NCBI GenBank assembly: GCA_012839445.1
Contig: DUNI01000189.1
Location: 1 to 49,060 of the forward strand
Source of the DNA: Bacillota bacterium
Lineage (GTDB): Bacteria; Bacillota; DTU030; DUMP01
Reading direction: 5' to 3'
Length of the DNA: 49,060 nt
The first letter of the stretch is position 1, and each line of letters opens with the position of its first letter. The notes beneath the pieces were generated by a model, which worked only from the letters and a program-made list of their open reading frames with translations, had not been told where the DNA came from and did no database searches. Positions 1-49,060 of this stretch are shown in pieces. The position numbers were made by a program, and so were the translations under genes.

Positions 1-339
1 CACAATTTAGGTATTGTAGCTGAAATGTGTGACCGGGTAGCTGTCATATACGCCGGTAGCATAATTGAAAGCGGCCCGGTGGAAAGTGTGTTTAACAGAC
101 CCTCCCACCCCTATACTCAAGGCCTCTTTGGTTCCTTACCGGATATTGATAGCAAAGTTGATCGTTTACAACCCATTGAAGGCATGATGCCTGACCCGTT
201 ACATCTCCCTGCGGGATGTGCCTTTTCTCCCCGCTGCCCCCATGCTTTAGCTGGTTGTAACAGACAACACCCCGGTTTACTCGAATTAGAAAAAAACCAT
301 TTTGTCGCTTGCTTTCTGGCTAAGGGGGGGAAAAGTTAA
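1..339 (+). CDS. Peptide ABC transporter ATP-binding protein, C-terminal part (DppD/OppD-like)
   Basis: This is the last ~112 residues of a gene that begins before the window; the frame is open from base 1. The first codon is the His of the H-loop (HNLGIVAEMCDRVAVIYAG), so the Walker A, signature and Walker B motifs lie outside. The rest carries the oligopeptide-transporter C-terminal extension (HPYTQGLFGSLP, then CAFSPRCPHA with paired cysteines near CNRQ), which in DppD/OppD/DppF-type ATPases can bind an Fe-S cluster. The stop at 337-339 is followed 2 bases later by the start of the partner ATPase, so the two are surely co-transcribed. By family, the pair energises import of di- or oligopeptides. 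The substrate cannot be read from the sequence. Confidence 0.9.
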   Translation, partial: HNLGIVAEMCDRVAVIYAGSIIESGPVESVFNRPSHPYTQGLFGSLPDIDSKVDRLQPIEGMMPDPLHLPAGCAFSPRCPHALAGCNRQHPGLLELEKNHFVACFLAKGGKS

Positions 340-341
340 GC

Positions 342-1298
342 ATGAATAAAGCGTTTATTGATGTTAGGAATCTCAAGAAATATTTTGATGTAGGTGATGG
401 GGCCAAACTCCATGCTGTCGATGACGTCTCTTTTTGTATAAACAAGGGAGAAACATTAGGTCTGGTAGGCGAAAGTGGTTGCGGTAAATCTACAACCGGT
501 CGCGTAATGTTGCGTCTCCTTCCCCCTTCCGGCGGCCAAGTTTTGTTTGAAGGTCAAGACGTCCTAAAAGCAAACCCACAGCAATTGAAATTATTGCGCC
601 AAAAGATGCAGATGATATTTCAAGATCCGTATTCATGCTTGAATCCACGTAAGACTGTACGCCAAATTATAGCTGAGCCACTACTGGTACAGCGCACCTT
701 AAAAGGAAGAACCCTATGGGCAAAAGTAGATGAGCTTATGGTTGAAACCGGTATCACTCCCGAGATAGCAGATAAATACCCGCACGAACTCGACGGCGGC
801 CGGCGTCAACGTGTAGGCATTACACGAGCACTGGCTCTTGAACCTAGCTTCATTGTTTGTGACGAACCTGTTTCTGCTCTGGACGTATCGATACAGGCTC
901 AGATTATTAACTTGCTGAAAGAGCTGCAAGAAAAGATGGAGCTGACGTATCTCTTTATTTCCCATGACCTTAGTGTGGTAAAACACATCTCTGACCGCAT
1001 CTTGGTAATGTATTTGGGACGCATAGTAGAAGAAGCCGATTCAGAAGAACTCTTTCAAAACCCACAGCACCCTTACACACAAGCCTTGCTCTCTGCTATC
1101 CCCCTGCCTAAGATCGGACAAAAACGTGAGCGCATCATCCTTACCGGAGACGTTCCCAGTCCTGTTAATCCAGCTCCGGGATGTCGCTTTGCCAAACGGT
1201 GTTGGCTAACTGAAAAACGGTGTGAGCAGGAAATTCCTGAACTAAAAGAATGCGCACCCGGTCATCGGGTCGCCTGCCACTTAATCAATGCGCGCTAA
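342..1298 (+). CDS. Peptide ABC transporter ATP-binding protein (DppF/OppF-like)
   Basis: A 318-residue ATPase, the usual length for DppF/OppF. Walker A is GESGCGKST (about residues 43-51), the Q-loop is IFQDPYSCLNPR, Walker B is FIVCDEPVSALD and the H-loop is FISHDLSVVKH. The C-terminal peptide-transporter extension is present (HPYTQALLSAIP, CRFAKRCW). The signature, normally LSGGQRQRV, reads LDGGRRQRV at residues 150-158. I believe this form occurs in some clostridial DppF proteins, but it departs from consensus. The start ATG follows an AAGGGGGG ribosome site at 322-330. The gene lies 2 bases after the DppD-like gene and 24 bases before a creatininase-family gene, which suggests one peptide-utilisation operon. 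Confidence 0.93.
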   Translation: MNKAFIDVRNLKKYFDVGDGAKLHAVDDVSFCINKGETLGLVGESGCGKSTTGRVMLRLLPPSGGQVLFEGQDVLKANPQQLKLLRQKMQMIFQDPYSCLNPRKTVRQIIAEPLLVQRTLKGRTLWAKVDELMVETGITPEIADKYPHELDGGRRQRVGITRALALEPSFIVCDEPVSALDVSIQAQIINLLKELQEKMELTYLFISHDLSVVKHISDRILVMYLGRIVEEADSEELFQNPQHPYTQALLSAIPLPKIGQKRERIILTGDVPSPVNPAPGCRFAKRCWLTEKRCEQEIPELKECAPGHRVACHLINAR

Positions 1299-1322
1299 TA
1301 AAAAGAGAAAGGGAGTTTATTT

Positions 1323-2087
1323 ATGTCAGATACCAACAATATCTACCTTCTTCCGGAAATGACTTGGGTAGAAGCTGCTGAGGCTTACAAACAAGCTAAG
1401 CTAGCTATCATACCAGTTGGTTCCCATGAACAGCACGGCCCTGGAATAAAGCTCAAAGTGGACGGTGCCCAAGCCTACGAATTTGCCAAGTTACTGGCAA
1501 AAGAAGTGCACCCTATAGCTGTAGTTACTCCTCCGGTTAATATTGGAGTTTCCCACCACCATATGGGCTTCCCAGGCACAATAACTTTGCGCAATTCTAC
1601 TTTTATGGCTGTTATCGAAGATATTGTAAGCAGCTTGAAACGCCATGGCTTTAGAAAGTTCCTCATTGTTAATACCCATGGCGGTAATGAACCCGCCTGC
1701 CATGTAGCCATGAATGATCTTAGGGAGAAGCTGGATGTGGAGATAGCCTACACGTTGTACGCTGTTCTGTCACCAGACGCAATAGCTAAAATTCCGGCCG
1801 AAAAACGTGGCCATGGGGCTGACCCTGGTTTGGCTGTAGCCTTATATCTGGACGAAGACCTAGTACACATGGATCGACTGGAAAAAGGTATGGAGCATTG
1901 GCCGTATCAAATGATCGGTCCCAGAGACAAGTATCGGGTAGACTTCCCCTTCTATACTCATGAAGTCACTGATAATGGTGCTTTTGGTGACCCATCCACT
2001 ACCAGCAAAGAACTGGGTAAAGAAATTTGTGACAAGGCCATCGAACGTTTGACTGTGTTTATCAATGATTTTGTCAAAAATGCCTAA
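1323..2087 (+). CDS. Creatininase-family metal-dependent amidohydrolase
   Basis: A 254-residue protein of the creatinine amidohydrolase fold. The N-terminal motif GSHEQHG (Glu36, His38) with Asp47, and NTHGGNE (His119), match the metal-binding positions of the family. A later RGHGADPG stretch replaces the more usual HAGE-type segment, so this is not a textbook creatininase. Family members hydrolyse cyclic or linear amides such as creatinine and pyrrolopyrimidine precursors; many are of unknown substrate. It sits between peptide-importer ATPases and an M20 dipeptidase, so a role in degrading an imported amide or peptide-like compound is an inference. The start ATG has a GGGAG site about 9 bases upstream. 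Confidence 0.85.
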   Translation: MSDTNNIYLLPEMTWVEAAEAYKQAKLAIIPVGSHEQHGPGIKLKVDGAQAYEFAKLLAKEVHPIAVVTPPVNIGVSHHHMGFPGTITLRNSTFMAVIEDIVSSLKRHGFRKFLIVNTHGGNEPACHVAMNDLREKLDVEIAYTLYAVLSPDAIAKIPAEKRGHGADPGLAVALYLDEDLVHMDRLEKGMEHWPYQMIGPRDKYRVDFPFYTHEVTDNGAFGDPSTTSKELGKEICDKAIERLTVFINDFVKNA

Positions 2088-2143
2088 CCCAAACTTCTTT
2101 TATCCTTTGGTTCTTCAAAAAGATACGTGAAAGGAAGAAGGCT

Positions 2144-3517
2144 GTGAGTCTTACCGATGTATATAGATACGTTGATAATAATCAAGATAAGCTGTTAGAA
2201 GACTTGTTCCGCTTTCTTCGCCAACCGAGCATCAGTACACGCAACGAAGGAATGGATGAATGTGCCCAATTACTAGCCGAAGAGATGAAAAAGCTAGGCA
2301 TTGAGACAAAGATATTCCCCACTGGACGCCATCCAATTGTCTTTGGCGAAGTAGGCCCCACAAACGGTGATCCTACACTCCTGATTTACGGGCATTATGA
2401 CGTTCAGCCCCCTGAACCTCTAGAGCTTTGGGATAGCGATCCTTTCGAGCCTACCATCAAAAACGGACGTATCTACGCTCGGGGAAGTTCAGATAACAAA
2501 GGACAACTGTTTGCCCATGTAAAGGCCATCGAAGCTTATAAGACCGTCTTTGACAAACTTCCAGTAAAAGTAAAGTTCATATTTGAGGGCGAAGAAGAAA
2601 TATCCAGTCCCAGTCTGGAACCATTTGTGGCAGAGCATAAGGATCTATTAAAATCAGATCTGTTTGTAGTCTCCGACAGTCATATACATGAAAGCGGACA
2701 TCCGCTGGTAGTCCTAGGGCTCAAAGGCATGTTATATGTAGAAATCACACTGCGCGGTGCTAACAAAGATCTACATTCCATGCGAGCTGCTGCCGTACCA
2801 AGTCCTGTCTGGCGAATGATTCATTTGCTAGCAAGTCTTAAAGGGGAAGACGGCATGGTCCAAATACCTGGCTTTTATGATAATGTACGGCCTCTTCTTC
2901 CTGAGGAAATTACAGCTGCTGAAGCCATTCCCTTCGATAAAAAGGAACTATTGTCCGACCTGGGAATAACTTCGCTTCTTCAAAATCGCCATGCCAACGA
3001 CTATTATAAAAACATGATCTTTGAGCCTACTTGTAACATCTCCGGACTAACTGCCGGCTATCAAGAAGAAGGATCGAAAACAATTCTTCCCTGCCAGGCT
3101 TCGGCAAAGCTGGACCTACGGCTGGTTCCGGATCAGGATCCTGATACAATCTTAGGCTTACTAAAAAACCATCTTAACAGAAACGGCTACGGCGATGCCA
3201 AAATCACTGTTCACGGGGGATTTGAGCCCTCTCGTACTCCAATAACCCACCCTAGTGTTCAACTGGCCAGTGAAGCCGTTGCAGAAGTTTTCGGTAAGGA
3301 ACCTTATATCTATCCCGGTATAGGCGGTGCCGGACCAAACTATGTGTTCGCAAAACACCTGAACGTACCATGCTTAATCATACCCTTCGCAGCTGCAGAC
3401 CAGAACAACCACGCACCAAATGAAAGTCTAATTTTAGATGGGTACTTCAACGGAATCAAAACATCGGCAACCTTAATCCATAAGCTAGCGACTACAAATA
3501 TAACAATTAATGGTTGA
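2144..3517 (+). CDS. M20-family metallopeptidase (dipeptidase type)
   Basis: A 457-residue M20 peptidase. It shows the first zinc histidine in YGHYDVQP, the bridging Asp in RGSSDNKGQ, the catalytic Glu pair in EGEEEISS, a further ligand in VVSDSH and the late His in NNHAPNES. Its length and the HYDVQP motif place it with the carnosinase-like/cytosolic dipeptidases rather than DapE. It would hydrolyse dipeptides in the cytoplasm, fitting the adjacent peptide importer. The start is GTG, chosen because AAGGAAGAAGG lies just upstream (2131-2141) and the N-terminus (MSLTDVYRYVD) fits the family. It is probably the last gene of the peptide operon, as a hairpin follows at 3540. Confidence 0.9.
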   Translation: MSLTDVYRYVDNNQDKLLEDLFRFLRQPSISTRNEGMDECAQLLAEEMKKLGIETKIFPTGRHPIVFGEVGPTNGDPTLLIYGHYDVQPPEPLELWDSDPFEPTIKNGRIYARGSSDNKGQLFAHVKAIEAYKTVFDKLPVKVKFIFEGEEEISSPSLEPFVAEHKDLLKSDLFVVSDSHIHESGHPLVVLGLKGMLYVEITLRGANKDLHSMRAAAVPSPVWRMIHLLASLKGEDGMVQIPGFYDNVRPLLPEEITAAEAIPFDKKELLSDLGITSLLQNRHANDYYKNMIFEPTCNISGLTAGYQEEGSKTILPCQASAKLDLRLVPDQDPDTILGLLKNHLNRNGYGDAKITVHGGFEPSRTPITHPSVQLASEAVAEVFGKEPYIYPGIGGAGPNYVFAKHLNVPCLIIPFAAADQNNHAPNESLILDGYFNGIKTSATLIHKLATTNITING

Positions 3518-3539
3518 TAAAACCATTAAGGACATCATT

Positions 3540-3571
3540 AACTAGGGACCTGTTCAAACAGGTCCCTAGTT
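3540..3571 (+). terminator. Hairpin after the peptidase gene, possible terminator
   Basis: There is a perfect 12-bp inverted repeat (ACTAGGGACCTG / CAGGTCCCTAGT) with a 6-base loop TTCAAA, extendable by one A-T pair. The downstream sequence (TGCACTTC) lacks a proper T-run, so it may terminate only weakly. It sits 22 bases after the M20 stop codon and before the ptb leader. Confidence 0.5.
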
Positions 3572-3748
3572 GCACTTCTAATTGCTCTACCGCCAGAGGC
3601 CAGTTATCTGTTCGAAAGAAACATTGACCTTGTTACAATATAGTTAGGCTTTAGCAGGAAAAACGACATTAAAGGAGAAATATCTTTATGTTGGGAACTT
3701 TAAAGTAACGTTGCTACAGTTAGTGATCTTTGTGGAGGGAAGACAGTT

Positions 3749-4657
3749 ATGACAAATTTTCAGGCAGTGATTGCCGAGGCACAAGCCCAAGGCCCGGTAC
3801 GGATAGCTATAGCACAAGCAGCTGATCCAGAGGTGCTTATGGCAGTTATAGAAGCCAGAAAAGCAGGGTTAGCTGAAGGTGTGTTAGTAGGCGATATCAA
3901 AGCCATCTCCAATGTTCTGGCCGATCTTAATGAAGATACAACCACTTACACCATGGTACCTGCGTCTACTCCTGAGGAATGTGCAGAAAAGGCTGTGGCA
4001 CTTGTCCGTGGTGGAGAAGCAGATGTACTCATGAAAGGACTAATCCAAACGGCCACTTTCTTGCGCCCAGTATTCGATAAAAAAACGGGATTGAGAACTG
4101 GTCGCTTGGTTAGTCAGGCCAGTATTTTTGAGTGGCCAGAAAAAGACAAACTTCTAACAGTTACCGATTGTGCCATTAACATTACGCCTGATCTTACACA
4201 AAAAAAGGGCATCTTAAAAAACGCAATTATGTTGGCACAAGCCTTAAGTGTTACTATCCCTCATGTAGCCGCAGTTTGTGCATTGGAATTGGTCAATCCT
4301 GATATGCCTGAAACCATTGAAGCTGCCGCTCTAACCAAGATGGCTGATCGCGGTGAGATAAAAAACGCTGTGGTTGATGGACCGTTAGCACTTGATAATG
4401 CAGTGTCAGAAGAAGCAGCCGCTCATAAAGGCATCGTTAGCCCCGTAGCCGGTAAAGTTGATATCCTGCTTGTCCCTGATATGAAAACCGGCAACGTCAT
4501 CCACAAGTCTCTTGTGCATTTCGCCCACTTAAAGGGAGCCTCTGCTGTAATCGGCGCCAGCGCTCCACTTATTGCCACATCTAGAAGCGACAGTGCTGAA
4601 ACCAAACTGAATTCCATAGCCGTAGCAAATCTGTTGGCCCGTCATTTAAAACAATAA
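3749..4657 (+). CDS. ptb: Phosphate butyryltransferase / phosphate acetyltransferase family protein
   Basis: A 302-residue single-domain PTA/PTB enzyme, which exchanges CoA of an acyl-CoA for phosphate to give acyl phosphate. Diagnostic segments are ADVLMKGL, VTDCAINITPDL, the VDGPLALDNAVS motif, VPDMKTGN and IGASAPLIATSRSD near the C-terminus. The length (about 300 residues, no N-terminal regulatory domains) and DGPLALDNA fit phosphate butyryltransferase better than Pta. No butyrate or branched-chain acyl kinase lies beside it, which is unusual because ptb normally pairs with buk. The start ATG has GGAGGGAAG upstream. A 231-base leader precedes it with a hairpin (3540-3571) and a six-codon ORF with its own ribosome site (3688-3708). 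Substrate specificity is inferred only. Confidence 0.85.
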   Translation: MTNFQAVIAEAQAQGPVRIAIAQAADPEVLMAVIEARKAGLAEGVLVGDIKAISNVLADLNEDTTTYTMVPASTPEECAEKAVALVRGGEADVLMKGLIQTATFLRPVFDKKTGLRTGRLVSQASIFEWPEKDKLLTVTDCAINITPDLTQKKGILKNAIMLAQALSVTIPHVAAVCALELVNPDMPETIEAAALTKMADRGEIKNAVVDGPLALDNAVSEEAAAHKGIVSPVAGKVDILLVPDMKTGNVIHKSLVHFAHLKGASAVIGASAPLIATSRSDSAETKLNSIAVANLLARHLKQ

Positions 4658-4685
4658 ATAAATTCCCCTTTTTTCTTTTTGCCCC

Positions 4686-4714
4686 TTGACTTTACCCCTT
4701 TAGCGTGCTAAACT
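4686..4714 (+). promoter_or_regulatory. Sigma-A promoter of the amino-acid importer, with an overlapping palindrome
   Basis: TTGACT (4686-4691), a 17-base spacer and TAAACT (4709-4714) preceded by TGC give an extended -10 promoter. A 6-bp dyad, TTTAGC-GT-GCTAAA (4699-4712), covers the spacer end and the -10 box, a natural place for a repressor site. The transcript would start near 4721, about 40 bases before the lipoprotein gene. Confidence 0.7.
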
Positions 4715-4760
4715 AGTAAACGTTAGATCGAACATATTTCGAGAGGGGACGGGTTAAACT

Positions 4761-5609
4761 ATGAATTTTAGGAAACAATTATCAGCCATTTTTGTAGTGT
4801 CCTTCTTGGTATTGGTACTTATGGTTACAGGCTGCTCTAATCCAGCGCCTAATCAAAATGATTCTGAACCAAAGAATCAACCTGCAGCTGAAGACAGCTG
4901 GGATCGTATCAAACAAGAAGGTAAGTTTGTAGTCGGTTTGGACGACGCCTTTGCTCCTTTTGGTTTCCGCAACGATAAAAATGAGTTAGTTGGTTTTGAC
5001 ATTGATCTCGGTGAAGCATTGGCCGAACGGCTCGGAGTAGAGATTGAATGGCAGCCAGCCGAATGGTCCGGGGTGGTTGCGTCGCTTAAAACCGGAAAAT
5101 TTGACGCCATTTGGTCGGGCATGAGTATTACCCCAGAACGAGAAGCAGAGGTAAACTTTACCACACCCTATATTGGCAGCGCTCAGGTCATTGTTGTGCT
5201 AACAGACAACAATGATATCAAAGGCAAAGAAGATTTGGCCGGTAAAGTAGTTGGCACACAGCTTGGCAGCACCGGTGAGGTAGCCTGCAACAAGCTAGAA
5301 GGACTTAAGGATTTAAAAACCTATGACATTTATACCGAGGCTCTTAACGATCTTAAGACCGGACGTCTGAACGCAGTAGTGACTGATGACGTTACCGCTC
5401 GCTATTATTTTCAACAACAACCCGGTACGTTCAAGATTCTAGATGATATCCTTTCTTATGAACCCATGGGCATCGCTGTTCGCAAAGAAGATACGACCCT
5501 GCTAGAAGTATTGAACCAAGAAATCGAGAGTATGATCGAAGACGGAACTTATAAGACAGTATCCGAAACATGGTTTGGCGAAGATATGTCCCAGTTTCTT
5601 GATGATTAA
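4761..5609 (+). CDS. Amino-acid ABC transporter substrate-binding lipoprotein
   Basis: A 282-residue family 3 extracellular solute-binding protein. The N-terminus has a charged start, a hydrophobic stretch and a lipobox ending MVTGC, so the mature protein would be anchored by a lipidated Cys. The binding fold is marked by GKFVVGLDDAFAPFGF, FDIDLGEALAERLG, WSGMSITPERE, GTQLGSTGE and the C-terminal WFGED. By family it captures polar or basic amino acids outside the membrane and delivers them to the permease encoded next. It is the first gene of a three-gene importer operon with its own promoter (4686-4714). A GC-rich hairpin after the stop (5618-5636) may stabilise this part of the message. Confidence 0.93.
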   Translation: MNFRKQLSAIFVVSFLVLVLMVTGCSNPAPNQNDSEPKNQPAAEDSWDRIKQEGKFVVGLDDAFAPFGFRNDKNELVGFDIDLGEALAERLGVEIEWQPAEWSGVVASLKTGKFDAIWSGMSITPEREAEVNFTTPYIGSAQVIVVLTDNNDIKGKEDLAGKVVGTQLGSTGEVACNKLEGLKDLKTYDIYTEALNDLKTGRLNAVVTDDVTARYYFQQQPGTFKILDDILSYEPMGIAVRKEDTTLLEVLNQEIESMIEDGTYKTVSETWFGEDMSQFLDD

Positions 5610-5617
5610 GTAGCTGC

Positions 5618-5636
5618 GGGAGGCATTAAGCCTCCC
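5618..5636 (+). other. Intercistronic hairpin between binding protein and permease
   Basis: GGGAGGC, loop ATTAA, GCCTCCC form a 7-bp stem just after the binding-protein stop and before the permease ribosome site. There is no T-run. Such hairpins often raise the amount of binding-protein mRNA relative to the membrane genes; that role here is inferred. Confidence 0.5.
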
Positions 5637-5660
5637 TCTGATATGTGAGGAGGACTCCGG

Positions 5661-6311
5661 TTGGATCTTACTTTTTATGCTACCTATCTGCCCATATTGG
5701 CTAGAGGAGCTTTGATAACCATATCTTTGACAGCATTGTCAACTTTCTTCGGAACCATCTTAGGACTTATCGCTGCTCTGGGACGCATTTCTAAAAATAG
5801 AGTGCTCCGTAGCTTATCGCATTTTTATACCTGGGCCATCCGTGGAACACCTCTGCTTCTTCAGCTTTACTTTATCTACTACGGGTTACCCCAACTCGGC
5901 ATTCGTCTGGATGCCTTCCCTGCAGCAGCCATTGGTATGAGTGTTTGCGCCGGAGCCTACATTTCAGAAATCATCCGTGGTGGTATTGAGTCCATTGACA
6001 AAGGACAAATGGAAGCGGCACGTTCTTTAGGCATGACTTATCTACAAGCTATGCGAAGAATTATTTTGCCTCAGGCTTATCGGCGGCTGATACCCCCCAT
6101 GGGAAATGAAATCATCGCCCTTATGAAAGATACTTCCCTGGCTTCCACTCTGGCCATGGTAGAACTCATGCGCAGTGCTCGACATATAGATGCAGCCACA
6201 CTGAGATCCTTGGAAGCATATACAGCCGCCGGCATTATATATTTGGCCATGACTACTGTTTTGACGGTAGCCTTTAATCGGATAGAAAAGAAACTGGCTG
6301 TTTATGAATAG
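5661..6311 (+). CDS. Amino-acid ABC transporter permease (HisM/GlnP family)
   Basis: A 216-residue inner-membrane permease, typical length for the HisMQ family, with about five transmembrane segments. The coupling loop reads [25 protein letters not shown], matching the EAA motif (EAA---G---------I-LP) that docks on the ATPase. The start is TTG at 5661: it follows GTGAGGAGGACTCCGG with good spacing and gives [17 protein letters not shown], a normal family N-terminus. It is followed directly by the ATPase gene, so the binding protein, permease and ATPase form one importer. Confidence 0.92.
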
Positions 6312-6324
6312 GCAGGTGAGCAAC

Positions 6325-7065
6325 ATGATAAAAACGGAAGATATTTATAAGAGCTTTGGTTCCCTCACGGTTTTGAAGGGTGTATCCATGACTGTAAATA
6401 CAGGAGAAGTAGTAGTGGTTATTGGTCCCAGCGGCTCCGGTAAGAGTACATTTTTGCGCTGCTTAAATGGTCTGGAACCTATTGATCGAGGCCGCATTGT
6501 TGTTGGCAAACATACACTTGGCCCTCATCGTCATTCGCGGGTTATGGAGCGGGAATTGAACCTCGTACGTACCCGCCTAGGTTTTGTTTTTCAGAGTTTT
6601 AATCTTTTCCCTCATATGACCGCTGTAGAAAATGTAATGGAAGGACCAGTTACTGTCCTTAAACAGCCAAAATCGGAAGCTTTGGACAAAGCCTTGGCCT
6701 TACTGGACAAAGTAGGGTTAGCGGATAAAGCTAATTCTTACCCAGCGCATCTTTCCGGTGGTCAAAAGCAACGCGTAGCTATCGCCCGTGCTCTAGCCAT
6801 GGAACCTGAAGCCATGCTGTTTGATGAACCAACCTCAGCTTTAGACCCAGAACTGGTAGGAGAAGTTTTAGCGGTAATCAAGAATCTAGCTGAAGACGGC
6901 ATGACCATGCTCATTGTTAGCCACGAACTAAGTTTTGCCCGTGAAGTAGCCGACCGAGTGGTGTTCATGGAAGACGGCCGTATCCTAGAAGAAGGAGCCC
7001 CAGCCCAACTATTCGTACATCCTAAAAAGGATCGTACTCGCAATTTCCTTCGCAATGTAATCTAA
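6325..7065 (+). CDS. Amino-acid ABC transporter ATP-binding protein (GlnQ family)
   Basis: The ATPase of the importer, about 246 residues. Walker A is GPSGSGKST, the Q-loop [12 protein letters not shown], the signature [15 protein letters not shown], Walker [15 protein letters not shown] and the switch His IVSHELSF. An in-frame ATG at 6304 overlaps the permease stop but lacks a ribosome site. I chose 6325 because AGGTGAG lies just before it and [12 protein letters not shown] is the usual N-terminus of this family. The gene ends the operon, followed by a bidirectional hairpin at 7075-7107. Confidence 0.93.
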
Positions 7066-7074
7066 GACCAAAGT

Positions 7075-7107
7075 ACACGAAAAGCCGGCTTTTGCCGGCT
7101 TTCGTGT
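7075..7107. terminator. Bidirectional terminator between convergent operons
   Basis: ACACGA-AAAGCCGGC (one bulged A), loop TTTT, GCCGGC-TTTCGTGT form a stem of about 14 bp. It lies between the end of the + strand amino-acid importer (7065) and the end of the minus-strand acyl-CoA synthetase (7136), so it can serve both. T-runs are short on either side. Confidence 0.75.
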
Positions 7108-7135
7108 TATTAAACCCCTGTATTTCAAACCTTGG

Positions 7136-9265
7136 TCAGATTATTATACGAGCATCTAGAGCTACAGCTCCTTTGCTATATGCACGAACAGGATTAAGAT
7201 CGATTTCTTTGATATGAGGAATCCCTGCCAAGGCCTGTCCCACTTTGGCTATCATAGCAGCTAAGGCATCCATATCCACTTTTTCTTGTCCGCGAGCACC
7301 GGTGAGCAGCGGGTACAGCTTGAGCTCACGGAGCATAGCCTGGGCTTCTTTTTCACTGATCGGCGCCACGCGGAAAGAGACATCCTTGAGAACCTCTACA
7401 AAAATACCGCCGAAGCCCACCATCACTACAGGACCAAACTGCAGGTCGCGCATACCGCCAATGATAAGTTCTGTTCCAGCATCCGCCTGCTTAGATACCA
7501 ACAGGCCCTGAATCTCGGCCTGGGGCATGTTGACTTTGGCATTAGCTACTATCTTAGAAAAAGCTGATCGTACCTTTTGCTCCGAATCAAGATTTACCTT
7601 TACTCCGCCCACATCGCTCTTATGGATAATCTGGGGTGATACCACTTTGAGAACAACTGGATAACCTAGCTTCTTGGCTATATCGACCGCTTCGTTTTGA
7701 TTATGGGCTAATTCAGCCGGCACAAAAGGTACACCAAATCCGTGCAAAATAGACCGGGCTTCCGGTTCAGTTACGGCTCGCTGATTCGTTTGAGCTGTTT
7801 GAATGATATTGGAAACACTCTCTGATATGTTCGCCTTAGTAACAGATAAGGTGCTTTTCTGTTTCTTAACCTTTTGCACTAAGTTAGCCCTGCGCACCAG
7901 ATTTACCATGGCCCGGGCGGCTCGCTCCGGCATGTCAAAGGTGGGAATACCGCGTTCCTCCAAGACTTCTCGAGCTGCCTGCACCCAATCACCGGCGAGA
8001 TAGCAAACAGTTACCGGTTTATTAAAGGCGGACACAACCTCGGCCGTAAGTTCCCCCATCTTCTTTGGCTGGAGGAACGTAGGCGGCACGCTCAGGTGCA
8101 CGACCCCATCCACTTCAGGATCGTCCAGGACACAACGCAAGGCTTCAGCATGCTGTTTCTCATCGGCGGCAGCCGACATATCTACATATCCTTCAGTGTG
8201 GTCTACTATAGCCATGGGCGGTAAGATTTCTTTTAAATTCTCCTTAGTTTTGGGACTCAATTTCGCCAGGGTAATCTCCGGTGACAGCCCTAGCTCGTCC
8301 ATAGCAATTATCCCTGGCCCACCGGCTTCGGTTAGTACCACTATCCGATTCCCTTGGGGCAATGGTTGCATGGAAATGGCCTTGGCTGCATCCAACAGTT
8401 CTTCCACTGTGTCTACCCGCAAAATACCAGCTTGTTTAAAAGCCGCCTGATAAATGCTGTCGGAACCAGCCAAGGAACCGGTGTGTGAAGCTGCCGCCCC
8501 CTGCCCCACTTCGCTCCGGCCTACCTTAAGAATAATCACCGGCTTTTCTTGGCAAATACTCTGTGCTACTTCTAAGAACTGACGTGCATTATTTATGCCT
8601 TCCATGTACATAGCTATGGCTTTGGTATCAGGATCGTCACGATAATATTCCATTACTTCCAGTACATCCACATCAGCCTGATTGCCTACGTGGGCCCACT
8701 TAGCAAAGCCGATGGGCACCGCCTGATTGGTGGCAAACATCATAATGGATGCACCGAGCGCTCCACTTTGAGAAATAATACTCATACCGCCGGGGACTTG
8801 CCGAATTCCAGCCGCAAAAGTGGTGTCTAGGTGATTTTTCGTGTTCATTACCCCTATGCAGTTGGGCCCAATAACCCTTATGCCTGCTTTCTGGGCAATA
8901 GCTAGCACCTTTTTTTCTAACTCCACTCGCTCCGGCTCTTTGGTTTCGCTAAACCCAGATGCAATGATCACAGCTGCTTTAACATCGCCTCGCTTAGCTG
9001 CCTGCTCAAATACTTGCGGCACGGCAAAGGCAGGGACGCTCACCACCATTTGTTCTACCGCTTCCGGAATAGCAGCCAAATCAGGGAAACATTTAATACC
9101 GCAAAGTTCATCTAGTTTAGGGTTTACCGGATAGACAGGTCCAGAAAACTGTAGATCCAGCAAATTGCGGACAATCTGGTAACCGGCTTTGCCCGGGTCC
9201 TCGGACGCTCCTACAACAGCGATACTTTTAGGGTAAAAGAAATGATCTAATGACTTTGACTTCAT
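7136..9265 (-). CDS. ADP-forming acetyl/acyl-CoA synthetase, fused alpha-beta subunits
   Basis: A 709-residue NDP-forming acyl-CoA synthetase that converts acyl-CoA + ADP + Pi to acid + CoA + ATP. The N-terminal CoA-binding Rossmann domain starts KSIAVVGASEDPGKAGYQ. The ligase domains follow, with the phosphorylatable His in AAASHTGSLAGSD. The C-terminal third is an ATP-grasp domain (GYPVVLKVVSPQIIHKSDVGG, ELIIGGMRDLQFGPVVMVGFGGI). So both AcdA and AcdB parts are in one chain. The frame is open further upstream, but the start is placed at 9265: MKSKSLDHFFYPKSIAVVGAS is the family N-terminus and GGAGGAGAAAGC precedes it. It overlaps the stop of the beta oxidoreductase gene by 4 bp (ATGA), implying translational coupling. 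With that oxidoreductase it would conserve the energy of 2-oxoacid oxidation as ATP. Confidence 0.93.
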   Translation of the reverse strand: MKSKSLDHFFYPKSIAVVGASEDPGKAGYQIVRNLLDLQFSGPVYPVNPKLDELCGIKCFPDLAAIPEAVEQMVVSVPAFAVPQVFEQAAKRGDVKAAVIIASGFSETKEPERVELEKKVLAIAQKAGIRVIGPNCIGVMNTKNHLDTTFAAGIRQVPGGMSIISQSGALGASIMMFATNQAVPIGFAKWAHVGNQADVDVLEVMEYYRDDPDTKAIAMYMEGINNARQFLEVAQSICQEKPVIILKVGRSEVGQGAAASHTGSLAGSDSIYQAAFKQAGILRVDTVEELLDAAKAISMQPLPQGNRIVVLTEAGGPGIIAMDELGLSPEITLAKLSPKTKENLKEILPPMAIVDHTEGYVDMSAAADEKQHAEALRCVLDDPEVDGVVHLSVPPTFLQPKKMGELTAEVVSAFNKPVTVCYLAGDWVQAAREVLEERGIPTFDMPERAARAMVNLVRRANLVQKVKKQKSTLSVTKANISESVSNIIQTAQTNQRAVTEPEARSILHGFGVPFVPAELAHNQNEAVDIAKKLGYPVVLKVVSPQIIHKSDVGGVKVNLDSEQKVRSAFSKIVANAKVNMPQAEIQGLLVSKQADAGTELIIGGMRDLQFGPVVMVGFGGIFVEVLKDVSFRVAPISEKEAQAMLRELKLYPLLTGARGQEKVDMDALAAMIAKVGQALAGIPHIKEIDLNPVRAYSKGAVALDARIII

Positions 9266-10134
9266 GCTTTCTCCTCCTCGGCCAACAACTCCTGATACAG
9301 CTTTTCGGCACCTTTTTCCAGCTGAGCAATTTGATCGGCAAAAATGCTGCGGAAGCGACCCTGGCACTGTACATAATCTGTCACCGGCTTTAGTGTCTTT
9401 ACTTTCCTTGTGATTTTCAACCTGCCATCTACCACTTCGTACAGGGGCCATAGTCCTGTATCCACCGCCATGCGGGCAATATTGACCGTCTCTTTCGGCG
9501 GAAAACGCCAGCCTGTAGCGCAAGGAGTAAGAACGTGGATATAAACCGGCCCGTCCACATCCTTTGCTCTTTCTACTTTCCGACGAAAATCATCGATGTA
9601 GCCGGCGGAGGCCGTAGCTAGATAGGGAATACCTTGGGCTCTTAACATAGCGACAATATCTTTCTTACTTTCTTTTTTGCCGGCGGGAGTAGTAGTGGTC
9701 CAGGCGCCCAAGGGCGTAGCTCCGGAACGCTGGATACCAGTGTTCATATAGGCTTCGTTGTCATAGCAAATATAAATAAATTTATGTTCACGTTCAATGG
9801 CACCGGACAACGCTTGCAGACCGATGTCCACCGTGCCTCCGTCGCCGGCGAAGGCCACCACATGTACATCGTCTTTTCCTTGCACTTCCAAAGCCACTCT
9901 GATACCGGAACAGTAGGCAGCAATATTTTCCAAATTGGACTGAAAAGCCGGTACACGCCAGCCAGTCTCTCGACCGTAACCGGTTATAATAGCCGAGCAG
10001 CTAGGCGGTGTTAGAATAATTGTCTTGGGCCCCAATACATCCAACGTAACCCGCCCAATAAGCTCCATGGCGCAGCCTTCACAGGTAGTTATCCCGCAAC
10101 TTATCAGGGGCAGCTTTTCTGTTGCAGCTCCCAT
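9262..10134 (-). CDS. porB: 2-oxoacid:ferredoxin oxidoreductase, beta (TPP) subunit
   Basis: A 290-residue beta subunit that binds thiamine pyrophosphate and an Fe-S cluster. Cys13, Cys18 and Cys21 (SCGITTCEGC) plus a late Cys in HVLTPCATGW are the cluster ligands of the PorB/VorB type. The TPP motif is GDGGTVDIGLQALSGAIER, followed by YICYDNEAYMNTG. It begins one base after the alpha gene ends and overlaps the acyl-CoA synthetase start by 4 bp. The substrate (pyruvate, branched-chain or aromatic 2-oxoacid) cannot be settled from motifs; the linked acyl-CoA synthetase and Lrp regulator favour amino-acid-derived 2-oxoacids. Confidence 0.9.
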   Translation of the reverse strand: MGAATEKLPLISCGITTCEGCAMELIGRVTLDVLGPKTIILTPPSCSAIITGYGRETGWRVPAFQSNLENIAAYCSGIRVALEVQGKDDVHVVAFAGDGGTVDIGLQALSGAIEREHKFIYICYDNEAYMNTGIQRSGATPLGAWTTTTPAGKKESKKDIVAMLRAQGIPYLATASAGYIDDFRRKVERAKDVDGPVYIHVLTPCATGWRFPPKETVNIARMAVDTGLWPLYEVVDGRLKITRKVKTLKPVTDYVQCQGRFRSIFADQIAQLEKGAEKLYQELLAEEEKA

Positions 10135-11322
10135 CTAGTCCACCTCCCCTTCTTTGACATCGATCCATATGGGCTCAAATTCTGATCGCCCTTGAGACTT
10201 AAGTTCCATGGTGGTTTCTACAACCTTGGATAAAGTGTCACTCGATAGGTCGCGGCCGCCTAACCCGGCTACATAACTTGTCACTAAAGGACGTTTCGGT
10301 AGCGTATACAAAGCTGCTTTTACTTCTAATGATAGCGGCCCTTCCGAGCCCAGCCCCCAGGAACGGTCGATAACAGCTACGCTCTTGGCATCTTTTAACG
10401 CTGTTTGAACCGCTTGTTTCGGGAATGGACGAAAGGAAGTGACTTTTAGTGTCCCAACCTGTTGCCCCTTCTCCCGCAGTTCCTTGGCCACCTGCCTCGC
10501 CGTTCCGGCGCTGGAGCCAAGACTTACCAATACTACATCGGCTCCGGCACAGTTTTCTGCTTGGATAGGTGCATAGGGACGACCAAAATGTGTGCCAAAT
10601 TCTTCGCCTAGGTACGGCAGCAGTTCCAGTGCCTGGTCTAAAGCCTGTTTATGCTGATATTTAATCTCGGTAAACGTGCCGGCTGATGTCAGTTGATTAA
10701 TAGTGAGAGGACAATCAGGATCAAGGCAGACTGGCCCTGGTTCATATGCCGGTAAAAAGGCAGCCACTTCTTTGGCATCAGGTACACTTACAACCTCAGT
10801 GCTATGCGATACATAAAAGCCATCTAAACAAAGCATAACCGGTAAGCGTACTTCCTCGGCTAGGCGATATCCTAGCAGAACCAAGTCTAACGCTTCCTGA
10901 CAATTCTCAGCATAAAGCTGGATCCAGCCCATATCCCGCTCGGCCATGCTGTCGGAGTGGTCCACCTGCAAAGACCAGGGGCTGGGTAAAGCGCGGTTAG
11001 CCACCGCCATGACAATAGGAAGACGGTTGCCTGAAGCCACACCTACCACCTCGTGCATTAGCGCCAGGCCAGCCCCAGCCGTGGCCGTAAACACTCGGGT
11101 ACCAACCAAAGCTGCCCCCACCACAGCACTTAAAGCCGAATGCTCCGATTCCACCGCTATATACCGGGCACCGGGCAAAGAGCCATCAGCAATAAAGTCC
11201 GCTACTCTTTCTACTATCGGGGTCTGGGGCGTAATGGGATAAGCGGCCACTACTTTAGGACCTGCTAAGCGTACCCCTTCTGCCACCGCCCAGTTACCGT
11301 CTAAAGCTTTAATTTGTGGCAT
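10135..11322 (-). CDS. porA: 2-oxoacid:ferredoxin oxidoreductase, alpha subunit
   Basis: A 395-residue alpha subunit with the pyrimidine-binding and C-terminal domains of PorA. Typical segments are GNWAVAEGVRLAGPKVVAAYPITPQTPIVE, YIAVESEHSALSAVVGAALVGTRVFTATAGAGLALMHE and, later, VVLVSLGSSAGTARQVAKELRE and SVAVIDRSWGLGSEGPL. It partners the beta subunit to form the catalytic core that decarboxylates a 2-oxoacid to acyl-CoA. Its start overlaps the delta ferredoxin gene by 14 bp and has GAGGAGGAGAC upstream, so translation of delta and alpha is probably coupled. Confidence 0.9.
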   Translation of the reverse strand: MPQIKALDGNWAVAEGVRLAGPKVVAAYPITPQTPIVERVADFIADGSLPGARYIAVESEHSALSAVVGAALVGTRVFTATAGAGLALMHEVVGVASGNRLPIVMAVANRALPSPWSLQVDHSDSMAERDMGWIQLYAENCQEALDLVLLGYRLAEEVRLPVMLCLDGFYVSHSTEVVSVPDAKEVAAFLPAYEPGPVCLDPDCPLTINQLTSAGTFTEIKYQHKQALDQALELLPYLGEEFGTHFGRPYAPIQAENCAGADVVLVSLGSSAGTARQVAKELREKGQQVGTLKVTSFRPFPKQAVQTALKDAKSVAVIDRSWGLGSEGPLSLEVKAALYTLPKRPLVTSYVAGLGGRDLSSDTLSKVVETTMELKSQGRSEFEPIWIDVKEGEVD

Positions 11323-11596
11323 CGGCAGTCTCCTCCTCTACCATATTGATTGCTTCTTGAGGGCAAACAGTCGTACAAATGCCACAGCCTTTGCAGTATT
11401 CATAGTCAATAACAACTGGGCACCCCTTGTAGATAACACCTGCCGGGCAATAGCGGGTGCAAACACTGCAGCCAACGCAACGCTCCGCTACTACCACCGG
11501 CCGCTCCTGGCGCCAAGCTCCGGTCTTGGTATCGGCTATGCGGGTGGCAAATATACCCCGCATAGCCGGTCCCGATGTTAGATCTTTAGCGGGCAT
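11309..11596 (-). CDS. porD: 2-oxoacid:ferredoxin oxidoreductase, delta (2[4Fe-4S] ferredoxin) subunit
   Basis: A small polyferredoxin subunit of about 95 residues. Two CxxCxxCxxxCP motifs are visible (Cys40-43-46-50 and Cys68-71-74-78, counted from the chosen start), each able to bind a [4Fe-4S] cluster that relays electrons to external ferredoxin. The frame is open to 11629. I chose ATG 11596 (MPAKDLTSGPAMRG) because AAAGGACG lies at correct spacing and the length matches PorD. It overlaps the gamma gene end by 11 bp and the alpha start by 14 bp. Confidence 0.88.
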   Translation of the reverse strand: MPAKDLTSGPAMRGIFATRIADTKTGAWRQERPVVVAERCVGCSVCTRYCPAGVIYKGCPVVIDYEYCKGCGICTTVCPQEAINMVEEETADATN

Positions 11597-12140
11597 AAAC
11601 CATCGTCCTTTCATAAGCTGCACGGGCACAAGCAGCGTTCTTTTCTCCTTTGCTACCGGTCATAAATTCTTCTATGGCAGTACAAACAGCATCGATCCCT
11701 ACCCAACCGGTAGTACAGGCAAAAGCCCCTAGCATGGCCGCGTTAGGTGGCACTGGGCCGATAATTTCCTTCGTCACTCCCCAGGCATCAACACACCCTA
11801 CTTTGGCAAAGCTGGAGCCAATTTCCAGCCCAACTGGATCAACGGGCGTATTGGCCACGAGGATGGCATTTTCTCTAAGACCCGCACAAGGATCAATACC
11901 CAATTCCATTAGAAAAAGGTCAAACAAAACCACAGCATGAGGATGATAAACATAAGTGTGGGTGGAAATAGGCTCCTCATCTAAGCGAGCAAAGGTATAT
12001 ACCGGTGCTCCTTTTCGTTCCTGACCAAAATTAGGAACAGCCTGACCATATTTACTTTCTTTGATAGCGGCAGCCACCAGAATCTTGGCTGCCGTCACCG
12101 CCCCTTGTCCCCCTCGGCTCAGAATCTTGATTTCTTTCAT
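11586..12140 (-). CDS. porG: 2-oxoacid:ferredoxin oxidoreductase, gamma subunit
   Basis: A 184-residue gamma subunit. The N-terminus KEIKILSRGGQGAVTAAKILVAAAI and the segment PNFGQERKGAPVYTFARL are hallmarks of PorG/VorG. The open frame begins at 12236, but ATG 12140 is preferred: it has AGGGGGC upstream and starts exactly at the conserved region, while the longer version runs through a terminator hairpin. It is the first gene of the gamma-delta-alpha-beta-acyl-CoA synthetase operon, an order familiar from archaeal POR/VOR. I could not find a convincing -35/-10 pair in the 60 bases upstream. Confidence 0.9.
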   Translation of the reverse strand: MKEIKILSRGGQGAVTAAKILVAAAIKESKYGQAVPNFGQERKGAPVYTFARLDEEPISTHTYVYHPHAVVLFDLFLMELGIDPCAGLRENAILVANTPVDPVGLEIGSSFAKVGCVDAWGVTKEIIGPVPPNAAMLGAFACTTGWVGIDAVCTAIEEFMTGSKGEKNAACARAAYERTMVYAR

Positions 12141-12198
12141 GGTAAAGCCCCCTGGTGTAATGCTTTTTATTAGGCAAACATTGGTCTCATCAGGGTAG

Positions 12199-12233
12199 AA
12201 AAAGCAGCCCATCCAACCGCTTCTAGGATGGGC
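12199..12233 (-). terminator. Rho-independent terminator of the lrp-hydrolase operon
   Basis: On the minus strand GCCCATCC, an 11-base loop and GGATGGGC form an 8-bp stem followed by TGCTTTTTCT. It lies just after the isochorismatase-like gene (ends 12255) and before the oxidoreductase gamma gene (starts 12140), so it separates the two transcription units. Confidence 0.8.
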
Positions 12234-12254
12234 CACCTTATAAGGTTATCGCTA

Positions 12255-13109
12255 CTAGAATTTGACCTTGTCTGCTGTTAGTAGGCGTCCCTTGAAGAAA
12301 CCATGGTTATGAAGGTAGCACCAATGCTTATCATGATCTTCTCCGGCTATAGCATCAACGGGCAAAAGCAGACGATAGCCCCTTTCGGCTGCGCCACACA
12401 CTGCGGCATCAACGCAAACATGAGTCGACGCTCCGGTGATGATTATAGTGTCGATCCCTTTAGCTTTGAGATACGCGTCAAACCCTACTACTCCCATTGC
12501 CATTAACTTATCAATATTAGAGGAAGTAGCTACCGCACTATGCGCTTGGGCTTCAAGAAAGTAGTCGTGTAGTGTCTTCTTATTTTGTTTTTTGAGCTCT
12601 TCGTCTCGCTCTGCAGGTAGGGATAAATATTCTACTATTTCCGGCTGCAACTCAGGATCAAAAAGAAAAGTATAAGGCGAGAACGAAGAGAAATGGGATT
12701 TTACCAACCAAAGATCCGGCTTGGGCAAGGTATCTACAAACTTGGCTCCCCATGTGCCCTTATTACACATACCCTCCGGTAATTTAACCATCTCAAATTG
12801 CTCTCTCATATTAGGTATTAAATAATGAAAGTCGTAGATACACTGCACATAACAAGCCGATACACCGGCTTGTTGAGCTCGTTTTACCAACTTGGCCACC
12901 ACAGGCTCTATCTTTTGCTCCAAGGAAACATCAAATCCTGCCTTACCGGCAAAACCTTCCTCGCGGCCACCGTCATTTTGCAAATCCACAACCAGTAGCA
13001 ATGTTTTGCTAGGATCAACTTTGTATTCCGGCGCTGCCTCGGCGATCTCCATTACTTTGGTCTCCATTACCTTAGTATAGGTGGCAATTGTATCCGACAT
13101 CTGGGTCAT
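12255..13109 (-). CDS. Isochorismatase-family cysteine hydrolase with a large insertion
   Basis: A 284-residue member of the isochorismatase/nicotinamidase/N-carbamoylsarcosine amidase fold. The catalytic triad can be read as Asp42 (VVDLQND), Lys137 (LVKSHFSSF) and Cys232 (STHVCVDAA). Family members are usually about 180-220 residues with Lys and Cys some 35 residues apart; here they are 95 apart, so about 60 residues (roughly 150-210, charged, KKQNKKTLHDYF) are inserted before the catalytic Cys strand. An N-terminal extension of about 35 residues is also present. The start ATG has GAGGAGGGAGC upstream. It follows the Lrp-type regulator by 43 bases, likely co-transcribed. An amide or carbamoyl substrate from amino-acid catabolism is a guess. 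Confidence 0.85.
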   Translation of the reverse strand: MTQMSDTIATYTKVMETKVMEIAEAAPEYKVDPSKTLLLVVDLQNDGGREEGFAGKAGFDVSLEQKIEPVVAKLVKRAQQAGVSACYVQCIYDFHYLIPNMREQFEMVKLPEGMCNKGTWGAKFVDTLPKPDLWLVKSHFSSFSPYTFLFDPELQPEIVEYLSLPAERDEELKKQNKKTLHDYFLEAQAHSAVATSSNIDKLMAMGVVGFDAYLKAKGIDTIIITGASTHVCVDAAVCGAAERGYRLLLPVDAIAGEDHDKHWCYLHNHGFFKGRLLTADKVKF

Positions 13110-13152
13110 TTAGCTCCCTCCTCAATAATTGGCCTTGGCTGACTTTATCATC

Positions 13153-13602
13153 TTACCTAACTGACAAAATTGACTTGAACCTCTGTAACAGCAGATTCGT
13201 GGACACATTTACTACTCCAGGGATACTGTAAATGTGTTCTTTGAGAAAGACGGCTAGATCACGGGTGTCCTTAAGAAATGCGTGAACATGAAGAGTAGTA
13301 GAACCTGTCATTTGATAAACCACCGTTACTTGTTCCCGTTTTGCCAGCTGCCTTGCCACTTGTTCTAGCTGACTCGGGATCACTTCTATTTCAAAAAAAG
13401 CATGGATACTGTACCCTAAAGCAGCACTATCCACTACTGTAGTAAACTCCTGAATCACCCCCTTATCAACCAGACGATTAACACGTTCTCTTACCGCAAC
13501 CCGAGACAAATGGACCTTTCTCGCAATCTCTGCCATGGACATGCGGGCATCTTTAGTCAGTAACTCTATTATCTTGCGATCGATTGTATCTAGTTGAGTC
13601 AT
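13153..13602 (-). CDS. Lrp/AsnC-family transcriptional regulator
   Basis: A 149-residue regulator with an N-terminal winged helix-turn-helix (LDTIDRKIIELLTKDARMSMAEIARKVHLSRVAVRERVNRL) and a C-terminal RAM/AsnC ligand domain (SIPGVVNVSTNLLLQ). Such proteins bind amino acids or related effectors and control their metabolism. The start at 13602 (MTQLDTIDRK) is preferred over 13620 because GGGAGGAT precedes it at good spacing. It lies upstream of the isochorismatase-like hydrolase and the 2-oxoacid oxidoreductase operon, both plausible targets. The AT-rich upstream region contains several GTTAAC-type palindromes that could be its own operators. Confidence 0.92.
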   Translation of the reverse strand: MTQLDTIDRKIIELLTKDARMSMAEIARKVHLSRVAVRERVNRLVDKGVIQEFTTVVDSAALGYSIHAFFEIEVIPSQLEQVARQLAKREQVTVVYQMTGSTTLHVHAFLKDTRDLAVFLKEHIYSIPGVVNVSTNLLLQRFKSILSVR

Positions 13603-13883
13603 GCCTATCCTCCCAGCCATAAAATAACTATTGTAATGTTTTTTAGCGGAGGCATTAACTTAACGCAAATCAATGGCTCTTATTAATTCTTTTCTGTATG
13701 TTATATGGCTATACCTGTTAACAATCGATGGTTTCGTTGTTCATTATTAACCTATTTGACTTTTTACTGCTTTCCCTAGTTCAAAAAGATAAATACGTTA
13801 TGTTAATAATGGGTCTTTAGTGACACTTGTTAACCTGAGTATTAGCACTGGCAGCACAATGCACTGATGGTTTGAATTCATAC
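13603..13883. promoter_or_regulatory. AT-rich region upstream of the Lrp regulator with repeated GTTAA motifs
   Basis: This gene-free AT-rich stretch contains the palindrome TGTTAACA (13717-13724), an inverted pair CATTATTAAC (13742-13751) / GTTAATAATG (13802-13811) and another TTGTTAACC near 13828. These could be regulator sites, for example for the Lrp protein itself. I found no confident -35/-10 pair. No ORF of note lies here. Confidence 0.35.
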
Positions 13884-13910
13884 AAAAAGCTCCGCTTAGT
13901 TCGCGGAGCT
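13884..13910 (-). terminator. Terminator after the RlmL-like methyltransferase
   Basis: On the minus strand AGCTCCGC, loop GAACTAA, GCGGAGCT is followed by TTTTTGTATG, a classic intrinsic terminator. It lies about 70 bases after the methyltransferase stop (13978). A-runs on both sides allow weaker function on the other strand. Confidence 0.85.
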
Positions 13911-13977
13911 AAAAACATTCAAATGCTATGTTCTTTACTTAAATGTTAAACGGATAATTCTCGAAAATTCTTGAAAG

Positions 13978-15120
13978 CTATTGATCCTGCCTTGGTGGCC
14001 GCGGTCCAAAATACTGGTAGTAATGGCATTCAATACGGCCGTTGTATAGTTTGCGCCGCTTAGTAGCTTGACGTCCAAACAGTCGCTCGAAATCCTTGTG
14101 CGATGTTAGGATGAAATAAGACCAAGTGTCCAAAGGAGCCAGTATCGGTCTTAAGTCTTTATAGATTTGCTCGGCTTCCTTAATTTCACCTAACCGATGA
14201 CCATAGGGCGGATTGGTAATAATATATCCGTACTTGTAACGGTTACTGAAGTCACGAAAATCCTGTCTTTGCCAATGAATACCGTCCTGGATCCCTGCTT
14301 GGTTAAAATGGTACCGAGCCAAGCTCAAAACAGCAGGATCAATGTCAGTACCACGAATATCCAGAGGTTCGTTAAACCGGGCTAAATCATACGCTTCCTC
14401 CCTGGCTCTTTGCCACTCTACGGTAGCTATGTTAGGCCATTTTTCGGCGGCAAAGCTTCGTTTCAGTCCAGGAGGGATATTTCTTCCTATTAGGGCTGCC
14501 TCGATAGGAATCGTACCGGAACCACAAAAGGGATCACATAGAATCTGTGTACTCTTCCAGTGGCTAAGAAGGACCATGGCCGCGGCTAAAGTTTCTCGAA
14601 GGGGAGCCTCTCCTACCAACTTCCGGTAGCCCCGTTTATGTAAACCTGCACCTGATGTGTCTATGGTTAGGGTTGCCACGTCCTTAAGAAGTGCCACCTC
14701 CACTGTATAGCGTGGTCCATCCTCTGGAAACCAATTTAGATGGTATTTTTCTTTCATCTTTTCTACAATGGCTTTTTTAACAATTGCCTGGCAGTCAGGC
14801 ACACTGTATAAAGTAGAACGTACTGATTTCCCTTCCACCGGAAAACAGGCATTCTTAGGTAGCCACTCGGGCCAAGCCAAAGCTTTAGTTCCCTGAAATA
14901 GTTCTTCGAAAGATGTGGCTCTAAACTGGCCCATTTTTAACAGTAAGCGGTCAGCTGTTCTAAGCCACAAGTTGCCCCTACAAATGGCGGCCTTATCAGC
15001 AACGAAAGTCACCTTGCCATTTTCTATCCGTAAGTCTTCATATCCTAATTCCTTTAGCTCTCGTGCTACCACCGCCTCCAAACCAAAAGCAGCCGTAGCA
15101 ATTAGTTCTATATGTTCCAT
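13978..15120 (-). CDS. RlmL/YpsC-like THUMP-domain RNA guanine-N2 methyltransferase
   Basis: A 380-residue SAM-dependent RNA methyltransferase. The N-terminal ~160 residues form the ferredoxin-like/THUMP RNA-binding region (IELIATAAFGLEAVVARELKELGY). The Rossmann domain follows with CDPFCGSGTIPIEAALIGRNIPPG, then GTDIDPAVLSLARYH and the catalytic NPPYGHR. This matches the YpsC/RlmL family that makes m2G in 23S rRNA; the exact site is not readable. The start ATG follows GAGGTGTTTAC. It appears monocistronic: a possible promoter at 15152-15181 and a terminator at 13884-13910. Confidence 0.92.
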   Translation of the reverse strand: MEHIELIATAAFGLEAVVARELKELGYEDLRIENGKVTFVADKAAICRGNLWLRTADRLLLKMGQFRATSFEELFQGTKALAWPEWLPKNACFPVEGKSVRSTLYSVPDCQAIVKKAIVEKMKEKYHLNWFPEDGPRYTVEVALLKDVATLTIDTSGAGLHKRGYRKLVGEAPLRETLAAAMVLLSHWKSTQILCDPFCGSGTIPIEAALIGRNIPPGLKRSFAAEKWPNIATVEWQRAREEAYDLARFNEPLDIRGTDIDPAVLSLARYHFNQAGIQDGIHWQRQDFRDFSNRYKYGYIITNPPYGHRLGEIKEAEQIYKDLRPILAPLDTWSYFILTSHKDFERLFGRQATKRRKLYNGRIECHYYQYFGPRPPRQDQ

Positions 15121-15427
15121 GTAAACACCTCATAACTTTTGTTTGATTGGACTTATAACTGACCCGACTGTGAAAAGACAAGCCTTTGATTATCACAGCA
15201 GCCACCTATCCATAGCATTCATTATACTACAGGCGTTACGGCCAATGTTTTAGATTTTCCCCGCTAGTTTTAAACACTAAAGCAAACTGTTCGGTAAACA
15301 AGCGGGAAAACTAAATTTGCAATCAAAAGCTTGACCACTTCATCTTAAATGGTACCAAAGCTCCAGCGATAGAAGGAGCCGGCCTTGTGCATAATGCACA
15401 AGGCCGGCTAGATTTATTCTTATAGCA
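15121..15427. promoter_or_regulatory. Intergenic region with a possible promoter for the methyltransferase gene
   Basis: On the minus strand TTGTCT (15176-15181), an 18-base spacer and TATAAG (15152-15157) make a plausible promoter for the methyltransferase gene. The rest is AT-rich with no ORF, apart from the strong hairpin at 15378-15408, listed separately. Confidence 0.4.
15378..15408 (-). terminator. Long perfect hairpin after the M20 deacylase gene
   Basis: The 15-base arms GCCGGCCTTGTGCAT and ATGCACAAGGCCGGC form a perfect inverted repeat around a single A. It lies 20 bases after the stop at 15428 on the minus strand. The following sequence (TCCTTCTATC) has only a weak T content, so termination or mRNA protection are both possible. 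Confidence 0.6.
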
Positions 15428-16612
15428 CTAGTTTCCCCACTTCGCAGCCAACAAAAGAAGATAGGCTGTGGCATCGACAACCTTTTCCAGCTCCACGTAT
15501 TCATTTGGCTGGTGGGCAGTAGCCATGTCGCCGGGTCCAAAGATAATAAATGGGATATTAGTCCCGGGGCACAACACAGCGGCATCAGTATAACCGGAAA
15601 TCCCTTTAAGCTCTGGCTCCCGATCCCACAGTTCACGGCCTGTAGTTTGAGCCAAGCGTACTAGGCCATTATCTTCATGCGTACTTACCGAAGGTAAATC
15701 CTTTACTACCTTAAATTCAGCCCGAAAATCTTTGTCGGATGTTTGGGCTAGTTCCAATTCGGTTTTTAGGGCCGTAATTATGTCCTCATGTGTCCGCCCC
15801 GGGACTGTTCTAATATCAAAAATAGCAGTGCATCGATCGGGGACTACGTTCGTCTTAAAACCTCCATTTAAGACATTAAGGCTGGCGGTGCCTTCACCTA
15901 GCAGGGGATGTTTATCGCTACTGGGGCAAAAGTATCTTAGATCGGCTAGTAGATCCAGCATCTTGTTGATGGCGTTAATACCCAAGTGTGGTGCAGAACC
16001 ATGACTGGTTCGGCCAAAAGTAGTAATCTCTACCCAAAGGGCTCCCTTTTCAGCAATAAGCAATTCGTTAGAGCTAGGCTCAGCAATCACAATACCGGCA
16101 ACACCGTTTAGCCAGCCCGAATTACGTAAGGTGTAGGCACCTAGGTTATCGGTCTCTTCGCCACAAGTAGAAGCTATAATAAGGTCTCCTGCCAATTCGA
16201 TGCCGGCGCGATAAGCCAAGATGGCTGCCATGGCCTCAGCTGCTACACCGCCCTTCATATCAGATGCACCTCGTCCCAAGAGACGACCATTTTTTATGCT
16301 TCCGCTATAGGGCGGATCTGTCCATTCAGACTCATCCCCAGGGCCAACGGTATCCAAATGCCCATCATAAAGTAGGGCCGGAGCTTTACCTGCTCCCGGT
16401 AAACGAACCACTATATTAGCCCTATCCTCGCTTTCTTGAATCAACTCCGGCTTCAACCCTTCGGCTTCAAATTTGGCTTTCAGGATCAAAGCTGCCTGTT
16501 CCTCCTGCCCTGGTGGATTAGGTGTAGGCACCTTCACCAATGCCTTGGCTAAGTCTACTAGTTCCGAGCGCGCCTGTTCCACCAGCCGGCGAGCTTCGCC
16601 AGCAGTTAACAT
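15428..16612 (-). CDS. M20-family deacylase (ArgE/DapE type)
   Basis: A 394-residue M20 metalloenzyme. The first zinc His is in YDGHLDTVGPG, the bridging Asp in GRGASDMKGG, the catalytic Glu pair in STCGEETDN, further ligands in IAEPSS, and the last His in ATAHQPNEYVEL. Length and motifs match the ArgE/DapE group, which removes acyl groups from amino acids or hydrolyses succinyl-diaminopimelate. It is divergent from lysA, whose product uses diaminopimelate, so a DapE-like role is possible, but only lysA carries the riboswitch. The start ATG follows GAGGGGGAAAAGCT. Confidence 0.88.
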   Translation of the reverse strand: MLTAGEARRLVEQARSELVDLAKALVKVPTPNPPGQEEQAALILKAKFEAEGLKPELIQESEDRANIVVRLPGAGKAPALLYDGHLDTVGPGDESEWTDPPYSGSIKNGRLLGRGASDMKGGVAAEAMAAILAYRAGIELAGDLIIASTCGEETDNLGAYTLRNSGWLNGVAGIVIAEPSSNELLIAEKGALWVEITTFGRTSHGSAPHLGINAINKMLDLLADLRYFCPSSDKHPLLGEGTASLNVLNGGFKTNVVPDRCTAIFDIRTVPGRTHEDIITALKTELELAQTSDKDFRAEFKVVKDLPSVSTHEDNGLVRLAQTTGRELWDREPELKGISGYTDAAVLCPGTNIPFIIFGPGDMATAHQPNEYVELEKVVDATAYLLLLAAKWGN

Positions 16613-16768
16613 AGCTTTTCCCCCTCATGATTTTGTGTGTAGAAAGAGTCCACCGCCAGTGCAACATCAACAAGCAGTTTTCATTATTCTTTCCACAAAC
16701 ACATTTAGATATGACAGGGATAAGTGCAAGTGCAACATCGCAGTCTACCCACAGTACTCGTCAATCTA
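16613..16768. promoter_or_regulatory. Divergent control region between the M20 deacylase and lysA
   Basis: This region holds no ORF I can support. It carries an 11-base direct repeat AGTGCAACATC at 16658-16668 and 16729-16739, possibly a regulator site for the deacylase. I did not find a confident minus-strand promoter. Confidence 0.35.
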
Positions 16769-16797
16769 TTGACAGGCACTTGCGACTATGCTATGAT
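16769..16797 (+). promoter_or_regulatory. Extended -10 promoter for the lysine riboswitch and lysA
   Basis: TTGACA (16769-16774), a 17-base spacer and TATGAT (16792-16797) preceded by TGC. The -35 is a perfect consensus and the -10 matches 5 of 6. Transcription would begin near 16804, just before the hairpin at 16819. Confidence 0.85.
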
Positions 16798-16818
16798 AAG
16801 CCAAAATTACAAGTGCAC

Positions 16819-16843
16819 ACCTCATCTCGCCTGGAGGTGAGGT
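16819..16843 (+). other. Hairpin overlapping the 5' strand of riboswitch P1
   Basis: ACCTCATCTC (16819-16828), loop GCCTG, GAGGTGAGGT (16834-16843) form a continuous 10-bp stem with one G-U pair. Its 3' arm contains most of the P1 5' strand (16837-16845) of the lysine aptamer, so this hairpin and P1 cannot form together. Confidence 0.65.
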
Positions 16844-17015
16844 AGAGGTGCGGTGAACATAAGTAACCCGGCCAAGCAGGGCAGCTATGCGGCCAGGTGA
16901 AAGGGGACGCCGCCGAAGTAGGAAGTACGCACTGTGCTTTCTGCTGGGTCTGAGCCAAACAGGTTCAGAACTGTCACTGGTCGGACAAAGACCGTCCAGT
17001 GGAGCGCTATCTCAC
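16837..17015 (+). ncRNA. Lysine riboswitch (L box) upstream of lysA
   Basis: The conserved L-box blocks are present in order: GAGGTAGAGGTGCG (P1/P2 start), AAGTAA, the GTGAAAGGGGACGCCGCCGAAG block, CTGTCACTGG and GGAGCGCTATCTCAC, which closes P1 (GTGAGGTAG 16837-16845 with CTATCTCAC 17007-17015, one G-U pair). In this family lysine binding stabilises P1 and lowers expression of lysine genes. It is followed by lysA, consistent with feedback control. I see no clear intrinsic terminator between 17016 and 17125; a small dyad ATGC-AAGGAG-GCAT (17104-17117) holds the ribosome site, so control may be translational or may use the upstream hairpin. Confidence 0.95.
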
Positions 17016-17125
17016 AGAGAGGGGGATTTTAAAGGAAATGATATTGTCCCAATATGCTAAACCCTGCTTCCTAGCTTATTGATAGCCCGTTGGGGGAGAC
17101 ATTATGCAAGGAGGCATATTTATTT

Positions 17126-18463
17126 ATGAAATTACTTCAAGGTACAGCACAAATTACAAGTAGCGGTCATCTAGAAATTGGGGGCGTAAGCGCAACGGAA
17201 TTAGCAGCTCGCTATGGCACCCCACTTTATATAATGGACGAAGCCTTTATACGCAAAAACTGCCGTGCCTGGCAACAAGCTGTGGGCAATCATGGTAAGG
17301 TAGCTTATGCATCTAAGGCCTTTTGCACACTGGCCATGTGCCGCTTAGTCGATCAAGAAGGCTTATCTCTGGACGTAGTGTCCGGCGGAGAACTGGCTAC
17401 TGCCCTGGCGGCAAATTTCCCAGCAGAACGCATTTATTTCAACGGTAACAACAAAAGCCTAGAGGAAATAGAGCTAGCCGTAAGAAGCAATGTTGGCAGA
17501 GTTATTGTTGACAACTTCTATGAGCTAGAGATGTTGGAGCAAACTGCTGCGCGCTTCAAACGACCTGTTAGTATTTTGCTACGCATTTGTCCGGGTGTTG
17601 AAGCCCACACCCATGAATACGTCCAGACAGGGCAGCTAGATTCAAAATTTGGATTTACTTTGGACAATGGGCAAGCCATGTCAGCTGTAAAGGTTGCTTT
17701 AACCAAACCTCATTTGTATTTGCGTGGTATGCAATGCCATATAGGATCCCAGATTTTTGCTCTTGATGGTTTTGCAGCAGCCGGAAAAACCATGATCTCT
17801 TTCTTGGCTGACATCAAGAAAGCCACCGGGGTAATTCTAAGCGAACTGGACATGGGTGGAGGCTTAGGAATAAAATACTTACCGGAAGATAATCCTGCTC
17901 AAGTTAAAGACCTGGTTCAAACAGTGGTTCGGTCTGTACAAATGGCTTGTGCAACTAACAATTTCCCAGTACCCCAGTTAGTTTTTGAGCCTGGTCGGTC
18001 TATTGTCGGACCACCTGGCTGGGTCATTTACCGCGTTGGCGCTCGAAAGGAAATTCCCGGTATTCGCACCTATGTAGCCGTAGACGGCGGGATGGCCGAC
18101 AACCCACGGCCTGCTCTCTACGGTTCACGCTATAGTGCTTTGGTAGCCAATAAGGCTAATGCCGCCTTGGAGGAAACGGTTACTATAGCCGGCAAGTGCT
18201 GCGAATCTGGCGATATTTTGATTAAGGACATTACACTACCGCGTCTTGAGCCAGGGGATATTTTAGCCATACCCAGTGCCGGCGCTTACCAATTCTCCAT
18301 GGCCAGCAATTACAATCGTCTTTGTCGCCCAGCAGTAGTCTTTGTACGAGACGGTGAAGCCCATGTGGTGGTTGAGCGTGAGTCCATGGCCGATCTATTT
18401 CGCCACGATCTAATTCCAAAGGCCTGGGAAAAACAACAAGAACGTTTGCGCGTAGCGCGCTAA
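17126..18463 (+). CDS. lysA: Diaminopimelate decarboxylase
   Basis: A 445-residue PLP enzyme of the alanine racemase-fold decarboxylases, which converts meso-diaminopimelate to L-lysine. The PLP lysine is in VAYASKAF, followed by GGELATAL, CHIGSQI and DMGGGLGIKY. The C-terminal barrel has EPGRSIV, the substrate motif KCCESGDIL and GAYQFSMASNYN. The open frame begins with TTG 17090, but ATG 17126 is preferred: AAGGAGG (17108-17114) precedes it and MKLLQGTAQI fits the family. Expression is controlled by the lysine riboswitch just upstream. Confidence 0.95.
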   Translation: MKLLQGTAQITSSGHLEIGGVSATELAARYGTPLYIMDEAFIRKNCRAWQQAVGNHGKVAYASKAFCTLAMCRLVDQEGLSLDVVSGGELATALAANFPAERIYFNGNNKSLEEIELAVRSNVGRVIVDNFYELEMLEQTAARFKRPVSILLRICPGVEAHTHEYVQTGQLDSKFGFTLDNGQAMSAVKVALTKPHLYLRGMQCHIGSQIFALDGFAAAGKTMISFLADIKKATGVILSELDMGGGLGIKYLPEDNPAQVKDLVQTVVRSVQMACATNNFPVPQLVFEPGRSIVGPPGWVIYRVGARKEIPGIRTYVAVDGGMADNPRPALYGSRYSALVANKANAALEETVTIAGKCCESGDILIKDITLPRLEPGDILAIPSAGAYQFSMASNYNRLCRPAVVFVRDGEAHVVVERESMADLFRHDLIPKAWEKQQERLRVAR

Positions 18464-18484
18464 TTTGTCCTGGATTATGATTTC

Positions 18485-18513
18485 TTGACAATGCTTTGTC
18501 ACCATGATAATAT
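18485..18513 (+). promoter_or_regulatory. Promoter of the RNase P RNA gene
   Basis: TTGACA (18485-18490), a 17-base spacer and TAATAT (18508-18513), starting 22 bases after the lysA stop. It should give an RNA with a leader of about 25 bases before the mature 5' end near 18546. Confidence 0.8.
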
Positions 18514-18545
18514 GAATATCCTAATTGAAAATAACAAGTCCTTTT

Positions 18546-18893
18546 GTGCGTAGGCCAGATGACCGCGGGCACAGGGCCGCAAGGCCGTGTTCGAGGAAAG
18601 TCCGGGCTCCATAGGGCAAGGTGCTGGCTAACGGCCAGTAGGGGCAACCCTAAGGAAAGTGCCACAGAAATGAAAACCACCGCCATAAAGCGGCAAGGGT
18701 GCAACGGTGAGGTAAGAACTCACCAGCGGTCAGGTGACTGGCCGGCTAGGTAAACCCCACCTGGAGCAAGACCTAATAGGAGGAGCATGACGCGGCCCGC
18801 CGACTCCTCGGGTAGGTTGCACGAGGCGCTAGGCAACTAGCGTCCCAGACAGATGGTCATCCATGACAGAACCCGGCTTACAGGCCTGCGCAC
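18546..18893 (+). ncRNA. rnpB: RNase P RNA, class A
   Basis: The conserved 5' block CGAGGAAAGTCCGGGCTCC, the ACAGAAATGAAAACCACC region, GGTAAACCCCACC with GAGCAAGACC and the 3' block ACAGAACCCGGCTTACAGGCC are all present. Helix P1 closes the molecule: GTGCGTAGGCC (18546-18556) pairs with GGCCTGCGCAC (18883-18893) with one wobble. It is the catalytic RNA that trims the 5' ends of tRNA precursors. It has its own promoter and an intrinsic terminator. Confidence 0.97.
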
Positions 18894-18897
18894 TATG

Positions 18898-18925
18898 AAA
18901 AAGACGGCTAACGCCGTCTTTTTTT
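18898..18925 (+). terminator. Terminator of rnpB
   Basis: AAAAAGACGGC, loop TAAC, GCCGTC followed by seven T residues: a textbook intrinsic terminator five bases after the end of RNase P RNA. Confidence 0.92.
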
Positions 18926-19009
18926 CGTTACGTTTTTCTTTTAAAATTACTACCGATAATTCCCTCGGCCTACATGATAAATGCTTAAGAGCCCTATCTA
19001 CATAAGAGT

Positions 19010-20218
19010 TTAAACATGAGGGCTCCTAAGTAATGCCTGGCTTTTTTTAGGTGGCCATAAACTAATATCGCTTTTAGACAGGATGTAAACAATCATAAAA
19101 CACACCATAATAGCCACTGCAGCTGCAACAAAAATCATCTTTATCCCTAGTATTTTTCCTATTTTCCCTAGAAGCAGTGGTGCCATTAATGAAGATAAGC
19201 GATTAGCAAACATCCTTACACCCATAGCCAAACCGCGTTCTCCGTCGGTGGCTGCTTGGCTTGCCAAAGCCATGGTTATTGGCTGGGCCATACCAAAACC
19301 TACTCCGCCAAGTCCCATAACTAAAGATAGTAACCATGCCGACTTAAACAAAGGTGTAAGCATAGCACTAGCAGCACAGGCCACTAATGCAAGAAGAAGT
19401 ACAGGAGCTGTTCCGTACCGGCTACGCCAACTAACAATAAACGGGCGGATCGCTGTTTCTGCCGCCCCTTGAATCGTAAGTAGCATGCCAATTAGTGGCG
19501 CATCCAAGCTCACCTCATCAAAATAGACAGAATAGAAAGACGTGCGCATACTATATAAAAAAATGATACCAAATATCCCCAGTAAACTAATAATATAGCT
19601 TGGCCTTCGGAGCAAAGCCTGGATGTTCTGTTTTGTCATATCCAAACTATTACTTGTTTCAAGCTTTGGTTTACTCGGCTTAATTTCTCGAGCTAAAGGG
19701 GCCAACGGCACCATGAGTAATGCAAGAAAAGCTGACACCATAAATAAGGTATTGTAACCAAAATTCTTCGCTATAACGCCTCCTAAAGGTGGTCCCACTA
19801 GCTGCCCCACACAACCGTAAAAGCCGTAGATGGCAAAGTTCCGGTACACGACATTACTATCACCCATACTGGCAATTGTTACCTGGCTGGCAACTGACTG
19901 TAACACATGGAAGAGGCCCAGTGCTGCCAAGGCAATCGCCAAAAAATGAATGGTTCTGGAAACATACAGGGCGTAAGAAGCTATGGCAACTCCAGTGCTG
20001 CTAATTATAAAGACTTTTCGTGTCCCTGCTCGATCGCAAACAACACCTGTTGGAACCGCAAAAATCATGGGTAAAATAGCGTATGCTGCCATTATTAAGC
20101 CGATGGTATCTGTTCCCGCACCCTGGGCCTTAGCCACCAGAGCTATGTAAGGGGATATCAAATGCCAAGAAATAAAATGTAAAAAGGCAACGATGCTAAT
20201 CACTGTTAACTGACTCAT
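19010..20218 (-). CDS. Major facilitator superfamily transporter
   Basis: A 402-residue membrane protein with about 12 hydrophobic segments in two halves separated by a hydrophilic loop near residues 175-210. The loop after helix 2 reads GVVCDRAGTRKVF, a good match to the MFS GxxxDRxGRR signature, and the equivalent region of the second half (RPFIVSWRSRYGTAPVL) fits too. Drug or sugar export are common roles; the substrate is unknown. The start ATG follows GAAGGAGAAGAAC and overlaps the end of the RNase HI-cupin gene by 23 bp, so the two are probably translated together. Confidence 0.85.
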   Translation of the reverse strand: MSQLTVISIVAFLHFISWHLISPYIALVAKAQGAGTDTIGLIMAAYAILPMIFAVPTGVVCDRAGTRKVFIISSTGVAIASYALYVSRTIHFLAIALAALGLFHVLQSVASQVTIASMGDSNVVYRNFAIYGFYGCVGQLVGPPLGGVIAKNFGYNTLFMVSAFLALLMVPLAPLAREIKPSKPKLETSNSLDMTKQNIQALLRRPSYIISLLGIFGIIFLYSMRTSFYSVYFDEVSLDAPLIGMLLTIQGAAETAIRPFIVSWRSRYGTAPVLLLALVACAASAMLTPLFKSAWLLSLVMGLGGVGFGMAQPITMALASQAATDGERGLAMGVRMFANRLSSLMAPLLLGKIGKILGIKMIFVAAAVAIMVCFMIVYILSKSDISLWPPKKSQALLRSPHV

Positions 20219-20993
20219 GTTCTTCTCCTTCGGGATTAGGTATTCGGCCCACTAAAACTTTTAACGGTTTTTCACCTGCAACCTTAATCATGTGGTGGGC
20301 ATGCCTGGGAACAAAAACAGTTTCACCTGCCTTCATATCAATTTCTTCTTCTAAAACAACCATGCAGCCGTTACCAGATAGCACATGGAAAAAGGTATCC
20401 GTGTCGCTCTTATGACAAGACAACTCCGATCCCGGATTGATTACAGCCTGGATTAAGAGTACCTGCGGCACAGACAAAAGTCGCTGTGACTTGGGTTCCT
20501 CAGAGGAAGTATCCATAATTTCCGGAGACATTTTGGTAACCTTCATTCCGGTACCCTTGCACAGAGCTTCTTTGGTTAGGGGAGTTTCCTTACGGGCCAT
20601 TTTATCCAAGGCTCTGTTAGCCAACTCGTCGGCAGAGGCATTTTTTTCTCGTGGTACATGCACAAAAGAAACATCGCGAAAAACACGGACCAGATCTTGG
20701 GCTTGATTATAAAGCGGTAGCAAACCCGGATGCCGAACACGATACTCTCTGTTCATTTGTCTAATCATAAGTTGCGAATCGCCATAAATGAGCAAGCTCT
20801 CAGCACCAAGCCGTTCTGCTTCCTTCAACCCTCTCAACAAAGCCTTGTACTCGGCTACATTGTTGGTGGCTTGGCCGATATACTCGCTTACTTGTGCCAA
20901 TACCGTTCCGTCTTCATCCGCAATTACCACACCGATAGCGGCAGGGCCTGGATTACCACGGGAAGCACCATCAATATGAAGAATAGCCCTCAT
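20196..20993 (-). CDS. RNase HI domain fused to a C-terminal cupin domain
   Basis: A 265-residue two-domain protein. Residues 1-130 are an RNase HI of the short bacterial/archaeal type: Asp8 (HIDGASRGNPG), Glu48 (NNVAEYKAL), Asp72 (YGDSQ) and Asp122 (NASADELAN) give the full catalytic set, which would cut RNA in RNA-DNA hybrids. After a linker of about 40 residues, residues 172-255 form a cupin barrel: PGSELSCHKSDTD..LSGNG resembles motif 1 and AGETVFVPRHAHH motif 2. Only some metal ligands (His194, His234) are retained, so it may sense a ligand rather than catalyse. The fusion is unusual. It lies after nif3 and overlaps the MFS gene. Confidence 0.85.
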   Translation of the reverse strand: MRAILHIDGASRGNPGPAAIGVVIADEDGTVLAQVSEYIGQATNNVAEYKALLRGLKEAERLGAESLLIYGDSQLMIRQMNREYRVRHPGLLPLYNQAQDLVRVFRDVSFVHVPREKNASADELANRALDKMARKETPLTKEALCKGTGMKVTKMSPEIMDTSSEEPKSQRLLSVPQVLLIQAVINPGSELSCHKSDTDTFFHVLSGNGCMVVLEEEIDMKAGETVFVPRHAHHMIKVAGEKPLKVLVGRIPNPEGEEHESVNSD

Positions 20994-21084
20994 GTTTAGT
21001 CGTCACTCCCACTTCTATTCTGAAGGTACTAGGACCTGCTATCCCAGTCAGCTCGTGAAGCAATAGCTTGCAAACACACAAATA

Positions 21085-22194
21085 TTAGATGATCCGGAAA
21101 ACCGGTGGCGCAATGTAAGTATGAACGTCTACTTGGCGATCGTTGAGTTTATCAGCCAAATAATTAGCCAGCATTAGCACCACTGGGTTCTCTGTACCAT
21201 CATGCCCGCCATCGACAACACTTAGGCCAATCAGCTCCGCTTCCAACGCATCGTGATATTTTACATCACCGGTCACCAAAACATCTGCTCCCACAAATTT
21301 GGCCCGACCTATCAGTGAAGAACCACTCCCCCCGCAAACGGCCACTCTTGTGATCTGTTTATTTTCATCTCCCACAACATTGACTGAAGGAAGACCTAGA
21401 ACTTTCTTAACTGTTTTAGCAAACTCAGTCAAAGACATGCTCTGGGGCAACTCACCCACAAGGCCTAAGCCATAAGATCGTCCTTCCCGCGCCAAGGGAT
21501 AAATATCGTACGCCACCTCTTCGTAAGGATGGGCTGATAACAATCGGCTTACTGCTTTTCCGAGATTTTCCTCCGGAACCACAGTCTCTAACCGCAGTTC
21601 ATCGACATATTCCATTGTTCCTTGGTGGCCTATGTAAGGCTTGGTACCCTCTAAGGGCATAAAAGTTCCAGTTCCGGCTACCTGAAAGGTGCAATGACTA
21701 TAATTGCCAATCCACCCTGCTCCAGCCGCAGCCAGCGCTTGACGAACATTTTCCACATGGGATGATGGGACGAAGCTCACTAACTTGTATAACTTCTGTC
21801 CTTGATCGGGAGCCAAAATTTCATTGTTTATAAGCCCCAGTTTCTGTGCCAATACATCCGATGTTCCTTTTGATGCTTTATCTAAATTAGTGTGGGCTGA
21901 ATATACACCTATATTAGCCCGCAAAAACTTTGCCACTAATTGTTCGCTCGGCAAATCCAACCGTAAGTGTTTCAACGGCCGAAAGAATAACGGATGATGA
22001 GTAACTAAAAGCTGCGCTCCTAATTGCTCAGCTTTTGTCAGAGCACCAGGAGAAGGATCCAGGGATACCAGCACCGTTGTCACCTGATTCCGGCTATCCC
22101 CCACTTGCCAACCTACATTGTCCCAATCCTCGGCTAAATGTCTCGGAGCTAGTTTTTCAATTAGGTTAGCTACGTAGCTTCCATTGACAGACAT
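21085..22194 (-). CDS. Nif3/YqfO-family dinuclear metal protein
   Basis: A 369-residue Nif3-like protein, often annotated as GTP cyclohydrolase I type 2 homologue. Metal-binding histidines are in LLVTHHPLFF (N-terminal half) and in VDGGHDGTENPVV (C-terminal half). The length matches the Gram-positive YqfO subgroup, which carries a PII-like middle domain (here about residues 125-235, LYKLVSFVPSSHVENVRQAL). The true biochemical role of the family is unsettled. Start ATG 22194 was chosen because GGAGGGAG precedes it; it overlaps the end of trmK by 29 bp, the standard trmK-nif3 arrangement. Confidence 0.9.
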   Translation of the reverse strand: MSVNGSYVANLIEKLAPRHLAEDWDNVGWQVGDSRNQVTTVLVSLDPSPGALTKAEQLGAQLLVTHHPLFFRPLKHLRLDLPSEQLVAKFLRANIGVYSAHTNLDKASKGTSDVLAQKLGLINNEILAPDQGQKLYKLVSFVPSSHVENVRQALAAAGAGWIGNYSHCTFQVAGTGTFMPLEGTKPYIGHQGTMEYVDELRLETVVPEENLGKAVSRLLSAHPYEEVAYDIYPLAREGRSYGLGLVGELPQSMSLTEFAKTVKKVLGLPSVNVVGDENKQITRVAVCGGSGSSLIGRAKFVGADVLVTGDVKYHDALEAELIGLSVVDGGHDGTENPVVLMLANYLADKLNDRQVDVHTYIAPPVFRII

Positions 22195-22852
22195 ATAACA
22201 TCTCCCTCCAGGCATTAATCCTGTGACTGGCTAATTCTGATCGCGCCCTAGCAGCGGCACTCTTGGCAAAACAGGTCTTGGCCCGCACCTTTTTTTCTTG
22301 CTCGATCCTATAAGTCAGATATGCGGGTAACATTGGATCTGGATGGGCCGCCAGGTAGGGCCCTATCTCCAGCAATTCTTCCGGAAAAGCAGGCATAGTG
22401 CCCGGTGTTGCTACCATGGTCACGTAAAAGCGTCCCTTATCAAGAACCAACTTCTCATCTTTGAGTGTTAATCCCAGGCTTGTTAGTCGGCGACGCAAAT
22501 CCCCTGGCTTTGTCATAGGCTGAAGCAAAAAAGCCTGGGCCGAAGTGGCCACCTCCGGTTCCAGGGCAACGATATCCGCTATAGTTGTGGAGCCTAAGCC
22601 AGCAATAACCACTATCTCGGCTTCTCCAGGGGTTAACACTGAAAGTCCTGAGCCTAATCGCAGTGAAATTCTTTCCTCCAGTCCTGCAGCTGTCACGGCT
22701 TGTCGGGCTGACTCTAAGCTACCCGGACTGATATCTGCGGCAACAGCCCGCATTACTTGTCCTGACTGAACCAAGTATATGGGCAAATATGCATGGTCAG
22801 TGCCGATATCAGCTACCACTACGCCTGGTGGTACCAAAGTGGCCAAGGCCAT
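22166..22852 (-). CDS. trmK: tRNA (adenine-22-N1) methyltransferase
   Basis: A TrmK-family SAM methyltransferase that makes m1A22 in tRNA. Motifs are VVADIGTDHAYLPIYL (SAM loop), AVAADISPGSLESARQ, IAGLGSTTIADIV and LQPMTKPGDLRRRL. The first standard start (22852) has no ribosome site and cuts off the conserved helix KLPPRLMALA that family members begin with. The frame stays open upstream to a stop at 22904-22906, with no ATG, GTG or TTG. An ATC codon at 22898-22900 with AGGTGA six bases before it, or the next codon CTG, is a plausible real start. An out-of-frame ATG lies at 22905-22907. It is co-directional with rpoD, as in Bacillus. Confidence 0.88.
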   Translation of the reverse strand: MALATLVPPGVVVADIGTDHAYLPIYLVQSGQVMRAVAADISPGSLESARQAVTAAGLEERISLRLGSGLSVLTPGEAEIVVIAGLGSTTIADIVALEPEVATSAQAFLLQPMTKPGDLRRRLTSLGLTLKDEKLVLDKGRFYVTMVATPGTMPAFPEELLEIGPYLAAHPDPMLPAYLTYRIEQEKKVRAKTCFAKSAAARARSELASHRINAWREMLYVCQWKLRS

Positions 22853-22890
22853 TAGGCGTGGTGGTAGCTTTGGTTTAAAGGTGAAATTAC

Positions 22891-22917
22891 AAGGCAGGAT
22901 ACTTCATCACCTGCCTT
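22891..22917 (-). promoter_or_regulatory. Hairpin spanning the rpoD-trmK junction
   Basis: On the minus strand AAGGCAGG (22917-22910), an 11-base loop and CCTGCCTT (22898-22891) make an 8-bp stem beginning at the rpoD stop. It lacks a T-run (GTAATTTC follows). The loop contains the out-of-frame ATG, and the stem includes part of the probable trmK ribosome site and ATC codon, so it could limit trmK translation or attenuate transcription. Confidence 0.5.
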
Positions 22918-24014
22918 TAATCAAGAAAGTCTTTCAACTTCTTACTGCGACTGGGATGACGCAGTTTCCGTAAAGCTTTAGCCTCGATTTGGCGAATACG
23001 TTCGCGAGTAACGCCAAATGTCTTGCCCACTTCCTCTAATGTACGCGCCCGGCCATCTTCTATTCCAAACCGGAGCCGCAATACCTTCTTTTCGCGTGGT
23101 GTCAAAGTCTCTAAGACTTCTTCCAACTGCTCTCGTAACAGTGAGAAAGACGCCGCATCCACAGGTGAAGGCGCATCCTGATCCTCAATGAAATCACCCA
23201 GGTGACTATCTTCTTCCTCACCAATGGGAGTTTCTAGGGAAACAGGTTCTTGGGCAATTTTCATGATTTCCCGTACCCGCTCAACACTGATATCCATTTC
23301 TTCGGCAATCTCTTCCGGTAGCGGATCACGACCTAATTCTTGTAGAAGCTGGCGCTGTACCCGTACCAAACGATTAATGGTTTCTACCATATGCACCGGT
23401 ATGCGAATGGTCCTAGCTTGGTCCGCAATTGCCCTGGTAATGGCTTGGCGAATCCACCAAGTAGCGTAAGTACTAAACTTATAACCCTTACGGTAATCGA
23501 ACTTTTCAACAGCCTTAAGGAGGCCCAAATTGCCTTCCTGAATTAAGTCCAGGAACAACATCCCCCTACCGACATAGCGTTTAGCAATACTTACTACCAA
23601 CCGTAGGTTTGCCTCAGCCAAACGACGCCTACACTCCATATCATCCTGTTCTATACCTTTAGCCAGTTCCACTTCTTCCTCGGCAGTCAAAAGTGGCACT
23701 CGGCCAATCTCTTTTAGGTACATCCGCACAGGATCATCAATAGCAACACCCTCTGGAACCGAAAGATCAACTTCATCTTCTTCCTCTTCCGACTCCTCTT
23801 CTGCTGCTAGGGGTTCGACATTGCCGTCTTCGTCGCTCACTTCGATCCCAGCTTCTGCTAACACCCCGTAGACGTGGTCAATCTGTTCGGGGTCAAGTTC
23901 CACATTTTGTAAGGCATCCATAATCTCTGCATAAGAAACAGTACCCGTCTTTTTACCCGCTTTAATAAGCTCAGATAGACCTTCGATGCTTAATATATCA
24001 TCCTTTTTCGGCAT
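22917..24014 (-). CDS. rpoD: Primary sigma factor SigA (RpoD)
   Basis: A 365-residue housekeeping sigma factor. Region 1.2 contains [21 protein letters not shown]; region 2 has [40 protein letters not shown], which reads the -10 box; region 3 follows ([14 protein letters not shown]); region 4.2 ends with [22 protein letters not shown], which reads the -35 box. The length and a short acidic N-terminus are typical of Gram-positive SigA. The start ATG overlaps the end of dnaG by 17 bp and follows GGGGGGACGAGAC, giving the conserved dnaG-rpoD pair. Confidence 0.97.
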
Positions 24015-25875
24015 GTCTCGTCCCCCCTTCCTTCCAGCCGTCCATGGGGTTTCTTCCTTGGCTTGGTTGTTTAAGCGAAACTTCCTGGCAGTGTAAGTCA
24101 GCCAGCCTACGTATTAAATTCGCGCTATCTTCGTTTTTCCCTGCTCTATTTCGGGAATTTATTTCCCGCCTTAAAGATTGTATCTCTTTTTGAACCCAAA
24201 AAAGTTCAAGGCGACCGGCAAAATCAGCGATTAAAACAGAGGTATCACCAACCGGTGGAGTCTGAACCGCTAGCTGGGCGAGAGCATCTCGAGCCTGCTG
24301 GTCCGGTAACATTTCCGCGAGCCCAGACAAAGAAAAATCGCTGCTACCTTGTTCGAACAGCGCTAGCATAGTCTTGAGCACCACCGCTTGCGGTAAGTTG
24401 CTCAGGTGGTCTTTAGGAATGCTTGCAGCAATGATCGATCTTGTTTCAGGGTAGGTAAGGAACAAGCTACCCAAACCAATTAGTGCACCAGTTTCAGCCT
24501 GATATGTGGCCGGTAGCAAAGACGGTTTTGATTTAGCCTTCGTCTTTTGTTCCTTATAACTACTTTTTTGTTGAACTCGCTTTGACTCCTGTATTTCAGC
24601 CCGTAGTGCCTCCTGACTCAATTTCAGTTCCTCTGCCACCATTTTGGTATACTCTTCCCGCTCAATCAGGTTTTCTATACCCGCTAAGTGAGGAACCATG
24701 GCTTTAGCCACAGTCAACCGGCCTTCTAAAGTAGATATGTCATAACGCTCAGTCAGTCTCTGGAAATAGTAAGCAGGAACATGCAAAGCCTGCTCTATTA
24801 AAGTAGCGAACGCCTTTGGCCCGTGAACACGAATAACATCGTCCGGATCCTTGCCTTCCGGTAACAACAGCACTTTTAACTGACATCCAGCTTGCCGTGC
24901 TAACTGCAACCCGCGTACAGTAGCTGTCTGACCAGCTTTATCGGCATCATAAGCTATAAACATGTGCTTGGTGAAACGCTTTAGCAACGACAATTGTTCC
25001 GACGTGAGAGCCGTTCCTAGCGAAGCTACAGCAAAATCAAAACCATGCTGATGACAAGCCAATACATCTAGATAGCCTTCCACAATAAGTGCTGCATTCT
25101 CACGTTCAATACCGGAGCGGGCCAAATCCAAAGCGTAGAGCAATCTGCTTTTACGATAAATCGGGGTCTCTGGAGAGTTCAGATATTTAGGTTCCCCAGG
25201 CCCTAATACTCTACCCCCAAAAGCCACCACTCGACCACGAAAATCACGAATAGGAAACATTATTCGGCCCCGAAATCGATCGTAGGCACCACTCCCCCTC
25301 GGGCGTGGTATGGCCAGCCCGGCCTTGACAATAGTAGCCTCTGACACTCCATGCTTTTTTAGGTGCTGGATCACACCCTCCCACCTCTCAGGTGCAAAGC
25401 CTAGACCAAATTTCTCTGCCACGGCGGCGTCAATGCCACGATTTTCCAGATAAGCACGTGCCTCAGCACCTATTTGGCGGTGCTGAAGACACGATTGGAA
25501 ATACTGCTGAGCTAGTTCCCCAGCATAGTACAATGTTTGACTCTCTAACTGTCTTTTCTTATGGGCCGGGCTCGATGATGGCACCGGAAGACGGGCTCGT
25601 TCTGCCAGCAGGCGAACAGACTCGGGAAAATCCACCATTTCTCGCTTTTTGATAAACTCAAACACATCGCCGCCTACATTGCAGCCAAAGCAGTAAAACA
25701 TCTGCCGCTCACGGTTGACAGTAAAAGAAGGAGTGTCTTCACTGTGAAAAGGGCATAGCCCGACAAAATTTTGACCTACTTTTTTCAACCGTACATAGTC
25801 ACTAATTACGTCTACTATATCTGAAGCGGCACGCACTTCTTCCACAAACCGTTCAGAAATTATACCGCGGTTCAT
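23998..25875 (-). CDS. dnaG: DNA primase
   Basis: A primase of about 625 residues that makes RNA primers at the replication fork. The N-terminal zinc-binding domain has the CHC2 pattern ([14 protein letters not shown] ... [11 protein letters not shown]). The catalytic core follows with [16 protein letters not shown] (TOPRIM Glu) and the acidic [13 protein letters not shown]. The C-terminal helical domain, which binds the DnaB helicase, covers the last ~150 residues. A GTG at 25884 is in frame; I prefer ATG 25875 ([15 protein letters not shown]) since AGGTGG lies upstream and this is the normal N-terminus. It heads the dnaG-rpoD-trmK-nif3 cluster. Confidence 0.96.
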
Positions 25876-25961
25876 CTCTCCCACCTACCTGTATACTTAT
25901 TTTTCGTCAGATAGGCAGGATTTCCTGCTTGCGCTCTTTGGCATTGCTGATAAAGATTGTC

Positions 25962-25994
25962 ATTTTCCCATTATGCCCCCTGTGCTGGGAAAAT
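25962..25994 (-). terminator. Possible terminator after the Cys-rich gene
   Basis: ATTTTCCCA (25962-25970) and TGGGAAAAT (25986-25994) are perfect 9-base arms with a 15-base loop, lying just after the stop of the small Cys-rich gene on the minus strand. The downstream T content is low, so function is uncertain. Confidence 0.4.
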
Positions 25995-25997
25995 ATC

Positions 25998-26300
25998 CTA
26001 GCCAGTATTATGGCATGTGTAGCTGGGACACTGCTGACACTGATCTTGATTAGACAATATGGTATCAAACTTAGTACAGCGTAACACCAGTACACTATCC
26101 GTACTGTTAAGAAAATGTTTTCCAGGCTCTAAAAAAAGACAATGCTCTTTAGCCATAAGTTCCGGTATGGGACAATCATCGCAAATATTGCTGCTACCAT
26201 ATGTAGCAATAAATTCCACATCCCCTGCCAGACAACGATATCGCGGGCCCACTGATCCCCCTGGGGCAGTAAGAATGCGAAAAATACAAGTTGTTCCCAC
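25998..26300 (-). CDS. Small cysteine-rich protein of unknown function
   Basis: A protein of about 100 residues that I do not recognise. It has eight to nine cysteines, including NICDDCP and CQQCPSYTC near the C-terminus, a pattern suggesting a metal or Fe-S site. It has no signal peptide or membrane segment. The frame opens at 26339, but I chose GTG 26300 because AAGGGGGAG sits just before it, while the earlier ATG has no ribosome site. It lies between dgt and dnaG in the same direction, 78 bases after dgt. Coding is supported by the good ribosome site and by fit within a gap between genes, but not by homology I can name. Confidence 0.55.
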   Translation of the reverse strand: MGTTCIFRILTAPGGSVGPRYRCLAGDVEFIATYGSSNICDDCPIPELMAKEHCLFLEPGKHFLNSTDSVLVLRCTKFDTILSNQDQCQQCPSYTCHNTG

Positions 26301-26378
26301 TGTGCTCCCCCTTTTGCCTCTATTCTCGTCTAACAGCATCTTATGGCTTTCAAGATGAGAATATGTCGGGGTCAGCGA

Positions 26379-27389
26379 TCAATCCCAAAGTAGACCATTG
26401 CCAAAAGAACGAGGAAAAAAGCAACGCAGAAACTCAGCTTTAGCAAAACGGTCAGTCATGCCGGCAATATAATCGCATACTGCTCGCTCCGTCCGTCCAT
26501 GAGCAGCCTTAGTATACTCATCTGGCAAGGACTCAGGGTGGTCTAAAAAATAAAAATACAGACTTTCTATGAGATGCCGGGCTTTTGCTTCTTCAGTCTT
26601 AGCTTCCGATCCAATGTAAACACGTTCAAACAAAAAGCTGCGCAGTAAATTGGTAGCTTGGCCCACTTTGGGACTCATTTGGATAATCGGGCATCCATAA
26701 CTAGTCTTGATTATGTCGGTAACCATAGTATTTATACGTTGGCTATGTGTATCGCCCAACAGTGCAAATAATCCTTCCGGAAAATCTCGGGGAGCAATAA
26801 TCTGAGCTCGTAATGCATCATCGATATCATGATTGATGTAAGCAATGCGATCTGCCCAGCGCACCACTGTCCCTTCTAATGTACTTGCTTTCCCAGATCC
26901 AGTATGGTTTAAGATTCCATCACGTACCTCTTGAGTTAGGTTCAGACCGGAACCTCCTTCTAGAACATCTACCACTCTTAAGCTTTGCTCATTATGATGA
27001 AAGCCTCCCGGGAACACCTTGTTTAGCGCTTCCTCACCTGTATGGCCAAAAGGAGTATGCCCCAAATCATGGCCTAAAGCGATGGCTTCGGTTAAATCTT
27101 CGTTAAGGCGTAACGCCCGAGCAATAGTACGAGCAATTTGCGCTACTTCTAAAGTATGAGTAAGACGAGTGCGATAATGATCTCCTTCGGGGGAAATAAA
27201 AACTTGGGTTTTATGTTTTAATCTGCGAAAGGCTTTAGAATGGATAATCCGATCCCGATCCCGTTGAAAAACTGTTCGGACACTACATTCTTCCTCCGGT
27301 CGCATCCGTCCACGGCTCTCAGCCGCCAGCTGGGCCAACGATGACAATTCTTCGGCTTCTCGAATCTCCGCTTGTTCGCGAACCAGCAT
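26379..27389 (-). CDS. dgt: Deoxyguanosinetriphosphate triphosphohydrolase-like protein (HD domain)
   Basis: A 336-residue dNTPase of the HD superfamily. Metal-binding residues can be read in RLTHTLEVAQIAR (first His) and ALGHDLGHTPFGH (His-Asp and catalytic His), with a later Asp in RWADRIAYINHDIDDAL. The N-terminus DRDRIIHSKAFRRLKHKTQVF is typical of the Dgt type 2 group, which hydrolyses dNTPs to nucleosides and triphosphate. The start ATG follows AGGGGGGAAGGGT. It lies directly upstream of the Cys-rich gene and dnaG, a common Firmicute neighbourhood (dgt-dnaG-rpoD). Confidence 0.94.
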   Translation of the reverse strand: MLVREQAEIREAEELSSLAQLAAESRGRMRPEEECSVRTVFQRDRDRIIHSKAFRRLKHKTQVFISPEGDHYRTRLTHTLEVAQIARTIARALRLNEDLTEAIALGHDLGHTPFGHTGEEALNKVFPGGFHHNEQSLRVVDVLEGGSGLNLTQEVRDGILNHTGSGKASTLEGTVVRWADRIAYINHDIDDALRAQIIAPRDFPEGLFALLGDTHSQRINTMVTDIIKTSYGCPIIQMSPKVGQATNLLRSFLFERVYIGSEAKTEEAKARHLIESLYFYFLDHPESLPDEYTKAAHGRTERAVCDYIAGMTDRFAKAEFLRCFFPRSFGNGLLWD

Positions 27390-27420
27390 ACCCTTCCCCC
27401 CTGCTACTGGGTGCGTATAA

Positions 27421-27440
27421 GCCCGCGCCTAGGCGCGGGC
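27421..27440 (-). terminator. Terminator hairpin after ppdK
   Basis: GCCCGCGC-CTAG-GCGCGGGC is a very GC-rich 8-bp stem with a 4-base loop, 11 bases beyond the ppdK stop on the minus strand. A-rich sequence precedes and only TTAT follows, so it may be a partial terminator before dgt. Confidence 0.6.
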
Positions 27441-27451
27441 TTTATTACGCT

Positions 27452-30100
27452 TTATTTATTGCGGTTTAAGAGCTCAGCTCGCGCCGCCGCAAGCCTTGCC
27501 ACTGGCACCCTAAAAGGAGAACAACTAACATAGTCAAAACCGGTCCGGTGACAAAAGTCGATGGATTCAGGATCTCCGCCATGTTCACCGCAAATACCAA
27601 CGTGTAGATCGTTCCTAACTGATCTTCCTTTTTCTACAGCTAGGGCAATAAGCTGTCCCATTCCTTCCTCATCTAGTACAGCAAACGGGTTCTCTTGAAG
27701 AATTTTCTTCTCTATATAGGCTGGAAGGAATTTGCCCTCAGCATCATCTCGACTAAAACCAAAGGTGGTTTGAGTTAGATCATTGGTACCAAAAGAGAAG
27801 AAGTCGGCATGCTGGGCAATTTTGTCAGCCACCAAGCAAGCCCTTGGTAACTCAATCATGGTGCCAACTTTGTACTCAAACTGGACACCTTCGCGTTCTT
27901 TGGTCTTCTCTGCCACCTGAACCACGATCTCCCGCAACAACTCTAACTCTGCAGGTATGCCTACCAATGGAATCATGATCTCCGGATAAACCTCTACTCC
28001 TTCTTTGACCAAACGGCTTACGGCGTTAAAAATCGCTTGGGCCTGCATTTCGTAGACGTCCGGGAACGTAACTCCAAGACGGCAACCACGGTGCCCCAGC
28101 ATGGGGTTGAATTCTGCCAAAGCTCGAACCTTCCGCAATAGCTCTTGTAGCTGGCTAAGACGTTCTGGATCTTTCTTAGTAATTCTGAGCTCTGTAATCT
28201 TAACCAACAGCTCTTCTACTTTTGGCAAGAACTCGTGCAAAGGAGGATCCAGTAGACGAATGGTAACCGGGTAACCAGCCATGGCTTTTAAGATACCGTA
28301 AAAATCTTCTTCTTGGATGGAAAGCAATTTAGCTAAAGACTCTCGACGACCTTCCGGCGTACCGGCTAAAATCATCTCTTGCACTATAGGTAAGCGCGAT
28401 GGCTCCATAAACATGTGTTCTGTACGGCATAAACCAATACCGTTAGCTCCAAACTGCCGAGCCTGGTTAGCATCCCGTGGATAATCGGCATTAGCCCGCA
28501 CATCCAAGGTCCTAACCTCGTCCGCCCAATCTAAGATAGTCTCAAAATCGCCGGTAAGCTCGGGCTCGATCATTGGGGCCACACCCAAAATGACGTGTCC
28601 CGTGGCACCATCGATAGTAATAACATCGTCTTTTTTAACAGTCTCATTTCCCACTACAAATAATTCGCTCTCGGCATCAATCTTGATACCCTCACAACCA
28701 CAAACAGCCGGTTTACCCATACCGCGTGCCACCACAGCTGCGTGACTAGTCATACCACCACGACTGGTTAGTACGCCTCGTGCTGATACCAAGCCGTGAA
28801 TATCGTCGGGAGTGGTCTCAGTACGTACCAAGATCACGTTCTCCCCATCATTGCCCCGGGCTTCGGCTTCATCAGCTGTGAAAACCACTTTTCCAGTAGC
28901 TGCACCTGGAGATGCCGGTAACCCAGTAGCCACAATCTCGATTTTTGCCTCCGGATCAATGCGTCGGTGCATAAGCTGTACTAACTGGGCCGGATCTACT
29001 CTAAGCAAGGCCTCCTGCTTAGAAATTTTTCCTTCCCTCACTAAGTCCACGGCTACTTTTATGGCTGCAGCAGCTGTGCGTTTGCCCGAGCGTGTTTGTA
29101 GAATGTAGAGTTTGCCCTCTTGCACAGTGAATTCGATATCTTGCAGGTCATGATAATGGTCTTCCAGCAACTTGGCCACCCGATGGAACTCGTCATAGAT
29201 ATTCGGAAATTCCTCTTTAAGATGATCTATCGGCTCAGGAGTACGTATACCCGCCACTACGTCTTCCCCTTGGGCATTTATTAGATACTCGCCATACAAC
29301 GCATTCTCACCAGTAGCCGGATTACGGGTAAATGCAACACCGGTACCGGAAGTTGGGCCCATATTGCCATACACCATCACCTGGATATTCACTGCTGTAC
29401 CCAGATCATCAGAAATCTTATTAAGGCGCCGATAAACCTTGGCCCGCTCGTTGTTCCAAGAAGCAAAGACAGCGTGAACAGCGGACAGAAGCTGGGAATA
29501 GGGATCTTGAGGGAAATCCTCGCCTACGTGCTCACGATAAATAGCTTTGAACTCTTGAATCAGCTCTTTTAGGTGATCCGCAGTCAGATCGGTATCCAGC
29601 ACCACACCCTTAGCGTTTTTTAGCTCAGCTAGGGCATCCTCAAACTTTTCGCCGGGTATGCTCATGGCCACATCGCCGAACATCTGGATAAACCGGCGGT
29701 AACAGTCATAGGCAAACCGCTCATTTTCTGTCTTCTCTGCAAGACCTTGCACACTAACGTCGGTAAGGCCCAGGTTCAAAATAGTGTCCATCATACCGGG
29801 CATAGATACCGGAGCTCCTGAACGCACCGAAACCAACAGTGGATCATTTGCGTCCCCAAACTTCTTATCCATGGCCTGCTCCAGATACTTAATACCCTGG
29901 CGAATCTGCTCTTCTAGGCCCTCTGGGAATTTGCCACCCTCTTCTTGGTAGAAGTCCAGGCAAGCTTCCGTAGTCACAATAATCCCCGGCGGCACAGGAA
30001 GCTCAATCCTAGTCATTTCAGCTAGGTTTGCTCCTTTTCCTCCTAGAAGTGTCCTCATATTAGCGTTGCCTTCAGCAAAAGTATAGACATATTTGGTCAT
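27452..30100 (-). CDS. ppdK: Pyruvate, phosphate dikinase
   Basis: An 882-residue enzyme interconverting pyruvate + ATP + Pi and phosphoenolpyruvate + AMP + PPi. The N-terminal ATP-grasp region starts YVYTFAEGNANMRTLLGGKGANLAEM. The phosphohistidine domain has GGMTSHAAVVARGMGKPAVCG, with the catalytic His and the regulatory Thr just before it. The C-terminal TIM barrel has IGLCRTEHMF, MLGHRGCRLG, FSFGTNDLTQTTFGFSRDD and the catalytic Cys region GICGEHGGDPES. The start follows GGAGGT and is 5 bases after ppsR, whose product regulates this enzyme, so they form one operon. Confidence 0.97.
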   Translation of the reverse strand: MTKYVYTFAEGNANMRTLLGGKGANLAEMTRIELPVPPGIIVTTEACLDFYQEEGGKFPEGLEEQIRQGIKYLEQAMDKKFGDANDPLLVSVRSGAPVSMPGMMDTILNLGLTDVSVQGLAEKTENERFAYDCYRRFIQMFGDVAMSIPGEKFEDALAELKNAKGVVLDTDLTADHLKELIQEFKAIYREHVGEDFPQDPYSQLLSAVHAVFASWNNERAKVYRRLNKISDDLGTAVNIQVMVYGNMGPTSGTGVAFTRNPATGENALYGEYLINAQGEDVVAGIRTPEPIDHLKEEFPNIYDEFHRVAKLLEDHYHDLQDIEFTVQEGKLYILQTRSGKRTAAAAIKVAVDLVREGKISKQEALLRVDPAQLVQLMHRRIDPEAKIEIVATGLPASPGAATGKVVFTADEAEARGNDGENVILVRTETTPDDIHGLVSARGVLTSRGGMTSHAAVVARGMGKPAVCGCEGIKIDAESELFVVGNETVKKDDVITIDGATGHVILGVAPMIEPELTGDFETILDWADEVRTLDVRANADYPRDANQARQFGANGIGLCRTEHMFMEPSRLPIVQEMILAGTPEGRRESLAKLLSIQEEDFYGILKAMAGYPVTIRLLDPPLHEFLPKVEELLVKITELRITKKDPERLSQLQELLRKVRALAEFNPMLGHRGCRLGVTFPDVYEMQAQAIFNAVSRLVKEGVEVYPEIMIPLVGIPAELELLREIVVQVAEKTKEREGVQFEYKVGTMIELPRACLVADKIAQHADFFSFGTNDLTQTTFGFSRDDAEGKFLPAYIEKKILQENPFAVLDEEGMGQLIALAVEKGRSVRNDLHVGICGEHGGDPESIDFCHRTGFDYVSCSPFRVPVARLAAARAELLNRNK

Positions 30101-30105
30101 AAGTT

Positions 30106-30900
30106 TTACCTCCAGTTAATTAGTTGCATTATTTTAGTTGCAATCTCTTCTACAGCCATGTTAGTAACATCGAGAACTGGGCATTTTAGTTTTGTCATTA
30201 TTTCTTCAGCGAACTCAACTTCTTTGGCAATCCGCGCCGGGCTAGCATAATCGGCATTTACTTCCAAACCCATAGTTCGTAGCCTTTCTTGCCTAATTTC
30301 CACCAGTTTTTCTGCCGAAACTGTCAGACCAATAACTTTCCCAGGAGGAAGAGCAAATAACTCCTCAGGAGGTGATATACCCGACACCAAAGGCAGATTA
30401 GCCGCTTTAATCTTCTGATTGGCTAGGTACAAAGAAAGTGGCGTCTTAGACGTACGGGAAATACCTATCAGCACTACATCAGCCCAGCTGAAACCGCGGA
30501 AATCTTTTCCATCATCAAATCTCACAGCAAATTCTATTGCTTCTATGCGTTCAAAGTAATCCTCGTCCAAACGGTGCACTAAGCCAGCCTCGAGTTTTGG
30601 CGGACCAGGCATTATTCTGCCTAGGGCTGTTAGAACAGGGCCCATTACATCCACTGCACACAAACCTCGTTCTTTAGCCCCTTGGGCCACGGCCTGGCGT
30701 AGCTCTGGTAACACAAAGGTATAAACAAGCACACAGTTTATCCCCTCAGCCTCACAAAGCACCTCTTCCACATGGGCGGGATCGGCTACGAATGGTATCC
30801 GTCTTACCTTGGCCGGTGGCGAAGATTCAAATTGACACAAAGCCGCTCGAACCACTAATTCTGCCGTCTCCCCCAATGAATCCGAGAGGATGAAAACCAC
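30106..30900 (-). CDS. ppsR: Pyruvate, phosphate dikinase regulatory protein (bifunctional kinase/phosphorylase)
   Basis: A protein of about 264-270 residues of the PSRP family (DUF299, Bacillus YqfL). It inactivates PPDK by ADP-dependent phosphorylation of a Thr and reactivates it by Pi-dependent removal. Motifs: SDSLGETAELVVRAAL at the N-terminus, RLDEDYFERIEAIEFAVRFDDGKD, and the P-loop LIGISRTSKTPLSLYLA. The first standard start, GTG 30900, has a GAGGA site but trims the conserved residues before VVFILSDS. An ATT at 30916-30918, seven bases after GGGGGG, would add MKEERP and match homologues; an out-of-frame ATG lies at 30923-30925. It lies between the CBS-type repressor and ppdK. Confidence 0.93.
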   Translation of the reverse strand: MVFILSDSLGETAELVVRAALCQFESSPPAKVRRIPFVADPAHVEEVLCEAEGINCVLVYTFVLPELRQAVAQGAKERGLCAVDVMGPVLTALGRIMPGPPKLEAGLVHRLDEDYFERIEAIEFAVRFDDGKDFRGFSWADVVLIGISRTSKTPLSLYLANQKIKAANLPLVSGISPPEELFALPPGKVIGLTVSAEKLVEIRQERLRTMGLEVNADYASPARIAKEVEFAEEIMTKLKCPVLDVTNMAVEEIATKIMQLINWR

Positions 30901-30931
30901 TGGTCGTTCCTCTTTAATACGTCATCCCCCC

Positions 30932-31543
30932 TTAGTTGATTTTTTCTCCAAGCTCGGAAAAGAGTTTGGTAATCCTACTCCTGGTAATCCGTCCTATCAG
31001 TTCTTGTTTTTCGCCACGGTCATTGGGAGCTGCCTTTTTACGCACTACCGGAAGTGCTTCTACTTGATAAACAGTTAATCTTTGGGCTGCAGTGAAAACG
31101 CTCTCCTCCGGAGAAGCAGTTATAACTTGGGACACGCGGGTCATAATAAGTCCCACCGGGACATTATTAAGATCCGTCCGGCCCAAGCTCAATCTTAGTA
31201 AGTCCCGACGAGAAACTACCCCTGCTAAAAAACCATCTTCGTCCACCACAAAGACTGTACCCTGATCCTCTAACATCATGGTGACCAAGGCATCATAAGC
31301 AGTGGTACCTACAGAAACTACCACCGGCGCTGCCTTTACGTCCCCCACTGTAAGTTCCTTTAGGTAGGACAAGGCTTCCATATCTCCCTCGCCTATATAG
31401 GTATATCCTACTCGCGGTTTCGCCTCTAATATACCTGCCATGGTGAGAACTGTAAGGTCAGGACGCAGGGTGGCTCGAGTCACGCCCAGGCGGTTAGCTA
31501 CTTCTTCGCCAGTAATCGGGCCTTCGGATTTCACGATAGCCAC
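30932..31543 (-). CDS. CcpN/YqzB-like HTH-CBS transcriptional repressor
   Basis: A DNA-binding regulator with an N-terminal winged HTH (GPITGEEVANRLGVTRATLRPDLTVLTMAGIL) and two CBS domains (VGTTAYDALVTMMLEDQGTVFVVDEDG; ASPEESVFTAAQRLTVYQVEALPVV). In Bacillus CcpN represses gluconeogenic genes when glycolytic substrates are present and is linked to yqfL (ppsR), as here. The first standard start (GTG 31543) has no ribosome site and drops the conserved LTxRQxxI helix. The frame upstream reads ATC CAA CTA ACG GCA CGA CAA, with AGGAGGAGGG ahead, so an ATC at 31571-31573 is the likely start; an out-of-frame ATG is at 31578-31580. An inverted repeat in its promoter suggests autoregulation. Confidence 0.9.
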   Translation of the reverse strand: MAIVKSEGPITGEEVANRLGVTRATLRPDLTVLTMAGILEAKPRVGYTYIGEGDMEALSYLKELTVGDVKAAPVVVSVGTTAYDALVTMMLEDQGTVFVVDEDGFLAGVVSRRDLLRLSLGRTDLNNVPVGLIMTRVSQVITASPEESVFTAAQRLTVYQVEALPVVRKKAAPNDRGEKQELIGRITRSRITKLFSELGEKIN

Positions 31544-31605
31544 TATATGTTTTTGTCGTGCCGTTAGTTGGATGACGCATCACCCTCCTCCTAACCATAT
31601 ATAAC

Positions 31606-31635
31606 CATACCACACGCAAATTATATAATGGTATG
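31606..31635 (-). promoter_or_regulatory. Inverted repeat around a -10-like box upstream of the ccpN-like operon
   Basis: CATACCA (31606-31612) and TGGTATG (31629-31635) are perfect 7-base arms. Between them the minus strand reads TATAAT. The -35 region is not obvious. The layout, a dyad spanning the -10 box upstream of a repressor gene, suggests an operator for the ccpN-like protein or another regulator. Confidence 0.5.
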
Positions 31636-31681
31636 CGTCAGAGATGCTGGAACTTGTAGGCTGTTACTGAAGGATATTCTC

Positions 31682-31718
31682 CCTGCGCAGGAAAAACCCT
31701 CTTTTTTTCCTGCGCAGG
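31682..31718 (-). terminator. Terminator of the glyQS operon
   Basis: The arms CCTGCGCAGGAAAAA and TTTTTCCTGCGCAGG give a 15-bp stem with a 7-base loop. The 10-base cores are themselves palindromic. It lies 14 bases after the glyS stop on the minus strand and before the ccpN-like promoter. Confidence 0.75.
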
Positions 31719-31731
31719 TAACATATTTTCT

Positions 31732-33816
31732 TTAAGCTTCTGAAACAAGACGACTAAAATCGGCAATGGATAACGCCAAATCCCGTATCGCTTTTAGCAA
31801 AGACAATCGATTAGCTCGGATTTTAGGTTCTTTGGCCATAACCAGCACATCGGTAAAAAAGCGATCTACTGGTTCAGCCAAAGCAGATAGTTGTTCAATG
31901 GCTTCCCGTCCCCGATCCTCCGCTACCAAACAAGGCACCCTATCCTTAAGTTTCAGGTAATGGTGATATAGTTCTATTTCTGCCTGTTCAGTCAAAAGTT
32001 CTGGTCTTAGCTCCTCATTCCCGGCCTTACAGGCCAAGTTCCCCACCCGAACAAAAGCCTGAAGCATATTGGCAAAAAAGGGTTCTTTTCTTAATTGGGT
32101 AATGAGTTCAGCCCGACGATAAGATTGGCTAGGATGCTCAGGTAACACTGCCAGTACAGCATCCACCACATCGTACCTTAGGTCGCGATCTTCTAGTACA
32201 ACACGCAATCTCTGAGTGAGAAATTCTCTCACCTCGGCAACCACGTCATTGGCAGAACGTGGCAAAAGCTCTTGTTCTTCATATAATGCCGCTGCTTTCT
32301 CAGCTAGCTCTACCAGAGAAAGATCCAATTCCTGATCCAGTATAATGTTTATCGACCCATTGGCTTGTCGCCGTAGACCATAAGGATCTTCAGAGCCGGT
32401 GGGAATTAAGCCCGCACCAAAACAGCCTACGATAGTATCAATTTTGTCGCTGATTGCCAGTAACGCACCGCTTAAAGTCGCTGGCAGCTCATCACCGGCG
32501 AAGCGAGGTAAGTATTGTTCCGCTATAGCCTGGGCTACACTGGCGTGCTCCCCTTTAAGCAAGGCGTATTCCCGCCCCATTAAACCTTGAAGCTCAGGAA
32601 ACTCGTTAACCATGTTAGTTGTCAGATCGGCTTTAGCCAAAAACGCCGCCCGCTCTACCAACGAAGTAGCCACTTTATCCAAGCCCGCCCTGCGAGCCAA
32701 GAATTGGGCCAGAGCCATAAGTCTCTGACTCTTGTCGTATAGGGTGCCCAAATTCTCTTGGAAAACAATTGCCTCCAGCTGTTTGACCCTGTCGGCCAAT
32801 GATATCTTTCGATCTTCTTCGAAGAAGAAACGCGCGTCAGCCAACCGGGCCCGCAGTACATTCTCATTGCCTTCCCGGACCTTGTCTAGATGATCGGCAG
32901 TGCCGTTTCGAACAGCGACAAAATAAGGTAGCAAATCCCCTTCTTTATTGACAACTGGGAAATAACGCTGGTGATCCTTCATGGGAGTAATGATCACATC
33001 AGCAGGTAAGGTTAGGTAGTCATGAGCAAAGGAGCCCATGAGTGCTGTAGGGTACTCTACTAGAAATGTTACCTCATTTAATAGTTCTTCGGTCCAGAGA
33101 ACACGTCCCTTTATTTGGTTGGCCAGTTCATCTCCCTGAGCACGAATTATCCTCTTACGTTCTTCTGGAGCCAATACCACGAATCCTCTTTCTAAACAAT
33201 GGAAATAATCTCCAGCATCAGATGCGGCAAACGGCCCCGGAGCTAAAAACCGATGGCCAAATGTATAACGATCGCTCCTGATTCCCTCTATATCAAATTC
33301 CACCACCTCGGAACCGAACAATGAGAGCAACCATCTAATAGGGCGAACAAATTTAAGTTCTCTGCTTCCCCAACGCATTGGCCGCTGGAAAGACAGACTC
33401 CGGACCAATGCCGGCAAACCCTCTGCCAAAACCTGCTGCGTTGGACGTCCCTCTTCACGTTTGGTGGCAAAAACATATTGGCCCCCATCCACTGTACGCA
33501 CCTTTAGCTTTGAAAGTTCCACCCCTTGACTCCGGGCAAATCCTTCAGCAGCACGAGTTGGTTGGCCAGCGGTATCAAAAGCAGCCTTAGCCGGAGGCCC
33601 CTTCACCTGGAATTCTTGTGGGGTCGTTTCTTCAGCTAAATCTTTAACCACCAATACCAATCGCCGCGGAGTTCCCATAACGGTCGCTTCTGCAAAACTC
33701 AGGCGCGTAGACGTAAACATGTTTTCGGCCAAAGTCTTGAGCTGATTCAGCATTTCTGGCATTAAGCGGGCCGGTATCTCTTCACACCCAATTTCAAACA
33801 CTAAATCTCGACTCAT
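31732..33816 (-). CDS. glyS: Glycyl-tRNA synthetase beta subunit
   Basis: A 694-residue beta subunit of the bacterial alpha2beta2 glycyl-tRNA synthetase. The N-terminus [63 protein letters not shown] and [14 protein letters not shown] are family hallmarks. The C-terminal region resembles anticodon-binding domains. It supports tRNA-Gly binding while the alpha subunit activates glycine. Its start overlaps the glyQ stop by 4 bp, so the subunits are coupled in translation. The leader upstream of glyQ is a T-box. Confidence 0.97.
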
Positions 33817-34697
33817 ACTGCCGCCTCCTCTCGTGTTAGCAGAGGGAAGCCTAGCTTCTCACGTTTGTTTACGTAGGCATCAGCACATTCCCGTGCCAAG
33901 ACACGCACTCGTCCTATATAACCGGTGCGTTCAGTCACACTAATGGCACCGCGCGCATCTAAAAGATTAAACGTATGCGAACATTTGAGAATATAGTCAT
34001 AGGCCGGTAAAACCAGATCTTTGGCCAATAACTCGGTAGCAACGCGCTCATAAGTATCGAACAGCTTAAACAATGTTGCCGGATCAGAATCCTCGAAGTT
34101 GTAATAAGAATGTTCCACCTCAAACTGAAGGAAAATATCCCCATAGGTAATATCGTCCACCCAAACTACATCGTAGACATTATCCTTCTCCTGAATAAAC
34201 ATGGCAATACGTTCCAAGCCGTAGGTGATCTCTGACGAAACAGGGCGCGCATCATGGCCACCTACCTGCTGGAAATAAGTAAATTGGGTGATCTCCATAC
34301 CATCGAGCCAAACCTCCCAACCCAGGCCCCATGCACCTAGCGTTGGTGATTCCCAGTTATCCTCCACAAAACGGATATCGTGCTCTAGCGGGTCAATACC
34401 CAAAGACACCAGACTCTTAAGATACAGATCCTGAATGTTATCGGGAGAAGGCTTCATGATCACCTGGAACTGATGATGCTGATAGAGGCGGTTGGGGTTT
34501 TCGCCGTAGCGACCGTCATTAGGCCGTCGCGATGGCTCCACATAGGCTACATTCCAAGGTTCCGGGCCTAAGGCACGGAGAAAAGTAGCCGGATTCATGG
34601 TGCCTGCTCCTTTTTCCACATCGTATGGTTGTTGTAGTACACAACCTTGTCCTGCCCAAAATTCTTGTAGCTTAAGGATGATTTCTTGGAAATTCAC
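33813..34697 (-). CDS. glyQ: Glycyl-tRNA synthetase alpha subunit
   Basis: A 294-residue catalytic alpha subunit of the class II enzyme. Clear motifs are [70 protein letters not shown] and [22 protein letters not shown]. The start is GTG at 34697, following AAGGAGGGAAAACG. Expression should depend on uncharged tRNA-Gly through the T-box upstream. It overlaps glyS by 4 bp. Confidence 0.97.
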
Positions 34698-34726
34698 CGT
34701 TTTCCCTCCTTGGTAGCTGTGTTGAC

Positions 34727-34930
34727 AAAAAAATAAATCTCGCCCTGAGTCAGGGACGAGACTTCTCCCGCGGTTCCACCCTGGTTGGCCACACTAACCG
34801 GCCCTCTTTCTTTTAGCTAATCACGCTACTCCGGGACCCCCAGTAACCGCCTTGCCTACGGGTTTACACCCTCCCCGCTCTCTAAAAGGTACCAGCGGCA
34901 CCGATTCCCTTCACTGTAGCCCACGCATAT
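34727..34930 (-). ncRNA. T-box leader of glyQS
   Basis: On the minus strand the T-box sequence AGGGTGGAACCGCGGGAG lies at 34782-34765. It is followed by an intrinsic terminator: TCTCG-(T)-CCCT, loop, AGGGCGAGA, then a T-rich run (34761-34727). The antiterminator can use the UGGA bulge in GGTGGAACC. Stem I occupies the 5' part (about 34925-34840); Gly-like triplets GGT and GGC are present but I could not fix the specifier by eye. In this family uncharged tRNA stabilises the antiterminator and turns on the synthetase genes. Confidence 0.93.
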
Positions 34931-34936
34931 ATAAAA

Positions 34937-34965
34937 ACTGTACCAGATCTGAAAAAGCCTGTCAA
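34937..34965 (-). promoter_or_regulatory. Promoter of the glyQS T-box transcript
   Basis: On the minus strand TTGACA (34965-34960), a 17-base spacer and TACAGT (34942-34937) preceded by TGG. The -35 overlaps the stop codon of recO, so glyQS transcription starts right at the end of the upstream gene. Confidence 0.7.
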
Positions 34966-35720
34966 CTTTTTCTCACTGTCTCCTGAACCAAAGCTAAAAA
35001 GGCAGCAGAATTAATATCCCGCCCTAACAGAGCTCTTATGCAACTTACAGTGATATTCTTAAGCTCACCTCGCATGTCTGAAGGAACACGCAGTTTCCGC
35101 GCTTGATCAAACGGTGTTCGAAGCAAATAATTAAGGGTAGCCAAGGTACCAGCTGTAACTGAAAAAGCATCAACATCATTCTGGCGACATGCAGCGCAAA
35201 GCGCACCCCCTCTTGATACGCTAAAAGCTGTGGCCTCACTTAGCGACTTGCCACAAATAACACACGCTTTCAGTTCCGGCAAATATCCCAACCTGGCCAG
35301 CAAACCTATTTCCACCGCCCGTAAAACCAATTCTAAATCGGCGTCTGCTTCCAAAGCCTGAAGCACTGCCAACAGGAACGGAAATAGATCTCCTTTAGGT
35401 TCTCCCTCTTCAGTAAAAACATCAAACAATTCCAGCACATAGGCCCCACCGGCAGCTTTTACCAAATCCTCTCGTAGCTGACGATGGGAATTCACAATAT
35501 CGCACTGGCTAATTGCATCCAGCCCTCGGTTTTCGAATACAAGATACTGGCCATGGGTACAAACCTCAGCCCCGGCCCGCAAACGGTTCCGGGGTCGCCG
35601 TGCTCCCCGAGCTACAGCCCGTACCTTACCGCGTTCTCGAGAATACAGCGTTATTATCTTATCTGCCTCGCCCAAATTGCGACTGCGGAGCACCACTGCC
35701 TCTAAATTATATAAAGACAA
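34962..35720 (-). CDS. recO: DNA repair protein RecO
   Basis: A 252-residue RecO, which works with RecR to load RecA onto SSB-coated DNA. The N-terminal OB fold is seen in LEAVVLRSRNLGEADKIITLYSRERGKVRAVARGARRPRNRL. The helical C-terminal part contains a zinc-finger-like CVICG ... ALCAAC. It lies 17 bases after era, in the era-recO order common to Firmicutes. Its end overlaps the glyQS promoter. Confidence 0.94.
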   Translation of the reverse strand: MSLYNLEAVVLRSRNLGEADKIITLYSRERGKVRAVARGARRPRNRLRAGAEVCTHGQYLVFENRGLDAISQCDIVNSHRQLREDLVKAAGGAYVLELFDVFTEEGEPKGDLFPFLLAVLQALEADADLELVLRAVEIGLLARLGYLPELKACVICGKSLSEATAFSVSRGGALCAACRQNDVDAFSVTAGTLATLNYLLRTPFDQARKLRVPSDMRGELKNITVSCIRALLGRDINSAAFLALVQETVRKS

Positions 35721-35737
35721 AGCCTGGACTCTCCTTA

Positions 35738-36634
35738 TTAACTATCGGTAAATCCTAACTCGTGCAGCGAACGTTCCCGGTCACGCCAGTCCTCCTTAAC
35801 TTTCACCCAAAGATCTAGGTACACTCGTTGTCCAAACAATTCCTCAATGCTGGCCCGGGCCTCTTGACCAATGGCTTTGAGCTGCCGTCCACCTCGTCCG
35901 ATAATGATTCGTTTCTGGGACTCCTTCTCCACTAAAACCGTAGCTCGGATATACAATAAATCCTTCCCTTCCCGTTCAGCCATCTCTTCTATCAAAACAG
36001 CTACCGCATGGGGTACTTCATCCCAAGTAAGTTCTAGCACCTGCTCTCGAATTAGCTCAGCCACTGTAAACCTTTCCGGCTGATCGGTAATGGTATCCTC
36101 CGGGTAAAATTGCGGTCCCTCAGGAAGATACTTGGTTATTACCTCTAACAAACGGGACACGTTATCCCCTTTTAAGGCAGAAATGGGAACTATTTCCGTA
36201 TAGTCTGCCAACCGGGAATAACTATCTAGGGCCAACACCGTTTGCGCTCGGTTTAACATGTCGATCTTATTTACCGCCAGTAACACCGGCACACCAACAC
36301 CCGAAAAACGAGATGCAATGTGCCTATCACCTTGCCCAATAGGCACCCTGCCGTCCACCACATGTAATGCCACATCAACCCCTCCCAAGGCCCCTTGAGC
36401 TACTTTGACCATGTATGAACCCAGGCGGGTTCTTGGCCGGTGAATACCGGGCGTATCAATGAAAATAATTTGTCGCTGTTCATCAGTATATATTCCCTGA
36501 ATGCGGTTTCGAGTCGTCTGGGGCTTATCGGTAACTATAGCTACCTTGTCCCCAACCAAGCTATTAAGAAGCGTGGACTTCCCTACATTAGGACGCCCTA
36601 ACAGGGCTACAAAACCACTTCGATACTTGCTCAT
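35738..36634 (-). CDS. era: GTPase Era
   Basis: A 298-residue GTPase that assists 30S ribosome maturation. G1 is GRPNVGKSTLLN, G2 DKPQTTRNRIQGI, G3 DTPGIH, G4 NKID and G5 in ISALKGDNV. The C-terminal KH domain, which binds the 3' end of 16S rRNA, has KRIIIGRGGRQLKAIGQEARASIEELFG followed by YLDLWVKVKEDWRD. It overlaps the cdd stop by 4 bp (ATGA). Confidence 0.97.
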   Translation of the reverse strand: MSKYRSGFVALLGRPNVGKSTLLNSLVGDKVAIVTDKPQTTRNRIQGIYTDEQRQIIFIDTPGIHRPRTRLGSYMVKVAQGALGGVDVALHVVDGRVPIGQGDRHIASRFSGVGVPVLLAVNKIDMLNRAQTVLALDSYSRLADYTEIVPISALKGDNVSRLLEVITKYLPEGPQFYPEDTITDQPERFTVAELIREQVLELTWDEVPHAVAVLIEEMAEREGKDLLYIRATVLVEKESQKRIIIGRGGRQLKAIGQEARASIEELFGQRVYLDLWVKVKEDWRDRERSLHELGFTDS

Positions 36635-37041
36635 GTGCTATCCTCCATCAGATGTGCCGGCCCAAAGGCCCGAGGCAACAATTGTTTTAGCGTAGTACTC
36701 TCTATGGATCCAGTGCTACCGGTTAAATACAAAATAAGGTCCGGTGCAAATTCATAAAGCACTTGGCGACAAGTACCACAAGGTGAAGCCATGTCGTCCC
36801 CTGAAGCTGCCACCGCCAACGCCACCAAGTCCTTCTCTCCTTCAGAAATAGCTTTAAACACTGCCACCCGTTCGGCACAAACCGTTGCACCATAGGCGGC
36901 ATTTTCAATATTACAGCCGGTAAAAATACGCCCGGTGGCCGTTCTTAGCGCTGCACCTACCTGGTAATTAGAGTAGGGAGCATAAGCCTGCTTTCGGGCC
37001 CTCCGAGCTGCCTCAACCAGTTGGGATTCCTGCTCTGTCAT
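36631..37041 (-). CDS. cdd: Cytidine deaminase
   Basis: A 136-residue zinc enzyme that deaminates cytidine and deoxycytidine. The motif FTGCNIENAAYGATVCAERVA contains the first zinc Cys and catalytic Glu, and SPCGTCRQVLYEF supplies the other two cysteines. YAPYSNYQVGAAL is the conserved N-terminal substrate loop. The frame is open to 37068, but ATG 37041 follows GGAGGGACAACG and gives the normal length. It is 17 bases after the DUF3048 gene and overlaps era by 4 bp. Confidence 0.96.
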   Translation of the reverse strand: MTEQESQLVEAARRARKQAYAPYSNYQVGAALRTATGRIFTGCNIENAAYGATVCAERVAVFKAISEGEKDLVALAVAASGDDMASPCGTCRQVLYEFAPDLILYLTGSTGSIESTTLKQLLPRAFGPAHLMEDST

Positions 37042-37058
37042 CGTTGTCCCTCCTGCTG

Positions 37059-38105
37059 CTACTCCCATACCACCTTTGTCGTGCGAGGCAATATCTCAAT
37101 CCAGCTTTGACCTCGTACAAGTCGAATACCCGCGCCGGTTTTATCCGTCCATTTAGTAGGCTCGGCACGGCTTTGTTTAGACCAGTTAAGTTCATAGGTG
37201 ATTTCCTGCTGAAACATACGTCCACTGCCTTGCCCAACCAACTTCATATCCAGACGACCTTCGTTATCTAGTACGCGAGTGCCGTCTACAAACTGCACCA
37301 ATACATTCTTAGCTACCAACTGTTTGCCGCTGGCTTCATCCTTCTGGGGCTTTCCGTTTACAAAGCGGGCATAGCCATCAGCAACATCATCCCACACATA
37401 TCCCACTGTATAATCAGGTGAAAAATGCAGCGTTACTTTTTTGCAGCCAGCACCTAAAGGCTGTTGTTGGCTATTTTCATCGTAGAAACTAAATTGTACC
37501 GGTGACGGCGCTCTCAACAAACCCCGACGCTCCAACTCAGCAAAAAGATGCTCGGTACTGGTATATACATTGTGTGGTTCTTTCTTAGTCCGTATCCGCC
37601 AATACACTTGAGGAAGATAAAACTCATTCAATGAAATTACTTTTAGTTTGCTGATATCTTGTTTGGCTTGCGGACTATAGCCACAATGTCCATAAGCAGC
37701 ATTAAACTCCAACACTTTATCCAGAAAATAATGGCGGGCGCTTCGTACCGATCCCACAGAGGTAGCATCCTGGTGCAAAAAGATCGGCATTAGCCGAGTA
37801 ATGCCACCTTCGGCTAGCATTTCAAAAACCAAACAAGCCTTATCTACACCTGAAGGCTCTGCCAGTCCGGGGATGTTACCAATCATCACAGCCAGTGGAC
37901 GTCGTTCTATCTTAGTTGCATCATCTACTGCAACCCCGTCTAACGGACAAAAGAATTGCTCCTTAACCTCTTCTCCCGCCGGTACCGGCTCTTCATCTTC
38001 AGGGTTCTGTTCAGAAGATCCCTTTAGATGACGGCAACCAACACTTAACGATAACACTAGCACCAGCATTAAGCTTAAAGCCAACCATTTCTTCTTCCGC
38101 TGCAC
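37059..38105 (-). CDS. DUF3048-family lipoprotein (YerB-like)
   Basis: A 348-residue secreted lipoprotein. The N-terminus MQRKKKWLALSL..LSLSVGC is a lipoprotein signal with a lipobox Cys near residue 24. The first domain has RRPLAVMIGNIPGLAEPSGVDKACLVFEMLAEGGITRLMPIF and VGSVRSARHYFLD, hallmarks of DUF3048; the C-terminal domain has VGYVWDD..GYARFVNGKP. The function of the family is unknown. It is followed 17 bases later by cdd and preceded by the DUF881 gene with 3 bases between, so the two envelope proteins are likely co-expressed. Their position between dgkA and cdd is not the common arrangement. Confidence 0.88.
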   Translation of the reverse strand: MQRKKKWLALSLMLVLVLSLSVGCRHLKGSSEQNPEDEEPVPAGEEVKEQFFCPLDGVAVDDATKIERRPLAVMIGNIPGLAEPSGVDKACLVFEMLAEGGITRLMPIFLHQDATSVGSVRSARHYFLDKVLEFNAAYGHCGYSPQAKQDISKLKVISLNEFYLPQVYWRIRTKKEPHNVYTSTEHLFAELERRGLLRAPSPVQFSFYDENSQQQPLGAGCKKVTLHFSPDYTVGYVWDDVADGYARFVNGKPQKDEASGKQLVAKNVLVQFVDGTRVLDNEGRLDMKLVGQGSGRMFQQEITYELNWSKQSRAEPTKWTDKTGAGIRLVRGQSWIEILPRTTKVVWE

Positions 38106-38108
38106 AGC

Positions 38109-39209
38109 CTACCCCCCTACTACGCTGCTTTCTTCATGTGCCGGCAAGGTGATGTCAGTTACCTGTTCAACTTCTAATCGAACTCCCGAAGCACTAAATT
38201 GAGCCCGTATCAGATCTAAGCTACTGTCTAGAACCTCCGGATCCCCTAAAGCGTATACAGTCACTGGGTTAACAGCGATGGGTTTTTGATTAACCAAAAT
38301 CACCGGTCCTGCACAACGAATCGACGAAGTTGTTACTATTCGCTGACCATTTACAGCAATACCGGTTGCACCGGCAGAAAACAATTCGTTGACAATGTCG
38401 CGCACATCATAATCGTGTACGATCTCACCCATGCCAACACTTCCTTGGGCATCGTATAAGCGAATAATTATTCCACTCCCACTATATGGAGCAAGGCCTG
38501 TTTTGGCTTTGACTTCTTGTAGTCGGGCCCGCAAAGCCTCAACTTCTTTTTCCGCATGTTTAAGTCTCTCTAGCACCGATGCAGGCGTAACCAAACTAGC
38601 CCGCCCGTCCACTACTTTTACTTCTACCACCTGTTCTAGTAAGGCCAAAGACTTGCTAGCCTTCATTTTGGCCTTGGTATCCGGCGACAATAATTTGGAA
38701 GGATCGTCAATCTCCAGCCCTTTTTCTTCACCCCTGGTAACTGTGATTGTTGCCTCCCCTAACATGCTAGCTAGACGAGGTTCCTGGCGAATAAATGACA
38801 ACACCTCTTCCCGGCGCACGTTCTCCTGTTCTCTTAAAATAACATCTTGGGTTTCGCGTCCATAGCGCAAAATGACTTGTGCTACTTGTTCCGGATTACT
38901 GGCCTGTTCCAACTCGAACTTAAATTTAGCCAATGCCGCTCGCACTGCCTGATTCTGCTCTACATTCAAATCTCGTGCTACGCGTTGACTATAGTCTACC
39001 AACAGATTGCCAGCGTTTTTAGCTATTTCCAAGGGCAAAGCTTTGTGAGGTAGTTTTAAATAACCAGTGAGCATTGCTAACACTAAAGAATTAACTATAA
39101 ATAATAATACTACCAAAGCTATAATAACCTTTTGTGTACGCGAAGAAAACTTCTCCCCAGTGCGCACCTGTTGTGCTTGTTGATCGGCCACCTTTAGCAC
39201 TTGGCGCAC
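38109..39209 (-). CDS. Membrane-anchored DUF881-domain protein with a long N-terminal region
   Basis: A 366-residue protein. Residues 1-27 are cytoplasmic and basic, followed by one transmembrane segment (about 28-50, VIIALVVLLFIVNSLVLAML). Residues 55-210 are helical and charged. A coiled-coil stretch (LERLKHAEKEVEALRARLQEV) leads to the C-terminal DUF881 domain: GSGIIIRLYD, HDYDVRDIVNELFSAGATGIAVNGQRIVTTSSIRCAGPVILVNQKPI and YALGDPEVLDSSL. DUF881 proteins are usually about 240 residues and often sit near division or cell-wall genes; here an extra ~120-residue domain is present and the neighbour is a DUF3048 lipoprotein. Function is unknown. Confidence 0.85.
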   Translation of the reverse strand: MRQVLKVADQQAQQVRTGEKFSSRTQKVIIALVVLLFIVNSLVLAMLTGYLKLPHKALPLEIAKNAGNLLVDYSQRVARDLNVEQNQAVRAALAKFKFELEQASNPEQVAQVILRYGRETQDVILREQENVRREEVLSFIRQEPRLASMLGEATITVTRGEEKGLEIDDPSKLLSPDTKAKMKASKSLALLEQVVEVKVVDGRASLVTPASVLERLKHAEKEVEALRARLQEVKAKTGLAPYSGSGIIIRLYDAQGSVGMGEIVHDYDVRDIVNELFSAGATGIAVNGQRIVTTSSIRCAGPVILVNQKPIAVNPVTVYALGDPEVLDSSLDLIRAQFSASGVRLEVEQVTDITLPAHEESSVVGG

Positions 39210-39283
39210 CCTCCCCTCTCAACACCGTTTTCTCTCTATTTAAACCTTACTTAAGTATGCCATAGGCCGAAGGTTTAAACAAG

Positions 39284-39655
39284 CTACCGGTCGGTTAAAA
39301 CAAATAGCAAAGGTGGTACAAACAAAAAAACACCCACCGCAACAGCTGCCAATGCTGCTACTAATACAGCAGCTGCAGCCACATCTTTAGCTCGTTTTGC
39401 CAAAGGATGGTAGCACGGGTTACATAGATCAATTACTGTTTCCACAGCAGTATTCATTAGTTCAGCCGTAATTACCATGGTTATTGTCAATACCAGCAAC
39501 GCTTGCTTTACCCAACTGAGTGCCAACACTTGCGCCAACATCAAGGCCATAATAGCAGCAAAAGTGTGACGACGAATATTGCCTTGAGTTTGCCAAGCCC
39601 AAATCAAGCCTGCCCAAGCAAACCGCAAGCTCTCACTAAAAGGGCGATGGGCCAT
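39284..39655 (-). CDS. dgkA: Diacylglycerol/undecaprenol kinase
   Basis: A small membrane kinase of about 123 residues with three to four hydrophobic segments. The signature VITAELMNTAVETVIDL matches the E..NTAIE..VDL motif of DgkA-type kinases. Gram-positive members (often called UdpK) phosphorylate undecaprenol. A GTG at 39664 overlaps ybeY, but ATG 39655 is preferred: AAGAGGT precedes it. It lies directly downstream of ybeY, the standard phoH-ybeY-dgkA order. Confidence 0.92.
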   Translation of the reverse strand: MAHRPFSESLRFAWAGLIWAWQTQGNIRRHTFAAIMALMLAQVLALSWVKQALLVLTITMVITAELMNTAVETVIDLCNPCYHPLAKRAKDVAAAAVLVAALAAVAVGVFLFVPPLLFVLTDR

Positions 39656-39656
39656 T

Positions 39657-40133
39657 TTAGACACCTCTTCCTCTACGACCCAAGCCTAAATCAGACAAGA
39701 CCGCTTCCTGTCTGATTTCCATTGTTTCTGCATCAGAACGTGTTTGATGATCATACCCCAGTAAATGCAAAATACCATGGGTTAATAAAAATGCCAACTC
39801 CCGCTCTACACTATGATCGTACTTTTCAGCTTGGATTTGCGCACGTGGAACTGAAATAACCACGTCTCCTAACAGTTCCGGCTGTCCTTCTGCCGGCAAC
39901 AAAATACGCTCTCCCTCACGCAATGCGAACGATAATACATCCGTAGGGGCATCAATCCCGCGCCATTTTTTATTAAGCTCGTGAATATGTGTATCGTTTG
40001 TCAGCAGTAGACTCACTTCAGCTCCAGTCATTCCTTCTTGGTCCAGCATTTCTTCCCCTACCTGCTGCAGCAATTCAAACCATTCCATACGTACATCTAA
40101 GTCTTCCGGAACAACAGCTGTAATAAGTGGCAT
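39657..40133 (-). CDS. ybeY: Endoribonuclease YbeY
   Basis: A 158-residue single-strand RNase involved in 16S rRNA 3' end maturation and ribosome quality control. The zinc motif HGILHLLGYDH is intact, and WRGIDAPTDVLSFAL is the conserved central segment. It lies between pgpH and dgkA, the usual Firmicute context. Confidence 0.95.
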   Translation of the reverse strand: MPLITAVVPEDLDVRMEWFELLQQVGEEMLDQEGMTGAEVSLLLTNDTHIHELNKKWRGIDAPTDVLSFALREGERILLPAEGQPELLGDVVISVPRAQIQAEKYDHSVERELAFLLTHGILHLLGYDHQTRSDAETMEIRQEAVLSDLGLGRRGRGV

Positions 40134-40167
40134 GTTGCAAGCTTCCTCTCTTCATCTTTACCTTTAG

Positions 40168-42264
40168 TTAGGACTCAGCAATGGCTTCCTCTTTATTATC
40201 CGGATACTGAACCCGACGGTGATAAATGCCAGTCAAAACCTTCGTAAAGGCTGCCGCTGTTTTATCCAAATCCCTGAGCGTTAAGTCGCTCTGATCCAAC
40301 TGCCCATCATTTAACCGGTCCTTTGTTATCTTCCTAATCACACCTTCTATTTTGCCGGGTGCAGGGTCAGTAAGGGATCGTACCGCCGCCTCTACAGCAT
40401 CAGCTAACATCACTAGCGCTGCCTCTTTAGTTTGGGGTATAGGACCATCGTAGCGGAAATTATCTTCCTGTATCGGATCTTCGGCAGCAGCAGTCGCCTG
40501 GTGATAAAAGTAAGAAACCAATGTGGTTCCGTGATGTTGCCTTAAGATATCAGTAATAGCAGGGGGTAACTTATACTCGCGAGCCAATTCCAGCCCTTCC
40601 TTGATATGCGAGGTGATAACAAGAGTCGATAAGCTGGGGCTCATTTTGTCATGTGGATTAGAAGCCATTATTTGGTTCTCAATAAAAAACTCAGGTCGTT
40701 TTATCTTGCCCACATCGTGATAATAGCTGGCAACCCTAACCAGCAATCCGTCGGCTCCAACCACATCTGCCGCTGCCTCAGCTAAATTACCCACCAAGAT
40801 ACTGTGATGATACGTCCCCGGCGTTTCAAACAACAACCGTTTAAGTAACGGATGATTGGGGTTGGCCAGTTCCAACAATCTCACCGGAGTGGTAATACCA
40901 AAAGCGGTTTCCACAAAAGGCAATAGGCCAATAGCCAACACCGCTGCTAAAAGACCGTTTAGTATGCCAGCTATACCGTCCACCATCAACGCCAGTGGCT
41001 TAGCTCCGGCAATAAGTCCTAGCGCCCAGGCCACGCAAAGATTGGCTCCACCTACAAATAATCCGGCGCGAGTCAGATCGCTGCGCTGACTTACCTTCTG
41101 CACTGCCAAAATGCCTGCCAGGCTTCCAGCTACAGCTTCAATAACAAAGCTGAGCTCCGAACCGGCCATAATGGCCGCCAAAAGAGCCAACTCTGCAGCT
41201 GTAAGTACAGCCAGTCGGCTATCTAACAATATCGCCACCAACAGTGGACCTGCTGCCACCGGAAAAAACTTAACTGCTACATCTACAGGTATCAGTAAGA
41301 ATATTCGCCCCAAGGCCAGCGTTCCTATTGTTATTAATGCCATTAATAACAATAGTTTATAGCTCTTTAAAACCTCCGGCGTCAAAAAGCGAAGATAAGC
41401 AATGGTAAGCGCCATCAGAAAAGCCACCACCAAGGCTACGCCCAGCACTGCCGTCCAATGGGTACGCTGCTGTAAAAGGCCAAGGGCCTTTAGCATCTCT
41501 AAATGCTCAGGCGTAACTGGATCGCCTTCACGGACAATCACTGTGTTTTGCCAAATCGTTTTCTCCACCGGGCGAATGCTATCGCGCGCCTCCTGCCGTC
41601 GCTGCTCTGTTGCTTCCTGGTTGTAAACCAGGTTGGGCTTCAACACAATTTCGGTAAGCGCATGCAATGCCTCTTTAAAGGCAGGAGAACCTTGTTCCGT
41701 CTCCACCTCTTGAGCCAATGAAGACTTAACCATGGGTAAATCGGCTTCGCGTATTCCCTTTTCCATAACAGAACACACCAATTCCATCGTCTTGGATTGG
41801 AGTACCATAAACTCGTCCTGGTCAAGATGAAGCAAAACCAACCTAGCTTCCGCGGGTAAATCCAGGTTTAGATCGGTCGCCAACTGCTCTTGTTTTTCTT
41901 CAACCGGTAAAGAAGAACTTCGTACCCTAGATACAATCTCAAAGGCCATCTCCAGACTTTCTAACGATCCCTGTAGAACACTTACATCTGGGTCAAAAAC
42001 CGCCTCCACCAGTCCGGCTGCATTAGCTCTAAGCTGCTCTGTCTTTTCTTCTTCTTCATATTTGACCGTCTTGGGAGCAATGATGTTGCGCGGTGCTGGC
42101 TGGCCCACAGAAAGTTGGATCCGCTGTGGTACCCACTGAAGACTAGCCAGCAAAGTAATCAAAAGGAAAGTAACGGCTGCTAGGGCTAAACGCCGCCCAA
42201 ATTCAGCGTTAACAAATGCAGGAGGCTCCGTTCCTGATTGATGCTGCAAGAAAGGCAGCTCCAT
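40168..42264 (-). CDS. pgpH: 7TM-HD family phosphohydrolase (PgpH-like, c-di-AMP phosphodiesterase)
   Basis: A 698-residue membrane protein. After a short cytoplasmic start and one transmembrane helix (about 27-45) comes an extracellular 7TMR-HDED-type domain (to about residue 265), then about seven membrane helices (270-470), and a cytoplasmic HD domain: YHHSILVGNLAEAAADVVGAD, SYYHDVGKIKRPEFF and the later HIKEG and HHGTTLVSYF. Family members degrade cyclic di-AMP. It lies between phoH and ybeY, 3 bases after phoH. Confidence 0.94.
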   Translation of the reverse strand: MELPFLQHQSGTEPPAFVNAEFGRRLALAAVTFLLITLLASLQWVPQRIQLSVGQPAPRNIIAPKTVKYEEEEKTEQLRANAAGLVEAVFDPDVSVLQGSLESLEMAFEIVSRVRSSSLPVEEKQEQLATDLNLDLPAEARLVLLHLDQDEFMVLQSKTMELVCSVMEKGIREADLPMVKSSLAQEVETEQGSPAFKEALHALTEIVLKPNLVYNQEATEQRRQEARDSIRPVEKTIWQNTVIVREGDPVTPEHLEMLKALGLLQQRTHWTAVLGVALVVAFLMALTIAYLRFLTPEVLKSYKLLLLMALITIGTLALGRIFLLIPVDVAVKFFPVAAGPLLVAILLDSRLAVLTAAELALLAAIMAGSELSFVIEAVAGSLAGILAVQKVSQRSDLTRAGLFVGGANLCVAWALGLIAGAKPLALMVDGIAGILNGLLAAVLAIGLLPFVETAFGITTPVRLLELANPNHPLLKRLLFETPGTYHHSILVGNLAEAAADVVGADGLLVRVASYYHDVGKIKRPEFFIENQIMASNPHDKMSPSLSTLVITSHIKEGLELAREYKLPPAITDILRQHHGTTLVSYFYHQATAAAEDPIQEDNFRYDGPIPQTKEAALVMLADAVEAAVRSLTDPAPGKIEGVIRKITKDRLNDGQLDQSDLTLRDLDKTAAAFTKVLTGIYHRRVQYPDNKEEAIAES

Positions 42265-42267
42265 GCT

Positions 42268-43260
42268 CTATTCCTCCTTGTTAGCAGCCGGACTTTTGTG
42301 TTCCTTCTCCCATTTCTCGTAAGCAGCAATTATTCGTTGTACCAATTCGTGTCGTACCACATCTTGGTGAGTAAAATACGCAAAGTCGATGCCCTTCACA
42401 TCTTGGAGTACGTGCTGTACCTCCTCCAGACCCGAAAAGCGACCCGGTGGTAAATCTATTTGCGTAATATCACCTGTGATTACAGCTTTGGAGCCGAAAC
42501 CTAGTCGGGTCAAAAACATCTTCATCTGTTCCGGCGTAGTGTTCTGAGCTTCGTCCAACAAGATAAAAGCGTCGTCCAATGTCCGGCCCCGCATATATGC
42601 CAGCGGAGCGATCTCAATAATACCCCTTTCCGCATACTTTTGATAAGTGTCCGTTCCTAAGAAATCATACAAGGCGTCGTAGAGTGGGCGTAAGTAAGGA
42701 TCTACCTTTTCCTGTAAGTCACCAGGCAAAAACCCTAGCTTTTCACCAGCCTCTACTGCTGGACGCGTAAGAACGATCCGACTGATGTCTCGGCTACGAA
42801 GGGCCTTTACCGCCATAGCCATGGCCAAATAGGTCTTGCCTGTCCCTGCCGGTCCAATGCTAAAAACAATATCGTGCTTGTTAATAGCTTCAATATATCG
42901 TTTCTGACCTATCGTCTTTGGTTTCACAGCTTTGCCACGATGAGTAACCAAGATGGTATCTTCCTCAGTAGGATCTAACGCCGTCCCCTGGCCTCGCTTA
43001 ATCATGCTGGCTGTAAACTGCACATCTTGGGGAGTAATCAAGTTCCCTTCCAGGGCCAATTTCTTCAACTGCTCCAATACTTGGGCAGCCTGTTCTACCG
43101 CAACTTTGTCGCCTAATATGGCAACCTCTGTCCCTCGCGGCACCAGCCGGATAGGAAACTGGCGTTCTAAACATCGTAAATTAGCATCGAATTGGCCGAA
43201 CAAGCGAAGTGCCTCGTCATTGTTGGCCACTGCTACTTTCTTCTCCAGTTGTTCCCCCAA
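42268..43260 (-). CDS. phoH: PhoH-like ATPase
   Basis: A PhoH/YbeZ-type ATPase of about 330 residues, thought to act with YbeY in RNA metabolism. The P-loop is GPAGTGKTYLAMA, Walker B FILLDEAQNTTPEQMKMFLTRLG, and there is an N-terminal KH-like part. The open frame starts at GTG 43278, but I chose TTG 43260: the sequence AAGGAGGT lies exactly seven bases before it, and inside the longer reading frame. Even so the gene overlaps the end of yqfD by 44 bp, a large overlap that ties the two together. Confidence 0.93.
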   Translation of the reverse strand: MGEQLEKKVAVANNDEALRLFGQFDANLRCLERQFPIRLVPRGTEVAILGDKVAVEQAAQVLEQLKKLALEGNLITPQDVQFTASMIKRGQGTALDPTEEDTILVTHRGKAVKPKTIGQKRYIEAINKHDIVFSIGPAGTGKTYLAMAMAVKALRSRDISRIVLTRPAVEAGEKLGFLPGDLQEKVDPYLRPLYDALYDFLGTDTYQKYAERGIIEIAPLAYMRGRTLDDAFILLDEAQNTTPEQMKMFLTRLGFGSKAVITGDITQIDLPPGRFSGLEEVQHVLQDVKGIDFAYFTHQDVVRHELVQRIIAAYEKWEKEHKSPAANKEE

Positions 43261-44452
43261 TAAAAGTACCTCCTTCACGTTTCTGGGGGTAGTAAGGTAT
43301 CGGCGTAGTGATATCCTCTACAGCTTCTATTCTCACCCACACCCTAATAGGACTATCCCCTGTCGTGGATAAAACCTTCTTGTCCACCTGTACTATCTTT
43401 GAGCCTTCGTCTAGGTTTTGTTTCAAGTGGGCCAATGCCTGGTCCATAAGACGCTGGGCGCATTCTTTTTCCGATAGCGTACGGCGAACTTCCTTCAGTT
43501 CATGGTATGTTTTATCTATAACTTCGACGGGGCCGCCACTATTCCTCCAGCGCAATATGTTTTTGCGTTCTTCACCACTCTCAAAATGTTGAAATGGCGA
43601 CTCCCGAACACCTTTGAGTACAAACTCTCTGGCTAAAACCTTAAGGACTCTACTCGAAGCAGTGTTGCCTGAGCGTACCCAGTACTGCTCAATCGGCTCT
43701 CCTTCTTTATAACATTCATGCCATATCCTGGCCAATACTCGCCCCTTGGCCGGTACAGGACGCCTCCCTTGGTCTCCTAAGATAAGCACATCCCCTACCT
43801 GAACCGAAGCACCCTTGTCCACCAGCGGCTTTCCAGTCAACACCAGCACATCTAGGACCAAGCCACTCTTCTTGGCTACTAAATGGCCTGGCTTAGCCAG
43901 GTCAGGAGGTGGCAGTTTCGGAACCACCTCCAGCACAAAGCGAGTTCCGGTGAAATAGGCTCGTGCCCAGGCCAGTTCAGGAAATTGAACCAGCACTTCC
44001 TGCTCCACTGCACTAAGATCGATGCGTTCCTTAAGGACTCCGGACATGATGCCCCGTCCCTGCAACATCTGTGCTAATTCCTTTCTTTGGGTCTCGTGCC
44101 CAACTCCTTTTACCTGTACGGACCAAATACAGCTAGACCAAGCATAGAGAAGAAGGAGAAATAAAACTCCGCCCACTGCCAGCATTCGCCGCCGTCTGAA
44201 TGTTCGGAGAAAAAATGGCATCCCTGATTTTTCTACGATTCGTACTCGGACTTTAAGAGTCCTCACCAACGGGCGTAACCGAGAAAAAGACCGGCTGCTT
44301 AATCGAAAGTACAGTATACCCTCGTGCCAATGAATGTCCCATAGGTAAATGCCCCGAGACAGACATTGGTTTAGCAGTCGCTCTGTCTCCTTACCTTCGA
44401 CCTTAATCAATAATTGTCCCTGCAACCAAAACCAACTCTTAAGAAACAACAT
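43217..44452 (-). CDS. yqfD: Sporulation protein YqfD
   Basis: A 411-residue YqfD homologue. The N-terminal segment LIKVEGKETERLLNQCLSRGIYLWDI is typical; one transmembrane helix lies near residues 90-108 (AVGGVLFLLLLYAWSSCIW) and a large extracytoplasmic part follows (VKGVGHETQRKELAQML). In Bacillus yqfD belongs to the sigma-E regulon and works in spore development. ATG 44452 is preferred over GTG 44470, as GGGGGGGTGG precedes it. It follows yqfC closely and overlaps phoH. Confidence 0.93.
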   Translation of the reverse strand: MLFLKSWFWLQGQLLIKVEGKETERLLNQCLSRGIYLWDIHWHEGILYFRLSSRSFSRLRPLVRTLKVRVRIVEKSGMPFFLRTFRRRRMLAVGGVLFLLLLYAWSSCIWSVQVKGVGHETQRKELAQMLQGRGIMSGVLKERIDLSAVEQEVLVQFPELAWARAYFTGTRFVLEVVPKLPPPDLAKPGHLVAKKSGLVLDVLVLTGKPLVDKGASVQVGDVLILGDQGRRPVPAKGRVLARIWHECYKEGEPIEQYWVRSGNTASSRVLKVLAREFVLKGVRESPFQHFESGEERKNILRWRNSGGPVEVIDKTYHELKEVRRTLSEKECAQRLMDQALAHLKQNLDEGSKIVQVDKKVLSTTGDSPIRVWVRIEAVEDITTPIPYYPQKREGGTFIGGTTGEESSSGQQ

Positions 44453-44470
44453 CCGGCCACCCCCCCACAC

Positions 44471-44743
44471 TTAAGCCAGTTCTAAACGCTTAATGCAGCC
44501 TCGAATGACTACTTCCTCTTGTGCCAGACTAACCAATACTAATTCCTCCCCAGAAACCATAAGTTCCCCCTGAGGCAACGCCAATCGAATTCTCTCTGGC
44601 AAATATTCAATAATTCCTCGGTGGTTCTCCAGGGTTATTTCAATATTGCCCACCATAGTAAGACGGGGCAGATCCAAGACAATGTCCTGCGGAATTTCTA
44701 AAAACTCCGCTAATTTTTTCCCAAAACGCACCCCTCGCTGCAT
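44471..44743 (-). CDS. yqfC: Sporulation protein YqfC
   Basis: A 90-residue protein of the YabP/YqfC family. Recognisable segments are LEIPQDIVLDLPRLTMVGN, LENHRGIIEYLPERIRL and GELMVSGEELVLVSLAQEEVVIRGCI. The family acts during sporulation. The start ATG follows GAGGGGGCGCTGGT. It heads the yqfC-yqfD-phoH-pgpH-ybeY-dgkA block. Its presence is the main direct sign that the organism forms endospores. Confidence 0.94.
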   Translation of the reverse strand: MQRGVRFGKKLAEFLEIPQDIVLDLPRLTMVGNIEITLENHRGIIEYLPERIRLALPQGELMVSGEELVLVSLAQEEVVIRGCIKRLELA

Positions 44744-44949
44744 ACCAGCGCCCCCTCAAGCCTGAGGCTCTTCTTTAGAATATGTATGTGCTCAAATGAT
44801 ACCGTAACACCTTAAATCTTTCCAAACCGGTACCTGATATCGCATTATCTTTGAGCGGGAACAATGGCTGTAATTACGTGCCTGAGACATCACTTATGGC
44901 TAGCCAAATTGCAGATACTTAAAAAGCAATTCATATATTGCCAAAGAAA
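44744..44949 (-). promoter_or_regulatory. Region upstream of yqfC
   Basis: About 200 AT-rich bases with no ORF. On the minus strand TTGGAA, an 18-base spacer and TATCAT (near 44800) is a possible promoter; a CATACATA box further down faintly resembles a sigma-E -10 element but lacks a matching -35. Confidence 0.3.
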
Positions 44950-44979
44950 CAAGGCCACAGATGTTTGTTTGTGACCTTG
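44950..44979 (-). terminator. Terminator of the nfeD-floA operon
   Basis: On the minus strand CAAGGTCACA, a 10-base loop and TGTGGCCTTG form a 10-bp stem with one G-U pair, followed by TTTCTTTGG. It lies 20 bases after the stop of the 152-residue gene at 44999. Confidence 0.8.
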
Positions 44980-44998
44980 CTTCTTTTACGGCTATTAT

Positions 44999-45457
44999 TT
45001 AACGGGCACGCCAGGCACGCTTACAGCGGGGCTCGCTCAAAGCCTGCATTAGAATCAACGAGTTGACTAAAGTGCCAGAAGCGAGTAAGTTAGCCGAACT
45101 TAATGCCGGCGTTCCTTCTAGCGGCTGTCCTGGAGACAAAGCGGTGAGGGATGTGTCTTGAGTAACTTCTTGTGCGGTCGTCGCTATTGCCATTGTTTTT
45201 CGCTGCTGAGGCTCAGGTTCTTCTCCCGGGGAAGAAACCGCCTCTGACACCTTGGACGCCGCTTCTAAGGTAACAGTTTCTATCTCTTCGTCTTCCTCCT
45301 GATAAGGAGGGCCTGTGAGCCCACGACGCACTCGCCTTGGAGGCCGCCGTTTGGTTTCAGTCATGGTTTGTTGCTGTCTACGCCGCTGACCTGCAATCAG
45401 GCTGCCAATAAACCAAAAAATCAAGAGGTTTAAAATGAGGGATGGCACCGCCATCAC
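44999..45457 (-). CDS. Small membrane protein of unknown function downstream of floA
   Basis: A protein of about 150 residues that I cannot name. An N-terminal membrane segment ([17 protein letters not shown]) is followed by a basic stretch ([16 protein letters not shown]), a long acidic/low-complexity middle (about 45-115) and a short hydrophobic C-terminal segment ([17 protein letters not shown]) ending in a basic tail (RCKRAWRAR). The start overlaps the floA stop (GTG 45457 or ATG 45454), so it is translated with floA, and a terminator follows. A membrane-bound accessory of the flotillin system is an inference from position. Confidence 0.7.
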
Positions 45458-46458
45458 TCCTTATCAATGGTAGGGCCACCGGTCGGTTCAGAACCTTTGG
45501 GTGCCAGGCGAGAAATGGCATCGCGCATGTCGGTATCAGCCATAAGGTTTCTCAAGTTCTGATAATCCAGCACACCAAACTTTCCTTCTCGTAGCGCCTG
45601 GGCGATGGCTTTAGGAACTTCAGCTTCAGCCTCTACTACACGGCTACGCATCTCTTGAACTACAGCCCGCATTTCTTGCTCGTGGGCAATAGCCATGGCA
45701 CGACGCTCCTCAGCTTTAGCCTGGGCAATGCGCTTGTCGGCCTCAGCCTGGTCAGTCTGTAGCTTAGCACCGATATTGCGTCCCACATCTACATCAGCAA
45801 TATCAATGGACAAAATTTCAAACGCGGTTCCGGCATCTAAACCCTTTTCTAGCACTGTTTCCGACATACTATCTGGATTCTCTAATACTTCCTTGTGGGA
45901 CTCAGCACTGCCAATAGTGGTAACGATGCCTTCACCCACCCGGGCAATAATCGTAGCTTCGCCAGCACCGCCTACCAAGCGGTCGATATTAGCTCGTACA
46001 GTAACCCTAGCCTTGGCCTGCAGCTCAATACCGTCTTTGGCCACAGCCGCTACAGTGGGAGTTTGGATGACTTTGGGATTAACACTCATTCTCACTGCTT
46101 CCAGAACATCTCGACCGGCCAAGTCAATAGCAGCTGCTCGTTCAAAAGTAAGGGGAATGCCAGCCCGATGGGCAGCAATAAGAGCATTCACCACTCGATC
46201 TACTTGACCACCGGCTAAAAAATGGGCCTCTAACTGACTGGTAGTAAGCTTGAGACCGGCTTTGGTGGCTTTAATTAAGGGATGAACAATTCGGCTTGGA
46301 GCTACTCTCCTGAGCCGCATACCGATAAGTTCCACAATCCCTACTGAGACGCCTGACGCCAATGCTGAAATCCATAATCCAACTGGAATAAAAGAAAACA
46401 AAACCATCACAGCAAAAATTATGAGCAACAAAGGCAAAAAGAACAGTATCAAATCCAT
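45454..46458 (-). CDS. floA: Flotillin-like protein FloA
   Basis: A 334-residue FloA/YqfA homologue that scaffolds functional membrane microdomains. The N-terminal ~45 residues contain the membrane-inserted segments; the conserved SPFH-like core has [66 protein letters not shown] and [34 protein letters not shown], ending in a coiled coil. It lies 25 bases after the nfeD gene, the usual pairing. The start ATG follows AAGGAGG. Confidence 0.96.
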
Positions 46459-46483
46459 ACAAAAACCTCCTTATCGTTCTCTG

Positions 46484-46942
46484 TTACACCCTCTTCACAA
46501 CTATACGCTGTCCTTCAACATGGATGACTTTTATTGCCGCACCCTTTGGAATAAACTCTCCTTCGGAAACTACAGCCCATCGCTTTTCTTTAAGCTCAGC
46601 AGTTCCAGTTGGCCGAAGCGGAGTCAAGGTTATCCCGGAAACCCCAACCAAGTAGTCGGGATTTTGGGCTGCTGAACCCGATAGGGACTCTGAAAGAATT
46701 AATGCCTGCGGTCGCTTGCGCCGTAGAAAAAGGAAAAGAGCTATAATGGCTAAAACCACCAAGGCTAAAGCAATAAGCAAAGCAATGGTACCGGAAATTC
46801 CTGGTACAGACATAAATATCCCTATGCTAACAGCTAGAACTACCAAGCCGGTAATACCAAACAAACCAAAGCCTGGCATAAGAACCTCAACCAATAAAAG
46901 AACAACCCCAGTGAAAAGTAACATCGCAGCTAAAGTGTGCAC
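46484..46942 (-). CDS. NfeD-like membrane protein (short form)
   Basis: A 152-residue short NfeD protein without the N-terminal serine protease domain of long forms. Membrane helices cover about residues 5-75, and the C-terminal OB-fold domain has LVGVSGITLTPLRPTGTAEL, RWAVVSEGEFIPKGAAIKVIHVEGQRIVVKRV. It partners FloA. The start is GTG at 46942, following GGGGAGGGGTTTGCC. It begins just after the yqeY terminator; no clear promoter was seen in the short gap. Confidence 0.93.
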   Translation of the reverse strand: MHTLAAMLLFTGVVLLLVEVLMPGFGLFGITGLVVLAVSIGIFMSVPGISGTIALLIALALVVLAIIALFLFLRRKRPQALILSESLSGSAAQNPDYLVGVSGITLTPLRPTGTAELKEKRWAVVSEGEFIPKGAAIKVIHVEGQRIVVKRV

Positions 46943-46966
46943 GGCAAACCCCTCCCCAGGTGTAAA

Positions 46967-46996
46967 AAAGACCCAGCCTTCCCGGACTGGGTCTTT
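46967..46996 (-). terminator. Terminator of the rpsU-yqeY operon
   Basis: On the minus strand AAAGACCCAG, a 10-base loop and CTGGGTCTTT followed by TTT: a strong intrinsic terminator six bases after the yqeY stop. Confidence 0.92.
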
Positions 46997-47001
46997 CTTT
47001 C

Positions 47002-47454
47002 TCAGTGTTTCAGCAGTTCACGTACAATCTGGTTAACGATACGACCATCAGCTCGGCCTCGGGTTTTGGGAATGATGGCACCCATTACTTTGCCTAAATC
47101 GCGCTGCCCTGTAGCCTTTACTTCCTGAATAGTCTCTTGAGCCAGCCGGCGTATCTCATCTTCAGATAACGGTTCCGGCAGATACTGACGCAAGATACTG
47201 ATCTCTTCCTCTAGTTTAGCTACAAGATCATCACGACCACCACGGGCAAAATCGGGAATACTATCTTTCCGTTCTTTAACTTCTTTGGCCAATACCTGTA
47301 TGGTTTCCTCATCGGTAAGGGGCCGTCCTTGGGCAATTTCAGCATTCTTAATAGCTGCCCGTACCATACGAATTGTAGTAAGCCTTACTTTGCCTTCTTC
47401 CCGAGCTTTCATGGCCGCCTTCATATCCGCAAACAGCTGTTCCTGAATAGTCAC
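47002..47454 (-). CDS. yqeY: YqeY family protein (GatB/YqeY domain)
   Basis: A 150-residue protein related to the C-terminal tail domain of GatB. Segments include LFADMKAAMKAREEGKVRLTTIRMVRAAIKNAEI, IQVLAKEVKERKDSI and QRDLGKVMGAIIPKTRGRADGRIVNQIV. A tRNA-related role is suspected for the family but not established. It is 13 bases after rpsU, as in most Firmicutes, and ends at a strong terminator. Confidence 0.95.
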   Translation of the reverse strand: MTIQEQLFADMKAAMKAREEGKVRLTTIRMVRAAIKNAEIAQGRPLTDEETIQVLAKEVKERKDSIPDFARGGRDDLVAKLEEEISILRQYLPEPLSEDEIRRLAQETIQEVKATGQRDLGKVMGAIIPKTRGRADGRIVNQIVRELLKH

Positions 47455-47467
47455 GCTAGGTAGCCTC

Positions 47468-47662
47468 CTAACGGTACCTTCTCTTACTTCTCTTGCTTCT
47501 CTTGCGCGCTGCTTCAGACTTCTTCTTGCGTTTTACACTAGGTTTATCATAATGTTCCCGTCTACGAATTTCGGACATAACCCCTGACCGTTGGCACTGA
47601 CGTTTGAATCTACGTAGTGCATTGTCGAGGGATTCGTTTTTCCCGATTCTGATCTCAGGCAC
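47468..47662 (-). CDS. rpsU: Ribosomal protein bS21
   Basis: A 64-residue small, very basic ribosomal protein of the 30S subunit. [46 protein letters not shown] is the S21 signature; the C-terminal tail is almost entirely Lys, Arg and Ser. It has a strong promoter (47766-47795) and a leader of about 90 bases with a hairpin. Confidence 0.97.
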
Positions 47663-47722
47663 CTGCCTCTCCCTCCCTCCGCCACGGTCGTGAAGCTAGG
47701 GTTTGAAGCCGTAAATCTTGTT

Positions 47723-47751
47723 GGCGGTTAACTACACAATCGGAAACCGCC
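47723..47751 (-). other. Hairpin in the rpsU leader
   Basis: On the minus strand GGCGGTT, a 15-base loop and AACCGCC form a 7-bp stem about 60 bases before rpsU, within its 5' untranslated region. It has no T-run. It might serve autoregulation by S21, which I infer only from position. Confidence 0.35.
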
Positions 47752-47765
47752 GTAGGCACAGACAC

Positions 47766-47795
47766 ATTATATACCACGCCGAAAATTAGTGTCAA
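47766..47795 (-). promoter_or_regulatory. Promoter of the rpsU-yqeY operon
   Basis: On the minus strand TTGACA (47795-47790), an 18-base spacer and TATAAT (47771-47766): both boxes are perfect consensus. It begins three bases after the end of the hinT gene. Confidence 0.85.
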
Positions 47796-47797
47796 GC

Positions 47798-48142
47798 TTA
47801 GCCTGGTGGCCAATCTAATAAGCGACCTCCTAGCACGTGGAAATGAAGGTGAGGCACTGTTTGTCCGCCATGGTTACCAGTATTGACGACTACCCGGAAT
47901 CCACCTTCTGCAATGCCCAGCTCACCCGTTAGTTGAACAATTATTTTTTGTATCGCTGGTAACAGTTTAACATCGTCATCATTTATTGCCAGGAGATTAG
48001 GGATGTGTTTTTTCGGCACCACAAGAAAGTGTACCGGTGCCTGGGGGTTAATATCTTTGAAAGCCACTAGGTGCTCATCTTGATACAAGAACTCAGTGGG
48101 AATTTCACCCCCAGCGATTTTACAGAAAACGCACTCGGCCAT
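47798..48142 (-). CDS. HIT-family nucleotide hydrolase (HinT-like)
   Basis: A 114-residue histidine triad protein. N-terminal CVFCKIAGGEIP holds two of the zinc-site residues; the catalytic triad is in VPHLHFHVLGGR. HinT-type enzymes hydrolyse purine nucleoside phosphoramidates, including aminoacyl-AMP. It lies 28 bases downstream of mtaB and just before rpsU. Confidence 0.95.
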   Translation of the reverse strand: MAECVFCKIAGGEIPTEFLYQDEHLVAFKDINPQAPVHFLVVPKKHIPNLLAINDDDVKLLPAIQKIIVQLTGELGIAEGGFRVVVNTGNHGGQTVPHLHFHVLGGRLLDWPPG

Positions 48143-48170
48143 CCTTCCACCCCCTTCTACACTGCCTATA

Positions 48171-49010
48171 TTACTCTTTTCTCTTTTTGGTTAGGAACTC
48201 CTGCTTCTGCTCCCCACAAACATGATCTTTTGCTACCGAAGTAACCACAACCGGCACAATTTCATTAACAAGTTTATCATCCCCGGAAAAACGCGTCCGG
48301 ATGTAATTATCGCTATAACCCACCAGCAGCCCTTCCTCACGCTCTTCTTCCACCAGGACAGACAGCTGCTGTCCCAAATGACGTCGGTGAAAATCCAAGG
48401 CCAGTCGATGGCCCAAGGAAATCAGCCGGCGACTGCGTTCTTCCTTCACCTGGGCTGCTACCTGCTCCGGAAAATCAGCCGCTGGCGTTCCCGGTCGCGG
48501 AGAATAAGGAAACACATGCAAACGGCTAAATGCAGCCGCTTTTACAACTTGCATGGTGCATTCAAAATCTTCTTCGGTTTCACCGGGGAAGCCGACGATT
48601 ATATCGCTGGTAAGGCCCACATCAGGCATAGCTTGGCGGATCCTGGTCACAAGCTCGAGAAACTCCTGGGCTGTATACGGGCGACGCATGCGCTGCAGAA
48701 TCTTTGTAGAGCCGCTCTGCAAAGATATATGTAGGTGTGAGCAGATCTTATTACTGGTAGCCATCAGCTCCAGTATTTCCGGTGTAATTTCGGCTGGGTC
48801 AAGAGAGCTTAAACGAATTCGCTCCAGTCCCTGTATATCCTCCAAAAGTCTCAGGGGAACCGAAAGATCAATTTGAGGACGCAGATCTGTACCATACAAA
48901 CCCAAATGAATACCCGTGAGAACAATTTCCTTATATCCTTCTGATACCAGCGCCTGGGCTGCTTCCACTATTTTCTCGGGTAGACGACTTCTAACCGGTC
49001 CGCGGATCAT
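48171..49010 (-). CDS. mtaB: tRNA-2-methylthio-N6-threonylcarbamoyladenosine methylthiotransferase (MtaB), N-terminally truncated
   Basis: This encodes the C-terminal ~275 residues of an MtaB/YqeV protein, which methylthiolates t6A37 of tRNA. The segments GPVRSRLPEKIVEAAQALVSEGYKEIVLTGIHLGLYG, HLHISLQSGSTKILQRMRRPYTA, TSDIIVGFPGETEEDFE and FPYSPRPGTPAA are clear, and a TRAM-like end follows. Full-length MtaB is about 435 residues. The homology begins immediately after the position where CxxxCxxC of the radical SAM site should stand. The frame stays open to the window edge (base 49058), but codons 49011-49058 do not encode that motif. Either the gene is disrupted or the last ~45 bases are chimeric. 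As written it would lack the Fe-S ligands. Confidence 0.8.
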   Translation of the reverse strand: MIRGPVRSRLPEKIVEAAQALVSEGYKEIVLTGIHLGLYGTDLRPQIDLSVPLRLLEDIQGLERIRLSSLDPAEITPEILELMATSNKICSHLHISLQSGSTKILQRMRRPYTAQEFLELVTRIRQAMPDVGLTSDIIVGFPGETEEDFECTMQVVKAAAFSRLHVFPYSPRPGTPAADFPEQVAAQVKEERSRRLISLGHRLALDFHRRHLGQQLSVLVEEEREEGLLVGYSDNYIRTRFSGDDKLVNEIVPVVVTSVAKDHVCGEQKQEFLTKKRKE

Positions 49011-49020
49011 ATTAATAAAA

Positions 49021-49049
49021 ATTTTAGCACAGTTAATAGCAAATGTAAA
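49021..49049 (-). promoter_or_regulatory. Promoter-like sequence at the truncated end of mtaB
   Basis: On the minus strand TTTACA (49049-49044), a 17-base spacer and TAAAAT (49026-49021) preceded by TGC resemble an extended -10 promoter. It lies where mtaB coding sequence would be expected, 11 bases before the truncated ATG, which lacks a ribosome site. Confidence 0.4.
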
Positions 49050-49060
49050 ACAGATCTTGC

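Follow-up and report, generated by a model that had tools for sequence, protein, structure and literature searches.

The window, by which we mean the whole stretch of 49,060 nucleotides analysed here (contig C174 of the genome labelled G000), contains a gene in which an RNase HI and a cupin are read as one protein (Table 1). It lies downstream of trmK, a NIF3/DUF34 gene and rpoD, and its end overlaps the start of an MFS transporter gene whose likely ribosome-binding site falls within the cupin codons. A sequence-only reading of this DNA had given exactly these coordinates, leaving the strand unstated, and had located D8, E48, D72, D122, H194 and H234 where we find them. Its description of an RNase HI continuous with a C-terminal cupin also stands, since both domains of the single frame score far above their Pfam cut-offs.

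RVT_3 matches residues 7-128 (96.6 bits, cut-off 21.6) and RNase_H residues 4-128 (41.9 bits, cut-off 25.8). Cupin_2 (PF07883; residues 184-248, 43.0 bits, cut-off 27.2) is the only Pfam domain found in the C-terminal half, where no CobC or histidine phosphatase domain was detected. An AlphaFold2 single-sequence model of the protein had a mean pLDDT of 46, with values of about 28-36 in the cupin part. A profile search of G000 returned one RVT_3 match and one RNase HII match; the fusion is thus the sole RNase HI found in this genome, is RnhC/Rv2228c-like, and sits within a conserved trmK-nif3-rnh neighbourhood.

Table 1. Positions of the fusion gene, its parts and its neighbours in the window, and of related genes at other loci
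Feature	Position	Strand	Remark
RNase HI-cupin fusion ORF, 265 aa	20196..20993	-	single ATG-to-TAG frame
RNase HI domain, residues 1-130	20604..20993	-	Pfam RVT_3 96.6 bits; D8/E48/D72/D122 intact
Linker, residues 131-149	20547..20603	-	outline common to G002
Cupin domain, residues 150-265	20199..20546	-	Cupin_2 43 bits; M150 aligns by eye with start Met of stand-alone family cupins
H194, first of two family-conserved His	20412..20414	-	Q in G002
H234, second of two family-conserved His	20292..20294	-	G in G002
AAGGAG inside cupin codons	20225..20230	-	likely MFS-gene ribosome-binding site
MFS transporter	19010..20218	-	ATG at 20218; 23-nt overlap with fusion gene
NIF3/DUF34 gene	21085..22215	-	conserved upstream neighbour of RNase HI
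trmK	22166..22852	-	upstream of NIF3/DUF34 gene
RNase P RNA (rnpB)	18547..18896	+	inverted, beyond MFS gene
Pseudo-RNase H-cupin loci	L077:3311-4042, L073:3877-4608, L074:3472-4212, L075:3968-4723		three of four carboxylates lost, cupin motif intact
Pseudo-RNase H-cupin, further loci	L076:3856-4602, L078:241-972, L126:4410-5192, L079:3358-4137		as for L077
Third combination, G100	L090:2246-3094		catalytically complete RNase HI with intact HxHxHEQ cupin
RNase HI-SWIM zinc finger	L085:2071-2667, L086:1941-2558, L080:2710-3366

RNase P RNA lies directly downstream of RNase HI, no more than about 500 nt away and encoded on the same strand, in 25 of the 41 genomes scanned (a hand count), across distant families; loci with this neighbourhood include L018, L021, L073, L077, L124 and L137. 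The RNA is inverted and further off in five of the 41 (G000, G001, G003, G004 and G007). In the other 11, of which several had short flanks, the sequence scanned did not contain it. Similar-looking ORFs that overlap the RNase P RNA on the other strand (window 18231-18704, minus strand; L045:7415-7990; L076:4847-5182) are likely spurious translations. A lysine riboswitch (window 16835-17017) precedes a lysA-like gene (17090-18463), the latter named from its sequence by eye.

The locus and its cupin among relatives

Relatives were searched for in 61 genomes. G001 and G002 are the other two genomes of the window's genus, and g2 (G003, G006 and G007) and g3 (G004) are other genera of its family. 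G002 carries the same in-frame RNase HI-cupin junction, 52% identical over residues 1-234, after which its contig ends, and the linker is recognisably common to both genomes. The contig-cut cupin of G002 scores 26.4 bits against Cupin_2, just below the cut-off. In G001 there is no cupin, and the RNase HI runs straight up to the same MFS gene. A solo RNase HI followed by the MFS gene is also present in G004, where the RNase HI is split over two contig ends; in g2 the gene after the solo RNase HI is for an Rrf2-type regulator (named by eye), and next comes a DUF438-hemerythrin-cupin gene. Neither the relatives search nor a profile search found an RNase HI match in G005. A further search of genome contigs for related loci gave eight, and every match fell within residues 1-150, the nuclease half and its immediate continuation.

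The MFS protein was detected in three of the nine genomes searched (G000, G001 and G004), the latter two without the cupin, and no MFS match at E 1e-40 was found in G002, where the fusion is present. RNase HI and MFS genes can be neighbours where there is no fusion, and their adjacency does not follow the distribution of the fusion.

The two halves of the protein diverge at very different rates. Between G000 and G002, 87 of 130 nuclease residues are identical (66.9%) as against 29 of 86 in the cupin (33.7%); NIF3 keeps 271 of 376 residues and RpoD 346 of 365. For codon positions 1/2/3 the nuclease gives distances of 0.354/0.092/0.523 and the cupin 0.477/0.384/0.581, and from these values and the identities we conclude that the cupin is much less constrained. 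NG86 dN/dS for the same pair is 0.63/1.56 in the cupin, dS being saturated in the nuclease. Yet a neutral, substitution-only simulation left the cupin frame open in just 1.2% of 5000 runs, and the frame is open in two widely diverged genomes; there must still be some constraint, on the fold at a minimum.

In a DnaG tree of nine genomes, G000 is sister to the pair of G002 and G001 (91/93, not starred; 100/99 for the inner pair), and a grouping of G000 with G002 without G001 is rejected (p-AU 2.8e-6). Given this branching order, the simplest reading is that the cupin would have been gained once in the genus and then lost in G001. The order within the genus comes from one gene, DnaG; the short RNase H tree gives a different order of the three genomes, with weak support.

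The window cupin belongs to a 21-row clade that includes 19 non-fused cupins (support 100/100 in the cupin tree). Members of this clade stand alone, some of them adjoining rubrerythrin (L103, L104 and L109, named from sequence by eye), lie downstream of Rrf2-type (named by eye) and DUF438-hemerythrin genes (L105 and L106) or, in g2, are fused to DUF438-hemerythrin. Two motifs, H.TPVDV and [IM]PH[GAS], and only these two, occur in all 19 of the non-fused family members in the set, and H194 and H234 correspond to their histidines. Canonical cupin metal ligands follow the pattern HxH...E...H, and metal is not bound by every cupin. The window cupin is without this full set and has the two histidines only; G002 has neither, with Q and G instead. 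The sequence-only reading was right that only part of a metal site is kept, but because the two histidines match motifs found throughout the non-fused members, the partial site is the family's own.

By eye, M150 aligns with the start methionine of the stand-alone family cupins, which suggests that the fusion may have arisen by loss of a stop codon separating two adjacent genes. The corresponding codon in G002 is ATA, so stop-codon loss is best kept as a suggestion, and we rejected M150 as a vestigial internal start conserved across the fusions. The hemerythrin-cupin of g2 as a proven direct source of the tail was likewise rejected: a test of grouping the g2 cupins with those of the window and G002 gave p-AU 0.479, which speaks neither for nor against such a clade. 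The DUF438-hemerythrin-cupin combination (L039:3562-4689, L105:1818-3004 and L106:907-2195), behind an Rrf2-type regulator, takes the form of one gene in g2 and of two adjoining genes in G325 and G304.

RNase H fused to a second type of cupin

A sample of 398 genomes of the phylum was searched, of which 114 were matched by the window protein at E 1e-8. The close look took in the long-frame RNase H matches and those in the fetched loci, a part of these 114, and it may miss fusions to yet another kind of cupin that neither query covers. An RNase H-cupin span, with domains checked, is present in ten of the 398: G000, G002 and eight genomes with a different cupin, which we call type II (G023, G069, G100, G107, G193, G217 with two copies, G241 and G287). 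The architecture thus has a wider taxonomic spread than the window's genus, with two cupin types. In the class of G217, to which we refer as f13/f55, seven of ten genomes have the fusion; G140 (99% complete), G169 and G264, of the same class, gave no RVT_3 match. The whole trmK-nif3-Zn ribbon-RNase H-cupin block is present twice in G217 (L073 and L074, on contigs C24 and C23), through duplication or mixed strains.

All type II fusions lie downstream of trmK, nif3 and a Zn-ribbon gene, and their cupins form a clade separate from that of the window cupin (100/100). Uniting all 11 fusion cupins in one clade is rejected (p-AU 0.00012), so RNase H-cupin fusions appear to have originated two or more times, in each case at this nif3 locus. 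Descent of both types from one gene that was already fused, most lineages having later lost the cupin, would account for the shared slot downstream of nif3 and the shared domain order, but faces both the two well-separated clades and the rejected joint one, and we consider it highly doubtful; a swap of one cupin for another within an already fused gene is possible. For the type II fusions, G100 together with f13/f55, the tests (p-AU 0.337 and 0.172) do not decide for or against one shared origin. When the G100 fusion was compared by tblastn with plasmids (322 records) and phages (8 records), no record covered 80% of the query.

We compared catalytic sites across 58 RNase H rows (57 and the window), dropping six: L080, L091, L092, L036 and L038, which are divergent, and L001, which repeats the window. 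L092 has DEDN in place of DEDD. In the 44 live rows each of the four carboxylates is unchanged where the row includes it (D8 in 42 of 42, the others in 44 of 44). All eight f13/f55 rows have lost D8, E48 and D122, and all eight keep D72, N45, Q79 and N118. N45 and Q79 may correspond to hybrid minor-groove contacts of known RNases HI, a match on which a literature search found nothing. Within f13/f55 (seven sequences), every pair compared is more conserved in the cupin than in the nuclease half, and H220, H222, H224, E225 and H260 (G100 numbering) are invariant in eight of eight type II rows. G100 itself keeps both DEDD and the cupin motif. RNase HII was present in 12 of the 13 genomes checked, the exception being G100, which is 85% complete.

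These patterns indicate that in f13/f55 a separately arisen pairing has probably outlived its nuclease site, while in the window's genus it is instead the cupin that seems to decay. We suggest tentatively, as a possibility that may well prove wrong, that the RNase HI of the nif3-rnh-rnpB locus is a site of repeated cupin capture, and that the f13/f55 proteins are a new kind of pseudo-RNase H-cupin that would bind hybrids or structured RNA without cutting, the cupin reading a metal or metabolite, perhaps together with the RNase P RNA encoded directly downstream. As a candidate for a protein that binds hybrids or RNA without cutting them, the pseudo-RNase H-cupin is open to testing.

The cupin tail and known systems

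We propose that the window protein is an RnhC-type RNase HI that in all likelihood, as predicted from its residues, can still cut the RNA strand of RNA-DNA hybrids. In an ancestor of the genus, a gene for a two-histidine cupin of the rubrerythrin/hemerythrin-associated kind would have come between the RNase HI and MFS genes, and the stop codon between RNase HI and cupin would then have been lost. The tail may now be a tolerated folded appendage, perhaps serving stability or dimerisation, with no conserved metal site, fast evolving and, given its absence from G001, presumably dispensable. We hold this account, of a working nuclease with a passive captured tail, to be probable, with moderate confidence. 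Counting against this account are the cupin frame kept open in two genomes, the genus order taken from one gene and the missing end of the G002 cupin. The conserved cupin of the type II fusions, which arose independently, also suggests that the pairing can be useful.

The sequence-only reading had suggested other roles. A ligand-sensing cupin tuning hybrid removal, or more broadly a regulatory domain adjusting hybrid cleavage to a ligand or redox state, would fit the neighbourhoods of its closest families, which adjoin rubrerythrin-like or DUF438-hemerythrin genes (L103-L106 and L109) or, in g2, are fused to the latter; such neighbours presumably mark an oxygen/ROS setting. It would also fit the frame kept open in two genomes and the unrelated cupin, with an intact metal site, joined elsewhere to the same kind of RNase HI. 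We nevertheless consider it unlikely, since G002 has lost both family histidines, divergence is much quicker in the cupin than in the nuclease, and G001 does without a cupin. That the protein was recruited to work with the overlapping MFS transporter in some small-molecule function, as the 23-nt overlap and the ribosome-binding site within the fusion gene might suggest, deserves very little credence: G001 and G004 have the same gene order and no cupin, G002 gave no MFS match at E 1e-40, and the nuclease residues are intact.

An error of sequencing or assembly that joined two ORFs had also been envisaged, to be exposed by separate genes in relatives. G000 is a draft of 254 contigs, and g2 does have the domains in separate genes, although with an Rrf2-type gene between the solo RNase HI and the DUF438-hemerythrin-cupin gene; this arrangement hints at a route by which the fusion may have originated rather than at an error. 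The independent genome G002 has the same in-frame junction and a similar linker in a copy cut at residue 234, and G+C is even across the junction, so we regard an artefact as extremely unlikely. The window protein is a real new architecture, a probably active RNase HI whose acquired, fast-evolving cupin most likely has no sensing role. The sequence-only reading knew of no RNase HI-cupin fusion, and we too found no publication on such a protein in openly accessible full texts.

Several known or related proteins share parts of this design. Stand-alone RnhC-type RNases HI in the phylum sample have the catalytic residues and trmK-nif3 neighbourhood of the window protein; they are without a cupin, and in most of those scanned rnpB follows directly. 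RNase HI-SWIM zinc finger proteins (L080, L085 and L086) also combine RVT_3 with a C-terminal add-on, a SWIM finger instead of a cupin, and neither nif3 nor trmK was found alongside these three loci. In the DUF438-hemerythrin-cupin proteins of g2, encoded about 2 kb downstream of the solo RNase HI, the cupin is of the same clade as that of the window (31-33% identical), its partner is a hemerythrin, and it keeps its own two histidines and the TPVDV motif. Type II proteins (G100; f13 and f55) match the window in domain order and in the slot below nif3, but their cupin is of the other clade, with HxHxHEQ...H intact.

The closest characterised relatives are Rv2228c and MSMEG_4305 (RnhC), which are of the same RNase HI lineage (best PDB match 3hst, Rv2228c, 123.3 bits) and likewise carry an N-terminal RNase HI with an extra C-terminal domain, CobC where the window protein has a cupin. 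The best NCBIfam match, PRK07238 (bifunctional RNase H/acid phosphatase), reaches 157.9 bits over residues 1-156, well short of its cut-off of 326, and covers only model positions 2-157 of 378, which places the protein outside that family. In Mycobacterium smegmatis, where RNase HI as a class is reported to be essential (PMC4429107), removal of CobC from MSMEG_4305 has little effect on growth or on the amount of hybrids, and drift is the explanation that the authors prefer (PMC7466739). The same source reports that the CobC domain of Rv2228c affects RNase activity in vitro, so a tail of this kind can matter. RNase HI-CobC in actinobacteria has thus been put down to drift. With the same kind of nuclease apparently joined to cupins at least twice, and opposite halves decaying, the cupin fusions offer a natural comparison of accident and function in such add-ons.
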